Part shown: in pieces, positions 1 through 64,000 of the stretch
Numbering within the stretch: position 1 is the stretch's first letter
How the letters are laid out: each line of letters starts with the position of its first letter
Assembly (NCBI RefSeq): GCF_009883635.2
Contig: NZ_CP026115.2
Coordinates: 4,650,001 to 4,714,000, forward strand
DNA: 64,000 nucleotides
Origin: Pseudomonas putida
GTDB taxonomy: Bacteria; Pseudomonadota; Gammaproteobacteria; Pseudomonadales; Pseudomonadaceae
Reading direction: 5' to 3'
Notes under the pieces: model-generated
What the model was told of the DNA's origin: nothing
Database searches by the model: none
Seen by the model: only the letters and a program-made list of their open reading frames with translations
Position numbers and translations under genes: made by a program

Positions 1-184
1 TAAATATGAATAAATTAAAAAAACGTGAAGCGCGCGGTGCCATCCATGCATGCTGTCGGACTTGACAGGATCAAAAAATAAGCAAGATTTTCTACGCGAA
101 TCCAGCAGTTTCCAGCGTGCGTTTACTCCGGCCATCGCATTAGCCCGATGAGCATACAAATACAAGAAATCTGGAGAAGGCCCC

Positions 185-1684
185 ATGCAACAGAGCAGAT
201 CGGAAGTGATCGAGCAGGCAGGCCTGTTCGAGCTGTCTGCGGGCAGTGACGTTCTCGACAGCCCGCGCTACAACCACGATATCGCACCGACCAAGGTGCA
301 CCAGCGCACCTGGAACAAGTGGCACATCACCGCGCTATGGGTGGGCATGTCCATCTGCGTGCCCACCTACACCCTAGGCGGCGTGCTCACGGCCTACTTC
401 GGCCTGAGCGTGGGTGAGGCGCTGCTGGCGATTCTGCTGGCCAACCTCATCGTGCTGATCCCGCTGACCCTCAACGCGTTCCCCGGCACCAAGTACGGCA
501 TCCCTTTCCCGGTGCTGCTGCGCTCGTCGTTCGGCATCCTTGGCTCCAACGTGCCGTGCCTGATCCGCGCGGTGGTGGCCTGTGGCTGGTTCGGCATCCA
601 GACGATGTTCGGCGGCCTGGCCATCCACCTGTTCCTTGGCTCGATCTTCGACGGCTGGAAGGCACTGGCCGGTACCGGCGAGGTGATCGGTTTCATGATC
701 TTCTGGGCGTTGAACTTGTGGGTGGTGCTGCGCGGTGCCGAGTCGATCAAGTGGCTGGAAACCCTGTCGGCACCGCTGTTGGTGGCGGTCGGCTTCGGCC
801 TGCTGTTCTGGGCCTTGCCGCACATGTCGATGACCGAGCTGCTGGCCCAGCCACCCAAGCGCCCGGAAGGGGCCAGCGTGGTCGGTTACTTCTGCGCCGG
901 GCTCACGGCCATGGTCGGTTTCTGGGCCACGTTGTCGCTGAACATTCCGGACTTCAGCCGTTATGCGAAAAGCCAGAAGGACCAGATTCTCGGGCAGATC
1001 TTCGGACTGCCGCTGACCATGTTCCTGTTCGCCTCGCTGGGCGTGATCATGACGGCGGCTTCCGCCTCGCTGGTGGGCGAGACGGTGTCCGACCCGGTCA
1101 GCCTGATCGGCAAGATCCACAGCCCCGGCTGGGTGGCGCTGGCCATGGCGCTGATCGTGATCGCCACCCTGTCGACCAACACCGCCGCCAACATCGTCTC
1201 GCCAACCAATGACTTCCAGAACATCGCCCCGCGGCTGATCGGACGCAGCCGTGCGGTGTGGCTGACCGGTTTCATCGGCCTGGCGTTGATGAGCCACGAA
1301 CTGCTGAAGAAGCTCGGCTGGATCGTTTCCGACCTGAGCCTGGAGAGCGTCTATTCCAACTGGTTGCTGGGCTACTCCAGCCTGCTCGGGCCGATCGCCG
1401 GGATCATGGTGGTGGACTACTTCCTGATCCGCCGTCAAGGCCTGGACCTGGCCGGGCTGTACCGCGACGACGTGTACCCGGCGTGGAACTGGGCGGGTTT
1501 TGCCGCCTTTGCCTTGCCGGTGGCGCTGACCGTGCTCGCCATCGGCAACAGCCGTTTCAGCTGGTTCTACGACTACGGCTGGTTCACCGGGTCGCTGCTG
1601 GGCGGGGCGCTGTACTACGCCCTGGGTGGCCTGGCGGTGCGCGGGCCGGCGATCGCGCCAGTACAAACCAATAAAAATGCCTGA
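185..1684 (+). CDS. NCS1-family nucleobase/hydantoin permease
   Basis: A 499-residue polytopic membrane protein with about 12 hydrophobic segments, as in the nucleobase:cation symporter-1 family (cytosine, allantoin, hydantoin and uracil importers). The N-terminal segment SPRYNHDIAPT, followed by RTWNKWHITALWVGMS, is the usual entry into TM1 of this family. The ATG has a GGAGAAGG Shine-Dalgarno about 5 nt upstream. A Zn amidohydrolase starts 11 bp downstream in the same direction, so the two are probably co-transcribed. From that pairing the likely substrate is a pyrimidine, a hydantoin or a related ureido compound. Genes further upstream in the pathway would lie outside the window. The family call is firm; the substrate is inferred. 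Confidence 0.9.
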   Translation: MQQSRSEVIEQAGLFELSAGSDVLDSPRYNHDIAPTKVHQRTWNKWHITALWVGMSICVPTYTLGGVLTAYFGLSVGEALLAILLANLIVLIPLTLNAFPGTKYGIPFPVLLRSSFGILGSNVPCLIRAVVACGWFGIQTMFGGLAIHLFLGSIFDGWKALAGTGEVIGFMIFWALNLWVVLRGAESIKWLETLSAPLLVAVGFGLLFWALPHMSMTELLAQPPKRPEGASVVGYFCAGLTAMVGFWATLSLNIPDFSRYAKSQKDQILGQIFGLPLTMFLFASLGVIMTAASASLVGETVSDPVSLIGKIHSPGWVALAMALIVIATLSTNTAANIVSPTNDFQNIAPRLIGRSRAVWLTGFIGLALMSHELLKKLGWIVSDLSLESVYSNWLLGYSSLLGPIAGIMVVDYFLIRRQGLDLAGLYRDDVYPAWNWAGFAAFALPVALTVLAIGNSRFSWFYDYGWFTGSLLGGALYYALGGLAVRGPAIAPVQTNKNA

Positions 1685-1695
1685 GGAGAAACACC

Positions 1696-2979
1696 ATGAG
1701 CCCATCCCAGCCTGTGCTGAAATCCACCGAACGCCATGTCGACAGCGAGCGCCTGTGGCAATCGCTGATGGACCTTGCCCGTCTCGGCGCCACGCCCAAG
1801 GGTGGCGTATGCCGGCTGGCATTGACCGACCTCGACCGCCAGGCCCGCGACCTGTTCGTACAATGGACCGAGGCCGCCGGTTGCTCCGTCAGCGTCGATG
1901 CGATGGGCAACATCTTCGCCCGTCGCCCAGGGCGTAACCCCAAGTTGCCACCGGTGATGACCGGCAGCCACATCGACACCCAGCCAACCGGCGGCAAGTT
2001 CGATGGCTGTTTCGGCGTAATGGCCGGGCTGGAGGTGCTGCGCACCCTCAACGACCTGGGCATCGAGACCGAGGCACCGCTGGAGGTGGTGGTGTGGACC
2101 AACGAAGAAGGCTCGCGCTTCGCGCCCTGCATGATGGGATCGGGCGTGTTCGCCGGCAAATTCACCCTGGAAGAAACCCTGGCCAAGCGCGATGCCCAAG
2201 GCGTGTCGGTCGGCGAGGCGCTGAACGCCATCGGTTATGCCGGCCAGCGCGCGGTGCTCGGCCACCCGGTGGGTGCGTACTTCGAAGCGCATATCGAACA
2301 GGGGCCGATCCTTGAAGACCAGGCCAAGACCATCGGCGTAGTGCTCGGCGCCCTGGGGCAGAAATGGTTCGACCTGACCCTGCGCGGCGTCGAAGCCCAC
2401 GCCGGGCCGACGCCGATGCACCTGCGCAAGGACGCCCTGGTAGGCGCCGCGGCCGTCGTCGAAGCAGTCAACCGCACCGCCCACGCGCATCAGCCACACG
2501 CCTGCGGCACGGTCGGTTGCCTGCAAGCCTACCCCGGCTCGCGCAACGTGATCCCGGGCGAGGTGCGCATGACCCTGGACTTCCGTCACCTGGAAGGCGA
2601 TCAGCTGGATGCGATGATCGCCGAGGTGCGCGGGGTGATCGAAGCGACCTGTGCCAAGCACGGCCTGAGCCATGAACTGGTCCCCACGGCAGACTTCCCG
2701 GCGCTGTATTTCGACCGCGGTTGCGTCGATGCCGTACGCCAGTCGGCGCAGGCCCTCGGGCTGCCGCACATGGACATCGTCAGTGGGGCAGGGCATGACG
2801 CGATCTTCCTCGCCGAGCTGGGGCCGGCGGGTATGATCTTCGTGCCTTGCGAGAATGGCATCAGCCATAACGAGATCGAGAACGCCACGCCCGAGGACCT
2901 GGCGGCAGGTTGCGCGGTGTTGCTGCGGGCCATGCTGGCGGCTTCGGAGGCGATCGCCAGCGGGCGCCTGGCTGCCTAG
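1696..2979 (+). CDS. M20-type Zn hydrolase, N-carbamoyl-amino acid / beta-ureidopropionase type
   Basis: A 427-residue amidase/hydantoinase-carbamoylase family enzyme. Metal-ligand motifs visible in order are GSHIDT and GKFDG near residues 90-105, TNEEGSRF near 137, AHIEQGP near 200, and AGHDA near 360, whose His is the C-terminal ligand. The family hydrolyses N-carbamoyl amino acids or 3-ureidopropionate to the free amino acid, CO2 and ammonia. The gene follows the NCS1 permease by 11 bp with a GAGGAGA ribosome site. This supports a role as the last step of reductive pyrimidine or hydantoin breakdown after uptake. Allantoate amidohydrolase is the main alternative within the same family. Confidence 0.88.
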   Translation: MSPSQPVLKSTERHVDSERLWQSLMDLARLGATPKGGVCRLALTDLDRQARDLFVQWTEAAGCSVSVDAMGNIFARRPGRNPKLPPVMTGSHIDTQPTGGKFDGCFGVMAGLEVLRTLNDLGIETEAPLEVVVWTNEEGSRFAPCMMGSGVFAGKFTLEETLAKRDAQGVSVGEALNAIGYAGQRAVLGHPVGAYFEAHIEQGPILEDQAKTIGVVLGALGQKWFDLTLRGVEAHAGPTPMHLRKDALVGAAAVVEAVNRTAHAHQPHACGTVGCLQAYPGSRNVIPGEVRMTLDFRHLEGDQLDAMIAEVRGVIEATCAKHGLSHELVPTADFPALYFDRGCVDAVRQSAQALGLPHMDIVSGAGHDAIFLAELGPAGMIFVPCENGISHNEIENATPEDLAAGCAVLLRAMLAASEAIASGRLAA

Positions 2980-3071
2980 GCCGGTACCGACCTGATTGCC
3001 GGCAAGCGGGCTCCCACAGGCATCGCACAGCCTTTGGCGGTTGTGCTGGCCTGTGGGGCCAGGCGATGTGA

Positions 3072-4424
3072 TCAGGCCAATGCTTCGCGGCTGTTGCTGG
3101 CCACTTTGCTGTGGCGCAGTGTCGGCAGCAGGAAGGCGATTGCCAGCAGGCAGGCGGCTACCAGCATCACGAAGCCACCGTCCCAGCCGAAGTGGTCGAC
3201 GGTGTATCCCATCGCTGCACTGGCTGCCACCGAGCCGCCGAGGTAGCCGAACAGCCCGGTGAAGCCGGCCGCCGTGCCCGCAGCTTTTTTCGGTGCCAGT
3301 TCCAGCGCCTGCAGGCCCACCAGCATCACCGGCCCGTAGATCAGGAAACCGATGGAGAACAGCGCGATCATGTCGACGGTCGGGTTGCCTGGCGGGTTCA
3401 GCCAGTACACCAGGGTGGCCACGGTCACCAACGCCATGAACACGATGCCGGTCAGGCCACGGTTGCCGCGGAAAATCTTGTCCGACATCCAGCCGCACAG
3501 CAGGGTGCCGGGGATACCTGCCCATTCATAGAAGAAATACGCCCACGAGGTGGTGTCGACGCTGAAGTGTTTGGCTTCCTTCAGGTAGGTCGGTGCCCAG
3601 TCCAGTACGCCATAACGCAGCAGGTAGACGAACACGTTGGCTAAAGCGATGTACCAAAGCATCTTGTTGCGCAGCACGTACTGCACAAAGATCTGCTTGG
3701 CGGAAAACTCCTGCTCGTGGCTTGCGTCGTAGCCTTCCGGATAGTCGTTCTTGTATTGCTCGACCGGCGGCAGGCCGACCGACTGCGGGGTGTCGCGCAT
3801 GGCGGCAAAGGCGAACACCGCCACCAGCACGGCAACCGCTGCAGGTACATAGAATGCCGCGTGCCAGTCGTTGGTCCAGCCCAGGCCCAGCAGGAACAAC
3901 GGGCCGATCAACCCGCCACCGACGTTGTGCGCCACGTTCCATACCGAGACCACGCCACCGCGTTCCTTCTGCGACCACCAGTGCACCATGGTCCGTCCGC
4001 TCGGCGGCCAGCCCATGCCCTGGGCCCAGCCGTTGATGAACAGCAGCACGAACATGATCGTTACGCTGGAGGTGGCCCAATGCGCGAATCCGAACACGAA
4101 CATCACTGCCGCCGAGATCAGCAGGCCGAATGGCAGGAAGAAGCGCGGGTTGGAGCGGTCCGAGACCAGGCCCATGAGGAACTTGGACAGGCCGTAGGCA
4201 ATCGCGATGGCCGAGATGGCCAGGCCCAGTTGGCCTCGGGTGTAGCCTTGTTCTTCGATGAGATAGGGCATTGCCAGGGAGAAATTCTTGCGCAGCAGGT
4301 AGTAGCCGGCGTAGCCGAAGAAGATCCCGGCGAAGATCTGCCAGCGTAGCCGGCGGTAGGTACTGTCTATGCGCTCGTCGGGCAGGGGTGCCCGATGCGC
4401 GGCAGGGCGGAAGAAAGCGAACAT
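3072..4424 (-). CDS. glpT: Glycerol-3-phosphate:phosphate antiporter
   Basis: A 450-residue major facilitator protein very close to E. coli GlpT along its whole length. Recognisable segments include [11 protein letters not shown] near residue 21, the organophosphate-antiporter signature [20 protein letters not shown] near 137-156, and [11 protein letters not shown] near the C-terminus. It exchanges cytoplasmic phosphate for external sn-glycerol-3-phosphate across the inner membrane. The ATG is preceded by GGAG at good distance. It stands alone, reading away from an AT-rich 109-bp upstream region that presumably holds its promoter. No other glp genes are in the window. Confidence 0.93.
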
Positions 4425-4533
4425 GTGAAGCTCCAGCTTTGTTATAGGTATGCGAAAGCGAATATTACATTTTCATTACAGAAAAAATAACGCTTTCCTT
4501 GGCTGGAATTTGTTGAATTGTGAAGCAGCGATC

Positions 4534-5496
4534 TCAGGCGATGACGCCAACCAGGCGGCCATCGCGCCCCATATGGTAGCGCTGCAGATCCTGCGCTAGC
4601 GTCAGGTGCCCGCTGTAATGAGCAAGCGCCTCGTTGCGCACGTCATCGATGCACGGGCTGCGTTTGGGGTCCCCCTGATAGCGCGCACTGAAATGCGTGA
4701 GTACCAGATTACGCACCCCTGCCATTTCAGCGAACTGCGCCACCGCCGCCGCCGTACTATGCCCGAACGTGTTACCACTGCGCTCGACGATGGGCTGGGT
4801 ATAGGTCGCCTCATGCACCAGCACATCCGCGCCACTGGCGACCTCGGCGAGCAATGCCGGGTTGTCGTTGTCGCCACAGACGATCACTCGCCGCGGGGGC
4901 CGCGAGGCTTTCAGGTAGTCACGCGGCTCGAGCCGCTGCCCGTCATGCTCGACCACCAGGCCCTTGGCCAGGTAACCCCACAACGGCCCGCGCGGAATCC
5001 CTTCGGCCTCCAGCCGCTGAATGTCCAGGCGGGGTTCAGGGTTCAGTTCGGTAAACACGAAGCCAACGCTCGGCACCCGGTGCGACAGCTGCACGGTACT
5101 GACCTGGATGTGCTCGCTCTGCCACTGCCCCAGGCCCTCGACCGGCAACAGGCGCAGTTCGAACGGCAGGTAGGTTTCGCTGGCCGCCAGGCTCAGGCGC
5201 ACCCAGTCCTGCAAGGCGGCGGGCAGGATCAGGTCGAGCGGCTCACTGCGCCCGCCCATCCCGGCGCTGGCCAGCAGCCCCGGCAGGCCGAAGCAATGGT
5301 CGCCATGCACATGGGTGATGAAGATGCCGCGCAGGTCGCGGACCGAGAGCGAACTGCGCAGCAACTGATGCTGGGTGCCTTCGCCGCAATCGACCAGGTA
5401 CCAGTGCTTGCCGCTGGCTTCGATGACGGCGGTGGCGCTGACGTTGCGGGCTTTTGTAGGCACCCCCGAGGAGGTGCCCAGAAACTGCAGGTCCAA
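4534..5496 (-). CDS. rnz: Ribonuclease Z (tRNA 3'-processing endonuclease)
   Basis: A metallo-beta-lactamase-fold nuclease of 320 residues. The zinc motif THVHGDH is at residues 61-67, with further His/Asp ligands at GDNDNP, VHEATY and TFGHSTA, and LTHFSARY near the C-terminus. It cleaves tRNA precursors 3' of the discriminator base or acts as an RNase BN-type enzyme. I place the start at a TTG giving the family-typical N-terminus [15 protein letters not shown] lies 7 nt before this TTG, whereas the in-frame GTG 30 bp further upstream has no ribosome site and adds residues foreign to the family. The gene reads toward glpT. Confidence 0.92.
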
Positions 5497-5556
5497 TGTT
5501 TCGCTCCATGCGTGGGGGAGCCACACCTTAGACGGATTGCTGCAGGGCGTCGATGC

Positions 5557-6120
5557 TCAGGGCACGGCAGGGGCGTCCTGGCGCCAGATCAGCTTGCTGG
5601 TGTCGTAGCCCTGTTTTTGGGCGATCGCCACCAACTGCTCGCGTGTCTGGTCGGTGATTGCCGGCGTGCGCGACAGCAGCCACAAGTATTCGCGGTTGGG
5701 GTGGCCGACCAGCGCCACGCGGTAGTCCTTGTCGTGGTAAAGCACCCAGTATTCGCCTTTGGTAAGCCCCGGTGCCAGCCGGCTGAACCAGTTGTCGAAG
5801 CGCACCCAGAGCTTGTCTGTCTTGCCCGGCACCTGGGGTTCGGCGATGCCGTGGGCTTCATTCCATGCGCCGTCCTTTTCCTTGCAGCGGTTGGTTACAT
5901 CAATGCGGCCATCCTCCCGCAAGCCGTAATGGGCTTCGGACTGCACGCAGTTGCGCTGGAAGAACATCGGCAGGCGCGCCAGCTCGTACCAGGTGCCCTG
6001 GTAGCGTTGCAGGTCGACCTGTTCGGTGGTCGGCGGGGAGCGGTGATCGTCGTTTGAACCGACGCAGCCCATCAGGGCCAAGGTCATGCAGGAAAACATC
6101 AGGGCCGTGCGCATCGCCAT
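5557..6120 (-). CDS. blc: Outer-membrane lipocalin lipoprotein (Blc type)
   Basis: A 187-residue bacterial lipocalin. The start at 6120 has an excellent AGGAGG site and yields a lipoprotein signal with lipobox LMGC (Cys19). The lipocalin signature GTWYELARLP is at residues 42-51, and the family segments YWVLYHDKDYRVALVG and YLWLLSRTP follow. E. coli Blc sits in the outer membrane and binds lysophospholipids and fatty acids. The open frame extends further upstream through a non-canonical start, but that would bury the lipoprotein signal. It lies 60 bp from rnz on the same strand and may share its transcript. Confidence 0.9.
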   Translation of the reverse strand: MAMRTALMFSCMTLALMGCVGSNDDHRSPPTTEQVDLQRYQGTWYELARLPMFFQRNCVQSEAHYGLREDGRIDVTNRCKEKDGAWNEAHGIAEPQVPGKTDKLWVRFDNWFSRLAPGLTKGEYWVLYHDKDYRVALVGHPNREYLWLLSRTPAITDQTREQLVAIAQKQGYDTSKLIWRQDAPAVP

Positions 6121-6333
6121 GGCAAACCTCCTGTCAGCGAGTGTGGGGCTCACCTTTGGTTCGATGCGGGCGGGGCGCAAAAGTTGTATTGACGATGCAT
6201 GGCGTAAGGAATTGAGTGCCTGTGTCAGCTCAGAGCCAAAGCGAAAGAGGCTTTTCCTACAGCTGACTCAGAAACTTCCCAAGCAAATCCATGATGGGAT
6301 TTCCCCCTGCACACGCTGTCAGGGAGACACCTC

Positions 6334-7668
6334 ATGTATCTGGATTACCTGGTGCCCTCGTGGTTCCAGATCGAATCATGTATCACCGATCAGATGGGCT
6401 ATCAGGGAGGCTCCCATTTCCGTACCTACCTAAACGAACCGGTCGCCTCACTGGCCCTCAACCTGCGTCGGGTTAGGGCTGTCGAGGCGGCCTTCAACCA
6501 GGCCGAGTGGCAAGCCGGCAGCATGCTGCGCCAGCGCTTTGCCGAGCTGGAAATCGCCAGCATCCTCGACGAGCTGCTCAAGGTGGTGCGGGAGATGGCG
6601 ATGATCGTCGTCGGCAGCACCCTCACCGGCGGCGCGATTGGCGCCGGGATCGGGGCATTTGGCGCTGGTGCAGGGGCCATTCCTTTGGCCGGCGCTGGCG
6701 CGGCAATGGGGCTCAAGGTCAGTGGTTGGATACTTGGCGTGCTGGGGCTTGCCTCCATTGCCGAGTTTTTTCTCGAAGGGTTGCCGCGCATCGGTGAGTA
6801 CTACCTTGACGGCATACGTATCGCTTGGGACGGGACACGGGACGAAGGTATCAACCCGTTCGGATCGGACGATCCGTTTGCCATTTCCAGAGCTGCCCAT
6901 CATATCGCCCTGGGTCATGTGGAAGTCGTGGTTTTGCTGCTGGGCGCGATCGTATCGCACCTTACGCGCGGACGCGGCGATGCTCGGGTGCTGGCGCAAG
7001 AGATGGCGGCAAGCAGTAAAGGTGCGAGGCTGGGGCAATGGATGCTCAAGCATGAAGAGGGGTTGAAGAAACGGCCAGACTTGCAGGTGCCGGAGCGGCG
7101 CAAGGGAGGGCTGGGTGATCCGCATCCGAATCAAAAGAATCAGCCGAAGAAGGAGCCGCCTGAACACCACCCCGGCAGGATGGCATTGCATAATGTCGAA
7201 TGCTTCAAAGCTGACAAAGTGCCGGAATACAAGGTGGGAGAATTCAAGCGGCAGCTGAGTGGTCAGGAGGATGGGCTCAACTGGATGACTATCGATGAGT
7301 TTCTGGAGAAGATCGAAAACCCAGAACAGCGAAATAAAGGGCTTGCTCAGAAAGCTCGAAGAAAGGAGTTGGAGATCATCCAGGAAAATTTTGAGAAGGA
7401 GCTAAGGAAGACCATGGGGCCTTTTGAAGCACAACAAGTTGCCATGGAAAAAGCTAGAAACAGAATGTCAGCCATAGCAGCGCTGCACAATCCAGACCTT
7501 GTCGCTGGAGGTAGAGACGTCATATCGGATTTCGGGGATCGCCAGATAAACTCCATAATAGGACCTCAATGGAAAACAAAGATACCCAATTTGAAGAAGG
7601 CCGCCGAAGCGGTGCCGCCCGAACTTAGAAGCTCAACCCGCATGAATGTCAAATTGCACAAATGCTGA
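6334..7668 (+). CDS. Polymorphic toxin with Ntox15 (Tde-type) DNase C-terminus
   Basis: A 444-residue chimeric effector. Residues 98-125 form a glycine-zipper stretch (AIGAGIGAFGAGAGAIPLAG) followed by hydrophobic segments to about 145, and a second hydrophobic segment lies near 205-220. The middle (240-290) is charged and Pro/Lys-rich. The C-terminal region carries AALHNPDLVAGG, where His385-x-x-Asp388 matches the HxxD active site of Ntox15 DNases such as Agrobacterium T6SS effectors Tde1 and Tde2. The last 150 codons are visibly more AT-rich than the rest, as expected for a swapped toxin tip. The downstream gene has the cognate immunity architecture. Delivery by type VI secretion is inferred; no T6SS genes are in the window. 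Confidence 0.8.
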   Translation: MYLDYLVPSWFQIESCITDQMGYQGGSHFRTYLNEPVASLALNLRRVRAVEAAFNQAEWQAGSMLRQRFAELEIASILDELLKVVREMAMIVVGSTLTGGAIGAGIGAFGAGAGAIPLAGAGAAMGLKVSGWILGVLGLASIAEFFLEGLPRIGEYYLDGIRIAWDGTRDEGINPFGSDDPFAISRAAHHIALGHVEVVVLLLGAIVSHLTRGRGDARVLAQEMAASSKGARLGQWMLKHEEGLKKRPDLQVPERRKGGLGDPHPNQKNQPKKEPPEHHPGRMALHNVECFKADKVPEYKVGEFKRQLSGQEDGLNWMTIDEFLEKIENPEQRNKGLAQKARRKELEIIQENFEKELRKTMGPFEAQQVAMEKARNRMSAIAALHNPDLVAGGRDVISDFGDRQINSIIGPQWKTKIPNLKKAAEAVPPELRSSTRMNVKLHKC

Positions 7669-7683
7669 GTCAAGGACATCAAG

Positions 7684-8307
7684 ATGGATAAAATCTTTGC
7701 CAGGTTTATTGAGAATTTCGGTCATCCGATCGATCGCCGGGAAGTACCTTCCTCGACGATCGAAAAGTACAGGGGTAAGCTTCCCGCCAAGCTTCTGGAA
7801 TACTGGTCTGAGCATGGGTGGGGAGGCTATGGCGAAGGGATTTTCTGGTTAGTCAATCCACATGAATATGAGGCAGTCGTTTCATCCTGGATAGCGGGCA
7901 CGAAATTCAGCTCACACGATACCTACCATTTGATCGCCCGAAGCGCTTTTGGAGACCTGTATCTATGGGGTGAAAGAACTGGTTTTTCACTGGAAATTAC
8001 AGGTGTCAGCGCTCGATACGCATTTTATAAAAATGAATTCACAAAAGATCAGCTAGAAGCTGAGCTCCAAGGGTTTTTCCTGTCAAGAAAACTCGACTCA
8101 AACGATTTCAATGATCTCTTCGAACCTGCTAGCGCAAAATTCGGAAAACTCAAGAATGATGAAATGTACGGCTTTTTCCCCGCCCTTATGTTGGGTGGCT
8201 CTGACCGCCTGGAGCACCTCAAGAAGGTCAGCGCCGTTGAGCATCTAGTTTTTCTTGCACAGCTGACAGACCTTAAACCTTACGCCTTCTCCAGTCAGCC
8301 AGATTGA
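7684..8307 (+). CDS. Tdi-type immunity protein (GAD-like + DUF1851)
   Basis: A 207-residue cytoplasmic protein with no signal or membrane segment. Residues 1-110 resemble the GAD-related domain (FIENFGHPIDRREVPSSTIE, then LLEYWSEHGWGGYGEGIFWL). Residues 140-205 resemble DUF1851 (LFEPASAKFGKL, MYGFFPALMLGG, then HLVFLAQL). That two-domain order is the one known for Tdi immunity proteins paired with Tde DNase effectors. It starts 15 bp after the toxin stop with an AAGGA site, so the two are co-translated. Base composition is low-GC like the toxin tip, suggesting joint acquisition. Its expected job is to bind and neutralise the HxxD nuclease domain. Confidence 0.8.
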   Translation: MDKIFARFIENFGHPIDRREVPSSTIEKYRGKLPAKLLEYWSEHGWGGYGEGIFWLVNPHEYEAVVSSWIAGTKFSSHDTYHLIARSAFGDLYLWGERTGFSLEITGVSARYAFYKNEFTKDQLEAELQGFFLSRKLDSNDFNDLFEPASAKFGKLKNDEMYGFFPALMLGGSDRLEHLKKVSAVEHLVFLAQLTDLKPYAFSSQPD

Positions 8308-8312
8308 AGGAC

Positions 8313-8978
8313 CTATCTGCCCTGCACATGTACTCGCTGGCCGCAATCGCTATGTGCTGGCAGGTCGAATGAACCGGTCCGCACTTCGCCCACGTGCACA
8401 TAACGAGCGATGACCACGCCCTTGGGCGTCACTTGCGAATACTTCAGGGTGAACGCCCCTGGCGCGGCATCGTCGCCAAACAGGCGCTTGCCACGGCCCA
8501 GCAACACCGGGTGAGTGAGCAACTGAAGCTCATCGACCAGTCCGGCGGCGAGCAGTTGCTGCACCACATTGGCACTGCCCTGGGTGAGCAGATCAGCACC
8601 ATCCTGCTGCTTGAGGGCACGTACCGCCGCGACGATATCCGCACCCAGCGCGTGGCTGTTATGCCACTCAAGACTGTCCGGGTCATGGGTAGCGACATGC
8701 TTGGCCACGCTGTTGAACAGGTTGGCGATGGAGAATTCCTCCGTATCGTCTTTCACCTTCGGCCAGTAGCCGGCAAAGATGTCATAGGTGCGCCGGCCCA
8801 GCAGCAATTCGAAAGGTTGGCTGAACAGCGCCTGCATGGCCTGGCCGAACACTTCCTCGGCATGTGGCACCAGCCAACCGCCAAAGGTGAAACCGCCACT
8901 GGTGTCTTCCTGTGGGCCGCCGGGGGCCTGCATGACGCCGTCGAGGCTGACGAAGGCGGCTACGATGAGTTTGCGCAT
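8313..8978 (-). CDS. Dihydrofolate reductase-family (RibD C-terminal-like) protein
   Basis: A 221-residue protein of the RibD C-terminal/DHFR-like fold. The family markers are the N-terminal MRKLIVAAFVSLDGVMQAPG, LLGRRTYDIFAGYWP near residue 60, and the C-terminal HPVLLGRGKRLF. I chose the ATG at 8978 because GGAG lies 7 nt upstream and the N-terminus then matches the family. The substrate is unknown for this branch; members are NADPH-dependent reductases by fold. Its stop is only 5 bp from the end of the convergent immunity gene. Confidence 0.85.
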   Translation of the reverse strand: MRKLIVAAFVSLDGVMQAPGGPQEDTSGGFTFGGWLVPHAEEVFGQAMQALFSQPFELLLGRRTYDIFAGYWPKVKDDTEEFSIANLFNSVAKHVATHDPDSLEWHNSHALGADIVAAVRALKQQDGADLLTQGSANVVQQLLAAGLVDELQLLTHPVLLGRGKRLFGDDAAPGAFTLKYSQVTPKGVVIARYVHVGEVRTGSFDLPAHSDCGQRVHVQGR

Positions 8979-9139
8979 TGGGCTCTCCTGAAAGGCCAGT
9001 CGGGGGTGATGATTCACTTATGGTCGAACGGCACGCGGCGATTTCGACAGGGCATGCAGTCCCGTTTTTGGCACAAGCGCGGTCACCTGCCTGGGTTACC
9101 ATCCACGCTGTGAACCCTTTCCCCACAGGAGTGCCGCCC

Positions 9140-9952
9140 ATGACCGAGTACACCGCGTTCAAGGTCGAATTGACCGACAACATCGCCCATGTGCAGATCA
9201 ACCGCCCGGAAAAGATCAACGCGATGAACGCGGCCTTCTGGGCGGAAATCGTCGAGATCTTCCAGTGGATTGACGACACCGATGCCGTGCGCGCAGTGGT
9301 GATCAGCGGTGCCGGCAAGCATTTTTCCGCCGGTATCGACCTGATGATGCTGGCGTCGCTGGCCGGGCAGATGGGCAAGGATGTCGGCCGCAATGCGCGC
9401 TTCCTGCGCAAGACCATCCAGCGCCTGCAGGGCTCCTTCAACGCCGTGGACAACTGCCGCAAGCCGGTGCTGGCGGCGGTGCAGGGCTACTGCATCGGCG
9501 GCGCCATCGACCTGATCTCCGCCTGCGACATGCGCTACTGCAGCCGCGATGCGCAATTCTCGATCAAGGAAATCGACATGGGCATGGCCGCCGATGTCGG
9601 CACCTTGCAACGTTTGCCACGTATCATCGGCGACGGCATGATGCGTGAGCTGGCCTTCACCGGGCGCAATGTGGAAGCCGACGAGGCGCTGCGCATCGGC
9701 CTGGTCAACCGGGTCTATGATGATCAGGCCGCGTTGCTCGACGGGGTCTTTGCCATTGCCCGCGAGATTGCCGCAAAATCGCCGATCGCCGTGGCCGGCA
9801 CCAAGGAGATGCTCAGCTACATGCGTGACCATCGCATCGACGATGGCCTGGATTACATCGCCACCTGGAACGCCGCGATGCTGCAGTCCGAAGACCTGCG
9901 CGTGGCCGTGGCGGCGCACATGAGCAAACAGAAACCGACGTTCGCCGACTGA
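9140..9952 (+). CDS. Enoyl-CoA hydratase/isomerase (crotonase family)
   Basis: A 270-residue crotonase-superfamily protein. The first oxyanion-hole segment reads [14 protein letters not shown] near residues 56-69 and the second [19 protein letters not shown] near 115-133. The acidic residues in [19 protein letters not shown] place it closer to delta3,5-delta2,4-dienoyl-CoA isomerases (ECH1 type) than to classical FadB-type hydratases, so a role in beta-oxidation of unsaturated acyl chains is likely. The start at 9140 has CAGGAG upstream; the open frame extends about 160 bp further 5' but that part overlaps the divergent gene and looks non-coding. nudC follows 34 bp downstream. Confidence 0.88.
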
Positions 9953-9986
9953 CCGGGCCGGGGGACGCAGTAAAGGAACCCCCGAC

Positions 9987-10817
9987 ATGTCAGCTCGCTG
10001 GACTACCGCAGTACTCGACCCTCAGATCACCGGGGGGCTGGCTGTGGCCCGCAGCCCGGAAGGGTTCCTGGTGGACGCCAACGGTGCGCTGTTCCCCCGC
10101 GACTGGCTCAAGCGCCAGGACCTGGACGTGCTGTGCGAACACGGCATCGGCCACTTCGACGGCGAGCCGGTATTCCTGCTGGAGCTGCGCAGCGCTACCG
10201 AGGTGCCGGGCTGCAGCTGGCGCGGGCTGCGTGCATTCATGCTGGAAGGCGACTTCGACACCTACAAGGTGCTCGGCTATGCCGCGCAGATCGGCACCTG
10301 GGCCCGCGAGCACCGCTTCTGCGGCAGCTGCGGCCAGGCGATGACGCAGATCCGCTGGGAGCGGGCAATGTACTGCCAGCCCTGCGACCTGCGCAGCTAC
10401 CCGCGCATCTCGCCGAGCATGATCGTGCTGGTGACCCGCGGCGACGAGATCCTGCTGGCCCGTTCGCCGCGCTTCGTCACGGGCGTTTACAGCACCCTGG
10501 CGGGCTTTGCCGAACCGGGCGAATCCGCCGAGGACTGCCTGGTGCGCGAGGTGCGCGAAGAGGTGGCGGTGGAGGTGCGCAACATCCAGTACGTCGGCAG
10601 CCAGTGTTGGCCGTTCCCGCACTCGATGATGCTGGGCTTCCATGCCGAATACGCCGGTGGCGAGATCGTCATGCAGCCGGACGAGATCGAGGACGCCAAG
10701 TGGTTCAGCGTCCATGACCTGCCGCCACTGCCGGCCGGGCGCTCCATCGCCCGCTATCTGATCGACCTTTATGTGGCGCGGCGGCTGGGCTGTGATACCC
10801 CTGCTTTACCGTCGTAG
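9987..10817 (+). CDS. nudC: NADH pyrophosphatase
   Basis: A 276-residue Nudix hydrolase. A four-cysteine zinc site (FCGSCGQ near residue 111, then YCQPC near 131) precedes the Nudix box [20 protein letters not shown] at about 172-191. Downstream of the box, [11 protein letters not shown] is the SQPWPFPxS-type array that distinguishes NudC enzymes, with the second residue after SQ being Cys instead of the usual Pro. NudC hydrolyses NADH and decaps NAD-capped RNA. The ATG has an AAGGAA site. The last ten codons lie inside a long inverted repeat (10786-10947). Confidence 0.93.
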
Positions 10818-10947
10818 CTGCAGTGAGAAATGTTCTCCGACTAGGCGCAGGGCGTCGGCAATGGTCATTCCATTGCCAAGCCCTGCAACGACGGCGGAGG
10901 ACATTTCTCGCGCAGATAGGGCGGCAAAGCAGGGGTATCACAGCCCA
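10786..10947. repeat. 162-bp imperfect palindrome between nudC and a TSUP gene
   Basis: The outer 22 bases (10786-10807) are a perfect reverse complement of 10926-10947. The centre (10857-10877) is again perfect, with 8-bp arms around a 5-nt loop, and most of the sequence between also pairs. The whole could fold as one cruciform or long RNA hairpin. It spans the 3' end of nudC and stops one base short of the end of the convergent TSUP gene. It does not match the short REP core seen elsewhere in the window. A bidirectional terminator or a small mobile palindrome are both possible. Confidence 0.75.
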
Positions 10948-11727
10948 TCAGGCCTGCCCGAACCAGTGCTGCCACGCTAGGCGCACGGTCAACGCCAGCA
11001 CCACGGTGATGAACACCGGGCGGATGAACTTGCTGCCGCCACTGATCGCCGTGCGTGCGCCGAAAAAGGCGCCGACCATCACCGACAGGCCCATGCACAG
11101 GCCGACGATGTAATCCACCTGCCCGGAAATGATGAACACCGTCAGCGCCGCGATGTTGCTGATGAAGTTCATGCTGCGTGCCACGCCGCTGGCGCGGACC
11201 AGGTCGATGGGGTAGAGCAGCAGCGTGCTCACGGTCCAGAACGCCCCGGTGCCGGGGCCGGCTACGCCATCGTAGAAACCCAGGGTGAAGCCTTGGGGGA
11301 ACTGCCATTTCTTCTTGATCGGCGCATCGGCGTCCAGCGGTGCCTTGGGCGTGCCACCGAACAGCAAGTAGATGCCACAGGCGAAAACGATCACCGGCAG
11401 CATCTTGTTCAGCCACTCGGCTGGCATGTAGTGGGCCACTACTGCGCCGATCGAGGCGCCGACCAGCGTTGCGAACAGGGCAGGGCGCCATTGCGCCGGG
11501 TGGAACAGCTTGCGCTTGTAGTAGGTGAAGCCAGCGGTGGCCGAGCCGAAGGTCGAGCTGAGCTTGTTGGTGCCGAGCACCAGGTGCGGCGGCATGCCGG
11601 CGGTGAGCAGCGCCGGGGTGGTCAGCAGGCCGCCGCCGCCGGCGATGGCATCGATGAAACCGGCGACGAAGGCGACCAGGGCGAGGATCAGCAGGGTTAG
11701 GGGTTCTACGGTGAGTTCGAAGGGCAT
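10948..11727 (-). CDS. TSUP-family (TauE/SafE, YfcA-like) permease
   Basis: A 259-residue membrane protein with about eight hydrophobic segments. The family signature is the repeated motif near the start of each half: GFIDAIAGGGGLLTTPALL at about 24-42 and LGFYDGVAGPGTGAFW at about 152-167. TSUP proteins export or import sulfite, sulfoacetate or similar anions; the substrate here is unknown. The start MPFELTVEP is chosen for length agreement with YfcA (about 260 aa), although no strong ribosome site precedes it. An in-frame ATG about 60 bp upstream (MSPFQRG) is the alternative. Confidence 0.85.
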   Translation of the reverse strand: MPFELTVEPLTLLILALVAFVAGFIDAIAGGGGLLTTPALLTAGMPPHLVLGTNKLSSTFGSATAGFTYYKRKLFHPAQWRPALFATLVGASIGAVVAHYMPAEWLNKMLPVIVFACGIYLLFGGTPKAPLDADAPIKKKWQFPQGFTLGFYDGVAGPGTGAFWTVSTLLLYPIDLVRASGVARSMNFISNIAALTVFIISGQVDYIVGLCMGLSVMVGAFFGARTAISGGSKFIRPVFITVVLALTVRLAWQHWFGQA

Positions 11728-11819
11728 GGGTGTCTGGCAGGCAGAGGGCAGGGCGTGCGGCAAATGGCCGCGCTGGAAGGGAGACATGGTAAGCCTGGGC
11801 GCAAACGGTTGCCAGTGCC

Positions 11820-11857
11820 GGCCTCTGTGGGAGCGGGCTTGCCCGCGAAGAGGCCGG
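11820..11857. repeat. REP element (single)
   Basis: A P. putida-type REP palindrome with core GGGAGCGGGCTTGCCCGCG flanked by GGCCTC and GAGGCC. It sits between the TSUP gene and the hydrolase gene, 15 bp from the hydrolase stop. Confidence 0.9.
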
Positions 11858-11871
11858 TACAGCAAACCCTA

Positions 11872-12702
11872 TCAGCTCTGGATGAACGCCAGCAGATCCG
11901 CATTGATCACATCGGCATGGGTAGTCGGCATGCCATGCGGGTAGCCCTTGTAGGTCTTCAAGGTGCCATTGGGCAGCAACTTGGCCGAGAGCGGTCCGGA
12001 ATTCTCGTAGGGCACGATCTGGTCATCATCCCCATGCATCACCAGCACCGGCTGTTTGATGCCCTTGAGATCCTCGGTGAAATCCGTCTGCGAGAACGCC
12101 ACGATGCCGTCGAAATGCGCCTTGGCGCTGCCGATCATGCCTTGGCGCCACCAGTTGCCGATGATGCCTTCCGACGCCTCCACGCCCGGCCGGTTGTAGC
12201 CATAGAACGGCCCGGTCGGCACATCGCGGTAGAACTGCGCACGGTTGCTGGCGACCTGGGCCTGGAAGCCATCGAACACCGACTTCGGCAGGCCGCCGGG
12301 GTTGGCCGGTGTCTGCACCATCAGCGGTGGCACGGCGGCGATCAGCACGGCCTTGGCCACCGGGGCACCAGGGTGCCGCGCCATGTAGCGCACCACTTCG
12401 CCGCCACCGGTAGAGTGGCCGACATGCACCGCGCCCTGGGTGCCGAGGTGCGCGACCACGGCGGCGACATCGTCGGCATAGTGGTCCATGTCGTGGCCGT
12501 CCCACACCTGGCTGGAGCGCCCGTGGCCGCGGCGGTCGTGGGCGACCACGCGAAAGCCCTTGGCCAGGAAGAACAGCATCTGCGCGTCCCAGTCGTCAGC
12601 GCTGAGCGGCCAGCCGTGGTGGAAGTGGATGACCGGCGCATCGCGCGGGCCCCAGTCCTTGTAGAAGATCTGAACGCCATCCTTCGTGGTTACGTAGCTC
12701 AT
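11872..12702 (-). CDS. Alpha/beta hydrolase, arylesterase / non-haem chloroperoxidase type
   Basis: A 276-residue alpha/beta hydrolase closely resembling Pseudomonas arylesterase (cofactor-free haloperoxidase family). The oxyanion segment HHGWPLSADDWD is near residue 28, the nucleophile elbow GHSTGGG at 95-101 (Ser97), the acid in MHGDDDQIVP near 221, and the catalytic His in YPHGMPTTHAD near 255. These enzymes hydrolyse aryl esters and can perhydrolyse acetate. The ATG has a perfect GAGGAGG site. It stands alone between REP elements. Confidence 0.9.
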   Translation of the reverse strand: MSYVTTKDGVQIFYKDWGPRDAPVIHFHHGWPLSADDWDAQMLFFLAKGFRVVAHDRRGHGRSSQVWDGHDMDHYADDVAAVVAHLGTQGAVHVGHSTGGGEVVRYMARHPGAPVAKAVLIAAVPPLMVQTPANPGGLPKSVFDGFQAQVASNRAQFYRDVPTGPFYGYNRPGVEASEGIIGNWWRQGMIGSAKAHFDGIVAFSQTDFTEDLKGIKQPVLVMHGDDDQIVPYENSGPLSAKLLPNGTLKTYKGYPHGMPTTHADVINADLLAFIQS

Positions 12703-12787
12703 GGTCGTGCCTCCTCAGTGCAGGAACCGAAGTGAGCTATTGAGAATAGGAGGGATTTCGTTCGGTGTTGGAATTTGTAGTGGCAGT

Positions 12788-12887
12788 GCCGGCCTCTTCG
12801 CGGGCATGCCCGCTCCCACAGGTATCGCACAGGCCTTGAGGCTAGCGCAGGACCAGTGGGAGCGGGCGTGCCCGCGAAGAGGCCATC
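12788..12887. repeat. Pair of inverted REP elements
   Basis: Two REP cores face each other (12790-12820 and 12854-12884): the left reads CCTCTTCGCGGGCATGCCCG and the right is its near-complement, separated by about 35 bp. Paired opposed REPs of this sort are common in P. putida intergenic spaces. This pair lies between the polyamine synthetase stop and the hydrolase promoter. Confidence 0.9.
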
Positions 12888-12894
12888 ACCGATG

Positions 12895-14247
12895 TCACAT
12901 GAACCAGCGATACTCCCGCGCACTGACTTCCTGCATGAACGCCAGATGGTCTTGGCGCTTGTTCTCGCAATACACCATCACGAACTCTTCCCCCAGTCCC
13001 TCGTTCACCGCCGGGTGGTTGCGCATGGCCGCGACTGCGCCGAGCATGTCCTTGGGGAAATCGATCCCGCTGCTGCGATCTTCGTTCAGCGGGGCAATGG
13101 GATCCTGCCCGGCATCCAGCCCATGCTCCATGCCGCACAGGATCGCCGCCAGCACCAGGTACGGGTTGGCATCCGCCCCCGCCAGCCGATGCTCGATGCG
13201 CAGGTTGCGGGCATCCGACTCGGGAATGCGAATGCACGCATCGCGGTCTTCGAAGCCCCAACTGGCGCGGCTGGCAGCATTGACCATGGCGCCATAGCGG
13301 CGGAACGCATTGTGGTTGGCGGCGAAGATCGGCATGCAGTGCGGCAGCAGCGCCAGGCAGCCGGCCACCGCGTGGCGCAGCGGGCGTTGCTGGTTGGCAG
13401 CCAACAGGTTGTTGCCGGCCTGGTCGTATAGGCTCACATGCACATGCATGCCACTGCCCGGCGCCTGCAGGTAGGGCTTGCTCATGAATGAGGCGCGCAA
13501 ACCGTGCTTGAGCGCCACACCCCGGCTGCTGCGGCAGAACAGGGCGGCCCAGTCGGCGGCTTGCAGGCCGTCGTCGCAGTGGCCGAAGTTGATCTCGAAC
13601 TGGCCGGGGCCCAGCTCGGCCGTGATGACGTTGGCATCCACACCTTGGGCGTTGGCGGTATCGACCATGTCGTGCAGCACCTCGCTGAAGCGCGACAGCC
13701 GTTCGATGTGCATGTTGGGCTGGTCGTCCGGGTCATCGCTGAGGGGATCGCGGGGGAATTGCGGCAGGCCCTGCTTGAGCGCGCGGTCGAACAGGTAGAA
13801 CTCCAGCTCGAACGCCACCACCGGGCGAATGCCGCGTCGTTCCAGGCGCCGCAGCACACGGGCGAGCACCTCGCGGGGCTCGAACTCGATCGGCGCGCCA
13901 GTGCCGTCGGAGCTGATCAGCATCTGCCCCAGCGGCTCGCGCTCCCAGGTCACTGGCTTGAGCGTGCCGGGGATCAGGCGGCGGATGGCATCCGGGTCGC
14001 CGTCGTTGAAGCAGTAGTCGCCAATCGGGAACAGCCCACCTTGCACGCCCAATAGCACGCAGTTCTGCGGCAGTTTCAGCGGGCTGCCGGCGGCGACTTT
14101 TTCCAGCATGTCGATAGGGTAGCGCTTGCCATAGAAGTGCCCGGGGATGTCCAGGCTGAGCAGGTCGACATGGCTGACGTCGGGGTAGCGGGCACGGAAT
14201 GCGCGGACTTCACTGAGCAGATCGGGAAAGCCTGTTGTTGTGGTCAT
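12895..14247 (-). CDS. puuA: Glutamine synthetase-family gamma-glutamylpolyamine synthetase
   Basis: A 450-residue type I glutamine synthetase-like ligase. Catalytic-domain motifs are VAFELEFYLFD near 145-155, ELGPGQFEINFGH near 215, PGSGMHVHVSLYD near 262-274, and NPYLVLAAILCG near 378. The adenylylation loop of true GlnA is not evident. PuuA-type enzymes ligate glutamate to putrescine or other amines using ATP, the first step of the gamma-glutamyl polyamine route. The neighbours on the same strand, an XRE-cupin regulator and a DadA-like FAD oxidase, are the standard partners. Which amine is used cannot be read from sequence. Confidence 0.87.
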   Translation of the reverse strand: MTTTTGFPDLLSEVRAFRARYPDVSHVDLLSLDIPGHFYGKRYPIDMLEKVAAGSPLKLPQNCVLLGVQGGLFPIGDYCFNDGDPDAIRRLIPGTLKPVTWEREPLGQMLISSDGTGAPIEFEPREVLARVLRRLERRGIRPVVAFELEFYLFDRALKQGLPQFPRDPLSDDPDDQPNMHIERLSRFSEVLHDMVDTANAQGVDANVITAELGPGQFEINFGHCDDGLQAADWAALFCRSSRGVALKHGLRASFMSKPYLQAPGSGMHVHVSLYDQAGNNLLAANQQRPLRHAVAGCLALLPHCMPIFAANHNAFRRYGAMVNAASRASWGFEDRDACIRIPESDARNLRIEHRLAGADANPYLVLAAILCGMEHGLDAGQDPIAPLNEDRSSGIDFPKDMLGAVAAMRNHPAVNEGLGEEFVMVYCENKRQDHLAFMQEVSAREYRWFM

Positions 14248-14256
14248 GCTGTGCTC

Positions 14257-14808
14257 TCATCGGAAAACCCAGAGGACGCGGGTCGTCTGGTCGGTCAGGT
14301 TGGCGTAGCGGAAGTGGCGGTTGGGCGGCAGCTGGAAGCTGTCGTTGGGCGCGAGGGTCACGGCTTGCTCGTCCTCTGCCAGCCAGAGGGTCAGTTCACC
14401 TTCGAGGACGAAACCGCCTTGCTCGGAGCTGTCGTCCAGGTGCCCCTCGCCACTGCTGGCGCCGGGCGCCAGGTGGCTTTCGAGCATGGCGAAGCGGCCG
14501 TTTAGAGTGGGCGAGACCAGCACATCGCTGATGCCTTCGGCGTAGTAGATGGTGCGCCGCTCGCCGGGGCGGGTGACCCAGTCCAGCGCGGGTGGCTGGC
14601 TGGCCTGGTAGAAGTAGGTGGTCGGCACCTGCAGGGCTTCGCTGATCGCCGTGAGGTCGGCCACGGTCGGCTGCGACAGGCCGCGTTCGACCTGGGACAG
14701 AAAGCCCAGCGAGCGTTTGACCTTGCCTGCCAGCTCATCGAGGGTCAGCCCGCGGTGTTTGCGCAGGTCGCGGATCAGCAGGGCCAGGCCCTGGGCGTCT
14801 TCAGACAT
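14257..14808 (-). CDS. XRE-cupin transcriptional regulator (PuuR/PauR-like)
   Basis: A 183-residue protein with an N-terminal helix-turn-helix (RDLRKHRGLTLDELAGKVKR, residues 12-31, with the recognition helix SLGFLSQVERG) and a C-terminal cupin domain (LAPGASSGEGHLDDSSEQGG and FQLPPNRHFRYAN). This architecture matches PuuR and PauR, which repress polyamine catabolic genes and release DNA on binding polyamine. The start at 14808 overlaps the end of the oxidase gene by 8 bp, so the three genes form one operon. The likely operator is the ATTTTCATGAAAAT palindrome upstream of the oxidase gene. Confidence 0.87.
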   Translation of the reverse strand: MSEDAQGLALLIRDLRKHRGLTLDELAGKVKRSLGFLSQVERGLSQPTVADLTAISEALQVPTTYFYQASQPPALDWVTRPGERRTIYYAEGISDVLVSPTLNGRFAMLESHLAPGASSGEGHLDDSSEQGGFVLEGELTLWLAEDEQAVTLAPNDSFQLPPNRHFRYANLTDQTTRVLWVFR

Positions 14809-16090
14809 GATCGCGCATCCGGTACCAGGCCTTGGCTGCGGCTTCCAGCGGTGCGGCCAACAGGTCACCGCCCGGGAAGCGGCCGTTGTCGATGCCCTGG
14901 TACAAGGCCAGCAGGTCGTCGTCGCCGAGGATGGCATCGCTCACTGCCCGCGCGGCGGCCAGGGTCGGCAGCACGCCGTGGCCGGAGAAGCCTTGCAGCC
15001 AGTAGCGCTGGCCCTCGCGGCCGACGTCCGGGGTGCGCTGGATGCTGCAGTCGATGTGGCCGCCCCAGGCATAGTCGATGGCCACCCCCGCCAGTTGCGG
15101 AAACACCCGCTCCAGGTAGGGGCGGGTGGCGTTGGCGACGTCCTTGGGGATGCCACCCAGGTAGGTGCAGCCACCGCCGAACAGCAGGCGGTGGTCGGGG
15201 GTGAGGCGGAAGTAGTCGGGTACGAACTGGTTGTCGATCACGCAGCTGTTGCGCGGCAGCAGCGAGCGGGCGAAATCGGCATCCAGCGGCGCGGTGGCCA
15301 CCTGGTACGAGCCGACCGGCAGCAGCCGGCGCGACAGGCCGCGGTCGAGGCGGTCGATGTAGGCGTTGCAGGCCAGTACCAGCACCCCGCAGCGTACCTC
15401 GCCATGCTCGGTGCGGGCCACGTAGCCGTTGGCGCCGGGCTGATAGTCGAGCACCTGGCTCTGCTCGAAGATGCGCCCGCCATGGGCCTCGATCGTGGCG
15501 GCCAGGCCTTGGGCCAGTTTCAGCGGGTTGAGGTGCGCGCCCCTGGCGTCGTACAGCGCGGCCTGGTAGCGCGGGCTGTCGATCCATTGCGGCAGCTCGT
15601 CGCGGCCGATCAGGCGCAGGGCGTCGTAGCCCCACTTGTGCTCGGCGTCGTGCAGGGCTTCTTCGAGCATCTTTATCCGCCGAGGCAGTACGGCGGTCCA
15701 CAGGCTGCCAAGCCGGTAGTCGATGTCGAAGCCATGGCGCAGGGGCAGCTCGCGCATCTCGTCAGCGGCCCAGCACATGCTGTCCCACAGGCGCCGGGTG
15801 CGTTCCACGCCGAGCGCTTTCTCCAGTGGCGGCATGTCGCACGACCAGCCCAGCAGCGCCTGGCCACCGTTGCGCCCGGAGGCGGCCCAGGCGACGCGGC
15901 TGGCTTCCAGCAGGGTCACGCGCTTGCCGGCCAAGGTCAGGCGCAGGGCTGTGTGCAGGCCACTGAAGCCGGCGCCGACGATCAGCACATCGGTGTCGTG
16001 CGGGCCTTGCAGGGTAGGGCGCAGGGGGATGCTGGCGGGGTAGGTCTGGGCGTAGTAGCTGGCGACGTGCTGGGCGGATTGCTTGAACAT
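14801..16090 (-). CDS. puuB: FAD-dependent gamma-glutamylputrescine oxidase-like protein
   Basis: A 429-residue DAO-family flavoprotein. The Rossmann dinucleotide-binding motif DVLIVGAGFSGLHTALRL lies at residues 34-51 and a C-terminal FAD segment GFSGHGVLPTLAAARAV near 390. PuuB and OrdL enzymes oxidise gamma-glutamylputrescine to the aldehyde with release of ammonia and peroxide. It is the first gene of the leftward operon oxidase-regulator-synthetase. Upstream lies a perfect 14-bp palindrome (16120-16133), a probable operator. Confidence 0.86.
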   Translation of the reverse strand: MFKQSAQHVASYYAQTYPASIPLRPTLQGPHDTDVLIVGAGFSGLHTALRLTLAGKRVTLLEASRVAWAASGRNGGQALLGWSCDMPPLEKALGVERTRRLWDSMCWAADEMRELPLRHGFDIDYRLGSLWTAVLPRRIKMLEEALHDAEHKWGYDALRLIGRDELPQWIDSPRYQAALYDARGAHLNPLKLAQGLAATIEAHGGRIFEQSQVLDYQPGANGYVARTEHGEVRCGVLVLACNAYIDRLDRGLSRRLLPVGSYQVATAPLDADFARSLLPRNSCVIDNQFVPDYFRLTPDHRLLFGGGCTYLGGIPKDVANATRPYLERVFPQLAGVAIDYAWGGHIDCSIQRTPDVGREGQRYWLQGFSGHGVLPTLAAARAVSDAILGDDDLLALYQGIDNGRFPGGDLLAAPLEAAAKAWYRMRDHV

Positions 16091-16119
16091 GCCTTGGCCT
16101 CGTGAAATTTATTGTGGTT

Positions 16120-16152
16120 ATTTTCATGAAAATCTAGCAGGTAATTTTCATG
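16120..16152. promoter_or_regulatory. Candidate operator: ATTTTCATGAAAAT palindrome plus half-site
   Basis: A perfect 14-bp palindrome at 16120-16133 is followed 10 bp later by a second copy of its left half, ATTTTCATG (16144-16152). It sits 30 bp upstream of the leftward oxidase-regulator-synthetase operon and 70 bp upstream of the divergent LysR gene. Binding by the operon's own XRE-cupin regulator is inferred. Confidence 0.6.
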
Positions 16153-16221
16153 GCACCATGGCCGTTCGTCTTTCTCGATGGGTTGTATATGATCCGCAGG
16201 CCGCTCTGACAGGAGAACCCG

Positions 16222-17109
16222 ATGCGCCGACTGCCTTCACTGACCGCCCTGCGTACCTTTGAATGCGCCGCCCGCCACGGCCATTTCGGCCGTGCTGCCG
16301 CCGAGTTGTGCGTCACCGACAGCGCTGTCAGCCACCAGATTCGCCAGCTCGAAGAGCAGCTCGGTGTCGCCCTGTTCGAGCGCGTCGGCCGCCAGGTGCG
16401 CCCCAGTGCCGAAGCCGAACGCCTGCTGCATCACCTGCAACAGGCCTTCGAGCTGATCGGCAAGGCCTGCGACGAACTGCGCGACCCGGCCTCGCAAGCG
16501 GTACTGCGGGTCGCGGTGACGGCGGAGCTGGCGCAGAAATGGCTGGTCGCGCGCTTGGCCGACTTCAGCAGCCGTTACCCGCACATCACCCTACACTTGC
16601 ATGACCAGCCGATCGATGCCGGCGCCCCGGCGCTGGACGTCGACCTGGCCATCACCTACGGCACCAGCGCCCTGGACGCCAGCACCCACTTCGTGCGGCC
16701 ACTGCCGCTGCTGCAGTTCTTCCCCGTGTGCAGCCCGGGCCTGTTCAACCAGGGCGGCCTCAAGCGCCCACGCGACCTGGTGCGTCACTGCCTGTTGCAC
16801 GACGACCAGGATGGCCGCACCTGGACCACCTGGCTGGCGACCCATGCCGAGGACGCCTTGCCCACCCGTCAGCTGTATTTCCCCCATGCCGCGCTGGCGC
16901 TGGAGGCCGCGTTGCTCGGGCAGGGCGTGGCGATGGGCGACAACCTGACCTGCCAGGCCGACCTGCAGAGCGGCCGCCTGGTGCGCCCGTTCAGTGCCAG
17001 CGTGACGGCCCAGGGGCAGTACGCGCTGGTGTGCGAACGACTGCGCCTGGAGCGGGCACCGGTGGCCGACTTCATCGAATGGTTCATCGAACAGCTGGGC
17101 GATAGCTGA
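16222..17109 (+). CDS. LysR-family regulator (GcvA-like)
   Basis: A 295-residue LysR-type activator. The N-terminal winged HTH reads LPSLTALRTFECAARHGHFG, AAAELCVTDSAVSHQIRQLE and FERVGRQVRPS, the pattern typical of the GcvA branch. A periplasmic-binding-like effector domain fills residues 90-290. It has a CAGGAGA ribosome site and diverges from the oxidase operon. The agmatine deiminase-like gene begins 93 bp downstream in the same orientation, so it probably controls one or both polyamine units. A 29-bp hairpin overlaps its stop codon. Confidence 0.9.
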   Translation: MRRLPSLTALRTFECAARHGHFGRAAAELCVTDSAVSHQIRQLEEQLGVALFERVGRQVRPSAEAERLLHHLQQAFELIGKACDELRDPASQAVLRVAVTAELAQKWLVARLADFSSRYPHITLHLHDQPIDAGAPALDVDLAITYGTSALDASTHFVRPLPLLQFFPVCSPGLFNQGGLKRPRDLVRHCLLHDDQDGRTWTTWLATHAEDALPTRQLYFPHAALALEAALLGQGVAMGDNLTCQADLQSGRLVRPFSASVTAQGQYALVCERLRLERAPVADFIEWFIEQLGDS

Positions 17110-17127
17110 ATTGAATTCAGCTATCGC
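17099..17127 (+). terminator. Hairpin overlapping the LysR stop codon
   Basis: Bases 17099-17112 pair with 17114-17127 (GCGATAGCTGAATT against its complement), giving a 14-bp stem followed by GAGTTTT. It could terminate the LysR message before the agmatine deiminase-like gene, or could serve as a dyad operator. The T-tract is weak. Confidence 0.5.
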
Positions 17128-17202
17128 TGAGTTTTCATCGTTGGATGCCGCAAGCGGGGCGGCGTAGCGTGCAGCCATCACTCACCGACACGAGGTTGAC
17201 CC

Positions 17203-18312
17203 ATGGCACGTTCGCTCATCACCACCCCAAAGGCCGATGGTTTCCGCCTGCCCGGCGAATTCGAGCGCAAGGCCGGCTGCTGGCTTGGCTGGCCAGAGCG
17301 CCCGGATGTCTGGCGCAACGGTGCAAAGCCTGCGCAGAAGGTCTGGGTCGAGATCGTCAGCGCGATCGCCTCCAGCGAGCCGGTCACGGTCTGCGCCTCC
17401 GCTGCCCAGTACGCCAACGCCCGGCGCCTGCTGCCACCGCAGGTGCGAGTGGTGGAAATGACCTGCAACGACACCTGGTTCCGCGACAGCGGTGCCTGCT
17501 TCGTGGTCAATGACAACAGTGGTGAAGTACGTGGCGTCGATTTCGAGTTCAACGCTTACGGCGGGCTCGATGGCGGCCTCTACTACCCGTGGGACAAGGA
17601 CGACCAGATCGCCCAGAAGATCCTCGAGATCGAAGGCCTGGACCGCTACCGCGCGCCGCTGATCGCCGAGCTGGGCGGCATCCAGAGCGACGGCCAGGGC
17701 AGCCTGCTGACCACCGAGCAATGCCTGCTCAACCGCAACCGCAATGCGCACCTGGGCAAGGCCGAGGTGACCCGTCGCCTGGAAGACTACCTGGGGGGCG
17801 AGCAGGTGATCTGGCTGCCGCGTGGCTGCAAGTTCGACGAAACCGATGGCCACGTCGATGACCTGGCCTGCTTTGTGCGCCCCGGAGAAGTGGTGCTGCA
17901 ATGGACCGACAACTGTGACGACCCGCAGTGGGAAATCTACCAGGAGGCCTACGACATCCTGCGCAGCACCCGCGATGCCCGTGGCCGTGAACTGAAGGTG
18001 CACAAGCTGCCACAGCCCGATGTGCTGCAATGGACAGCCGAAGAGGCCGCTGGGCTGGACCAGGTCGAAGGCACTCATCTGCGCGAGGCAGGCACCCAAA
18101 TTTGTGCTTCGTACATCAATTACTACGCGGGCAATTCGGCCATCGTCGTGCCGCTGTTTGGCGACCGCAATGATGCCATTGCCCAGGCGACCCTGGCCGA
18201 GCTGTTCCCCGAGCACCGCATCATCGGTATCGAGAACTCCCGCGAGATTCTGCTCGGGGGCGGCAATGTCGCCTGCATCACCATGCCGCAATACGCTGGA
18301 GGCCGCCGCTGA
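17203..18312 (+). CDS. Agmatine deiminase-like enzyme, divergent paralog
   Basis: A 369-residue member of the agmatine deiminase family. Landmarks are CNDTWFRDSGACFVV near residue 87, FNAYGGLDGGLYYPWDKDDQ near 118, FDETDGHVDD with the catalytic His near 217, and LGGGNVACITMPQ with the catalytic Cys at 358. The enzyme family converts agmatine to N-carbamoylputrescine and ammonia. It departs from the standard sequence at two substrate loops: GGIQSDGQGS replaces the usual GGSIHVDGEGT, and NVACITMPQ replaces NIHCITQQ. Catalytic Cys, His and the two Asp-rich segments remain. It is probably active but may act on a different guanidine. The stop overlaps the next start by one base (TGATG). Confidence 0.8.
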   Translation: MARSLITTPKADGFRLPGEFERKAGCWLGWPERPDVWRNGAKPAQKVWVEIVSAIASSEPVTVCASAAQYANARRLLPPQVRVVEMTCNDTWFRDSGACFVVNDNSGEVRGVDFEFNAYGGLDGGLYYPWDKDDQIAQKILEIEGLDRYRAPLIAELGGIQSDGQGSLLTTEQCLLNRNRNAHLGKAEVTRRLEDYLGGEQVIWLPRGCKFDETDGHVDDLACFVRPGEVVLQWTDNCDDPQWEIYQEAYDILRSTRDARGRELKVHKLPQPDVLQWTAEEAAGLDQVEGTHLREAGTQICASYINYYAGNSAIVVPLFGDRNDAIAQATLAELFPEHRIIGIENSREILLGGGNVACITMPQYAGGRR

Positions 18313-19409
18313 TGAAGCTGAGCGCACTCACCCTTGCGCTCGCCCTGGGTTGCGCCGCCTCGGCGGCCCAGGCTGCCGACGCACAACAGCCGACCGTCAA
18401 CCTGTACATCTGGGGCGAGTACCTTGCCCCCGATACCTTGACCCAGTTCGAGAAAGAAACCGGCATCCGCGTGGTCGCCGACCATTTCGATTCGCTGGAA
18501 ACCGCCGAGACCAAGCTGTTGACCGGTGGCAGTGGCTACGATGTGGTGCTCACCGCCGGCCAGCACCTGAGCCGGGCCATTGCCAGCGGTGCCCTGCAGC
18601 CGCTGGACAAAGCCCAGTTGCCGCACCTGACAGGGGTGGGTGAAGAGTTTCGCCAGCACATGGCCTTGTTCGACCCAGGCAACCGCTATGCCGGGACCTA
18701 TGCCTGGGGCACCACCGGGGTTGGTTACCAGCAGCAGGCGGTGACGGCGCGCATGGGCGATGCACCGCTGGACAGCTGGGCGATGCTGTTCGACCCGCAG
18801 GTGGTGGCGAAATTCGCCGACTGCGGGGTGAGCCTGCTCAACGATCCCAATGAAGTGTTCGCAGCGGTGATGCGCTACATGGGCCTGGACATCAACCAGC
18901 AGCGCCTTGAGGACCTCAAGGCGGCAGAAGTGCAACTGCGCAAGGTGCGCCCGTACATCCGCTACTTCGACAATGACCGCAACATCAATGACCTGGCCAA
19001 TGGCGAAACCTGCGTGGCGATGTCGTGGAACGGCAATGTGGCCATCGCCGAGGGGCAGGCACGGCAGGTGGGCAAGGCGTTTGAGCTGGACTACAGCATT
19101 CCGAAGGAGGGCACGCTGATCTGGCTGGATGCGCTGGTGGTGCCCAAGGATGCGCCACATCCGCATGCGGCATGGAAACTGGTGGATTACCTGATGCGAC
19201 CGGATGTGATTGCGCCGATTACCGACACCATTCATTACGCCAATGCGATTACGGCGGCGGATGGGTTGGTGGACGCGCAGATCCGCAATGCGCCGGGGAC
19301 CTATCCACCGGCTGAGGTGCGGGCGCGGTTGTATGGCAAGAATGATAATGGCAAGGCGTTCAACCGCGAGTTGACCCGGGCATTCAGCCGGTTGAAGAGT
19401 GGTGCCTGA
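18312..19409 (+). CDS. Polyamine ABC-transporter substrate-binding protein (PotF/SpuD-like)
   Basis: A 365-residue periplasmic binding protein. A signal peptide covers residues 1-21 (cleavage after AAQA), followed by the family opening VNLYIWGEYLAPDTLTQFEK and ETAETKLLTGGSGYDVV near 55. PotF-type binding residues are suggested by YAWGTTGVGYQ and IPKEGTLIWLDALVVP. It binds putrescine, spermidine or related amines in the periplasm. The gene is translationally coupled to the deiminase-like gene, yet no permease or ATPase genes follow. It must borrow an ABC system encoded elsewhere, or act as a sensor. Confidence 0.87.
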   Translation: MKLSALTLALALGCAASAAQAADAQQPTVNLYIWGEYLAPDTLTQFEKETGIRVVADHFDSLETAETKLLTGGSGYDVVLTAGQHLSRAIASGALQPLDKAQLPHLTGVGEEFRQHMALFDPGNRYAGTYAWGTTGVGYQQQAVTARMGDAPLDSWAMLFDPQVVAKFADCGVSLLNDPNEVFAAVMRYMGLDINQQRLEDLKAAEVQLRKVRPYIRYFDNDRNINDLANGETCVAMSWNGNVAIAEGQARQVGKAFELDYSIPKEGTLIWLDALVVPKDAPHPHAAWKLVDYLMRPDVIAPITDTIHYANAITAADGLVDAQIRNAPGTYPPAEVRARLYGKNDNGKAFNRELTRAFSRLKSGA

Positions 19410-19432
19410 CAGAAGATTTGTAATGCCTGCAC

Positions 19433-19512
19433 CGGCCTCTTCGCGGGGCAAGCCCGCTCCTACAGGAGTACGCAAATCCCTGTAGGAGCGGGCTTGCCCG
19501 CGAAGAGGCCAG
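19433..19512. repeat. Pair of inverted REP elements
   Basis: Two REP units in opposite orientation, CCTCTTCGCGGGGCAAGCCC and TGTAGGAGCGGGCTTGCCCG, separated by 15 bp. They fill most of the gap between two converging genes (the polyamine-binding protein gene and topB) and could form a strong bidirectional hairpin. Confidence 0.92.
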
Positions 19513-19525
19513 TACAGACAACCCA

Positions 19526-21472
19526 TCAACTAGAGGCTTTACGCTTTGGCTGCCTCGGCTTGCTGGCAGCCGCCTTGCCTTTCCCGGCACTGCTGCGCCG
19601 CTTCTTTTTCCACGGCGCCGCCTTGCCCACCGCTGGCCCGGTAATGGTCATGCGCATCCCGCGGCAACGCTCCACCAGCTTGCCCATCCAGGCTGACTGC
19701 CGGGCGACGAACTCTTCAAGGCTCATCTCGCCGCTCTGCACCATGTCCAGCGCCTGTTCCCAGATGGCCGTGGTGCCGGGGTCGGCAATGGCGCGGGGCA
19801 CGGCGTCGATCAGGCTGAAAGCGGCCGGGGTGGCGGACAGGGCCTTGCCGTTCTTCACCAGATAACCACGGTCGAGCAGGCCCTGGATGATGCTGGCTCG
19901 AGTGGCTTCGGTGCCGATGCCGGTGGTTTCCTTTAGCTTCTGTTTCAGCCTTGGGTCGTCCACCAGCTTGGCGACGTTCTTCATCGCCTTGATCAGGTCG
20001 CCTTCGGTGAACGGTTTGGGCGGCTGGGTCCACAGGTCCTTCAGTTGCAAAGCCTGCACATTGCAGTCCTGGCGCTCACGCAGGGTTGGCAGCACCTGGG
20101 CTGGCTGGGCCTCGCGGCCCTTGGCCGGGGTCAGTGCCTCGGGCAGGGCGCGGCGCCAGCCGGGCTCGACGATCTGCTTGCCGACGGCGCGCAGGGCATG
20201 GCCGGCGCAGTCGAATTCGGCCTGGGTGCGGTCGTACTCATGGTTGGGCAGGAACTGCGCCAGGTAGCGGGCACGGATCAGCGTGTAGACCGCCTTGTGC
20301 TTGGCCGGCAGGCGTGCCGGGTCGCTGGCGACTGCCGTGGGGATGATGCCGTGGTGGGCGCTGACCTTGGCGTCGTTCCAGGCGCGTGAGCGGCGCTGCG
20401 GCTCCAGGTGTGTTTGCAGCGGCGCCAGGCTGGCGTCGGCCCGTTGCAGCGCGGCGAGAATGGCTGGTGCCTCGCCGTGCTGGCTGACCGGCAGGTAGCC
20501 GCAGTCACTGCGCGGATAGGTGATCAGCTTGTGGGTTTCATACAGCGCCTGGGCGATGTCGAGGGTTTCCTGGGCGCCGAGGCCGAACTTTTTCGAGCAC
20601 AGCTCCTGCAGAGTGCCGAGGTCGAAAGGCAGCGGCGCCGCCTCGCGCACGCGCTCGGTGGCGACCTTGAGTACTCGCGCGACTCTGGAATTGCTCATCT
20701 CGGCAGCGGCCTGCTGGGCCAGTGCCTGGTTGAGGCAGCGGCCTTGGTCGTCGCAGGTGTCTTCCGGTGCGCGCCACTGGGCGTTGAAAACCTGGCCCGC
20801 GCTTTCCAGTTGGACATCGATGGCCCAGAACGGTACCGGCACGAAGTCGGCGATGCTGCGGTCGCGGTCCACCACCAGGCGCAGGGTAGGGGTTTGCACC
20901 CGACCCACCGGCAGCACGCCCTGGTAGCCGGACTGGCGGCCGAGCAGGGTGAACAGCCGGCTCATGTTCATGCCGATCAGCCAGTCGGCGCGGGAGCGGC
21001 CCAGGGCCGAGTGGTACAAGTTGAAGGTTTCCTGGCCGGGCAACAGGCGCGCCAGGGCCTTGCGGATCGAAGCGTCATCCAGGGCCGACAGCCACAGGCG
21101 CTGGATCGGGCCACGGTAGCGACAGTGCTCGACCAGCTCGCGGGCGATCATTTCGCCTTCGCGGTCGGCGTCGGTGGCGATCACCAGCTCGCGGGCTTCG
21201 CCGAGCAGGCGCTTGACTGCCTTGAACTGGCTGGCGGTCTTGGGCTTGACCAGCATCTTCCACTTTTCCGGGATGATCGGCAGGTCGGCGAGGTTCCAGC
21301 GCTTGTAGCGGTCGTCGTAGCTGTCGGGCGGGGCGGTTTCCAGCAGGTGGCCGATGCACCAGGTTACGCAGACGTCGGTACCTTGCCAGCAGCCGTCGGC
21401 CTTGCGGTTGGCGCCGAGCACCTTGGCGATGTCTTTGGCCTGGGAGGGTTTTTCGCAGAGGAACAGGCGCAT
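19526..21472 (-). CDS. topB: DNA topoisomerase III
   Basis: A 648-residue type IA topoisomerase, close to the 653 residues of E. coli TopB. The N-terminal Toprim domain shows MRLFLCEKPSQAKDIAKVLG and VIATDADREGEMIARELV. The active-site region ETHKLITYPRSDCGYLP holds the catalytic tyrosine near residue 318. The C-terminus is basic (KKKRRSSAGKGKAAASKPRQ), probably for nonspecific DNA binding. It decatenates DNA by single-strand passage. No strong ribosome site is seen before the ATG. Confidence 0.95.
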   Translation of the reverse strand: MRLFLCEKPSQAKDIAKVLGANRKADGCWQGTDVCVTWCIGHLLETAPPDSYDDRYKRWNLADLPIIPEKWKMLVKPKTASQFKAVKRLLGEARELVIATDADREGEMIARELVEHCRYRGPIQRLWLSALDDASIRKALARLLPGQETFNLYHSALGRSRADWLIGMNMSRLFTLLGRQSGYQGVLPVGRVQTPTLRLVVDRDRSIADFVPVPFWAIDVQLESAGQVFNAQWRAPEDTCDDQGRCLNQALAQQAAAEMSNSRVARVLKVATERVREAAPLPFDLGTLQELCSKKFGLGAQETLDIAQALYETHKLITYPRSDCGYLPVSQHGEAPAILAALQRADASLAPLQTHLEPQRRSRAWNDAKVSAHHGIIPTAVASDPARLPAKHKAVYTLIRARYLAQFLPNHEYDRTQAEFDCAGHALRAVGKQIVEPGWRRALPEALTPAKGREAQPAQVLPTLRERQDCNVQALQLKDLWTQPPKPFTEGDLIKAMKNVAKLVDDPRLKQKLKETTGIGTEATRASIIQGLLDRGYLVKNGKALSATPAAFSLIDAVPRAIADPGTTAIWEQALDMVQSGEMSLEEFVARQSAWMGKLVERCRGMRMTITGPAVGKAAPWKKKRRSSAGKGKAAASKPRQPKRKASS

Positions 21473-21591
21473 GGCCGGGAACGCTTCATCGGGGAATGAT
21501 GGGCACTAGGATGCGCAAGCGGGGGCGCGCAGGCAAGCTTTATCTGGATGGATGTACAGGTTTTTGTCAGGTGATGTGTTGTTACCTGTGC

Positions 21592-21645
21592 CGGCCTCTT
21601 CACGGGACAAGTCGGATCGCGAAGAGGCCGGTGCAGGGATCAGGC
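21592..21645. repeat. Degenerate REP element
   Basis: GGCCTCTTCACGGGACAAG is followed by TCGCGAAGAGGCC. The outer arms of a REP palindrome are kept while the GGAGCGGGC core is eroded. It lies between the GNAT gene stop and the topB promoter. Confidence 0.6.
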
Positions 21646-22068
21646 GCGCGAGTCGCGCACCATGTCCACATGCGGGATGCCGGCTTCGAGGAACTCTTCG
21701 CTGACTACTCGAAAGCCCAGGCGCTCGTAGAACGGCGTGGCATGCACCTGTGCGCTGAGCATCTGCTGCTTCAGGTCACGGTTTTGCGCCTCGACGATCA
21801 CCGCATTCATCAGCGCATCGCCGACCTTCAGGCCGCGCCAGTCCTTGAGCACCGAGACCCGGCCGATGGTGCCGTCTGGCAGCAGGCGGGCAGTGCCGAT
21901 CGGGTAGTCGCCTTCCAGCGCCAGGAAGTGCGCGGCGCTCGGATCGTCCGAATCCCACTCCAGCTCCGGCGGTACATGCTGCTCGGCAATGAACACGGTT
22001 TCGCGGATACGGCGGATATCAGCGTTGTCCTTGTGCCAGTCTGCAAGGCGCACACGAATCTTATTCAT
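21640..22068 (-). CDS. GNAT-family N-acetyltransferase
   Basis: A 142-residue acetyltransferase of the GNAT fold. The acetyl-CoA motif region reads PIGTARLLPDGTIGRVSVLKDWRGLKVGDALMNAVI, and the C-terminal HATPFYERLGFRVVSEEFLEAGIPHVDM is typical of the ElaA/YjcF-like branch. Substrate unknown. The gene overlaps the end of the upstream RoxA gene by 8 bp and is therefore likely to be co-translated with it. Confidence 0.87.
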   Translation of the reverse strand: MNKIRVRLADWHKDNADIRRIRETVFIAEQHVPPELEWDSDDPSAAHFLALEGDYPIGTARLLPDGTIGRVSVLKDWRGLKVGDALMNAVIVEAQNRDLKQQMLSAQVHATPFYERLGFRVVSEEFLEAGIPHVDMVRDSRA

Positions 22069-23227
22069 TGGCGAATCCCAGGCTTCCTTGTTTGATCAGC
22101 TGCTGTACCAGCATAAGGCCATCTTCATCCTGCAACCACTGCTCAAGGTTGTCGATGTGTAACGCATCGGCCGAGCACACCAGCTTCAGCAGTTCGCGCA
22201 GCTTGGCCGGCAGTGGGCAGCTGCGGCCGCTGGCGAACAGCATCAGGTCGTCGCCGAGTTCGGACCAGGCCATGCGTGCGCTCGGGTTGCGGATCAGGAT
22301 GGCGCCGTCTTCGAGGGCCTCGATCAGCTCGTCCTCGTCCATCTCTTCACCGACCACCTGCTCCGGGTAGCGCGGCTCGGTCATGAACTGGCCGAACCAG
22401 GTCAGCAACAGGTCCTTGTCATTGGTGTGCTTGTCGATCAGCGCCTTGAGGCGGTCGAGGGCGTCGTGCTGGATCTGGTGCGGGTCGCTGGCAGGTTGCG
22501 CGTCGGCATCGCTGTAGCGCTCTTCTTCCGGCAGGAACTGGCCGAGGAAGTCGGTGAAGTGGGTCAGCACTTCGGCGGCGCTTGGGGCGCGGAAGCCGAC
22601 CGAGTAGGTCAGGCAGTTGTCCACGGCGACGCCGTAGTGGGCCAGGCGCGGTGGCAGGTAGAGCATGTCGCCCGGTTCCAGGGTCCATTCGCCGCTCTGT
22701 TCGAATTCGGCGAGGATGCGCAGGTCGGCGTGCTCCAGCAGCGGGCTGTCGCTGTTGCACATCTGGCCGACTTTCCAGTTGCGCTCGCCGTGGCCCTGCA
22801 GCAGGAACACGTCGTAATTGTCGAAGTGTGGACCGACGCTGCCACCCGGCGTGGCGAAGCTGATCATCACGTCATCGATACGCCAGCTTGGCAGGAAGCG
22901 GAAGTGCTCCAGCAGCTCGGCGACTTCCGGGACGAACTGGTCGACGGCCTGCACCAGCAGGGTCCAGTCCTGTTCCGGCAGCTCGGCAAAGGTCTCTTCG
23001 GTGAACGGGCCGCGGCGCAGTTCCCACGGGTGGGCGCCATGCTCGAGGACGATACGCGACTCGACTTCCTCTTCCAGGGCCAGGCCGGCCAGCTCGTCGG
23101 GGTCGATCGGGCTTTCGAAGTCCGGGAAGGCCTGGCGCACCAGCAGCGGCTTCTTCTGCCAATAGTCGCGCATGAATTCGCGGGCCGAGATGCCGCCGAG
23201 CAGCTGCAGTGGAGTATCAGGATTCAT
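22061..23227 (-). CDS. roxA: Ribosomal protein L16 arginine hydroxylase (JmjC, RoxA/YcfD)
   Basis: A 388-residue 2-oxoglutarate/Fe(II) oxygenase. The cupin core has the metal motif PHFDNYDVFLLQ (His-x-Asp, near residue 126), preceded by DDVMISFATPGGSVG. YcfD hydroxylates an arginine of ribosomal protein L16. N-terminal LLGGISAREFMRDYWQKKPL matches the family opening. The ATG at 23227 (AGG seven bases upstream) is preferred to a TTG six bases further out. It lies just downstream of purB's terminator on the same strand as the GNAT gene that it overlaps. Confidence 0.92.
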   Translation of the reverse strand: MNPDTPLQLLGGISAREFMRDYWQKKPLLVRQAFPDFESPIDPDELAGLALEEEVESRIVLEHGAHPWELRRGPFTEETFAELPEQDWTLLVQAVDQFVPEVAELLEHFRFLPSWRIDDVMISFATPGGSVGPHFDNYDVFLLQGHGERNWKVGQMCNSDSPLLEHADLRILAEFEQSGEWTLEPGDMLYLPPRLAHYGVAVDNCLTYSVGFRAPSAAEVLTHFTDFLGQFLPEEERYSDADAQPASDPHQIQHDALDRLKALIDKHTNDKDLLLTWFGQFMTEPRYPEQVVGEEMDEDELIEALEDGAILIRNPSARMAWSELGDDLMLFASGRSCPLPAKLRELLKLVCSADALHIDNLEQWLQDEDGLMLVQQLIKQGSLGFANE

Positions 23228-23267
23228 GTTCAACCTATTGAAAAAACGTAATTTTCGTCCGGGAATA

Positions 23268-23294
23268 AAAACGCCCGGCCAGGCCGGGCGTTGA
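23268..23294 (-). terminator. Rho-independent terminator downstream of purB
   Basis: An 11-bp GC-rich stem (AACGCCCGGCC against GGCCGGGCGTT) with a T-rich run on the leftward strand (TTTTTATT). It lies 15 bp beyond the purB stop, before the start of roxA. Confidence 0.9.
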
Positions 23295-23308
23295 ACGCGA
23301 CGGTCAGC

Positions 23309-25379
<2,071 letters not shown>

Positions 25380-25383
<4 letters not shown>

Positions 25384-26504
25384 GCGCGCGGGCTCCATGG
25401 CTCGGCGGTTTCGATCACGCCGCCGCCCAGGCACACCTCACCGTCATAGAACACCACCGACTGGCCCGGGGTCACGGCGCGCTGCGGCTCGTCGAACACG
25501 GCACGGTAGCCGGTTTCGGTCAGCTCCAGGGTGCACTGCTGGTCGCTCTGGCGGTAGCGCACCTTGGCGGTCAGCTGGCGCGGGCTGCTCAGGTCGATCG
25601 GGTTGACCCAGAAGATTTCCGAGGCGAGCAGGGCGCGGGAGAACAGCCATGGGTGTTCGTTGCCCTGGCCGACCACCAGCACGTTGCGGGTCAGGTCCTT
25701 GTGCAGCACGTACCACGGCTCGTCACCGGCGTCCTTCAGGCCGCCGATGCCCAGGCCCTGGCGCTGGCCGATGGTGTGGTACATCAGGCCGTGGTGGCGG
25801 CCGATCACTTCACCTTCGGTGGTTTCGATATTGCCCGGCTGGGCCGGAAGGTATTGCTTGAGGAAGTCGCTGAAACGGCGCTCGCCGATGAAGCAGATGC
25901 CGGTGGAATCCTTCTTCTTGGCGGTGGCCAGGCCGTGTTTTTCGGCGATGGCGCGCACTTCCGGCTTTTCCAGTTCGCCGACCGGGAACAGGGTGCGGGC
26001 AATCTCTTTGCCGCCGACGGCGTGCAGGAAGTAGCTCTGGTCCTTGTTCGGGTCCAGGCCCTTGAGCAGTTCGGTCAGTTCGCCAGTGTCGCGGCGGCGC
26101 ACGTAGTGCCCGGTGGCGATCAGGTCGGCACCCAGCGACAGGGCGTAGTCGAGGAACGCCTTGAACTTGATTTCGCGGTTGCAGAGGATGTCCGGGTTGG
26201 GCGTGCGGCCGGCCTTGTATTCCTCGAGGAAGTGCTCGAACACGTTGTCCCAGTATTCGGCGGCGAAGTTGGCGGTGTGCAGCTTGATGCCGATGCGGTC
26301 GCACACGGCCTGGGCGTCGGCCAGGTCTTCACGGGCGGTGCAGTATTCGGTGCCGTCGTCTTCTTCCCAGTTCTTCATGAACAGCCCTTCCACCTGGTAG
26401 CCCTGTTCCATGAGCAGAAGGGCGGAGACGGAAGAGTCCACGCCGCCGGACATGCCGACGATGACGCGGGTCTTGGCGGGGTCTTTGAGTGCTGGGCTGG
26501 TCAT
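25380..26504 (-). CDS. mnmA: tRNA-specific 2-thiouridylase
   Basis: A 374-residue PP-loop ATPase. The nucleotide-binding motif [18 protein letters not shown] lies at residues 14-31. The catalytic cysteine pair is in [11 protein letters not shown] (near 110) and [12 protein letters not shown] (near 208). MnmA installs the 2-thio group on U34 of Lys, Glu and Gln tRNAs, receiving sulfur from the Tus relay, whose genes tusDCBE are also in this window. Confidence 0.96.
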
Positions 26505-26563
26505 GGGTACCGGTGTGTATCAAGGGGGAAAAACGCCGATTCTATCAAAACCGGCGCGGCGCG

Positions 26564-27004
26564 TCAGTCACGCAGCAATTCGAGGCTGTGCAGCGGGCCA
26601 GCAAGGTAGTCGTCGAGGCAGCGCGGGACGAGTTCGCTGCGCCAGCGGCTCGGGTCGGCCAGCAGTTCGTCGCGGGTCAGCCACACGGCGCGGACGATGT
26701 CGTTGTCCAGCGCCAGGTCCTGGTGGTGGCGCACGGGGCGGGCGGCGAAGCAGATGCGCTGGTAGGTCACGCCGTTGCTCGGGGCGGTATAGAGATAGAT
26801 GCCGACCACGCCGGTGAGCTCGACTTCCCAGGCGGTTTCTTCCAGGGTTTCGCGCAGGGCGGCCTGGGGCAGGGTCTCGTTGGGTTCGAGGTGGCCGGCG
26901 GGCTGGTTGAATACGTGCTGGTTGGCTTTGAATTCTTCGACGAAGAGGAACTTGCCCTCGTGTTCGACGATGGTGGCGACGGTGATATGGGGTTGCCAGG
27001 TCAT
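26564..27004 (-). CDS. nudJ: Nudix hydrolase (NudJ-like)
   Basis: A 146-residue Nudix hydrolase. The Nudix box runs GHLEPNETLPQAALRETLEE (residues 37-56), and N-terminal MTWQPHITVATIVEHEGKFL matches NudJ, a thiamin/HMP pyrophosphate and nucleoside triphosphate phosphatase found beside mnmA in many gammaproteobacteria. ATG 27004 has GGAG six bases upstream. The gene reads in the same direction as mnmA and 60 bp before it. Confidence 0.9.
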   Translation of the reverse strand: MTWQPHITVATIVEHEGKFLFVEEFKANQHVFNQPAGHLEPNETLPQAALRETLEETAWEVELTGVVGIYLYTAPSNGVTYQRICFAARPVRHHQDLALDNDIVRAVWLTRDELLADPSRWRSELVPRCLDDYLAGPLHSLELLRD

Positions 27005-27055
27005 GAACAGCTCCATCAGGGTTCGCGTTGGCCGCTAGAAATCATTTATCCAGAA

Positions 27056-27091
27056 AGCACAAACCCCGGTGCGTGGCCGGGGTTTGTGCTG
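27056..27091 (-). terminator. Terminator downstream of idh
   Basis: A 14-bp stem, AGCACAAACCCCGG paired with its complement around a 7-nt loop, 17 bp past the idh stop. The stem ends in A and T tracts, so it could act in both directions. Confidence 0.85.
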
Positions 27092-27107
27092 TTACTTCAA
27101 GTGAACC

Positions 27108-31017
<3,910 letters not shown>

Positions 31018-31025
31018 GGCAATAG

Positions 31026-31066
31026 AAAACCGGCCGCCTCTACTTAAAGAAGCGGCCGGTTTTTTC
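31026..31066 (+). terminator. icd terminator
   Basis: AAAACCGGCCGC pairs with GCGGCCGGTTTT across a 14-nt loop and is followed by TTTTTT. It lies 9 bp after icd and 25 bp before the convergent cspD stop; on the other strand it also ends in a short T-tract. Confidence 0.9.
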
Positions 31067-31090
31067 GTATACCGGCAGAGAGCGGAGTGG

Positions 31091-31348
31091 TCAGGCTGGA
31101 GCGGGTTCGCCCTCGGACTGGCCGACAGGCTTGGCTGCAGCCGCTGCGGCATCTTTAATCTTGACCGCATGCAGGCCTTTGGGGCCTTGAACGATGTCGA
31201 AAATCACGGACTGGCCCGCCTTGAGCGTCTTGTATCCGTCCATCTCGATCGCCGAATAATGGGCGAACAGATCTTCGGTTTTACCCTCCTCATTGACGAA
31301 TCCGTAGCCCTTGGCATTGTTGAACCACTTGACTTTACCGCTTGCCAT
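31091..31348 (-). CDS. cspD: Cold-shock-like protein CspD
   Basis: An 85-residue single cold-shock domain. RNP1-like KGYGFVNEEG and RNP2-like DLFAHYSAI are present, followed by an Ala-rich tail (DAAAAAAKPVGQ). Position beside clpS/clpA and the sequence IEMDGYKTLKAGQ identify CspD, which in E. coli is induced in stationary phase and inhibits replication. The start at 31348 (MASGKVKWFN) fits the family; divergent from clpS. Confidence 0.92.
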   Translation of the reverse strand: MASGKVKWFNNAKGYGFVNEEGKTEDLFAHYSAIEMDGYKTLKAGQSVIFDIVQGPKGLHAVKIKDAAAAAAKPVGQSEGEPAPA

Positions 31349-31578
31349 CCCTATGTCCCTCTGCAAAGGACTCCATCACTGGAGTATCATCCACTTCATC
31401 CGCATACGAACCATGCGAAAAATCTGGTTGACTGCGCGGATCTTTATCGACCACGGTGGGTTCTTATTGGTTGTAACACCGTTTTGCCGATAGTCAAGGT
31501 CAGGTGGCGCGTGCGCCAGCGGCCGCAATTGCAGTCAACCCACAACCTTAACCTGACGCTCATGATGAAATTCTTTCC

Positions 31579-31941
31579 ATGCATGCACCCAGTGAGATTC
31601 GACTAACATTCAATCAGGATCGCCCGCAAACGAACGAGGACGACGGCTCAGGTCTTGCCGTTCAGGAAGCCAAGCCGATCCTGCAGGCGCCACCGATGTA
31701 CAAGGTGGTTTTGTTCAACGATGACTACACGCCGATGGATTTCGTCGTCGAAGTGCTCGAAACGTTCTTCAGTCTGAACCGCGAGCTGGCGACCAAGATC
31801 ATGCTGACCGTCCATACCGAAGGGCGGGCAGTGTGCGGATTGTTTACCCGTGACATCGCCGAAACAAAGGCCATGCAGGTCAACCAATACGCCAGGGAAA
31901 GCCAGCATCCGCTACTCTGTGAAATCGAGAAGGACGGTTAA
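31579..31941 (+). CDS. clpS: ClpS, N-end rule adaptor of ClpAP
   Basis: A 120-residue adaptor. The core [20 protein letters not shown] carries the Asn-Asp pair that reads N-degron residues, followed by [20 protein letters not shown]. It delivers N-degron substrates to ClpA, encoded 30 bp downstream. The aat and bpt genes, whose products generate N-degrons, lie 3 kb away. The ATG lacks a strong ribosome site. Confidence 0.95.
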
Positions 31942-31971
31942 TCGCCGACCACTTGGGTATGAGGTGAAGCT

Positions 31972-34242
31972 ATGTTAAACCGCGAGCTCGAAGTCACCCT
32001 CAATCTTGCCTTCAAGGAGGCTCGTTCGAAACGTCATGAATTCATGACCGTCGAACATCTGCTGCTGGCACTCCTTGACAATGAGGCTGCTGCGACCGTT
32101 CTGCGCGCCTGTGGCGCCAATCTCGACAAACTCAAGCACGACCTGCAAGAGTTCATCGACTCCACTACACCCCTGATCCCCGTCAACGACGAAGACCGCG
32201 AAACCCAGCCGACCCTGGGCTTCCAGCGTGTACTGCAACGTGCCGTGTTCCATGTGCAGAGTTCCGGCAAGCGCGAAGTCACCGGCGCCAATGTGCTGGT
32301 GGCGATCTTCAGCGAACAGGAAAGCCAGGCCGTGTTCCTGCTCAAACAGCAGAGCGTGGCCCGTATCGACGTGGTCAACTACATCGCCCACGGCATCTCC
32401 AAGGTGCCAGGCCATGGTTCGCATTCCGAAAGCGACCAGGAAATGCAGGACGAAGAAGGTGGCGAAACCTCCTCTTCGAGCAACCCTCTGGACGCCTACG
32501 CCAGCAACCTGAACGAGCTGGCCCGTGCCGGCCGCATCGACCCCCTGGTGGGGCGCGAGCAGGAAGTCGAGCGCGTGGCGCAGATTCTGGCCCGCCGGCG
32601 CAAGAACAACCCGCTGCTGGTCGGTGAGGCAGGCGTCGGCAAGACCGCCATCGCCGAAGGCCTGGCCAAGCGTATCGTGGACGGTCAGGTGCCTGACCTG
32701 CTGGCGCAGAGCGTGGTCTATTCGCTGGACCTCGGTGCGCTGCTGGCCGGTACCAAGTACCGGGGGGATTTCGAAAAGCGCTTCAAGGCGCTGCTCGGTG
32801 AGCTGAAGAAGCGCCCGCAAGCGATTCTGTTCATCGACGAGATCCACACCATCATCGGTGCCGGCGCGGCGTCGGGTGGGGTGATGGATGCGTCCAACCT
32901 GCTCAAGCCACTGCTGTCGTCCGGTGAGATCCGCTGCATCGGTTCGACCACCTTCCAGGAATTCCGCGGCATCTTCGAGAAGGACCGCGCCCTGGCGCGG
33001 CGCTTCCAGAAGGTCGATGTCAGCGAGCCTTCGGTGGAAGACACCGTCGGCATCCTGCGTGGCCTGAAAGGCCGCTTCGAGAGCCACCACAACATCGAGT
33101 ACAGCGACGAAGCCCTGCGCGCCGCCGCCGAACTGGCCTCGCGCTACATCAATGACCGGCACATGCCGGACAAGGCCATCGACGTGATCGACGAGGCGGG
33201 TGCCTATCAGCGCCTGCAGCCCGAAGCCAATCGGGTCAAGCGCATCGATGTGCCGCAGGTCGAGGACATTGTCGCCAAGATCGCGCGGATTCCGCCGAAG
33301 CATGTCACCAGTTCCGACAAAGAGCTGCTGCGTAACCTCGAGCGCGACCTGAAACTGACCGTGTTCGGCCAGGATCAGGCCATAGACTCGCTGGCCACCG
33401 CCATCAAACTGTCCCGGGCCGGCCTCAAGTCGCCGGACAAACCGGTCGGTTCTTTCCTGTTCGCCGGCCCGACCGGTGTGGGCAAGACCGAAGCGGCGCG
33501 GCAGCTGGCTAAGGCGTTGGGCGTAGAGCTGGTACGCTTCGACATGTCCGAGTACATGGAGCGTCACACCGTGTCGCGCCTGATCGGTGCGCCGCCTGGC
33601 TACGTTGGTTTCGACCAGGGTGGCCTGCTGACCGAAGCCATCACCAAGCAACCGCACTGCGTGCTGCTGCTCGACGAAATCGAGAAGGCTCACCCGGAAG
33701 TCTTCAACCTGCTGCTGCAGGTGATGGACCACGGTACCCTGACCGACAACAACGGGCGCAAGGCCGACTTCCGTAACGTGATCCTGATCATGACCACCAA
33801 CGCCGGTGCCGAAACCGCCGCGCGGGCCTCGATCGGCTTCACCCATCAGGACCACGCGTCCGATGCCATGGAAGTCATCCGCAAGAGCTTCACGCCGGAG
33901 TTCCGCAACCGTCTGGACACCATCATCCAGTTTGGCCGCCTGAGCACCGAGACGATCAAGAGCATCGTCGACAAGTTCCTCATCGAACTGCAGGCGCAGC
34001 TGGAAGACAAGCGTGTGCTGCTGGAAGTCAGCGATGCCGCCCGCGGCTGGCTGGCGGTTTCCGGCTATGACGTGCAGATGGGGGCACGGCCGATGGCACG
34101 GCTTATCCAGGACAAGATCAAGCGGCCGCTGGCCGAGGAGATTTTGTTTGGCGAGCTGGCCGAGCACGGTGGCGTGGTGCACGTCGACCTGCGCGATGGC
34201 GAACTGGTGTTCGACTTCGAGACCACGGCTGAGGTTGCGTGA
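31972..34242 (+). CDS. clpA: ClpA, ATPase subunit of ClpAP protease
   Basis: A 756-residue AAA+ unfoldase, length as in E. coli ClpA. An N-terminal Clp repeat domain (residues 1-145) precedes AAA module 1 with Walker [14 protein letters not shown] near 218 and module 2 with [16 protein letters not shown] near 500. An acidic linker ([17 protein letters not shown]) separates the N-domain from module 1. It unfolds substrates for ClpP, with ClpS as adaptor from the same operon. Confidence 0.97.
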
Positions 34243-34246
34243 CAGT

Positions 34247-34350
34247 GGGGCCGCTTTGCGGCCCATCGCGAGCTACGCTCGCTCCTACAGGAGATGCGTA
34301 ACCCTGTAGGAGCGAGCTTAGCTCGCGATGGGCTGCAAAGCAGCCCCATA
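34247..34350. repeat. Pair of inverted REP-like elements
   Basis: A roughly 100-bp palindrome: TGGGGCCGCTTTGCGGCCCA then GCTCGCTCCTACAGG, mirrored by CCTGTAGGAGCGAGC and TGGGCTGCAAAGCAGCCCCA. The core GGAGCGAGC differs from the GGAGCGGGC core of the other REPs. It lies between clpA and infA, which converge. Confidence 0.9.
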
Positions 34351-34366
34351 CAACCTGACAGGCACA

Positions 34367-34396
34367 AAAAAGCCCGGTACATGGCCGGGCTTTTTC
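34367..34396 (-). terminator. infA terminator
   Basis: AAAAAAGCCCGG and CCGGGCTTTTT pair around a 7-nt loop. It has U-tracts on both strands, so it can stop infA leftward and any clpA readthrough rightward. Confidence 0.9.
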
Positions 34397-34407
34397 ATGG
34401 CTAGAGC

Positions 34408-34626
34408 TTAGCGCGCACGGTAAGTGATGCGGCCCTTGCTCAGGTCGTAAGGCGTCAGTTCGACGCGGACCTTGTCGCCAGTGAGAATACGGATGTAGTT
34501 CTTGCGCATCTTTCCGGAGATGTGCGCGGTTACGACGTGCCCGTTTTCCAACTCCACGCGGAACATGGTGTTGGGCAGGGTGTCGACGACAGTACCTTCC
34601 ATTTCGAAGCTGTCTTCTTTCGACAT
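34408..34626 (-). CDS. infA: Translation initiation factor IF-1
   Basis: A 72-residue S1/OB-fold protein, the exact length of bacterial IF-1. [20 protein letters not shown] and the C-terminal [12 protein letters not shown] are diagnostic. It occupies the A site of the 30S subunit during initiation. As in most gammaproteobacteria it lies between clpA and the aminoacyl-protein transferases. Confidence 0.98.
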
Positions 34627-34727
34627 GCAGTAGAGCCCTCGGATCCAGTGTTGGCCCGACGCATAACCGCACCGGGCAAAAAAGTGGCGTGGATTATGCC
34701 CGAAAACTGTGTGTCAAGCCAATGCTT

Positions 34728-35435
34728 TCAGTTGAGGGTGACCCAGCGCTGGTTTATCAACAACTCGATAGGCCGATACTGCGTCTTGTAGTTCATTTTC
34801 TTGCAGTTCTTGATCCAGTAACCCAGGTACACCGCCTCCAGGTCCTGGCGCAGGGCTTCGGTGATCTGCCAGAGGATGGCAAAGCGCCCGAGGCTGCGGC
34901 GTTCTTCTTCAGGCTCGTAGAAGGTGTACACCGCCGAAAGGCCGTTGGGCAGCAGGTCGCAGACGGCGACTGCCAGCAGCCGGCCTTCCAGGCGGAACTC
35001 GTAGAACCAGCAGAACGGCAGGTCGCGGACCAGGAAGGTGGAAAACTGGTCGCGGCTCGGCGGGTACATGTCGCCATCGGCGTGACGGGTTTCGATGTAG
35101 CGCCGGTACAGGTCGAAATACTCTTCCTTGAACGCCGGGCGGGCCGCCGTCACGGTCAGGTCGGCGTTGCGCTTGAGGATGCGCCGCTGCTGGCGGTTGG
35201 GAATGAAGCGCGCGGCGGGAATGCGCGCCGGTACGCAGGCATTGCAGTTCTGGCAATGCGGGCGGTACAGGTGGTCGCCACTGCGGCGAAAGCCCATTTC
35301 CGACAGGTCGGCATACACATGCACGTCCATCGGCTGGCTGGGGTCGAGGAACAGCGTGGTGGCCTGTTCGTCCGGCAGGTAGCTGCAGGAGTGGGGTTGA
35401 GTGGCATAGAACTTCAACCGCGCCAACTCTGTCAT
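34728..35435 (-). CDS. bpt: Aspartate/glutamate leucyltransferase (Bpt, ATE-like)
   Basis: A 235-residue aminoacyl-tRNA protein transferase of the Bpt family. The N-terminal Cys-rich segment [14 protein letters not shown] lies near residues 60-73, the start [20 protein letters not shown] is typical, and [20 protein letters not shown] ends the catalytic domain. Bpt adds Leu to N-terminal Asp/Glu, creating ClpS substrates. ATG 35435 is preferred to a TTG two codons upstream. It is followed by infA on the same strand, 101 bp away, and preceded by aat. Confidence 0.94.
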
Positions 35436-35491
35436 GATCAACCCCCTCGGTGAGACTTTGCTTTAAGTGTAAGCCAGCTGGCAGAACTCGC

Positions 35492-36172
35492 CTAGCAAAC
35501 CCAAGTGGCGCTGTTGGGCTGGTCGAGGTAGCGCGCCAGGTAGTCGGCGAAGCGGGCGCGGCTGATGGCGCGGGCGCCAAGGCTGTGCAGGTGGTTGGTT
35601 GGCATCTGGCAGTCGATCAGCACGAAGCCGGCCTGGCGCAAATGTTCGACCAGCGTCACGAAGCCAACCTTGGAGGCATTGTCGGCGCGGCTGAACATCG
35701 ATTCGCCGAAGAACAGCTGGCCGATGGCCAGGCCGTACAGGCCGCCGACCAGCTCGCCGCCCTCGCGCACTTCCACCGAGTGGGCGATGCCGCGCTGGTG
35801 CAGTTCGCAGTAGGCATTGCGCATGGTGTCGGTGATCCAGGTGCCGTCGGCGTAATCGCGTGGGGCTGCGCAGGCGGCAATCACCGCCGGGAAGTCGCTG
35901 TCGAAGCTGACCTGGTAGCGGCCCTGGCGCATCAGCTTGGCCAGCGAGCGCGAGACGTGCAGCTCTTCCGGGAACAGCACCGTGCGTGGGTCGGGCGACC
36001 ACCAGAGGATCGGCTGGCCGTCCTGGTACCAGGGGAAGCAGCCATGCCGGTAGGCTTGCTCCAGGCGCTCGGGGCTCAGGTCGCCGCCAGCGGCGAGCAG
36101 GCCGTTGGGGTCGTGCAGGGCCTTTTCCAGAGGCGGGAAGGTCAGCGAGTCGCGGGTCAGCCAGGTGAGCAT
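35492..36172 (-). CDS. aat: Leucyl/phenylalanyl-tRNA-protein transferase
   Basis: A 226-residue L/F-transferase. Diagnostic stretches are [22 protein letters not shown] near residue 12, [23 protein letters not shown] near 40-62, and [20 protein letters not shown] near 145-164. It attaches Leu or Phe to N-terminal Arg/Lys, producing ClpS-recognised N-degrons. It forms a leftward pair with bpt, 56 bp apart. Confidence 0.96.
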
Positions 36173-36534
36173 GGTCTATCGTGCGGTGGGGGAGGGGAGA
36201 GGGCAGCATGGCGCGCAGGGCTTGCGGGGTCAATGCTGGCAGGGTCAAGAGCTATTGGCGGGCAGCAGAATAGGCAATTTCCTACACATTCATGAAAGCA
36301 TAGGCACCATCCGCTACATTTGCTGTCACACCTGTGCAAAAACACAGCATAAGCCTTTGTCACGAAAGAAAATGCATGCTCAAATTGCACCTATACGAAA
36401 GTCGCCCCCACGCGAGAGCCATACGGCGTGCCGTCATGGCGGCTGGCGGGCAGTAATGTTAAAAGTAGTGGTTCATTGGCCAGACACCGGCCGATCACTA
36501 CTGGACGCGCAGCACGCGCAGGAATAGACGCGTT
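36173..36534. promoter_or_regulatory. Divergent aat/ftsK intergenic region
   Basis: These 362 bp hold no convincing gene. The centre (about 36280-36400) is AT-richer than the surroundings and probably carries the promoters for ftsK rightward and aat leftward. I could not assign -35/-10 pairs or operators with confidence. Confidence 0.5.
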
Positions 36535-39048
36535 TTGAAGAAATCCACCGCAACTCCAGCTCCCTTGCCCGTGCCCCTGTGGCGCCAGCAGCTGCATTAC
36601 CGCCTCAAGGAAGGTGCGTTGATCGCTGTCGGCGCCCTGTGCCTGTACCTGTGGATGGCACTGCTGACCTACGACACGTCGGACCCGGGCTTCAGCCACA
36701 CCAGCAACATCGACCAGGTGCAGAACGCCGCCGGGCGTGCCGGTGCGTACTTCGCCGATATCCTGTTCATGGTGCTGGGCTACTTCGCCTACATCTTCCC
36801 GCTGCTGCTGGCGATCAAGACCTGGCAGATCTTCCGCGAGCGCCATCAGCCGTGGCAATGGAGCGGCTGGCTGTTCTCCTGGCGGCTGATCGGCCTGGTG
36901 TTCCTGGTGCTGTCGGGCGCGGCCCTGGCGCATATCCATTTCCACCCGCCGGCGAGTCTGCCGTTTTCCGCAGGCGGTGCACTGGGTGAAAGCCTCGGTG
37001 ACCTGGCGCGCAGCCTGCTGAACGTGCAGGGCAGCACGTTGATGTTCATTGCCCTGTTCCTGTTCGGCCTGACCGTGTTCACCGACCTGTCGTGGTTCAA
37101 GGTGATGGACATGACTGGCAAGATCACCCTCGACCTGTTCGAGCTGGTGCAGGGCGCGGCCAGCCGCTGGTGGGAAGCACGCAACGAGCGCAAGCGCCTG
37201 GAAGCGCAACTGCGTGAAGTTGACGAGCCGGTGTTCGACCTGGGGCCGAAGGCCACCGACAAGCGTGAACCAGCCAAGCCGGCGCTGCGCGAGCGCATCT
37301 TCAAGCGTGAGGAAGCGCCGGCCCAGCCCGCAGAACCCCGTGAGCCGACCCTCTCCCGTGAACCTGTGGTGCGGAGCGAACCGACGCTCGCCCGCGAACC
37401 TGTCGTGCCGCGTGAACCCGTGGTCCCCCGCGAGCAGCTACCTGTAGTGGCCCCGACCATCGTGCCACCGGCCGCGGCCAGGGCGCCGGAGCCGAGCAAG
37501 CGGATAATGAAGGAAAAACAGGCGCCGCTGTTCGTCGACAGCGCCGTGGAAGGTACCTTGCCGTCGATTTCCATCCTCGACCCGGCCGAACAGAAGAAGA
37601 TCGAGTACTCGCCAGAGTCCCTGGCCGGTGTCGGCCAGTTGCTGGAAATCAAACTCAAGGAATTCGGCGTGGAAGTCTCGGTGGACTCCATCCATCCGGG
37701 CCCGGTGATTACCCGTTACGAAATCCAGCCGGCTGCTGGCGTCAAGGTCAGCCGCATCGCCAACCTGGCCAAGGACCTCGCGCGGTCCCTGGCGGTGACC
37801 AGTGTGCGGGTGGTCGAAGTGATCCCCGGCAAGACCACCGTGGGTATCGAGATCCCCAACGAAAACCGGCAGATGGTGCGCTTCTCGGAAGTGCTCGCCA
37901 CGCCGCAGTACGACGAGCAGAAATCGCCGGTCACCCTGGCCCTGGGCCACGACATCGGCGGCAAGCCGGTGATCACCGACCTGGCCAAGATGCCGCACCT
38001 GCTGGTAGCCGGTACCACCGGTTCCGGTAAGTCGGTGGGTGTCAACGCGATGATCCTGTCGATCCTGTTCAAGTCCAGCCCGGAAGACGCGCGGCTGATC
38101 ATGATCGACCCGAAGATGCTCGAACTGTCGATCTATGAGGGCATCCCACACTTGCTGTGCCCGGTGGTCACCGACATGAAGGACGCCGCCAACGCCCTGC
38201 GCTGGAGCGTGGCCGAGATGGAGCGGCGCTACAAGCTGATGGCGGCCATGGGCGTACGTAACCTGGCTGGCTTCAACCGCAAGATCAAGGACGCCCAGGA
38301 AGCCGGCGAGATCATCCATGACCCGCTGTACCGCCGCGAGAGCATGAACGACGAGCCGCCAGCGCTGAAGACCCTGCCGACCATCGTCGTGGTGGTCGAC
38401 GAATTCGCCGACATGATGATGATCGTCGGCAAGAAGGTCGAAGAGTTGATCGCCCGTATCGCCCAGAAGGCGCGGGCCGCCGGTATCCACCTGATCCTCG
38501 CCACCCAGCGCCCGTCGGTGGACGTGATCACCGGCCTGATCAAGGCCAACATCCCGACCCGCATGGCGTTCCAGGTATCGAGCAAGATCGACTCGCGGAC
38601 CATCATCGACCAGGGCGGCGCCGAACAGCTGCTCGGCCACGGTGACATGCTGTACATGCCGCCGGGCACCAGCCTGCCGATCCGTGTCCACGGTGCGTTC
38701 GTTTCCGACGATGAAGTGCACCGCACGGTCGAGGCGTGGAAGCTGCGTGGCGCGCCGGACTACAACGACGACATCCTCAATGGCGTCGAAGAGGCCGGCA
38801 GCGGCTTCGACGGTGGCGGCGGCGGTGGCGACGGTGACGATGCCGAAACCGATGCCCTGTATGATGAAGCCGTGCAGTTCGTGCTGGAAAGCCGCCGCGC
38901 TTCCATCTCGGCGGTGCAGCGCAAGCTCAAGATCGGCTACAACCGCGCCGCGCGGATGATCGAATCGATGGAGATGGCCGGCGTGGTCACCCCGATGAAC
39001 AGCAACGGCTCGCGGGAAGTGATTGCCCCGGGCGGCCCGCGCGACTGA
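36535..39048 (+). CDS. ftsK: DNA translocase FtsK
   Basis: An 837-residue septal DNA translocase. The N-terminus (residues 20-190) has four membrane segments, then a Glu/Pro/Arg-rich linker with repeated REP-type peptides (about 255-325). The motor has Walker [19 protein letters not shown] near 492 and Walker [19 protein letters not shown] near 620. The C-terminal gamma winged-helix domain ([20 protein letters not shown]) reads KOPS. It starts with TTG at 36535 (product MKKSTATP), with AGGA upstream; no ATG is available in the N-terminal stretch before the first helix. lolA follows directly. Confidence 0.95.
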
Positions 39049-39110
39049 TGAACACCTTGCCGGGCGCCAACGGTGGCGACCGGCCTTTTCAATGCTCAAT
39101 GAGGATTCCC

Positions 39111-39734
39111 ATGCGCGCGATTCGCATGCTGTTGGTTTCTGCCCTGACCCTGGGCTCGGTTACTGCTTATGCCGGTGAGCAAGACGTACAACGCCTGACC
39201 CAGCTGTTGGAAAAATCCCAGACCATCGAGGCCAACTTCTCCCAGCTGACCCTGGACGCCGGCGGCACCAGCCTGCAGGAAACGTCCGGCAAGATGACCG
39301 TGAAGCGCCCGGGCCTGTTCTACTGGCACACCAATGCACCGCAGGAGCAGGTGGTGGTGTCTGACGGCAAGAACGTCACCCTGTGGGACCCGGACCTGGA
39401 ACAGGCGACCATCAAGAAGCTCGACCAGCGCCTGAACCAGACCCCGGCACTGCTGCTGTCCGGTGACGTGTCGAAGATCAGCCAGAGCTTCGACATCACC
39501 TCCAAGCAGCAGGGCGACGTGATGGACTTCACCCTCAAGCCGAAGACCAAGGACACCTTGTTCGACTCGCTGCGCGTGTCGTTCCGCAAAGGCCTGATCA
39601 ATGACATGCAGCTGATCGACAGCGTCGGCCAGCGCACCAACATCCTGTTCAATGGCGTCAAGGCCAACCAGGTGGTGCCGGACAGCCAGTTCAAGTTCGA
39701 CATCCCCAAAGGCGCCGACGTCATCAAAGAGTAA
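39111..39734 (+). CDS. lolA: Outer-membrane lipoprotein carrier LolA
   Basis: A 207-residue periplasmic chaperone. The signal peptide [21 protein letters not shown] precedes [20 protein letters not shown]. The family markers [18 protein letters not shown] and [11 protein letters not shown] are present. It ferries lipoproteins from the LolCDE complex to LolB. ATG 39111 is preceded by GAGGA; the frame open from 39048 would lack a proper signal peptide. Order ftsK-lolA-rarA is conserved. Confidence 0.95.
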
Positions 39735-39746
39735 GCAGAGCTCGCC

Positions 39747-41072
39747 ATGGACCTGTTTCGAAGCGAACCCGTCGCCCAGCCTCTGGCAGCCCGCCTGCGA
39801 CCGTCCAACCTGGACGAGTACGTCGGCCAGGAACACCTGCTGGCGCGCGGCAAACCGTTGCGCGAGGCGCTGGAGCAGGGTGCGCTGCACTCGATGATCT
39901 TCTGGGGCCCGCCCGGGGTGGGCAAGACCACCCTGGCGCGGTTGCTGGCGCAGTTCTGTGATGCGCATTTCGAGACGGTGTCGGCGGTACTGGCCGGGGT
40001 CAAGGAGATCCGCCAGGCCGTCGAAGTGGCCAAGCAGCAGGCCGGCCAGTACGGCCGGCGCACCATCCTGTTCGTCGACGAAGTGCACCGCTTCAACAAG
40101 TCCCAGCAGGATGCCTTCCTGCCCTATGTGGAAGACGGCACGCTGCTGTTCATCGGTGCCACCACCGAGAACCCGTCGTTCGAACTGAACAACGCCTTGC
40201 TGTCGCGGGCGCGGGTGTATGTGCTCAAGAGCCTGGACGAAGCGGCGCTGCGCAAGCTGGTCAACCGTGCGCTGACCGAGGAGCGGGGCTTGGGCAAGCG
40301 CAACCTGCGTGTGGGTGACGACGCCTTCAAGATGCTCATGGCCGCCGCCGATGGCGATGGCCGGCGCATGCTCAACTTCCTCGAGAATGCCTCGGACCTT
40401 GCCGAAGATGGCAGCGAGATCGACGTCGAGATGCTGCAAAGCCTGCTCGGCGACAGCCGTCGGCGCTTCGACAAGGGCGGTGAGGCGTTCTACGACCAGA
40501 TCTCCGCGCTGCACAAGTCGGTGCGCGGCTCCAACCCCGATGGCGCCTTGTACTGGTTCGCACGCATGCTCGACGGCGGCTGCGATCCGTTGTACATCGC
40601 CCGCCGCGTGGTACGCATGGCAAGCGAAGACATCGGCAACGCCGACCCGCGCGCCTTGAGCCTGTGCCTGGCCGCCTGGGACGTGCAGGAGCGCCTGGGC
40701 AGCCCGGAAGGCGAGCTGGCGGTGGCCCAGGCCATCACCTACATCGCCTGCGCGCCGAAAAGCAATGCGGTGTACGTGGGCTTCAAGACCGCGTTGCGCG
40801 AGGCTGCCGAGCATGGCTCGCTGGAAGTGCCGCTGCACCTGCGCAATGCCCCGACCAAGCTGATGAAGCAACTCGGCTACGGCGAAGAATACCGCTACGC
40901 CCACGACGAGCCCGACGCCTATGCCGCCGGCGAAGACTACTTCCCCGAAGAGCTCGAGCCGCGCCAGTACTACCAGCCCGTGCCGCGAGGCCTGGAGCTG
41001 AAGATCGGCGAGAAGCTGCGCCACCTGGCCGACCTCGACCGCAATAGCCCCCGTCAACGGAGAAAACCGTGA
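39747..41072 (+). CDS. rarA: Replication-associated recombination protein A (RarA/MgsA)
   Basis: A 441-residue AAA+ clamp-loader-like ATPase. Walker [17 protein letters not shown] lies near 53-68, Walker [21 protein letters not shown] near 108-127, and sensor region [18 protein letters not shown] near 135-152. RarA acts at stalled replication forks and on ssDNA ends. It starts 12 bp after lolA and its stop overlaps the GTG of crcB by 4 bp. Confidence 0.96.
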
Positions 41073-41443
41073 TTGCACTGATTGCCGCCGTCAGCGCGGG
41101 TGGTATTGCCGGTACCTTGTTGCGCTTCGCCACCGCCAACTGGGTCTCCGCCCACTGGCCACGGCACTTCTATCTCGGTACGCTGGCGGTCAACCTGGTT
41201 GGCTGCCTGCTGATCGGCCTGCTCTATGGCCTGTTCCTGCACAAGCCGCTGGCGCCGGTCGAACTGCGCGCCGGCCTGATCGTCGGCTTCCTAGGCGGCC
41301 TGACGACCTTTTCCTCCTTCTCGCTCGATACCGTGCGCCTGATCGAAAGTGGGCAAGTGCCCCTCGCCTTGGGCTATACCAGTATCAGCGTGGTGGGCGG
41401 GCTCCTGGCCACCTGGGCCGGCCTGTCCCTGACCCGATTCTGA
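41069..41443 (+). CDS. crcB: Fluoride ion channel CrcB/Fluc
   Basis: A 124-residue, four-helix membrane protein. The Fluc signature [20 protein letters not shown] is near residues 73-92, and [16 protein letters not shown] precedes it. It exports cytoplasmic fluoride as a dual-topology dimer. The start is GTG within the rarA stop (GTGA) with GGAG upstream. No fluoride riboswitch is seen, consistent with coupling to rarA. Confidence 0.93.
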
Positions 41444-41461
41444 ACCAACACTTACCTATAA

Positions 41462-42754
<1,293 letters not shown>

Positions 42755-44146
42755 ATGGATTACCTGCCGCTGTTCCACAAGCTGCAGGGCGGCCGGGTGC
42801 TGGTCGTCGGCGGCGGTGAGATCGCCCTGCGCAAGGCGCGCCTGCTGGCTGATGCCGGCGCCGCGCTGCGCGTGGTGGCGCCGGATGTCGACGGCCAGCT
42901 GGCTGCGTTGGCCCGGGAAGGTGGCGGTGAGGTGCTGGTGCGTGGCTATCAGGCGGCCGACCTGGTCGGCTGCCGGTTGGTGATCGCGGCCACCGACGAC
43001 CCTGGGCTCAACGCCCAGGTGTCAGCCGATGCGCAGGCGCTGAGCCTGCCGGTCAACGTGGTGGATGCGCCGGCCCTGTGCACGGTGATCTTCCCGGCCA
43101 TCGTCGACCGTTCGCCGTTGGTGATCGCGGTGTCCAGTGGCGGTGACGCCCCGGTGCTGGCGCGGCTGATCCGCGCCAAGCTGGAGGCCTGGATTCCGTC
43201 GGCCTATGGTGAACTGGCCGGGCTGGCTGCGCGGTTCCGGCACAAGGTCAAATCCTTGTACCCGGACGTCAATCAGCGCCGTGGCTTCTGGGAAACCGTG
43301 TTCCAGGGCCCGATTGCCGAGCGTCAGTTGGCCGGGCAGGGCGCCGAGGCCGAGCGCCTGTTGCAGGCGATGGTCGAGGGGGCGCCGGTGCAGCAGGGCG
43401 GTGAGGTGTATCTGGTGGGGGCGGGGCCGGGCGATCCGGACTTGCTGACCTTCCGTGCCTTGCGCCTGATGCAGCAGGCCGACGTGGTGCTGTATGACCG
43501 CCTGGTGGCACCCGCCATCATCGAGATGTGCCGGCGTGATGCCGAGCGTATCTACGTTGGCAAGCGCCGCGCCGACCATGCCGTGCCGCAAGACCAGATC
43601 AACCGTCTGCTGGTCGACCTCGCCCAGCAAGGCAAGCGCGTATTGCGCCTCAAGGGCGGCGACCCGTTCATCTTCGGCCGGGGTGGCGAAGAGATCGAGG
43701 AGCTGGCCGAGCACGGCATTCCGTTCCAGGTGGTACCGGGGATTACTGCGGCCAGTGGTTGTTCCGCCTATGGCGGCATTCCGCTGACTCACCGTGACTA
43801 TGCCCAGTCGGTGCGTTTCGTCACCGGCCATCTCAAGGATGGCACCAGCAACCTGCCGTGGGATGACCTGGTGGCGCCGGCCCAGACCCTGGTGTTCTAC
43901 ATGGGGTTGGTGGGGTTGCCGACCATCTGTGCCGAACTGATTCGCCATGGGCGCGCGGCCAGTACGCCTGCGGCTTTGGTGCAGCAGGGCACTACGCGCA
44001 ATCAGCGGGTGTTCACCGGCACCCTGGCAGACTTGCCGGAGCTGGTCGCCCGGCATGAAGTGCATGCGCCGACCCTGGTGATTGTCGGGGAAGTGGTGCA
44101 GTTGCGCGACAAGCTGGCCTGGTTCGAAGGTTCGCAGAACAGCTGA
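42755..44146 (+). CDS. cysG: Siroheme synthase (trifunctional CysG)
   Basis: A 463-residue fusion enzyme. Residues 1-210 form the precorrin-2 dehydrogenase/ferrochelatase ([20 protein letters not shown] near 9-28). Residues 215-463 form the uroporphyrinogen-III C-methyltransferase ([20 protein letters not shown], then [19 protein letters not shown]). It makes siroheme for sulfite and nitrite reductases. The ATG abuts the serS stop, so translation is probably coupled. Confidence 0.96.
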
Positions 44147-44151
44147 AGCCG

Positions 44152-44258
44152 TTGGGGCCGCCTTGCGGCCCATTCGCGGGACAAGCCCGCTCCTACAGGA
44201 AACGCGTATCCCCTGTAGGAGCGGGCTTGTCCCGCGAATGGGCTGCAAAGCAGCCCCG
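44152..44258. repeat. Pair of inverted REP elements
   Basis: A 105-bp palindrome of two opposed REPs. Arms read GGGACAAGCCCGCTCCTACA and TGTAGGAGCGGGCTTGTCCC, flanked by GGGGCCGCCTTGCGGCCC and GGGCTGCAAAGCAGCCCC. It lies between the convergent cysG and glutathionyl-hydroquinone reductase genes. Confidence 0.92.
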
Positions 44259-44264
44259 GCTATC

Positions 44265-45224
44265 TCAACCCTGCCAGATCCCGTTGCCCACCAATCGCTC
44301 CCGATCGTGCGGCACAGTGAAGTCCTGCAACGGCCCCTTGGGCACGATCCCGTTCGGGTTGATGGTCTTGTGGCTCATGTAATAGTGTTTCTGGATATGC
44401 TCCATATCCACCGTCCCGGCCACCCCCGGCCACTGGTACAGCTCGCGCAGCCAGTTGGACAGGTTGTGGTAGTCGCTCAACCGCCGCAGGTTGCACTTGA
44501 AGTGCCCGTGGTAGACCGCGTCGAAACGCACTAGGGTAGTGAACAGGCGCACATCGGCCTCGGTCAGGTATTCGCCAGCGAGGTAGCGGTTGCGACCCAG
44601 TAGCGCCTCCAGATGATCCAGCTCGTTGAATACCTCGTCGAAAGCCGCCTCGTAGGCATCCTGCGTGGTGGCGAAGCCTGCGCGGTACACGCCGTTGTTC
44701 ACCGCCGGGTAGATACGCTCGTTCAGCGCCTCGATGGTCGGGCGCAGCGGCTCGGGGTACAGGTCCAGGGTATTGCCGGTCAGCTCGTTGAACGCGCTGT
44801 TGAAGATGCGGATGATCTCCGACGACTCGTTGTTGACGATGCGCTTCTCTTGCTTGTCCCACAGCACGGGCACGGTCACGCGGCCAGTGTAGTGCGGGTC
44901 ATCCTGGGTGTAGCGCTGGTGCAGATACTGCAGGGCATCGAGGTGATCGCCGCTGGAGCCTTGCTGCTGGTCGAAGGTCCAGCCATGGTCTTGCATCAGC
45001 CAGCTGACCACAGATACGTCGATCAGCGGCTCCAGGCCTTTGAGGGCGCGCAAGATCAAGGTGCGGTGGGCCCACGGGCAGGCCAGCGAAACGTACAGAT
45101 GATAACGGCCGGCTTCCGGTGCGGGCAGCTGATTGCGGCGCTGGGCGTTTTCGCGCTTGAAGGTGCCGTCCTTGCCGTTTTCATACCACTGGTCATGCCA
45201 GCGGCCGTCGATCAAAAGGCCCAT
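44265..45224 (-). CDS. yqjG: Glutathionyl-hydroquinone reductase (YqjG/PcpF type)
   Basis: A 319-residue xi-class glutathione transferase. The active-site motif SLACPWAHRTLI near residue 46 contains the catalytic Cys-Pro pair, preceded by GRYHLYVSL. The C-terminal region EADVRLFTTLVRFDAVYHGH and the final helical part are typical. It reduces glutathionyl-hydroquinones with GSH. The N-terminus MGLLIDGRWHDQWYE agrees with the family. Confidence 0.92.
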   Translation of the reverse strand: MGLLIDGRWHDQWYENGKDGTFKRENAQRRNQLPAPEAGRYHLYVSLACPWAHRTLILRALKGLEPLIDVSVVSWLMQDHGWTFDQQQGSSGDHLDALQYLHQRYTQDDPHYTGRVTVPVLWDKQEKRIVNNESSEIIRIFNSAFNELTGNTLDLYPEPLRPTIEALNERIYPAVNNGVYRAGFATTQDAYEAAFDEVFNELDHLEALLGRNRYLAGEYLTEADVRLFTTLVRFDAVYHGHFKCNLRRLSDYHNLSNWLRELYQWPGVAGTVDMEHIQKHYYMSHKTINPNGIVPKGPLQDFTVPHDRERLVGNGIWQG

Positions 45225-45317
45225 GGTGAGCTCCTCGGAAACAAAGTTGTTTGTCGTTGGAGCCCAGTCTAGGGCAAATCGTTCGAATAACTAGCGCAAA
45301 GACCGCACCCTTATCAT

Positions 45318-46322
45318 CTAGTTATTCGATTGGTTGCGTGCGGCCCAATAACTGCGGGCGGTGGTGAAAGCCTGTTCGCGATCCTGGCCGAGGCCGCGCA
45401 GCGCCAGGGCCATGGTCGCCACCACGGCCATTTCGCCGTAGCTGTTCTCGGCTTCGCCACGCCAGACTGCCACTAGCTGCTCGGGCTGCAGGCTCGGTGG
45501 TTTTACATGGCGGCGTTCGCTCAGCGCTGGCCATTCTTCGTCCCAGGCTTCGCCTGCGCTGGTGCCGTACAGGTGGCTGATAACATCGGGGTTGACCTCG
45601 ATCTCGCCGCCATCACCCTTGATCACCACGGCATGGTCGCCGAGCAGGCGGCTGGCTTCGCGGTGCACCGCCTGGTAGCCGGGGTGGAAGATGCTTTGCA
45701 GGCCGCAGCGCGCACCCAGCGGATTCAGCACCCGCGCCAGGGAATGGATGGGCGAGCGCAGGCCAAGGGTATTGCGCAGGTCGATCATTCGCTGCAGCTG
45801 CGGCGCCCAGTCCTGCAGCGGGGCAAAGGCCGGGCGCTGCTGGTCGAGCGCCTGGCTGACCGCGGCCCAGTCACGGCACAGCGGGATCTCCAGCAGTGCC
45901 AGCAGCTGTTCGGTATACATCCGCCCGGCGGTGTGCGCGCCGCCGCCGTGCATGAGGATGCGCACGCCATTGGCGGCCAGGCATTTGGCGCTCAGCAGGT
46001 ACCAGGGCAGGTGACGCTTCTTGCCCGCGTAGGTCGGCCAGTCGATGTCCACGGCGATGGGCGGTGCCAGCAGGTGCGCACGCAGGGCTTCGGTGAAGCC
46101 GGCAAGCTCTTCGGCGCTTTCTTCCTTGTGCCGCAGCAGCATCAGGAAGGCACCCAGCTGGGTGTCCTCGACCTTGCCTTCGAGCAGCAAGGTCATGGCG
46201 GCGCAGGCTTCCTCGCGGGTCAGGCCGCGCGCGCCGCGCTTGCCTTTGCCTAGGATGCGCACGAATTCGGCGAACGGGTGTTCGGCCGGGGTTTCCAGGG
46301 TCAGCGGGCGGACGTCGGTCAT
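45318..46322 (-). CDS. ybiB: YbiB/TrpD2 family glycosyl-transferase-fold protein
   Basis: A 334-residue protein with the anthranilate phosphoribosyltransferase fold. Catalytic TrpD glycine motif is replaced by RILMHGGGAHTAGRM near 123. E. coli YbiB is a TrpD2 that binds nucleic acids rather than making phosphoribosylanthranilate. ATG 46322 overlaps the tusE stop by 4 bp, so it ends the tus operon here. An in-frame TTG two codons upstream is unlikely. Confidence 0.88.
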   Translation of the reverse strand: MTDVRPLTLETPAEHPFAEFVRILGKGKRGARGLTREEACAAMTLLLEGKVEDTQLGAFLMLLRHKEESAEELAGFTEALRAHLLAPPIAVDIDWPTYAGKKRHLPWYLLSAKCLAANGVRILMHGGGAHTAGRMYTEQLLALLEIPLCRDWAAVSQALDQQRPAFAPLQDWAPQLQRMIDLRNTLGLRSPIHSLARVLNPLGARCGLQSIFHPGYQAVHREASRLLGDHAVVIKGDGGEIEVNPDVISHLYGTSAGEAWDEEWPALSERRHVKPPSLQPEQLVAVWRGEAENSYGEMAVVATMALALRGLGQDREQAFTTARSYWAARNQSNN

Positions 46323-46654
46323 ATGCAATTGGTCGGCTTGGGCAGGCCCGCCAGCTTGGCGGCGAGTTTGGCGGGGGTGCCATTGAACAGGCGGTTGAGG
46401 TGCGGGCTGTTGCCCTTTTCCGTGCCCAGCTTGAGCGCGGTGTACTTGATCAGCGGGCGGGTGGCTGGCGACAGCTGGTATTCATCGTAGAACTGGCGCA
46501 GCAGCTCGAGGATCTCCCAGTGATCGGCGGTCAGGGCAATGCTTTCGCGCTCGGCCAGCGCCTCGGCGACAGGGTGCGACCAGTCTTGCAGGTGGACCAG
46601 AAAGCCGTCCTTGTCCAGGGCGATGGCGCGATCGCCAACGTTCAGCGTACTCAT
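46319..46654 (-). CDS. tusE: Sulfur-relay protein TusE (DsrC family)
   Basis: A 111-residue DsrC-like protein. The penultimate residue is the conserved catalytic Cys (GLPKPTNCI), and the DHWEILELLRQFYDEYQLSP segment is typical. TusE takes persulfide from TusBCD and passes it to MnmA for tRNA 2-thiolation. Overlaps tusB by 4 bp and ybiB by 4 bp. Confidence 0.94.
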   Translation of the reverse strand: MSTLNVGDRAIALDKDGFLVHLQDWSHPVAEALAERESIALTADHWEILELLRQFYDEYQLSPATRPLIKYTALKLGTEKGNSPHLNRLFNGTPAKLAAKLAGLPKPTNCI

Positions 46655-46947
46655 AGCCAGCTGTTGACCTTGTCGTAGTGCAGCGACAACTCGACGAAGG
46701 CCTGGTAGTCCACGGCCTTGGCCAGCGTGCTACTGATGGCGCGGGCCTGCAGGTCTTCGTCGAGGGCGAACAGGCGTTGTGCCAGGTTGGCAGCCTGCAG
46801 TTGGCATTGAGTGTCACTGCCGTCGCGCAGGGCATAGACCGCATCGCCGCACAGCAGCACGCCATCGTCGGCGCCCAACAGGCGCAGGCAACTGTCCAGG
46901 CGCTCGTCGCCGAACGGGGAGTGGGATAACACGTGCAAGGTTGGCAT
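46651..46947 (-). CDS. tusB: Sulfur-relay protein TusB (DsrH-like)
   Basis: A 98-residue protein of the DsrH/TusB family (MPTLHVLSHSPFGDERLDSC, GDAVYAL). It is a structural subunit of the TusBCD hexamer. Its ATG overlaps the tusC stop by one base, and its stop overlaps tusE by 4 bp. Confidence 0.92.
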   Translation of the reverse strand: MPTLHVLSHSPFGDERLDSCLRLLGADDGVLLCGDAVYALRDGSDTQCQLQAANLAQRLFALDEDLQARAISSTLAKAVDYQAFVELSLHYDKVNSWL

Positions 46948-47306
46948 CAGAGCGTCACCACTTGGTCGAAACGGGCAATCAGGGCTTGCATGGCTTTGTC
47001 GCCCAGCACTTCTACCGGCAGCTCCAGAGCATCGGCGGCCAGGCCGCGGCGCGCAAGGCTGTGCTGGCAGGCAAACAGCTCCTCGACGCCGAACATCGGC
47101 AGCGCCTGCAGGTTGGCGGCGAGGTTCTTCTGCTCCACGGCGGTGGGTTGCTGGCCGGGCGCCAACTGGAACACGCCGTCATCGAGGAACAGCATGGCCA
47201 GTGGCAGGTCGAAGGCGCCGCCGGCCAGGGCGATATCCAGCGCCTCACGGGCGGACGGGCCGTTCCACGGTGCCTGGCGGCTGATGATCAACATGGATTT
47301 GGCCAT
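46947..47306 (-). CDS. tusC: Sulfur-relay protein TusC (DsrF-like)
   Basis: A 119-residue DsrF-like protein, the same length as E. coli TusC. MAKSMLIISRQAPWNGPSAR opens the family fold. The ATG at 47306 starts 2 bp after the tusD stop; the longer frame reads back into tusD and was not used. Confidence 0.92.
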   Translation of the reverse strand: MAKSMLIISRQAPWNGPSAREALDIALAGGAFDLPLAMLFLDDGVFQLAPGQQPTAVEQKNLAANLQALPMFGVEELFACQHSLARRGLAADALELPVEVLGDKAMQALIARFDQVVTL

Positions 47307-47307
47307 T

Positions 47308-47700
47308 TCAGTCGCCTCCGAAACAGACCAGGCGGTCGGCAGTTTGTGCAGCTTCATGCAGCTGGCCGAGGCCAGACAGCTCCCACGGCTTGGGCAGGTT
47401 CACTGCCGGGCGCTGGTAGCGGCTGGCTTCGGCTTCATCGAGTACGCCACGGCGCAGGGCGGCGGCGATGCACACCACCGCGTCGAGCCGGTTTATTTCG
47501 ATGAAGGCCCGCCACTGGGCGGCGATGTCCTGTTCATCCTGGGGCGTTACCACGTTGGCCGAGGCGCTGTGCACCCCGTCCTGGTAGAAGAACAGCCGGG
47601 CAATCTCATGCCCGCCAGCCAGCACCGCCTCGGCGAAGCGCAAGGCGCGGCGCGAGGAGGGCGCATGGGCCGGGGAAAAAACCGCGATAGCGAATTTCAT
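47308..47700 (-). CDS. tusD: Sulfurtransferase TusD (DsrE-like)
   Basis: A 130-residue DsrE-like protein. KFAIAVFSPAHAPSSRRALR begins the fold, and the persulfide-carrying Cys is probably that in LDAVVCIAAALRRGV near residue 77. First gene of the leftward tusDCBE-ybiB operon, whose sulfur goes to MnmA. Start at 47700 is chosen on family N-terminus. Confidence 0.92.
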   Translation of the reverse strand: MKFAIAVFSPAHAPSSRRALRFAEAVLAGGHEIARLFFYQDGVHSASANVVTPQDEQDIAAQWRAFIEINRLDAVVCIAAALRRGVLDEAEASRYQRPAVNLPKPWELSGLGQLHEAAQTADRLVCFGGD

Positions 47701-47738
47701 GGACAACTCGTGCAAAGGAATGCCGCCATGATAAAGCA

Positions 47739-47767
47739 AAAAGCCCGCGCAAGTGGGCGCGGGCTTT
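47739..47767. terminator. Bidirectional-looking terminator between the permease and tusD
   Basis: GCCCGCGC (47743-47750) pairs with GCGCGGGC (47757-47764) around a 6-nt loop, with AAAA before and TTT after. It lies 20 bp past the stop of the leftward permease gene, upstream of tusD. Confidence 0.88.
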
Positions 47768-47787
47768 GTCGGCAGGGCAGGCGCGGA

Positions 47788-49167
47788 TCAGGCGTTTTCC
47801 TTGCTCTCCGGCAGGAACCAGTTCAGCACCAGGGCGCAAATGCCACCGGTAGCCACGCCCGATTCCAGCACATGGCGGATCGCTGCGGGCATGTGCGCCA
47901 GGAACTCCGGCACCTGTGCCACGCCCAGGCCCAGCGCCAGCGACACGGCGATGATCAGCAGGGCGCGACGGTCCAGGCGGGTACTGGCCAGAATGTTGAT
48001 GCCCGACGCGGCAACCGCCCCGAACATCACCATGGCCGCGCCACCCAGCACCGGCTCAGGCACCGCCTGAATCACACCGGCCACGCTCGGGAACAGGCCC
48101 AGCAGCACCAGCATTACGGCAATCCAGATACCGATATGGCGGCTGGCAATGCCGGTCAGCTGAATTACGCCGTTGTTCTGGGCGAAGATCGAACTCGGGA
48201 AGGTGTTGAACAGGCCGGCGAGCAGCGAGTTGGCACCGTTGACCAGCACACCGCCCTTGATGCGCGACATCCACAGTGGACCCTCTACTGGCTGGCGGGA
48301 AACCTTGCTGGTGGCGGTAACGTCACCGATGGCTTCCAGCGAAGTCACCAGGTAGATCACCAGCATCGGAATGAACAGCGCCCAGGAGAAGCCCAGGCCG
48401 AAATGCAGCGGCGTCGGCACCTGGAACAGCGCGGCTTCGTGCATGCCGGTGAAGTCCAGGCGGCCGAGGTAACCGGCCAGGGCATAGCCGACTGCCAGGG
48501 CAATGACGATGGCGCAGCTGCGCATCCACACCACCGGGATGCGGTTGAGGATCACGATCACCGCCAGCACGGCGCCCGAGAGCAGCAGGTTTTCGCCGTT
48601 GGCAAAGGTGCCATTGGCCATGGCGCCGAAGCCGCCACCCATGCTGATCAGGCCGACCTTGATCAATGTCAGGCCGATCATCAGTACGACGATACCGGTC
48701 ACCAGCGGCGTGATCAGGCGTTTGACGAACGGCAGGATGCGCGACACGCCCATCTCGACGAACGAACCCGCAATCACCACACCGAAGATCGCGGCCATCA
48801 CGCTTTCGACCGGCGTGCCCTGCTTGACCATCAGCGCGCCACCGGCGATCAGCGGCCCGACGAAGTTGAAGCTGGTGCCCTGCACGATCAGCAAGCCGGC
48901 ACCGAACGGGCCGAAGCGCTTGCATTGGACGAAGGTGGCGATACCGGAGATCACCAGCGACATGGAGACGATGAGGTTGGTATCGCGAGCCGAAACGCCC
49001 AGCGCCTGACAGATCAGCAGGCCAGGGGTGACGATCGGCACGATGATCGCCAGCAGATGCTGCAACGCTGCCAGCAGGCCGATCAACAGCCGTGGCTTGT
49101 CCTCAAGGCCAAGTACCAGTTCGTTGGCAGGCGCAGTGGCGCCCGGGCTGTGTTCGTGTGAGCTCAT
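47788..49167 (-). CDS. NCS2-family uracil-xanthine/urate permease
   Basis: A 459-residue nucleobase-ascorbate transporter with about 14 hydrophobic segments. Family motif QGTSFNFVGPLIAGGALMV near residue 95, SLEAIGDVTATSKVSRQPVE near 270-289, and FNTFPSSIFAQNNGVIQLTG near 318-337 fit the xanthine/urate branch more than uracil. Imports purine bases by proton symport. A single gene with its own terminator; no strong ribosome site. Confidence 0.9.
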   Translation of the reverse strand: MSSHEHSPGATAPANELVLGLEDKPRLLIGLLAALQHLLAIIVPIVTPGLLICQALGVSARDTNLIVSMSLVISGIATFVQCKRFGPFGAGLLIVQGTSFNFVGPLIAGGALMVKQGTPVESVMAAIFGVVIAGSFVEMGVSRILPFVKRLITPLVTGIVVLMIGLTLIKVGLISMGGGFGAMANGTFANGENLLLSGAVLAVIVILNRIPVVWMRSCAIVIALAVGYALAGYLGRLDFTGMHEAALFQVPTPLHFGLGFSWALFIPMLVIYLVTSLEAIGDVTATSKVSRQPVEGPLWMSRIKGGVLVNGANSLLAGLFNTFPSSIFAQNNGVIQLTGIASRHIGIWIAVMLVLLGLFPSVAGVIQAVPEPVLGGAAMVMFGAVAASGINILASTRLDRRALLIIAVSLALGLGVAQVPEFLAHMPAAIRHVLESGVATGGICALVLNWFLPESKENA

Positions 49168-49365
49168 CGGTGAAGCTGCCCCGGAAGAAAAAAGGAGCGC
49201 ATTCTACGGGCAGAAGTGCGATTGCGGTAGGGGAATGCACGATACCGGCAAGATCGACGAGCATTTGCATGATTTTCTGACTTTTAAGTCAGTGCTTGGA
49301 GGTGGGTTGCCGGGGATTGGGGGAGGCTGACAGGTGCTTGGCCTGGGTTTTGAGGTGGGGCAGAA

Positions 49366-49586
49366 ATCGAGCGCCGCCCGCGCGGCGCATCGCGAGCTGC
49401 GCTCGCTCCTACGTTTGTTTTTGGCCAGTAACGCCTGTGACAGACGCGCGCGACCGCCTTGTGGGTACGATGCAATATCGAGACATGCGCCAACGCGTTC
49501 GCGCGCAAATCCCACAGGAATCATTGGCCCGAAACAAACGTAGGAGCGAGCGCAGCTCGCGATGTGCCGCGCGGGCGGCGCTCGAT
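49366..49586. repeat. 221-bp inverted-repeat element (REP-derived / MITE-like)
   Basis: The left arm (49366-49420) and right arm (49532-49586) are nearly perfect reverse complements of about 55 bp each: ATCGAGCGCCGCCCGCGCGG ... GCTCGCTCCTACGTTTGTTT, mirrored on the right. The arms contain the GGAGCGAGC REP-like core. The 110-bp middle has no long open frame but holds a shorter dyad (TGTGGG ... CCCACA). No transposase is present, so it would be non-autonomous if mobile. Confidence 0.8.
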
Positions 49587-49645
49587 CTTCCAGGCGCTGC
49601 CCTCCTCAAGGCGAACATCCCTACAACATTTCCAACACACAAAGA

Positions 49646-49672
49646 AAAGCCCGCCGAAGCGGGCTTTCTTAA
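49646..49672 (-). terminator. yccA terminator
   Basis: AAAGCCCGC and GCGGGCTTT pair around a CGAA tetraloop; leftward T-tract TTTTC. Ten bp past the yccA stop. Confidence 0.88.
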
Positions 49673-49682
49673 TAAGCATCAA

Positions 49683-50354
49683 TCAGTCGTCGCGGCCCAT
49701 GATGCCGAACAGCTGCAGCAGGCTGATGAACAGGTTGTAGATCGATACATACAGGCTGATGGTCGCCATGATGTAGTTGCGCTCACCGCCATGAATGATC
49801 GCGCTGGTCTGGAACAGGATGCAGACCGACGAGAACAGCACGAAGCCAGCGCTGATCGCCAGTTGCAGGCCGCTGATCTGGAAGAAGAAGCTCGCAACCA
49901 CTGCACCCAGCAGCACAAAGAAGCCAGCAGTGATGAAGCCGCTGAGGAAGCTCATGTCCTTGCGGGTGATCAGCACATAGGCCGACAGACCACCGAACAC
50001 CAGCGCGGTCATGGCGAAGGCCGAGCTGACCACTTCGGCGCCACCGGCCATGCCCAGGTAACGGTTGAGGATCGGGCCGAGGATAAAGCCCATGAAACCG
50101 GTGAGGGCGAAGGTGGACACCAGGCCCCAGACCGAATCACGCAGTTTGTTGGTCAGGAAGAACAGACCGTAGAAGCCGATCAGCACGACGAACACGTTCG
50201 GGTAACCGACACGCATCTGCTGGGCAACGAAGGCCATGACACCGCTGAAGGCGAGGGTGAGTGCCAGTAGGCTGTACGTGTTGCGCAGGACTTTGCTGAC
50301 CTCCTGCTGCTCGGCTTGCTGGCCGTGGTGTACGGCGTAATCCTGTTCGCGCAT
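49683..50354 (-). CDS. yccA: Bax inhibitor-1/YccA family membrane protein
   Basis: A 223-residue, seven-helix membrane protein of the BI-1/YccA family (YSLLALTLAFSGVMAFVAQQ, then FGGLSAYVLITRKDMSFLSG). E. coli YccA binds and modulates FtsH. ATG 50354 has AAGGAG upstream; the longer frame upstream has no support. It reads away from the tRNA-Ser gene. Confidence 0.92.
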   Translation of the reverse strand: MREQDYAVHHGQQAEQQEVSKVLRNTYSLLALTLAFSGVMAFVAQQMRVGYPNVFVVLIGFYGLFFLTNKLRDSVWGLVSTFALTGFMGFILGPILNRYLGMAGGAEVVSSAFAMTALVFGGLSAYVLITRKDMSFLSGFITAGFFVLLGAVVASFFFQISGLQLAISAGFVLFSSVCILFQTSAIIHGGERNYIMATISLYVSIYNLFISLLQLFGIMGRDD

Positions 50355-50486
50355 GGCGACACTCCTTATGGATCCATGGTTTTGGACGTTCAGATGCAAG
50401 CAGTCTAACAGAGGCTCCGCAACCCGCGACACAGAGAGTTTGACAGCGTGTTTCATTACGGTATTATGGCGGCCGCAAAACGAGCT

Positions 50487-50574
50487 GGAAGCGTGGCCGA
50501 GTGGTTTAAGGCAACGGTCTTGAAAACCGTCGATGGGCAACTATCCTAGAGTTCGAATCTCTACGCTTCCGCCA
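50487..50574 (+). tRNA. tRNA-Ser (anticodon UGA)
   Basis: An 88-nt gene with encoded CCA. Acceptor arms GGAAGCG and CGCTTCC pair over 7 bp. The anticodon loop CTTGAAA between ACGGT and ACCGT gives UGA, read as serine. A long variable arm (about 13 nt) and the T-loop GTTCGAATC are present. The integrase gene begins 110 bp beyond it, so the tRNA 3' end is the probable phage attachment site. Confidence 0.97.
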
Positions 50575-50684
50575 CATTCAAAGCCCTGATTATTCAGGGC
50601 TTTTTGCGTTTCTGGGGCATAGAAAAACGACTCGTGGGAACACCCTTGGGAATGGTTTATTTCGGAAGCGCTTCCGATACTTTC
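50560..50684. other. Probable prophage left attachment region (attL)
   Basis: The prophage integrase ends 110 bp from the tRNA 3' end with nothing between but the tRNA terminator and a palindrome CGGAAGCGCTTCCG (50663-50676). Integration into a tRNA 3' end is the rule for this integrase class. The exact core needs the other copy, which is outside the window. Confidence 0.5.
50578..50606 (+). terminator. Terminator of tRNA-Ser
   Basis: AAAGCCCTGA and TCAGGGCTTT pair around a 5-nt loop followed by TT, 4 bp after the tRNA CCA. Confidence 0.88.
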
Positions 50685-51746
50685 CTACTTGGTGGGTTTT
50701 GCCAAGGCTCCAACTCGGCGATAAACACGCTCGGTAATGTCGCCCTTGGTGTGGCCCAGCAGCAGGCTGGCGTGGTCGACATCGACGATTTCGGACGCTG
50801 CTTTCGGGCGGATGTCGCGGAACTGGAATTGGCTAATACGGCTGGCTAGAACCTGGTCACCTGCGGCTACTGCTTCTTTCACTGCGTCCTCTCGGGCGTC
50901 GTCCCAGCGATGGCGAAGCATGGCGGCTGTGACGCGTTTTCCCGACTCGGTCAGCAGGAGATACGGCGAGCCGTGCGACGCGTTCCGCTCCAGCATCTTC
51001 CGGATCAAGGCGCCCAGGCCGCTTTCGGCTCCATCCACCTCAAGCATGATCCTCAGCTTTTTGTGTGTTTTCTTCTGCTTCACGCAGAGTGCTTTGTCCT
51101 CGATGTCATCCTTTCTCATCACCAGCACGTCCGCCGGACGCTGGCCCGTCAAATATGCCAAGTCCATGGCGTCCTTCAACTCACCGACCGCTTTCGCGTA
51201 AACCGCGCTCCAGATCGCATCATTCGCATAGAAGTCCCGCGGCACCTCTTTGTTCTTGCGAACGCCCTGGCAGGGGTTCTCTTTGGCGGTGAGCCCCCAT
51301 TCCCGCGCCATGTTGTAAACGTGGGAGAGCAGGGCGATTTCCCTGTTTGCGCGTACCGGGGCCGACCGCGCGTCTCGATACTGAGCCACAAGCGCTGGCG
51401 AAATGGCTTCAATCGGAGCCTTCTCGAAGAACGGCCGCAACTGGCGCAGCTCTGCCAGGTTGTCTTTCTGCGTGCGCTCGCCCTTCTTAGGGATGATGTC
51501 TCGCTCATAGCGATCAAAGATCGCCCCCATCAGAAGCAAGTCACGCGGTTTTTCACGGGCTTCCAACTCGGCCCATTTCATCCTGGCCAGGCTCAGGTCT
51601 GTGCCTAGGGGTATTTCCTTCCCGTCCTTGTCGCGGTAGTAGTAGCTGACCCACGCCTTGTTCGGATTCTTCTTGCTCTTGCTGGTGCGCTTGCGCCGGT
51701 ACACGCCCGGCGGCAAATTCCTGTTTTCTGTGCTCCGGGGGCGCAT
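50685..51746 (-). CDS. int: Prophage tyrosine integrase
   Basis: A 353-residue tyrosine recombinase. An N-terminal arm-binding domain (VYRRKRTSKSKKNP, then ARMKWAELEAREKP) precedes a core-binding SAM-like domain and the catalytic domain. The catalytic Arg is in LTGQRPADVLVMR near residue 203, a box II variant FRDIRPKAASEI near 315, the His in LLLGHTKGDI near 333, and the Tyr nucleophile in ERVYRR near 343. It ends beside tRNA-Ser, the expected target. Its ATG is one base from the stop of the DUF4224 gene. Confidence 0.94.
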   Translation of the reverse strand: MRPRSTENRNLPPGVYRRKRTSKSKKNPNKAWVSYYYRDKDGKEIPLGTDLSLARMKWAELEAREKPRDLLLMGAIFDRYERDIIPKKGERTQKDNLAELRQLRPFFEKAPIEAISPALVAQYRDARSAPVRANREIALLSHVYNMAREWGLTAKENPCQGVRKNKEVPRDFYANDAIWSAVYAKAVGELKDAMDLAYLTGQRPADVLVMRKDDIEDKALCVKQKKTHKKLRIMLEVDGAESGLGALIRKMLERNASHGSPYLLLTESGKRVTAAMLRHRWDDAREDAVKEAVAAGDQVLASRISQFQFRDIRPKAASEIVDVDHASLLLGHTKGDITERVYRRVGALAKPTK

Positions 51747-51747
51747 A

Positions 51748-51993
51748 TCACCTCACCTTCGAAAAGTCTGGCGTCCACGCCTGTACGGGTGGCGGGGGTG
51801 GCGGTGCCAATGGCACCACCTCAAGGGTCACGCCCAGCTTCATGCGGGCATATTGGCGGCCCACCAGTGGCCGGCCGCCTCGGCTCTCGACGAAGTGCCA
51901 GCCGCGTTCGTTGAGCCAGCGGCGCTGCCAGCCCCTGGCTTTGTAGCCGGTCAGGTCGGCCAGCTCTTCGTCCGAAAGGATCTCGGTTTCCAT
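51748..51993 (-). CDS. DUF4224 protein, probable excisionase-like
   Basis: An 81-residue protein: ILSDEELADLTGYKARGWQR and GRPLVGRQYARMKLG match DUF4224, small HTH-type proteins encoded upstream of prophage integrases and thought to act as directionality factors. Proline tract PPPPPP near the C-terminus. Its stop nearly abuts the int ATG. Function inferred from position and family. Confidence 0.75.
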   Translation of the reverse strand: METEILSDEELADLTGYKARGWQRRWLNERGWHFVESRGGRPLVGRQYARMKLGVTLEVVPLAPPPPPPVQAWTPDFSKVR

Positions 51994-52032
51994 GGGATGG
52001 TCTCCACGCCGCCGGTGGCGGCAGGTTGGTGG

Positions 52033-52584
52033 TCAGGCCAGTAGCACGTCGCGCACGACTTCCCAGAGTCGGGCGGCGGGCCATTGGTAACGGTCGAAGT
52101 CGGTGTCCGGTCGCACGCCGTAGCGGCAGGTGGAGTGGGCGCCACGCGGGTATTCGTCACGCTTCTGCATGATGGTGGCGACACGGCCATCTCCGCCTGG
52201 CTCGGTGCGGTGGTAGTCATACGCGCTTGTCCGGTACTCGCTGCCCGCGTAGATCAGGTCAGTTCCTTGGTGAACCATGTCGGCCCGGCCATCTGGCGTC
52301 CAAGGCCGACCGCCGCCCTGCTGGCGCTTGCCCTCATGCAGGTACATCACAAACTCGCCTTCGGCATGACGCAGAGGCTCATAGCGGTGGTTGATCTGTT
52401 CGCCAGTAAGTACCCGCGAGACGAAACTGAAGCGATGATCGTGGATTGCCGAGTGCTCGAAGCAGCTGCGGCGGGGTAGCTCTGGGTGCCACACGTGCAG
52501 GCGCTGCTCGCCCTGCAGCTGCACCTGGACGAAGCCCAAGCCGTGGAGCGTGATTTTGTCCGTCATCACATCGTCGATGATCAT
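52033..52584 (-). CDS. Prophage protein with cupin-like His motif
   Basis: A 183-residue protein of unknown function. FEHSAIHDHRFSFVSRVLTG followed by EQINHRY (residues 42-68) resembles a cupin metal motif (HxH ... H). No membrane segment. ATG 52584 has GGAGAGC upstream. Separated from the DUF4224 gene by 39 bp on the leftward strand. Homologs occur, as far as I recall, as hypothetical proteins of Pseudomonas phages. Confidence 0.65.
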   Translation of the reverse strand: MIIDDVMTDKITLHGLGFVQVQLQGEQRLHVWHPELPRRSCFEHSAIHDHRFSFVSRVLTGEQINHRYEPLRHAEGEFVMYLHEGKRQQGGGRPWTPDGRADMVHQGTDLIYAGSEYRTSAYDYHRTEPGGDGRVATIMQKRDEYPRGAHSTCRYGVRPDTDFDRYQWPAARLWEVVRDVLLA

Positions 52585-52640
52585 GGCAATAGCTCTCCAT
52601 GCCCGCGCATGTCGGCGGGCTTGAGTTGTAGGGGGAGGGG

Positions 52641-53000
52641 TTAGCAGTTGAAGGCGAACTGAAAGTAGCGGCCGTCAGGCAGGGGAAGGGCTACGGTGCC
52701 GGAGAAGTCATCGCCGGACATGCCGCACTCCTGATCTACGTACACGTCGCCGAGGGCAAAGCCGTTGTCCTGAGGTGCGCCGGCCGGTTCGTCGACGATC
52801 TCGTAGCCGTAGGTGTTTTCGGCCGCCTCAATCTCTTCCTCGACCTGGGCGAACACCTCATCACCAACAAGCGCCTTTACCATTTCCAGCACAGGGGCGT
52901 TGCGCGCCTGCTGATCCAGAAGGTACTGGGTTTGCGCTTCGTCGGCCGCCCGCATGATTTCGAAGCACTCCTCATCGGTTATTCCGAAGATGTTGCTCAT
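52641..53000 (-). CDS. Acidic prophage protein of unknown function
   Basis: A 119-residue, strongly acidic protein (FAQVEEEIEAAENTYGYEIV; many Asp/Glu throughout) with no recognisable domain. Start at 53000 has AAGG upstream and overlaps the stop of a 21-residue peptide gene by 4 bp. An earlier in-frame ATG at 53015 lies within that peptide gene. Such small acidic early proteins sometimes inhibit host enzymes; nothing specific can be claimed here. Confidence 0.65.
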   Translation of the reverse strand: MSNIFGITDEECFEIMRAADEAQTQYLLDQQARNAPVLEMVKALVGDEVFAQVEEEIEAAENTYGYEIVDEPAGAPQDNGFALGDVYVDQECGMSGDDFSGTVALPLPDGRYFQFAFNC

Positions 53001-53062
53001 CGCGGTGCCTTCCATACCAGGTAGGCCATGAGCAGTGGTGCTGCGAGTGGGATCAAGAACAT
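52997..53062 (-). CDS. 21-residue hydrophobic peptide, coupled in the early operon
   Basis: The ATG at 53062 is preceded by GGAG (8-nt spacing) and opens MFLIPLAAPLLMAYLVWKAP, a single predicted membrane helix. Its stop overlaps the next ATG (ATGA), the same arrangement as its neighbours, and its own start lies inside the last codons of the NinX-like gene. Size is below normal gene-calling limits; position and ribosome site argue it is translated. Confidence 0.5.
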   Translation of the reverse strand: MFLIPLAAPLLMAYLVWKAPR

Positions 53063-53451
53063 GGCATCAGCTCCTTCGGCACCTGGACGGTATCGCCGAG
53101 CTTGGCGGCGACGATGGCACGGCAGGCTGAGATCGGGGCGCTGTCACCGGCTTGGCAATATTCGCCGTTGTCCGTGATTACCCAGCCAGCCCAAACGTCG
53201 TCAGTGCTCTGCGGGCAATGCAGGCTGACCATGTGCTTCTCGATCAGTGGCCCTGCCAAAGCCCAGTCCTCGTGAGGGTTGTAGAGCACATCCCACTCCA
53301 GCGCCTGGCCACGCTTCTTCCAGAACACGCGCCATGGCACGTTGTATTGAGGGCCTACCAGGAAGACCTCAAGCCCTTCAGCCTGGGCGACGGCCCAGTC
53401 GAGCGCGTGGCCGGCCAGGTCTGCCGCCTTCACTTCGATCGGGTCGGTCAT
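53053..53451 (-). CDS. NinX-like (DUF2591) phage protein
   Basis: A 132-residue protein. VKAADLAGHALDWAVAQAEG at residues 8-27 matches the N-terminal motif of phage P22 NinX and its DUF2591 relatives, and the later WAGWVITDNGEYCQAGDSAP segment fits a family body rich in Trp. Function unknown. Overlaps the ASCH gene stop by 4 bp (ATGA). Confidence 0.75.
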   Translation of the reverse strand: MTDPIEVKAADLAGHALDWAVAQAEGLEVFLVGPQYNVPWRVFWKKRGQALEWDVLYNPHEDWALAGPLIEKHMVSLHCPQSTDDVWAGWVITDNGEYCQAGDSAPISACRAIVAAKLGDTVQVPKELMPCS

Positions 53452-53831
53452 GCCAGCACCTCGCTGGGCACATCAAAGAATCCTAGGCGCCCCTTCATCG
53501 GGACAAATGGGAGCGGTTTTGGATCGCGCAGCACGAACCCTTTCTCGCCCATGTACCAGGGCGACTCGCTGTGATCGACGCTATCGATAAGCTCGACTGA
53601 GCCAATTATTCCGCCTCGCAACAGGTTGTCAGGCGGCACCGGGAAGGGCGGCTTGATCCCCCTGCTGGCCATGAAATCAAACGCCGAAAGAAACTCTCGA
53701 CGGGTCATGCCGTTGGCGGCGTGTACCAAGAATCGACCTCGGAACTTCGTGTGCCAGGTTCGATTCTCGATGTCCTTGCCACCGCTGATGATCAGCCAGG
53801 CCCAAGGCTGGCGAATTGAAAGTGCTTTCAC
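53448..53831 (-). CDS. ASCH-domain protein
   Basis: A 127-residue ASCH-fold protein: MKALSIRQPWAWLIISGGKD then IENRTWHTKFRGRFLVHAA is the classic opening of this RNA-binding-like beta-barrel family, related to PUA domains and some phage nucleotide/tRNA factors. No catalytic function assigned; some ASCH proteins hydrolyse N4-acetylcytidine. Coupled upstream to a small exported protein gene by a 4-bp overlap. Confidence 0.82.
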   Translation of the reverse strand: MKALSIRQPWAWLIISGGKDIENRTWHTKFRGRFLVHAANGMTRREFLSAFDFMASRGIKPPFPVPPDNLLRGGIIGSVELIDSVDHSESPWYMGEKGFVLRDPKPLPFVPMKGRLGFFDVPSEVLA

Positions 53832-54094
53832 AGCTGATACCTCTCATCAATCCAGCGCCCAGGCGCCAGTGCGGGTGTAGGTTCGGGTTGTGTTTCGTGC
53901 GGGGAGAGCTGGCGCTGGTTGCCGGCCTGCAGCTGGCTGTCGGGGATGCAGCTGATGCCGCCGCGCCAATCGAAACCGTAGGTCCAGCAGGTCGCGCCGC
54001 GCTCATCGTCATGGAAAACGCTGACGCCTTTGGGCAATGGGTCTGCGCTGGCGCCGGTGGCCAGCAGCAGGAGGCAGAGGGCGAGGCGGGTCAT
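53828..54094 (-). CDS. Small exported prophage protein
   Basis: An 88-residue protein with a signal peptide (MTRLALCLLLLATGASA, cleavage after residue 17) and a mature part containing two Cys (CWTYGFDWRGGISC), probably a disulfide. Function unknown. The ATG at 54094 overlaps the upstream stop (ATGA), so the longer upstream frame is not used. Confidence 0.65.
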   Translation of the reverse strand: MTRLALCLLLLATGASADPLPKGVSVFHDDERGATCWTYGFDWRGGISCIPDSQLQAGNQRQLSPHETQPEPTPALAPGRWIDERYQL

Positions 54095-54696
54095 GGCGTC
54101 ACCACTCGGCGACCCCACCAGCACGACGGGCCATCATCGGTGTCGTAGATGGCCAGGCAGAACCAGCCATCACCATCTGGCTTGCTGGGCTCCCAGTAGC
54201 TGCAATCAGGATCGCCAGACTCGAAGTAGCGTTCTGCGATCTCCTCCGGCGCATCGGTTTCTAACTCGACTCGGACCACCTCAAGGCCCTGCTGGGCGAC
54301 CCAATTCTTGCTTTTCTCGACGTCGCCCTCGTCGAAGTCGGGTAGGTCGGGGTGCTGGAACATGCCGTATTCGTCACGGCGAACCAGTGCCGACCTGATC
54401 AGGCCCTGGCGATCGAGGCGTTCGATCTCCGCAAGGATCAGCGCACCAGCTTTCACCAGGTCGCGCCGACGATCTGCGCTTGGTTTGAACGTGTCCGGCG
54501 CCCATGGCCAATCGGTACTCATGGTTCTAGGCTGACCGGCGAGACGAGCGTAGACGCTTGCTGCCCTGGCCAGTTCGCCGCTGGCGTAACCGTCATCGCG
54601 ATTCAGCGAGTAGCCTTCGTCGCTGACCTGCCGCTGGCGCTCGACCACGACGGCCAGCGCCGCGCGGTTGAGGGTGATTCCATTTTTCTCGGGCAC
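54091..54696 (-). CDS. Prophage protein of unknown function
   Basis: A 201-residue soluble protein. The N-terminal half (AALAVVVERQRQVSDEGYSL, then YASGELARAASVYA) resembles a helical domain common in phage early proteins; the C-terminal half is rich in Trp and Asp (GDPDCSYWEPSKPDGDGWFC). It starts at GTG 54696 with AAGGA upstream. It heads the leftward ATGA-coupled chain. Confidence 0.65.
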   Translation of the reverse strand: MPEKNGITLNRAALAVVVERQRQVSDEGYSLNRDDGYASGELARAASVYARLAGQPRTMSTDWPWAPDTFKPSADRRRDLVKAGALILAEIERLDRQGLIRSALVRRDEYGMFQHPDLPDFDEGDVEKSKNWVAQQGLEVVRVELETDAPEEIAERYFESGDPDCSYWEPSKPDGDGWFCLAIYDTDDGPSCWWGRRVVTP

Positions 54697-54866
54697 GGGG
54701 ATTCCTTGGCCGCCATATCGCGGCAGTGAATAGAGGGGAGATAAAAGGGGTATTGCCGATTGTCCGATTCAGCTCACAGACGCGGTCGGCGGATTTGCGT
54801 AAAACTGGGTGTTCGCTATGGTGGCAATACAACACCTAACTACAACTAAAGTCGTAGGAGAACGGC

Positions 54867-55163
54867 ATGAGAATTCGCGGTGATGTGTTCTGGGATTGGG
54901 CTGACCCCACGTTGCACCATCGCACTCATGACGAGACTCTAAGCGACGGCACCTCCATCGATGTGCAGGTGAGACTGGCGCGGACAGGAAATACGCAGAT
55001 GTTCATCGGCGTGTACGCTCCCAGCGGTATGACCATCCATGAAGAGGCATTCGACTCCAGGCCTGGTGAGTCAATGACAAGGGCGCTGGCATGGGGCGTA
55101 GGGCTCGCTCGCCGCGTGGCGGCTGAAGGGGCCGCTACTGTTCCGAAAACGGCTGCCAAATGA
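54867..55163 (+). CDS. Hypothetical protein, paralog A of a tandem pair
   Basis: A 98-residue protein of unknown function. The ATG has TAGGAGA upstream. It begins MRIRGDVFWDWADPTLHHR and aligns without gaps over about 85 residues to the next gene (shared W-x-W-A-x-P-x-L-H, D-E-x-L, G-T, Q-x-F-x-G-x-Y and EE positions). First gene of the rightward cargo cluster; 170 bp of divergent promoter region precede it. Confidence 0.65.
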   Translation: MRIRGDVFWDWADPTLHHRTHDETLSDGTSIDVQVRLARTGNTQMFIGVYAPSGMTIHEEAFDSRPGESMTRALAWGVGLARRVAAEGAATVPKTAAK

Positions 55164-55268
55164 CCAGCAGTTGTAAAAAATCGTAACGCTCACCTTCGGC
55201 AGTGGATTCGCTGGAGTAGCTCTGTATGCTGTCTCACCAGTCAAGAATCCAAGTTGAAGGTCCGTTGA

Positions 55269-55598
55269 ATGCGCAACCGAGGTAAAATTTATTGGGAGTG
55301 GGCCAATCCAGAGTTGCACTTTCGGAATTACGATGAGCGCCTAACCTGTGGCACTTTAATCAACATTCAAGCACGGCTCTCGCTTGAGAACGCTACTCAA
55401 CTTTTCCTGGGTATCTACGGGGAAAAAGGCTTGCTCCTGCTTGAGGAGCTACACCCAGACTGCCGTGGGCAGAAACTGTCTGCAGCAATGGCTTGGGCGC
55501 TCGAGCGTGCTCACGAGTGGGTCTCAAAAACGTTTCCTGCGCCAAAAGCACCAGGGCCGGAGCCTCTCCCGCGCAGAGGCTCGCGACTTCACAGATAA
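55269..55598 (+). CDS. Hypothetical protein, paralog B of a tandem pair
   Basis: A 109-residue protein that begins MRNRGKIYWEWANPELHFRN, plainly related to the preceding gene product. Roughly a third of the first 85 positions are identical by eye. The C-terminal 20 residues differ (Pro/Arg-rich). AAGG upstream of the ATG. Separate 105-bp spacer, so each copy may have its own promoter. Confidence 0.65.
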   Translation: MRNRGKIYWEWANPELHFRNYDERLTCGTLINIQARLSLENATQLFLGIYGEKGLLLLEELHPDCRGQKLSAAMAWALERAHEWVSKTFPAPKAPGPEPLPRRGSRLHR

Positions 55599-55682
55599 CG
55601 ATGATGGGAAAACGGAACGCTAGTTAGAGCGCATCAGTCGTATCTCCATCAGAGGCGCAATTGAGGCGCCCAGTTGGAGAGA

Positions 55683-55925
55683 ATGATGAGCCTTCAGTCC
55701 ACCAGTCATGACCTTTACGTCCATTCCTACCTTGGTTACCAGGCATCGATTTACGTGCTGTGGGAGTCGAGCGTTGAATCTCCCACTGGGATGTTGGTTG
55801 AGGTAGGGAAACCAGGCGCAACGGCCAGAACCCTGCGGGTGAGTCGCCCATTCTCTTCGTCGACTGAAGCCATTCTCGAAGGGAAGGTCATGGCTGAACA
55901 GTACGTTCAGAGCCAAAACAGTTGA
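55683..55925 (+). CDS. Small hypothetical prophage protein
   Basis: An 80-residue protein (MMSLQSTSHDLYVHSYLGYQ at the start). GGAG is 6 nt before the first of two adjacent ATG codons; the second ATG at 55686 is equally possible. No domain recognised. It converges on the zinc-binding protein gene to the right. Confidence 0.5.
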   Translation: MMSLQSTSHDLYVHSYLGYQASIYVLWESSVESPTGMLVEVGKPGATARTLRVSRPFSSSTEAILEGKVMAEQYVQSQNS

Positions 55926-55944
55926 GCTTGTCCAGCGCGGCCGA

Positions 55945-56373
55945 CTAACAGAACTCAGCGATCGGCCCTATCGGGACGATGGGCAGGCCAACTGCTGCCG
56001 CGTCCCGCTCCGCCTCTCCTTTGGTCCACCAGAAGGCAGTACCAACCATCCACGCTATAGGCTCGGCGTGGGGCTGGTCTGTGTGCGATGGCAGTCGCTC
56101 GCGGCAATCGTTGCACGCATGGATGTGCCGCCTCTCGATGCCATTGATCACTCCGCTGCCGTGCCACGGGTGGTAGTCAGGGGTGATCCCGCAGTAGTCG
56201 CACGGCGGATAGTCGCTGGGCTCGTCGTGGGGCTGCGGCGCATTCTTCAGCAGTGCACTCCAGAGCGACCTCGCAAGGTCAGGGTGCATGCAAACGCCAT
56301 TGAGCATTTCACGTGTCAACACTCGCGGCACGCTGACCATCTCTGTGTTGCTGGATCGGTTTTCTGTGGGCAT
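55945..56373 (-). CDS. Prophage protein with a CxxC/CxxC zinc-binding segment
   Basis: A 142-residue protein. PPCDYCGITPDYHPWHGSG and RRHIHACNDCRERLPSH give two CxxC pairs with intervening His, a treble-clef-like or HNH-like zinc arrangement. A second, distinct feature is the C-terminal MVGTAFWWTKGEAERDAAAV. ATG 56373 has AAGG upstream. Divergent from the HEPN-like gene. Confidence 0.6.
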   Translation of the reverse strand: MPTENRSSNTEMVSVPRVLTREMLNGVCMHPDLARSLWSALLKNAPQPHDEPSDYPPCDYCGITPDYHPWHGSGVINGIERRHIHACNDCRERLPSHTDQPHAEPIAWMVGTAFWWTKGEAERDAAAVGLPIVPIGPIAEFC

Positions 56374-56430
56374 GGGGATACCTTGTGAGTGTAGAATCCG
56401 TGCACTTATGGATAACTTGGAGTTGAGTGA

Positions 56431-57063
56431 ATGGTATTTAATCTTGCGCCTGGACAACATGAGAACTCGGTAAGATATTCTTTGCTAGAGGCCATTAAAT
56501 TTATGGCTGCGTTCATTGATCAGCAAAATGAGCAGGCTCGATTATTTTGTGAGAACTTTGATCAGGAATCGCTTCGCGGTCACGGTTTTACGTACGACGA
56601 TGACCGAGATGAACTTTTGGTGTCTGGTATCTCTGGCTTTGAGTACGATTTGGATGGTGTATTTAAAGAGGAATTTCCAAGTTATGTAGTTGAATCTCAA
56701 GTAATTATGCTTTGGGCCATGCTTGAAAGGAATTTAGATGCAGTAGCCAGGGAGCTTTATGTAATTAAAGGGCTTGAATGGCCTGAATTGAAAAGAGGGA
56801 AGTCGATATTCCCTCAGTATGTGGAAAGGATTGAGAAGGTAGATGGCCAACCTTTTTCAAAATCTACAATTGAATTTCTTAATGCCAATGTCCGGGAAGT
56901 GCGGAATGCATTGGTTCACGGCGGGCTCAGAGAAGTAAGTATCCAGCACGAGGATCTCGATATCAAAAATGGGATTTTACGCGGTGTGTCTCCAGCGTAT
57001 GTTTCTGAGGTGATTGGAGCAATGCGATATCTAGCGATGGAACTTGTGGCGGAGCATCGTTAG
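56431..57063 (+). CDS. HEPN-like prophage cargo protein
   Basis: A 210-residue helical protein. Near residue 156 the sequence NVREVRNALVHGG contains R-N-x3-H, the Rx4-6H motif of HEPN ribonucleases. The helix before it (SQVIMLWAMLERNLDAVARE) fits the conserved first helices of that fold. The gene is much more AT-rich than surrounding phage genes. ATG 56431 has GGAG 10 nt upstream. HEPN proteins often act in toxin-antitoxin or abortive-infection systems; here there is no evident antitoxin partner. Confidence 0.6.
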   Translation: MVFNLAPGQHENSVRYSLLEAIKFMAAFIDQQNEQARLFCENFDQESLRGHGFTYDDDRDELLVSGISGFEYDLDGVFKEEFPSYVVESQVIMLWAMLERNLDAVARELYVIKGLEWPELKRGKSIFPQYVERIEKVDGQPFSKSTIEFLNANVREVRNALVHGGLREVSIQHEDLDIKNGILRGVSPAYVSEVIGAMRYLAMELVAEHR

Positions 57064-57067
57064 ATGG

Positions 57068-57265
57068 CTAGCGGCTAGCAAGATTTATCTCTGCCTCGGC
57101 CAGCTCGCAGAAGAATGAGCACGCCGGCAGTTTCTCGTTGCGCCGCACTGGGCCGTCACTGAGATCACGAAGGGAGAAGCGGACGTTGGTAGCGCGGTTG
57201 CGGAAGAGGTAGGAACCTTCGCCCAGTTCATCCTGGATGGCGCACAGCGACTCAAATCCAAACAA
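57068..57265 (-). CDS. Possible small gene or gene remnant
   Basis: A 65-codon open frame with host-like, GC-ending codon choice (SYLFRNRATNVRFSLRDLSD, ACSFFCELAEAEI). The only start is a TTG without a ribosome site, and it runs into the oppositely oriented start of the next membrane-protein gene. It may be the 3' remnant of a gene displaced by the cargo insertion. Confidence 0.3.
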   Translation of the reverse strand: MFGFESLCAIQDELGEGSYLFRNRATNVRFSLRDLSDGPVRRNEKLPACSFFCELAEAEINLASR

Positions 57266-57276
57266 GGAGAGTGGTA

Positions 57277-57474
57277 ATGGGGTTGCGGGAGCGGCATAAG
57301 GCTTTTCAGGAGTGGCTCACTCCAAGGCGCCGTCGGCGCGCTGGGATAACGCTGATCGTTGCCTGGGTCGCTGTGACGGTAGTTTGGCCAAGCATCAACT
57401 GGGCTTGGATAGGTGGGCCAGGTATGTACATGCTCGTCACCTCTTGGCCGCCGGAGCTTCATGACAAGCGTTAA
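57277..57474 (+). CDS. Small basic membrane protein
   Basis: A 65-residue protein: basic N-terminus (RERHKAFQEWLTPRRRRRAG) then one membrane helix (ITLIVAWVAVTVVWPSI). ATG 57277 is 8 nt after AAGGAGA. The stretch AACAAGGA-n-AGTGGTAATGG around its start is repeated almost exactly before the next gene. Possible role in superinfection exclusion; only the topology is visible. Confidence 0.55.
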   Translation: MGLRERHKAFQEWLTPRRRRRAGITLIVAWVAVTVVWPSINWAWIGGPGMYMLVTSWPPELHDKR

Positions 57475-57534
57475 CGCGCTTGTGGGCAGCGCCGGGGTGA
57501 TTACTCCGCCGCTTGGCTAACAAGGACAGTGGTA

Positions 57535-57963
57535 ATGGTGCGACGGAACAGATTGAAGGCTCTTCTTTCACCGCTGACGACGAATCGCTGGCGTACCGGA
57601 TCTTTGTTAGGGTTCGTGACTTGGTGCATTCTGTTGCGGTACGGTGACCTGGGCATGCTACTGACAGTGTTTAGCATGCCTTTCGGTATCGCTTTCTTTG
57701 CCATGGGACCATTGGAATTCATGCCAGATAGATGGTTCTTAGCAAACTCCTTTCTGTCTGCAATGACGGGCCTGTTCTTCCAAGGGAGCTTGATGCTGAT
57801 ATGGGGTGTTTTGGCTTTTGAGTTTTCTTTGAGTCAGTACGCCAGGACCGCATTCGTGGTGATCTGCATTGCACTGCAGGTCATTATTATCGGCTGGATT
57901 AAGCGCAGGATGATGCGTTCGTACATCCGCAAGCGAAGTGAGCAGCAAAATCGCTCGCAATGA
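57535..57963 (+). CDS. Prophage membrane protein, four hydrophobic segments
   Basis: A 142-residue protein with hydrophobic segments near 20-36 (LLGFVTWCILLRYG), 38-55, 65-90 and 95-115. The N-terminus is basic like its neighbour. ATG 57535 follows AAGGACA. Shared start-site leader with the preceding gene suggests duplication. Function unknown. Confidence 0.55.
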   Translation: MVRRNRLKALLSPLTTNRWRTGSLLGFVTWCILLRYGDLGMLLTVFSMPFGIAFFAMGPLEFMPDRWFLANSFLSAMTGLFFQGSLMLIWGVLAFEFSLSQYARTAFVVICIALQVIIIGWIKRRMMRSYIRKRSEQQNRSQ

Positions 57964-58014
57964 ACTCAGGCCGTCGTTCAAGAGGCGGAGGCGCTGGCGG
58001 GCAGCGCTGGAGGG

Positions 58015-58566
58015 TCAGGCGGCTTTTCGTGCGTTGAGCACCCGCTGGCGGGCGGTTTCGTACTCGCTGCTGACGATCTCAACCAGGCCGTCGACATCGC
58101 CGTCAGCCGCCTTGCTGCCCAGGTTCAGGTACACGGTCTCGCCATGGCTGAAGCACACCCCGCCACTGAGCCAGATGCCGCCGCGCTCGACGCCGATGGC
58201 CTCCCACATTTCGTCTTGGTCGATGTCACTCGGGCAGTGTGCTTCCCAGAGGTTCAGCAAGTGCTGGTGCACATCCTTCTCGGTGGAGCGAACCTCTTTC
58301 TCAGTGCCCTTTGCATGCTTGGCGTTCCGCCGCAGCGATCGGTAGCCGTATTCGTCAGGGCGGCACCAGTGCACATCCAGATCGCGGCTGGCACTGAGCT
58401 TGATTCCGCCAACGTAGTTGCGAGAGCCGCTGTACATCGGCGATGCATCGGCGCCAAAGATCCTGCCCAGGTGCTCGCGCTTAGCATTCCAGGCCGCTTT
58501 CTTCTCGTCCCAGGCGCGGACTGCGGCCAGAACCTTTGGCGATTCGGTCTTGTAGAAGTAGCTCAT
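58015..58566 (-). CDS. Prophage protein of unknown function
   Basis: A 183-residue soluble protein (MSYFYKTESPKVLAAVRAWD; then HWCRPDEYGYRSLRRNAKHA). Host-like GC content, leftward, on the strand of the early operon. ATG 58566 has a plausible spacing to GGAG-like bases. No domain recognised. Confidence 0.6.
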   Translation of the reverse strand: MSYFYKTESPKVLAAVRAWDEKKAAWNAKREHLGRIFGADASPMYSGSRNYVGGIKLSASRDLDVHWCRPDEYGYRSLRRNAKHAKGTEKEVRSTEKDVHQHLLNLWEAHCPSDIDQDEMWEAIGVERGGIWLSGGVCFSHGETVYLNLGSKAADGDVDGLVEIVSSEYETARQRVLNARKAA

Positions 58567-58683
58567 GGCTTACTCCATGCATGCGCCGCCCTCCGTGGCC
58601 GGATGCGGCATGTGGCAATTTGGATTGTGGTACTGTCAGCTGGAGATTAATATTCGCAACTTAACGTCCTTTAAAGGGTTGTG

Positions 58684-59340
58684 ATGGTGCGAACTTCTCT
58701 CTTAATTGCAATCAGCGCTTTACTTTGTTTTTCCGCAGGGATAATTGCATGTTTAGCATTTATCGGGAGCGGGAAAAGTATTTGGTCCTTTCTTCAGATT
58801 TCTGACATTCACGATCTGGCCGAGACTTTTGGCGGTCTGGCTGCGATGGTGACAATGTTTGTTGTGCTGGCTGCGTTTTCGCAATGGAAGACCGAGTTCA
58901 ATCACTCGGCTCGCCATAAGGCCCTCTCAGATTTTCTTAATGGCACGTGGGAGCTGCAGATATTTACAAGCTACTTACGAGCTTTGGAGGCAACCCTGCA
59001 CCATAAATGCTCAACACAAGGAGTGTCGGACGAATCTCTAGACGCGGCCTCGGATAAGGCTAGGGTTGAATGGCAGGCATCCCATACTAGCTATGTGCAG
59101 CGCTGGACGGCTCTCGAAATATTTCTTAGCGAAAAAGAGATCAACACCATCCCGTTGTCTGGGCCCGAGATATCCAAAAAAAGCTCAGTTTTCCCGCTTC
59201 AGTTGGCTGTCAAGTACGCTGATGCTCGCGCAAACAAAAATACACATGAATTTAGCTTCGCCCGGCATGAGATGGAGCGAAAGCTTATAGATGATATGAA
59301 TACAACTAGAGCGGCACTGAAGAAATTGTTGCGGTCCTAA
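58684..59340 (+). CDS. AT-rich membrane-anchored cargo protein
   Basis: A 218-residue protein. Two N-terminal membrane helices (SLLIAISALLCFSAGIIACL, and FGGLAAMVTMFVVLAAF near 48-64), followed by a helical cytosolic part of about 150 residues. The gene is AT-rich. ATG 58684 follows AAAGGG. Topology resembles phage superinfection or Abi membrane sensors, but no motif confirms it. Confidence 0.55.
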   Translation: MVRTSLLIAISALLCFSAGIIACLAFIGSGKSIWSFLQISDIHDLAETFGGLAAMVTMFVVLAAFSQWKTEFNHSARHKALSDFLNGTWELQIFTSYLRALEATLHHKCSTQGVSDESLDAASDKARVEWQASHTSYVQRWTALEIFLSEKEINTIPLSGPEISKKSSVFPLQLAVKYADARANKNTHEFSFARHEMERKLIDDMNTTRAALKKLLRS

Positions 59341-59365
59341 CTAGCATTACTGCTATTTAGGAATT

Positions 59366-59527
59366 TTAAGCGGCAAGCTCTATGTCTCGGTCATTCCAGC
59401 CTGCCAGCCACCACCCGCAATCCACGGTCATCCAGCCGTATGGCTGGGAATCGCGTGACTGCAAGTTGTCCCTGCAGGCTCGACCGAGGAAGTAAGCAGG
59501 CGGGCATTGGTAGCGCTGGTTGTGCAA
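59366..59527 (-). CDS. 53-residue protein, RMF/CrpP-like
   Basis: A short gene directly after ssb. The TTG at 59527 lies 2 bp past the ssb stop; GGGGG in the last ssb codons could serve as ribosome site. The product has YFLGRACRDNLQSRD and ends DCGWWLAGWNDRDIELAA. The W-x-x-G-W-x-D ending with a Cys-Pro pair near the start recalls ribosome modulation factor and CrpP proteins. Too short for most gene callers. Confidence 0.5.
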   Translation of the reverse strand: MHNQRYQCPPAYFLGRACRDNLQSRDSQPYGWMTVDCGWWLAGWNDRDIELAA

Positions 59528-59529
59528 GG

Positions 59530-60021
59530 CTACGCCCCCGTAAGGTGGTGCGCCGGGGCGAACGGAATGTCGTCGTCGAAGCTGTCAGGCGGCGCGGCCT
59601 GCTGGTTCTGCTGCTGTGGCGCGGCCCGCCGCTGTTGAGGTTGCCGGTCTGGAACTTGGCCTGGTTGCTGGCCCTGCGGTCGGCTGCCCAACAGCTGCAT
59701 CGTGCCGTTTATGTCGACGATGATTTCCGTGGTGTACCGCTTGATGCCGTCCTTCTCCCACTCGCGGGTCTGCAGCTTTCCCTCGATGTAGCACTGGGAG
59801 CCCTTGCGCAGGTACTCGCCGGCGATCTCCGCGACCTTGCCGAGCAGCGACACCCGGTGCCACTCGGTCCGCTCGACCTTCTCGCCCGAGCGTTTGTCCG
59901 TCCACTGCTCGCTGGTGGCTAGGCTGAGGTTGGTCACAGCGTTGCCGTTGGGCAGGTAGCGCACGTCCGGGTCCTGGCCGCAGGTGCCGACCAGGATGAC
60001 CTTGTTTACCCCGCGGCTCAT
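59530..60021 (-). CDS. ssb: Single-stranded DNA-binding protein (phage)
   Basis: A 163-residue SSB. The OB fold runs [20 protein letters not shown] to about residue 110 (with [20 protein letters not shown]), followed by a Gln/Pro-rich linker. The acidic tip DSFDDDIPF is present but followed by nine more residues (APAHHLTGA). ATG 60021 overlaps the upstream stop by 4 bp. The tip normally ends the protein and binds partner enzymes. Confidence 0.93.
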
Positions 60022-60356
60022 GACTGAACCGCTGCGGCAGCAACGATGAACAGCAGGGCCAGCAGCGAGCACCAGCGCGTCGCGCTTTCGCCAACTTGGC
60101 GGACCTTCACTACCGCTACGACAGGCAGAGTCTTGGCGTCGATGGCGCGCTCCAGGCTCTGCGCGTAGCGAACTGCCTGGGCGTAGCTGGTGTTGCGGCC
60201 GTACACGCGGTTGTTGCTGGCCGAAACGACGGCCCAGCCGTTACCGCTCTGGGTGACGAAGAAGCGCGATCTGCTGCGGAAGGCCTCGGTGGCCGTGATC
60301 ACTTCCTGGCGCAGGGCTTCGAGCTTGACCTGGCTTCGTTGGATGGCTGCTTGCAT
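60018..60356 (-). CDS. Prophage protein with C-terminal membrane helix
   Basis: A 112-residue protein: charged N-terminal helix ([20 protein letters not shown]), a central region ([20 protein letters not shown]) and a C-terminal helix ([18 protein letters not shown]), consistent with a tail-anchored protein. Coupled to ssb through an ATGA overlap. Function unknown. Confidence 0.6.
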
Positions 60357-60375
60357 GGGGATGGTCCTCAGTGGG

Positions 60376-60759
60376 TCAGGCGTGGAGCTCGAAGGCCTCG
60401 GCCTTGCGAACTATTCGAACTTGGGCGGTGCGACGCTCAGGGGCGCGGCGGTCACGGCGCATTGGGTCGCTGTCGTCGATCACCGCATGCATGGCGATGA
60501 GGCCGGCGAGGGCGATGCAGAGCGGGCTGATGATCTGTTGGCGCATGGCCTTGGTGACGGCCTCGATGCGGCGGCCGGCTTCCAGCTTGAACAGCGCGGC
60601 TTCGATGCGGTTGGCCACGGTGCCCGGGCTGACTGCCATTTCGCGGGCAATTTCCTTGGTGGTGAGGCCTTGAGCCACCCACAGCAGTGCTTCGAGCTCA
60701 CGGGGAGCCAGCGCCTTGCCGAGCTGGCCAATCCATGAGCCGCAAGTGATCGTTTCCAT
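60376..60759 (-). CDS. LuxR-type HTH regulator of the early operon
   Basis: A 127-residue protein whose residues 15-72 match a GerE/LuxR HTH: LAPRELEALLWVAQGLTTKE, IAREMAVSPGTVANRIEAAL. A hydrophobic segment follows (ISPLCIALAGLIAMHAVI, near 78-95), then a basic tail. ATG 60759 has GAGAGG upstream. First clear gene of the leftward transcript from PL; it could control later leftward genes. Confidence 0.75.
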   Translation of the reverse strand: METITCGSWIGQLGKALAPRELEALLWVAQGLTTKEIAREMAVSPGTVANRIEAALFKLEAGRRIEAVTKAMRQQIISPLCIALAGLIAMHAVIDDSDPMRRDRRAPERRTAQVRIVRKAEAFELHA

Positions 60760-60778
60760 GATGCCTCTCGGGTTGGGT

Positions 60779-60854
60779 GGCTGCATCGGTCGTGACGCTC
60801 CCTGCCATGAACCTCCCGGACCAGGGGAGGGCGAACGTCACGACCGATGCAGCC
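60779..60854. repeat. 19-bp perfect inverted repeat
   Basis: Bases 60779-60797 (GGCTGCATCGGTCGTGACG) are the exact reverse complement of 60836-60854. The 38-nt loop has its own small GC hairpin. Ends 20 bp upstream of the HTH gene start, in its 5' leader. Confidence 0.85.
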
Positions 60855-61246
60855 TGGTGATTGGGAACCAGGTGGATCGGGCCGGTTACGTATCCGGCGT
60901 CGCTGCCATCGACCGTCGCTGTGCAGCACTTCCGTCTGGCTATCGGGGCTGGTGGCAACCAGCGCTCTCCGGGCAGGCTTTTCTCTCGGCCTGCCAGCGA
61001 CCGGCTCTATAGCGTCCGGTGAGCTGCCATCCCCCATGGCTGGGTTAGGCGTTTCGTTGACTACTTCATGATGGCGTTCCTCCTTTTGGTTGTTTGGTCC
61101 GCGCCATGCTCGTCGCCGGGTTTCCCCACCTCTGCCTGCTGCAGCTACTGGCTACGCATCAGGTGGCTCGCATGGTTTGGCGTCCTCCCATGGGGGAGTC
61201 CGGCAGCTATCCAGAGGCTGCGTGGTCGACGACTTAGCTTGTCCCG

Positions 61247-61302
61247 ACCCAGGTGGTGGCCTGGGTGCGTCGAGGTGGTCACGTCTGGTTGTGTAAAGAG
61301 CG
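61247..61302 (-). promoter_or_regulatory. boxA-like element and hairpin (nut-like site)
   Basis: On the leftward strand, CGCTCTTTACACA (61302-61290) matches the boxA consensus of lambdoid nut sites and rRNA leaders. After 23 nt comes a hairpin ACCCAGG-CCACCA-CCTGGGT. It lies about 35 nt from the predicted PL start, like lambda nutL. Function as an antitermination site is inferred. Confidence 0.55.
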
Positions 61303-61321
61303 GTGGCTGCCGTAGCTGCCT

Positions 61322-61383
61322 ATAACCTGTGTTATGGGTTGAATCATAACCTAGGTTTTCCTTGTGTCAATAACTCAAGTTAT
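61322..61383. promoter_or_regulatory. Left operator array, three 14-bp sites
   Basis: ATAACCTGTGTTAT (61322-61335), ATAACCTAGGTTTT (61346-61359) and ATAACTCAAGTTAT (61370-61383), starting exactly 24 bp apart. They cover the PL promoter. The last site is the exact reverse complement of the rightmost site of the right array. Confidence 0.85.
61343..61370 (-). promoter_or_regulatory. PL-type leftward early promoter
   Basis: Reading leftward: TTGACA (61370-61365), 16-bp spacer, TATGAT (61348-61343). The middle operator sits between the two hexamers, another covers the -35. Confidence 0.8.
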
Positions 61384-61393
61384 AAATTCGACC

Positions 61394-61418
61394 AAAAAAA
61401 TGCCCGCTGAATGCGGGC
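61394..61418 (-). terminator. Terminator of the DUF1654 gene
   Basis: GCCCGC and GCGGGC pair around a 5-nt loop, followed leftward by seven Ts, 8 bp after the stop. It separates the SOS gene from PL. Confidence 0.9.
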
Positions 61419-61425
61419 AGTGCTC

Positions 61426-61674
61426 TCAGGCGTCCGTAAAATCGCGCCATCCGATCCTGATCAAGCCGGAATCCAAGCGCTCGACCTTGATCCCGGCTGT
61501 GTCCTCAAGATCGGAAATCAGGCGCCGCCAGTCATCAGCGGAGTCGCCAGGGCTCGGCTTCAATTCGACGAACTGACGCTTTTGCACGTGTGGCGAGGCG
61601 ATCGCCTGCTGCACCCTATATCCAAGTGCCTCGTAGGAGCGGGAAGGGGATTGTGAGAAAGCGAGGGGAAGCAT
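61426..61674 (-). CDS. DUF1654 protein under a LexA box
   Basis: An 82-residue protein. RSYEALGYRVQQAIASPHVQ (residues 12-31) and SADDWRRLISDLEDTAGIKV (near 45-64), then LDSGLIRIGW, fit the DUF1654 family of small Pseudomonas proteins. ATG 61674 has AAGGAG at ideal spacing. A LexA box lies 19 bp upstream. It has its own terminator and forms a one-gene SOS unit between cI and PL. Function unknown. Confidence 0.75.
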   Translation of the reverse strand: MLPLAFSQSPSRSYEALGYRVQQAIASPHVQKRQFVELKPSPGDSADDWRRLISDLEDTAGIKVERLDSGLIRIGWRDFTDA

Positions 61675-61692
61675 GCCTGGTAACTCCTTGTA

Positions 61693-61708
61693 CTGTATGT
61701 ACGTACAG
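61693..61708. promoter_or_regulatory. LexA (SOS) box
   Basis: CTGTATGTACGTACAG fits the CTG-N10-CAG LexA consensus with CTGT and ACAG ends and an alternating centre. It is 19 bp upstream of the DUF1654 ATG and overlaps the probable promoter. Confidence 0.85.
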
Positions 61709-61800
61709 TTATCCTGTCTTCGTTCGATTATCAATAGCCGTGATGTGCAAAGTACGTTTACACGTAAATTACTGGAGCCAATTCTTTCTGGCGGGCACAA

Positions 61801-61826
61801 AAAAGCCCGGCGTTTTGCCGGGCTCT
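61801..61826 (-). terminator. Terminator of the CI-like repressor gene
   Basis: AGCCCGGC and GCCGGGCT pair around a 5-nt loop, with TTTTTT on the leftward strand; 16 bp past the repressor stop. Confidence 0.9.
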
Positions 61827-61841
61827 TCTTGCTGCGTGACC

Positions 61842-62498
61842 TTAAAGTTTGATCATGGCTCTCACCACAACTCCCACGATACGACAACCTTCCATGCACA
61901 TCTCTACCGGATATGCCGGGTTTAAAGGCTTGAGGAATCGGCGCCCCCCGTCCTCTACCAGCTTCTTGAAGGTCGCTTCATTGCTGTCGGCGAGCTTAGC
62001 AATGACTAGTTTTCCGGAGGTGGCTTCAGCCTCGGTGTCTACCAGGATCAGCATGCCTTCAGTGATGCTAGTCCCGACCGGCGAGGTCATTGAATCTCCC
62101 TTCACCTCAAGCCAAAAGGCTGCCCCTTTCGAGTCGTAATCGGACATTTCGTATCGGTCGGAATAGCCGGGAGGGAATGGCTCGACAGCTTCAGCCCAAG
62201 CCCCCGCAGCCACCCAGCTTATCACCGGATAACGGTAGGACTCTGGATCGGTACTTGGCGCCTGGACATTGCTTGAGGCTTTGGCAGGCCCTTCACCCGA
62301 ACCAAGCCACTCGGCACTCACCCCAAGTGCCCTCGCAATTTCGAGCAGCTTTTTGGAGGTTGAGTTTCTGCCGCTCTCCAAGTGCTGGATTGTCACCTGG
62401 CTTACGCCCGCCTTCTCAGCAAGCTGTGCCTGGCTTAACCCTAGCGCCGTGCGGCGCTCGAGGATTCGGTCTTTGAGCATTTCGGAGGCTTTCGTCAT
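61842..62498 (-). CDS. cI: CI/LexA-like prophage repressor (HTH + S24 peptidase)
   Basis: A 218-residue repressor. N-terminal HTH: RRTALGLSQAQLAEKAGVSQ, VTIQHLESGRNSTSKKLLEI. C-terminal S24 domain: AFWLEVKGDSMTSPVGTSIT with the catalytic Ser near 133 and KLVIAKLADSNEATFKKLVE with the Lys near 170-176; the cleavage region is probably VAAGAW (Ala-Gly). RecA-stimulated self-cleavage would induce the phage. The ATG at 62498 (MTKASEML) is chosen because the frame upstream runs through the operators and cro. Confidence 0.92.
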   Translation of the reverse strand: MTKASEMLKDRILERRTALGLSQAQLAEKAGVSQVTIQHLESGRNSTSKKLLEIARALGVSAEWLGSGEGPAKASSNVQAPSTDPESYRYPVISWVAAGAWAEAVEPFPPGYSDRYEMSDYDSKGAAFWLEVKGDSMTSPVGTSITEGMLILVDTEAEATSGKLVIAKLADSNEATFKKLVEDGGRRFLKPLNPAYPVEMCMEGCRIVGVVVRAMIKL

Positions 62499-62510
62499 GT
62501 CCGCAAGGGT

Positions 62511-62570
62511 AAAACACACGTTATTACTCGGCAAATAACATGTGTTTGCCTTATCTATAACTTGAGTTAT
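62511..62570. promoter_or_regulatory. Right operator array, three 14-bp sites
   Basis: AAAACACACGTTAT (62511-62524), ATAACATGTGTTTG (62535-62548) and ATAACTTGAGTTAT (62557-62570), starting 24 and 22 bp apart, between cI and cro. Half-site consensus ATAAC is shared with the left array. Confidence 0.85.
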
Positions 62571-62573
62571 CAT
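62546..62573 (+). promoter_or_regulatory. PR-type rightward early promoter
   Basis: TTGCCT (62546-62551), 16-bp spacer, TATCAT (62568-62573). The second and third operators overlap the -35 and -10. A start near 62580 gives cro a 24-nt leader. The leftward promoter for cI must overlap the same array but I could not assign its hexamers. Confidence 0.65.
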
Positions 62574-62603
62574 CGGGTGCACGATCCATTGAGGCACGCA
62601 GAC

Positions 62604-62834
62604 ATGCCGAACAAAGAAAGACCTATTGACGAGGTCGTGCGCTTGGCCGGAGGCCAGGCAGAGCTCGCCAGGAGATGCAACACGAGTCAGCCGCGCATCT
62701 GGCAATGCGTACACCGGAACCAGAAGGTTCCAGCTGATCTGGTCATCCCGTTTGAAAAGGCTGTAGGCGGTCAGGTCACTCGCCATCAGCTCAGACCAGA
62801 TCTGTATCCCCCAGAGGATAAAGCCGCTTCGTGA
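62604..62834 (+). CDS. cro: YdaS/Cro-like repressor
   Basis: A 76-residue HTH protein: IDEVVRLAGGQAELARRCNT, SQPRIWQCVHRNQKVPADLV, then PFEKAVGGQVTRHQLRPDLY. This is the YdaS/Cro pattern found opposite CI in lambdoid prophages, where it would shut off cI transcription. ATG 62604 has GAGG upstream; the longer upstream frame reads through the operators. Divergent from cI. Confidence 0.88.
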   Translation: MPNKERPIDEVVRLAGGQAELARRCNTSQPRIWQCVHRNQKVPADLVIPFEKAVGGQVTRHQLRPDLYPPEDKAAS

Positions 62835-62920
62835 TGAGCATTGTGCACCTAGAGGCGTTTCGCCAGTAGATGACCAAAACACCTGCAAATCCATCCAGTA
62901 CTGGAAATGCAGACGAAAAA

Positions 62921-62946
62921 AAACCGCCTGGCAGGGCGGCTTTCTC
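62921..62946 (+). terminator. tR-like terminator between cro and the replication gene
   Basis: CCGCC and GGCGG pair (62924-62939) around a 6-nt loop, followed by TTTCTCT. It is preceded by AAAAAAAA. It would stop unmodified PR transcripts before the replication genes. Confidence 0.75.
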
Positions 62947-62970
62947 TACAGCATTTCAACGGGTTTAAGC

Positions 62971-63828
62971 ATGACAAACATCGTCCCACTTGACAAGTCC
63001 AGGGGGTTCACCCGGATGGACAACCAGCTCATGGATGGCCTGCTGGCTATCGATCTCCCAGCCCGGGAGATGAAGATTGTGCTGTACGTGGCCAAGGCCA
63101 CTATCAACTTCGGTGCGGGCGCCCAGCGCATCCCGGCTACCGACATCGCGAAGGCGATTCACGCTCACCCTGACACCGTGTCGAAAGCGATTTCCAGCCT
63201 GCTGCGCCGTCGTGTGTTGTTCCGTGAGGGTGGCGCCCGGGGTGACATCGGCGTGAATGACCCGAAAGACTGGGTCTACGTCACTGAGCCGAATCAGACC
63301 AAAACAGCCGAATCGGCTCAAGTGGTCCGAATCGGCGAAGAGTCGAAACAGACCAAAACCGCCGAGTCCCTTCTTTATTCTAAGAATCTAACCCCCTATG
63401 TATTTCTTCCTTCGGAAGAAAATACATGCCCCCCCAGCGAAGCGGACGAGCCTCGTGCGAAAACTGACCGCAAGGCGCCATTCGGGAAGGCCGCGATGCT
63501 GGCCGATAACCCCCACGGCCTGGATGAGTCGCTGATCGCTGACTACCTGGTTGTCCGGAAGTCCGCCAAGGCCCCGGTGACTGCCCGTATCTGGTCCGCC
63601 CTGAACACCAAGCTGGAGCAGTGCAAGGCGTTCGGCATCCAGCCCGCCCAGGCCCTGGAGGTCGCCGTCGAGAACGGATGGCGCGGCTTCGAGGTGGATT
63701 GGGTGATCAAGCGTATCGCCGCCCAGCAGCCTGCCCAGGCCAAGCCTCATGGCCGCCACCACGGCTTCAGTGACCGCGATTACACCGCTGGCCTTGCCCC
63801 GCGGGAGGACGGTACCTATGCGATCTGA
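62971..63828 (+). CDS. Phage O-like replication initiator
   Basis: A 285-residue protein. The N-terminal part (FTRMDNQLMDGLLAIDLPAR, then HPDTVSKAISSLLRRRVLFR near 67-86) is a winged-helix origin-binding domain as in lambda O. The middle is charged and has an internal near-repeat (NQTKTAES and KQTKTAES near 108-130). The C-terminal region NGWRGFEVDWVIKR resembles the part that recruits helicase loaders. Any origin iterons should lie within this gene. Followed by a DnaC-like gene. Confidence 0.85.
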   Translation: MTNIVPLDKSRGFTRMDNQLMDGLLAIDLPAREMKIVLYVAKATINFGAGAQRIPATDIAKAIHAHPDTVSKAISSLLRRRVLFREGGARGDIGVNDPKDWVYVTEPNQTKTAESAQVVRIGEESKQTKTAESLLYSKNLTPYVFLPSEENTCPPSEADEPRAKTDRKAPFGKAAMLADNPHGLDESLIADYLVVRKSAKAPVTARIWSALNTKLEQCKAFGIQPAQALEVAVENGWRGFEVDWVIKRIAAQQPAQAKPHGRHHGFSDRDYTAGLAPREDGTYAI

Positions 63829-64000
63829 AACGGTGATAACCATGTCCGACGTGCGAAACGCCGCCGGCTTCCGCGTCCAGCCTGCGCACTGCGAGCATCA
63901 CGGCGACTTCGAGCAGCGCGTGACCATGCTGATGGGCCGCGAAATCGTTGGCCGCTGCCCTGAGTGCGAGAAGGCTGCCATTGCCGAGCGCCAGGCCAAG
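63818..64000 (+). CDS. DnaC-like helicase loader, 5' part only
   Basis: The first 61 codons, cut by the window edge. A zinc-ribbon-like pair, CEHHGDFEQ and GRCPECEKAA, is typical of the N-terminus of phage DnaC-like loaders. ATG 63818 overlaps the initiator gene by 11 bp and has GGAGG 9 nt upstream; a second in-frame ATG at 63842 is possible. The AAA+ domain would be outside the window. Confidence 0.7.
   Translation, partial: MRSETVITMSDVRNAAGFRVQPAHCEHHGDFEQRVTMLMGREIVGRCPECEKAAIAERQAK

Follow-up and report, generated by a model that had tools for sequence, protein, structure and literature searches.

Two clusters of short palindromes flank a cI-like repressor gene in a Pseudomonas putida prophage, and the locus raises the question of which protein reads them and whether they define an immunity class. 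The window, that is, the whole stretch of 64,000 nucleotides analysed here, holds the region from the first PL gene to a replication O-like gene (Table 1). In it, divergent cI and cro-like genes have a multi-site operator between them, and a second operator array lies at PL on the far side of cI. An earlier note on this DNA had described the clusters as lambda-style operator arrays for an otherwise uncharacterised CI/Cro pair, with six copies of ATAAC-N4-GTTAT covering the elements of PL and PR.

Table 1 Features of the immunity region in window coordinates.
Feature	Position	Strand	Remarks
First PL gene, LuxR-type HTH protein (phrog_3282)	60376..60759	-	Arg-rich C-terminus
Structured PL leader RNA	60779..61293	-	22-bp hairpin at its end (60779-60854), just before the first gene
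boxA-like CGCTCTTTA	61294..61302	-	near PL transcript start, ~20 nt after the operator array
Left operator, distal, ATAACACAGGTTAT	61322..61335	-	0 mismatches to ATAACNNNNGTTAT; just downstream of the inferred PL start
PL, TTGACA-16-TATGAT	61343..61370	-	-35 at 61370-61365, -10 at 61348-61343; sigma70 scan
Left operator, middle, AAAACCTAGGTTAT	61346..61359	-	1 mismatch; overlaps PL -10
Left operator nearest cI, ATAACTTGAGTTAT	61370..61383	-	0 mismatches; touches PL -35
Terminator-like hairpin between DUF1654 gene and PL	61401..61419	-	terminator scan
DUF1654 gene between cI and PL	61426..61674	-	family match
SOS (LexA-type) box CTGTACGTACATACAG, upstream of DUF1654 gene	61693..61708	-	motif match
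Terminator-like hairpin after cI	61804..61824	.	terminator scan (listed on +)
cI repressor, 218 aa	61842..62498	-	family matches, HTH_3 and Peptidase_S24
Proposed PRM, TTGCCG-17-TACCCT	62506..62534	-	ends 7 nt before cI ATG
OR3, ATAACGTGTGTTTT	62511..62524	-	1 mismatch; over spacer and -10 edge of proposed PRM
OR2, CAAACACATGTTAT	62535..62548	-	2 mismatches; overlaps PR -35, abuts proposed PRM -35
PR, TTGCCT-16-TATCAT	62546..62573	+	-35 at 62546-62551, -10 at 62568-62573; sigma70 scan
OR1, ATAACTTGAGTTAT	62557..62570	+	0 mismatches; within PR spacer and -10
cro-like gene, 76 aa	62604..62834	+	family match, PF15943 YdaS family, phrog_35
Replication O-like gene	62971-63828		next after the cro-like gene

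Palindromes stand at all six places, and the starts and spacings given in the note proved correct (24 and 24 bp on the left, 24 and 22 bp on the right). The description as six copies stood only in part: three of the six are exact, and the other three are imperfect. Direct comparison bore out that the best left site (61370) and the best right site (62557) are identical in sequence on opposite strands. At up to 2 mismatches the window holds 8 matches against 4.5 expected, and 12 of 100 shuffles reach 8; because this raw count is not significant, we used clustering and exact matches as evidence. The window contains two clusters of three sites within 70 bp, compared with none in 60 dinucleotide shuffles, and the exact motif occurs at 4 places in the 6.19-Mb genome, 3 of them here (control pattern, 0). 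Nor is the motif strewn at random over the prophage, an outcome that the note had named as fatal to its reading: in the part of the prophage inside the window, to which this check applies, only 2 matches lie outside the arrays, each with 2 mismatches.

Both arrays coincide with promoters. A simple consensus scan of 60700-63000 (2.3 kb) lists two sigma70-like promoters only, PL and PR, both under arrays; as 1.1 are expected by chance, the argument is this coincidence and not the number of promoters. That the sites cover the -35 and -10 elements holds for four of them (61370, 61346, 62535 and 62557 overlap hexamers by 1-3 bases) and fails for the other two, of which 61322 lies just past the expected PL start and 62511 over the proposed cI promoter, PRM. 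The consensus scan of 60700-63000 does not list PRM, whose -35 in most relatives is TTGATG or TTGAAG. OR2 sits directly upstream of the proposed PRM -35, with its centre ~43.5 bp upstream of the cI ATG. Because the proposed PRM ends so close to that ATG, the cI mRNA may be leaderless, like the lambda cI transcript.

The protein encoded between the arrays shows homology to lambda CI along most of the chain (3bdn, E 1.4e-33), and the nearest solved relatives of its N-terminal domain are the 434 repressor (E 2.5e-11) and a 434 derivative. By family match and lambda CI homology, it combines an HTH with an S24 self-cleavage domain, cleavage itself being predicted; an Ala-Gly, a GDSM and a downstream Lys are visible by eye in the sequence, and we take these to be the S24 self-cleavage features. 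Whole CI matched 818 of 50,697 phage records, all at less than 60% identity. In Pseudomonas phages psageK9, Cruim01, MR13 and MR15, CI is 51-55% identical over 94% of the protein, and the DNA match to these phages is restricted to the part encoding the C-terminal domain. The same genome carries a second CI-like gene (G000:C1:4601790-4602380), 40% identical to the prophage CI, which probably belongs to another prophage.

We then compared the region among CI relatives, taking the best 80 of at least 597 from viral contigs and 76 from GTDB genomes (156 loci). Class A, defined by the recognition helix SQVTIQHLES, comprises 31 of these 156 and the window; the 32 loci are related by descent and have 28 distinct right regions. 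Related prophages carry the same consensus beside their cI homologues, as the note had proposed to check: 31 of the 32 have three right sites (up to 2 mismatches) near -72, -50 and -26 from the cI start, shifted by 1-2 bp in L006. In class A, every one of the 28 loci whose sequence extends 700 nt or more beyond cI has a left triplet (up to 3 mismatches in all), spaced 24/24 in 27 of them and 24/23 in L087. The available flanks of L005, L006 and L026 (~420 nt after cI) and of L019 (71 nt) include no left array.

Position-wise conservation was measured over 26 of the 32 loci (23 distinct sequences), leaving out L005, L019 and L026 for their flanks without a left array, L006 for the same reason and its shift, and L086 and L087 for altered sites. 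Across these 26 loci each of the three right sites is invariant (100%) at its ten core positions; site centres average 95% conserved and the bases between sites 83%. OR2, with its two mismatches, is identical in all 26; L005, L006, L086 and L087 differ there. That the imperfect OR2 is kept unchanged in the 26 loci suggests that its weakness is maintained, as with the graded sites of lambda. L086 retains OL and OR3, with 2 mismatches in OR1 and more in OR2 (two right sites at up to 2 mismatches), and the right sites of L087 are weakened. An ATG-ORF search gave no class A cro in L086, L087 or L006. Both L086 and L087 resemble prophages that are rearranged or in decay.

Operator sequence tracks the recognition helix beyond class A. 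The other CI classes have the C-terminal domain in common (46-75% overall identity), together with different helices and different palindromes at similar distances. Loci with the helix EQPVISQLE and kin (34) have ATAAG-N4-CTTAT, those with TQTSISDLE (9) or DQASISDLE/NLE (8) have ATGGG-N4-CCCAT-like sites, and those with SAVTQW (33) have unrelated repeats. Summed over the best three sites, mismatches to a class's own motif are few (3.2 in class A vs 9.4 and 11.7 for the other two motifs; 1.0 in class B vs 7.0 for the class A motif; 3.2 in class D vs 10.9 for the class A motif), and since each motif was read from the loci later scored, the evidence is the contrast between classes. Left arrays are not general beyond class A: two-site pairs of the class motif, 25-26 bp apart, were seen by eye in all 7 loci of class E, in 5 of the 30 of class B and in 1 of the 9 of class D.

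The converse scan started from the operator. Ignoring CI, we searched viral contigs for ATAACNTNRGTTATTGACA, the left operator with the PL -35, and obtained 52 viral stretches, 20 of them on contigs already found among the CI relatives. A related repressor N-terminal domain is encoded in the available upstream flank of 45 of the 52 stretches, and all 45 repressors have at least one site (up to 1 mismatch) near their own start, as placed by alignment. The helix SQVTIQHLES recurs in 30 of the 45; the remaining 15 have related helices (SQVAIQK, SQVSIQK, SQVTINH, SQVAIKK, SQPAIAK, TQVTIAH and SQVAVAK) in N-terminal domains that are 37-69% identical. Among carriers of SQVTIQHLES, the C-terminal part is 24-26% identical over 66 residues in L164, L170, L179, L189, L201 and L204, and 43-44% over 121 residues in L208, L210 and L211. 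The repressors of L188, L191 and L198 (120, 118 and 108 aa) are, judged by length, too short for an S24 domain. As the sites match also where the C-terminal domain differs or is missing, the CI N-terminal domain appears to set the operator code.

No related repressor was found in 7 of the 52 stretches. L169, L186 and L195, with none within a 3.0-3.3 kb flank, are chance matches or belong to other systems; in L186 a further site lies 871 bp upstream. In L181, L193, L194 and L199, where none was found either, the flank spans only 2.3, 1.2, 0.3 and 0.7 kb; L194 shares its contig with L009, a carrier of a class A repressor, and the sequence of L199 codes for the C-terminal part of a CI. A narrower search (1.8-kb flank, stricter score) had left 15 stretches without CI, nine of which the wider search resolved, with cargo genes between cI and OL or a more divergent repressor. 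The gap from cI to OL ranges among relatives from 55 bp to ~2.25 kb. In L164, L170, L179, L189, L201 and L204, 1.0-2.25 kb separate cI from the left operators and hold further genes.

Conservation, operator-helix co-variation, the converse scan and promoter overlap together support the note's central proposal of CI operators that define an immunity specificity. We put at roughly 93% the probability that the arrays act as OL and OR in a lambda-type prophage switch, with a code read by the CI helix SQVTIQHLE. The sites might instead be mainly operators of the YdaS-family Cro-like protein, with use by CI secondary or nil. The cro-like gene adjoins OR, and Cro type differs among the main CI classes (A, B, C and D/E) as the operators do, with classes D and E sharing both. 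This co-variation of Cro type with operator class would, however, also follow from physical linkage alone, whereas operator sequence keeps step with the CI helix even in repressors that have a different C-terminal domain. Several class B loci, moreover, keep their sites although an ATG-ORF search gave no clear Cro, and we regard a primarily Cro-directed role as quite improbable.

It is more improbable still that a host regulator uses the palindromes, or that they act in some other process, such as excision or replication, in place of immunity. We found no point in favour of such a role, and the exact motif is concentrated here, with one of its four genomic places elsewhere; among 149 genomes of the genus that were searched, the source genome alone has the extended left-operator pattern, and the sites travel with the repressor. 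The non-significant window count at up to 2 mismatches would fit functionless local repeats born of duplication or chance, but the shuffles never reproduced the paired clusters, and cores that are invariant over 23 distinct sequences stand between more variable spacers, which leaves this explanation with a negligible share of the probability.

If the arrays are OL and OR, CI dimers on OR1/OR2 and on the left sites would shut PR and PL and keep the prophage dormant, and CI on OR2, which abuts the proposed PRM -35, would activate cI. From OR3, over the PRM -10, excess CI, or Cro, would lower cI expression. RecA-stimulated self-cleavage of CI through its S24 domain would release both promoters. 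The mismatches predict graded affinities among the sites. In a lambda-type switch CI would also bind the sites, spaced 22-24 bp, cooperatively; looping between the arrays, ~1.1-1.2 kb apart in the window, would be possible, as the note had remarked. The 14-bp ATAAC-N4-GTTAT, read by the N-terminal helix SQVTIQHLE, would then set the immunity class.

Between cI and PL, the SOS box, the DUF1654 gene and the hairpin behind it look like a separate unit. In 154 loci, the window among them, the sequence reaches 419 nt or more beyond cI; 74 of these have a DUF1654-like gene there, and 72 of the 74 genes are preceded, 32-42 nt upstream, by a LexA-type box (CTG-N10-CAG, 12 or more of 16 positions matching), in every class having the gene except F (0 of 2). 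The source genome has two DUF1654 genes, both with an SOS box, among 15 boxes genome-wide (up to 1 mismatch to CTGTAT-N4-ATACAG; control pattern, 2). Of 149 genomes of the genus, the source included, 129 carry the family, compared with 0 of 14 control genomes; the box is present at 24 of the 30 best-scoring genus loci taken, as well as at both copies of the source genome. The predicted fold (alpha-beta, of modest confidence, mean pLDDT 74) had no PDB match at E <= 0.001 (best E 0.15), and a DinI-like fold, considered as a candidate, was absent from the best 50 PDB matches listed. In the accessible part of the literature searched, a single paper mentions DUF1654, giving its function as unknown.

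Antirepressors under LexA control are known from Gifsy, 186 and N15. It is conceivable, if rather doubtful, that this immunity region is wired to DNA damage twice, through a cleavable CI and through a LexA-controlled DUF1654 protein that would aid repressor inactivation (by way of the shared C-terminal domain) or tune RecA. Such an accessory role for DUF1654, in CI inactivation or in RecA tuning, is a guess; if true, the chromosomal DUF1654 of most genus genomes searched would be a comparable SOS gene of the host. The analysis places DUF1654, a family for which we found no known function, beside the switch and under likely SOS control.

Downstream of PL, the boxA-like GCTCTTTA was found in 22 of the 27 class A loci whose sequence runs more than 800 nt past cI, at 20 nt from the array in 18 loci, 16 nt in 3 and 12 nt in 1. 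With its position left free within the 2.5 kb after cI, it was found in classes E (5 of 6 loci), C (16 of 29), F (4 of 5) and B (4 of 30), and in none of the 9 class D and 2 class G loci. Predicted folding of the minus-strand leader is far stronger than that of its shuffles (z -6.0). What comes after boxA differs among relatives, with at least three interchangeable leader modules (24, 9 and 8 loci). Of the 50 predicted pairs of module 1, 18 show two-sided changes in one or more of 17 sequences, many of these changes reflecting one split between two leader variants; module 3 has them in 3 of 52 predicted pairs (8 sequences).

In lambda a boxA lies near the start of the PL transcript, as part of nut, and the PL leader here, by analogy, resembles nut-type antitermination. 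The leader hairpins are conserved, and the first PL protein has an Arg-rich tail; the C-terminus of this phrog_3282 protein, RRDRRAPERRTAQVRIVRK, is largely kept in close relatives. An RNA-binding or N-like role for it is possible. We did not adopt an identity as an N-like antiterminator, because the Arg-rich tail follows a hydrophobic stretch and the gene is present also in loci without a boxA match.

Other features of the leader were noted in passing. At 61061-61086 on the minus strand, AAAGGAGGAACGCCATCATGAAGTAG presents, by eye, a strong ribosome-binding-like sequence before the two-codon frame Met-Lys-stop, which is reminiscent of the lambda bar minigenes. Leader positions 61144-61225 share 82% identity with Lbo-JY16 and Lbo240-yong2, two records filed under Leptolyngbya/Plectonema phages. 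An Rfam search of 57000-64000 returned five rows, none at gathering score, and we took mir-1791 and Trp_leader as chance.

Among the papers listed on Pseudomonas CI operators, boxA/nut in Pseudomonas phages, P. putida prophage repressors, immunity groups and the Pseudomonas SOS regulon, mostly outside subscription work such as that on phage D3, no title or opening of an abstract describes this operator. We met no description of an ATAAC-N4-GTTAT operator in the accessible portions of PMC13028781, PMC3121763, PMC10432266, PMC3317979 and PMC10742460, and the exact 14-mer appears in no paper of the searchable literature, which mostly excludes subscription papers. For a Pseudomonas immunity class that has no close relative in the searched phage collection, these results spell out an operator code, so cross-immunity between prophages becomes predictable from sequence. 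The natural series SQVTIQH/ATAAC, EQPVISQ/ATAAG and SISD/ATGGG, with similar site positions and exchangeable C-terminal domains, forms a test set for the code of repressor-operator recognition.

Like lambda, the region has cI between two three-site arrays, a divergent cro, sites overlapping PR and PL, and a homologous CI. Unlike lambda, it has the DUF1654 gene and its SOS box at the position that corresponds to lambda rex. The 434 operator is 14 bp long with the half-site ACAA. Like 434, the source of the nearest solved relatives of the CI N-terminal domain, this system has a 14-bp palindrome with a loosely conserved centre; unlike 434, its half-site is ATAAC and its recognition helix SQVTIQHLE. 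Lambda has three OR and three OL sites of 17 bp each in the accessible text of PMC10742460, whereas the sites here are 14 bp, have another sequence and are accompanied by a YdaS-family Cro-like protein. According to the accessible part of PMC3317979, the 434 and P22 repressors read the central bases of their sites indirectly, and Stx phage 933W, as here, has several operator sites read by an HTH repressor; they number five in 933W, by the accessible parts of PMC3317979 and PMC10742460, and six here. The architecture would be that of an ordinary lambda/434-type immunity region, and the specificity appears new as far as the collections searched go, since the CI N-terminal domain matches 471 of the 50,697 phage records, all at less than 60% identity (52.5% for the best-ranked match).
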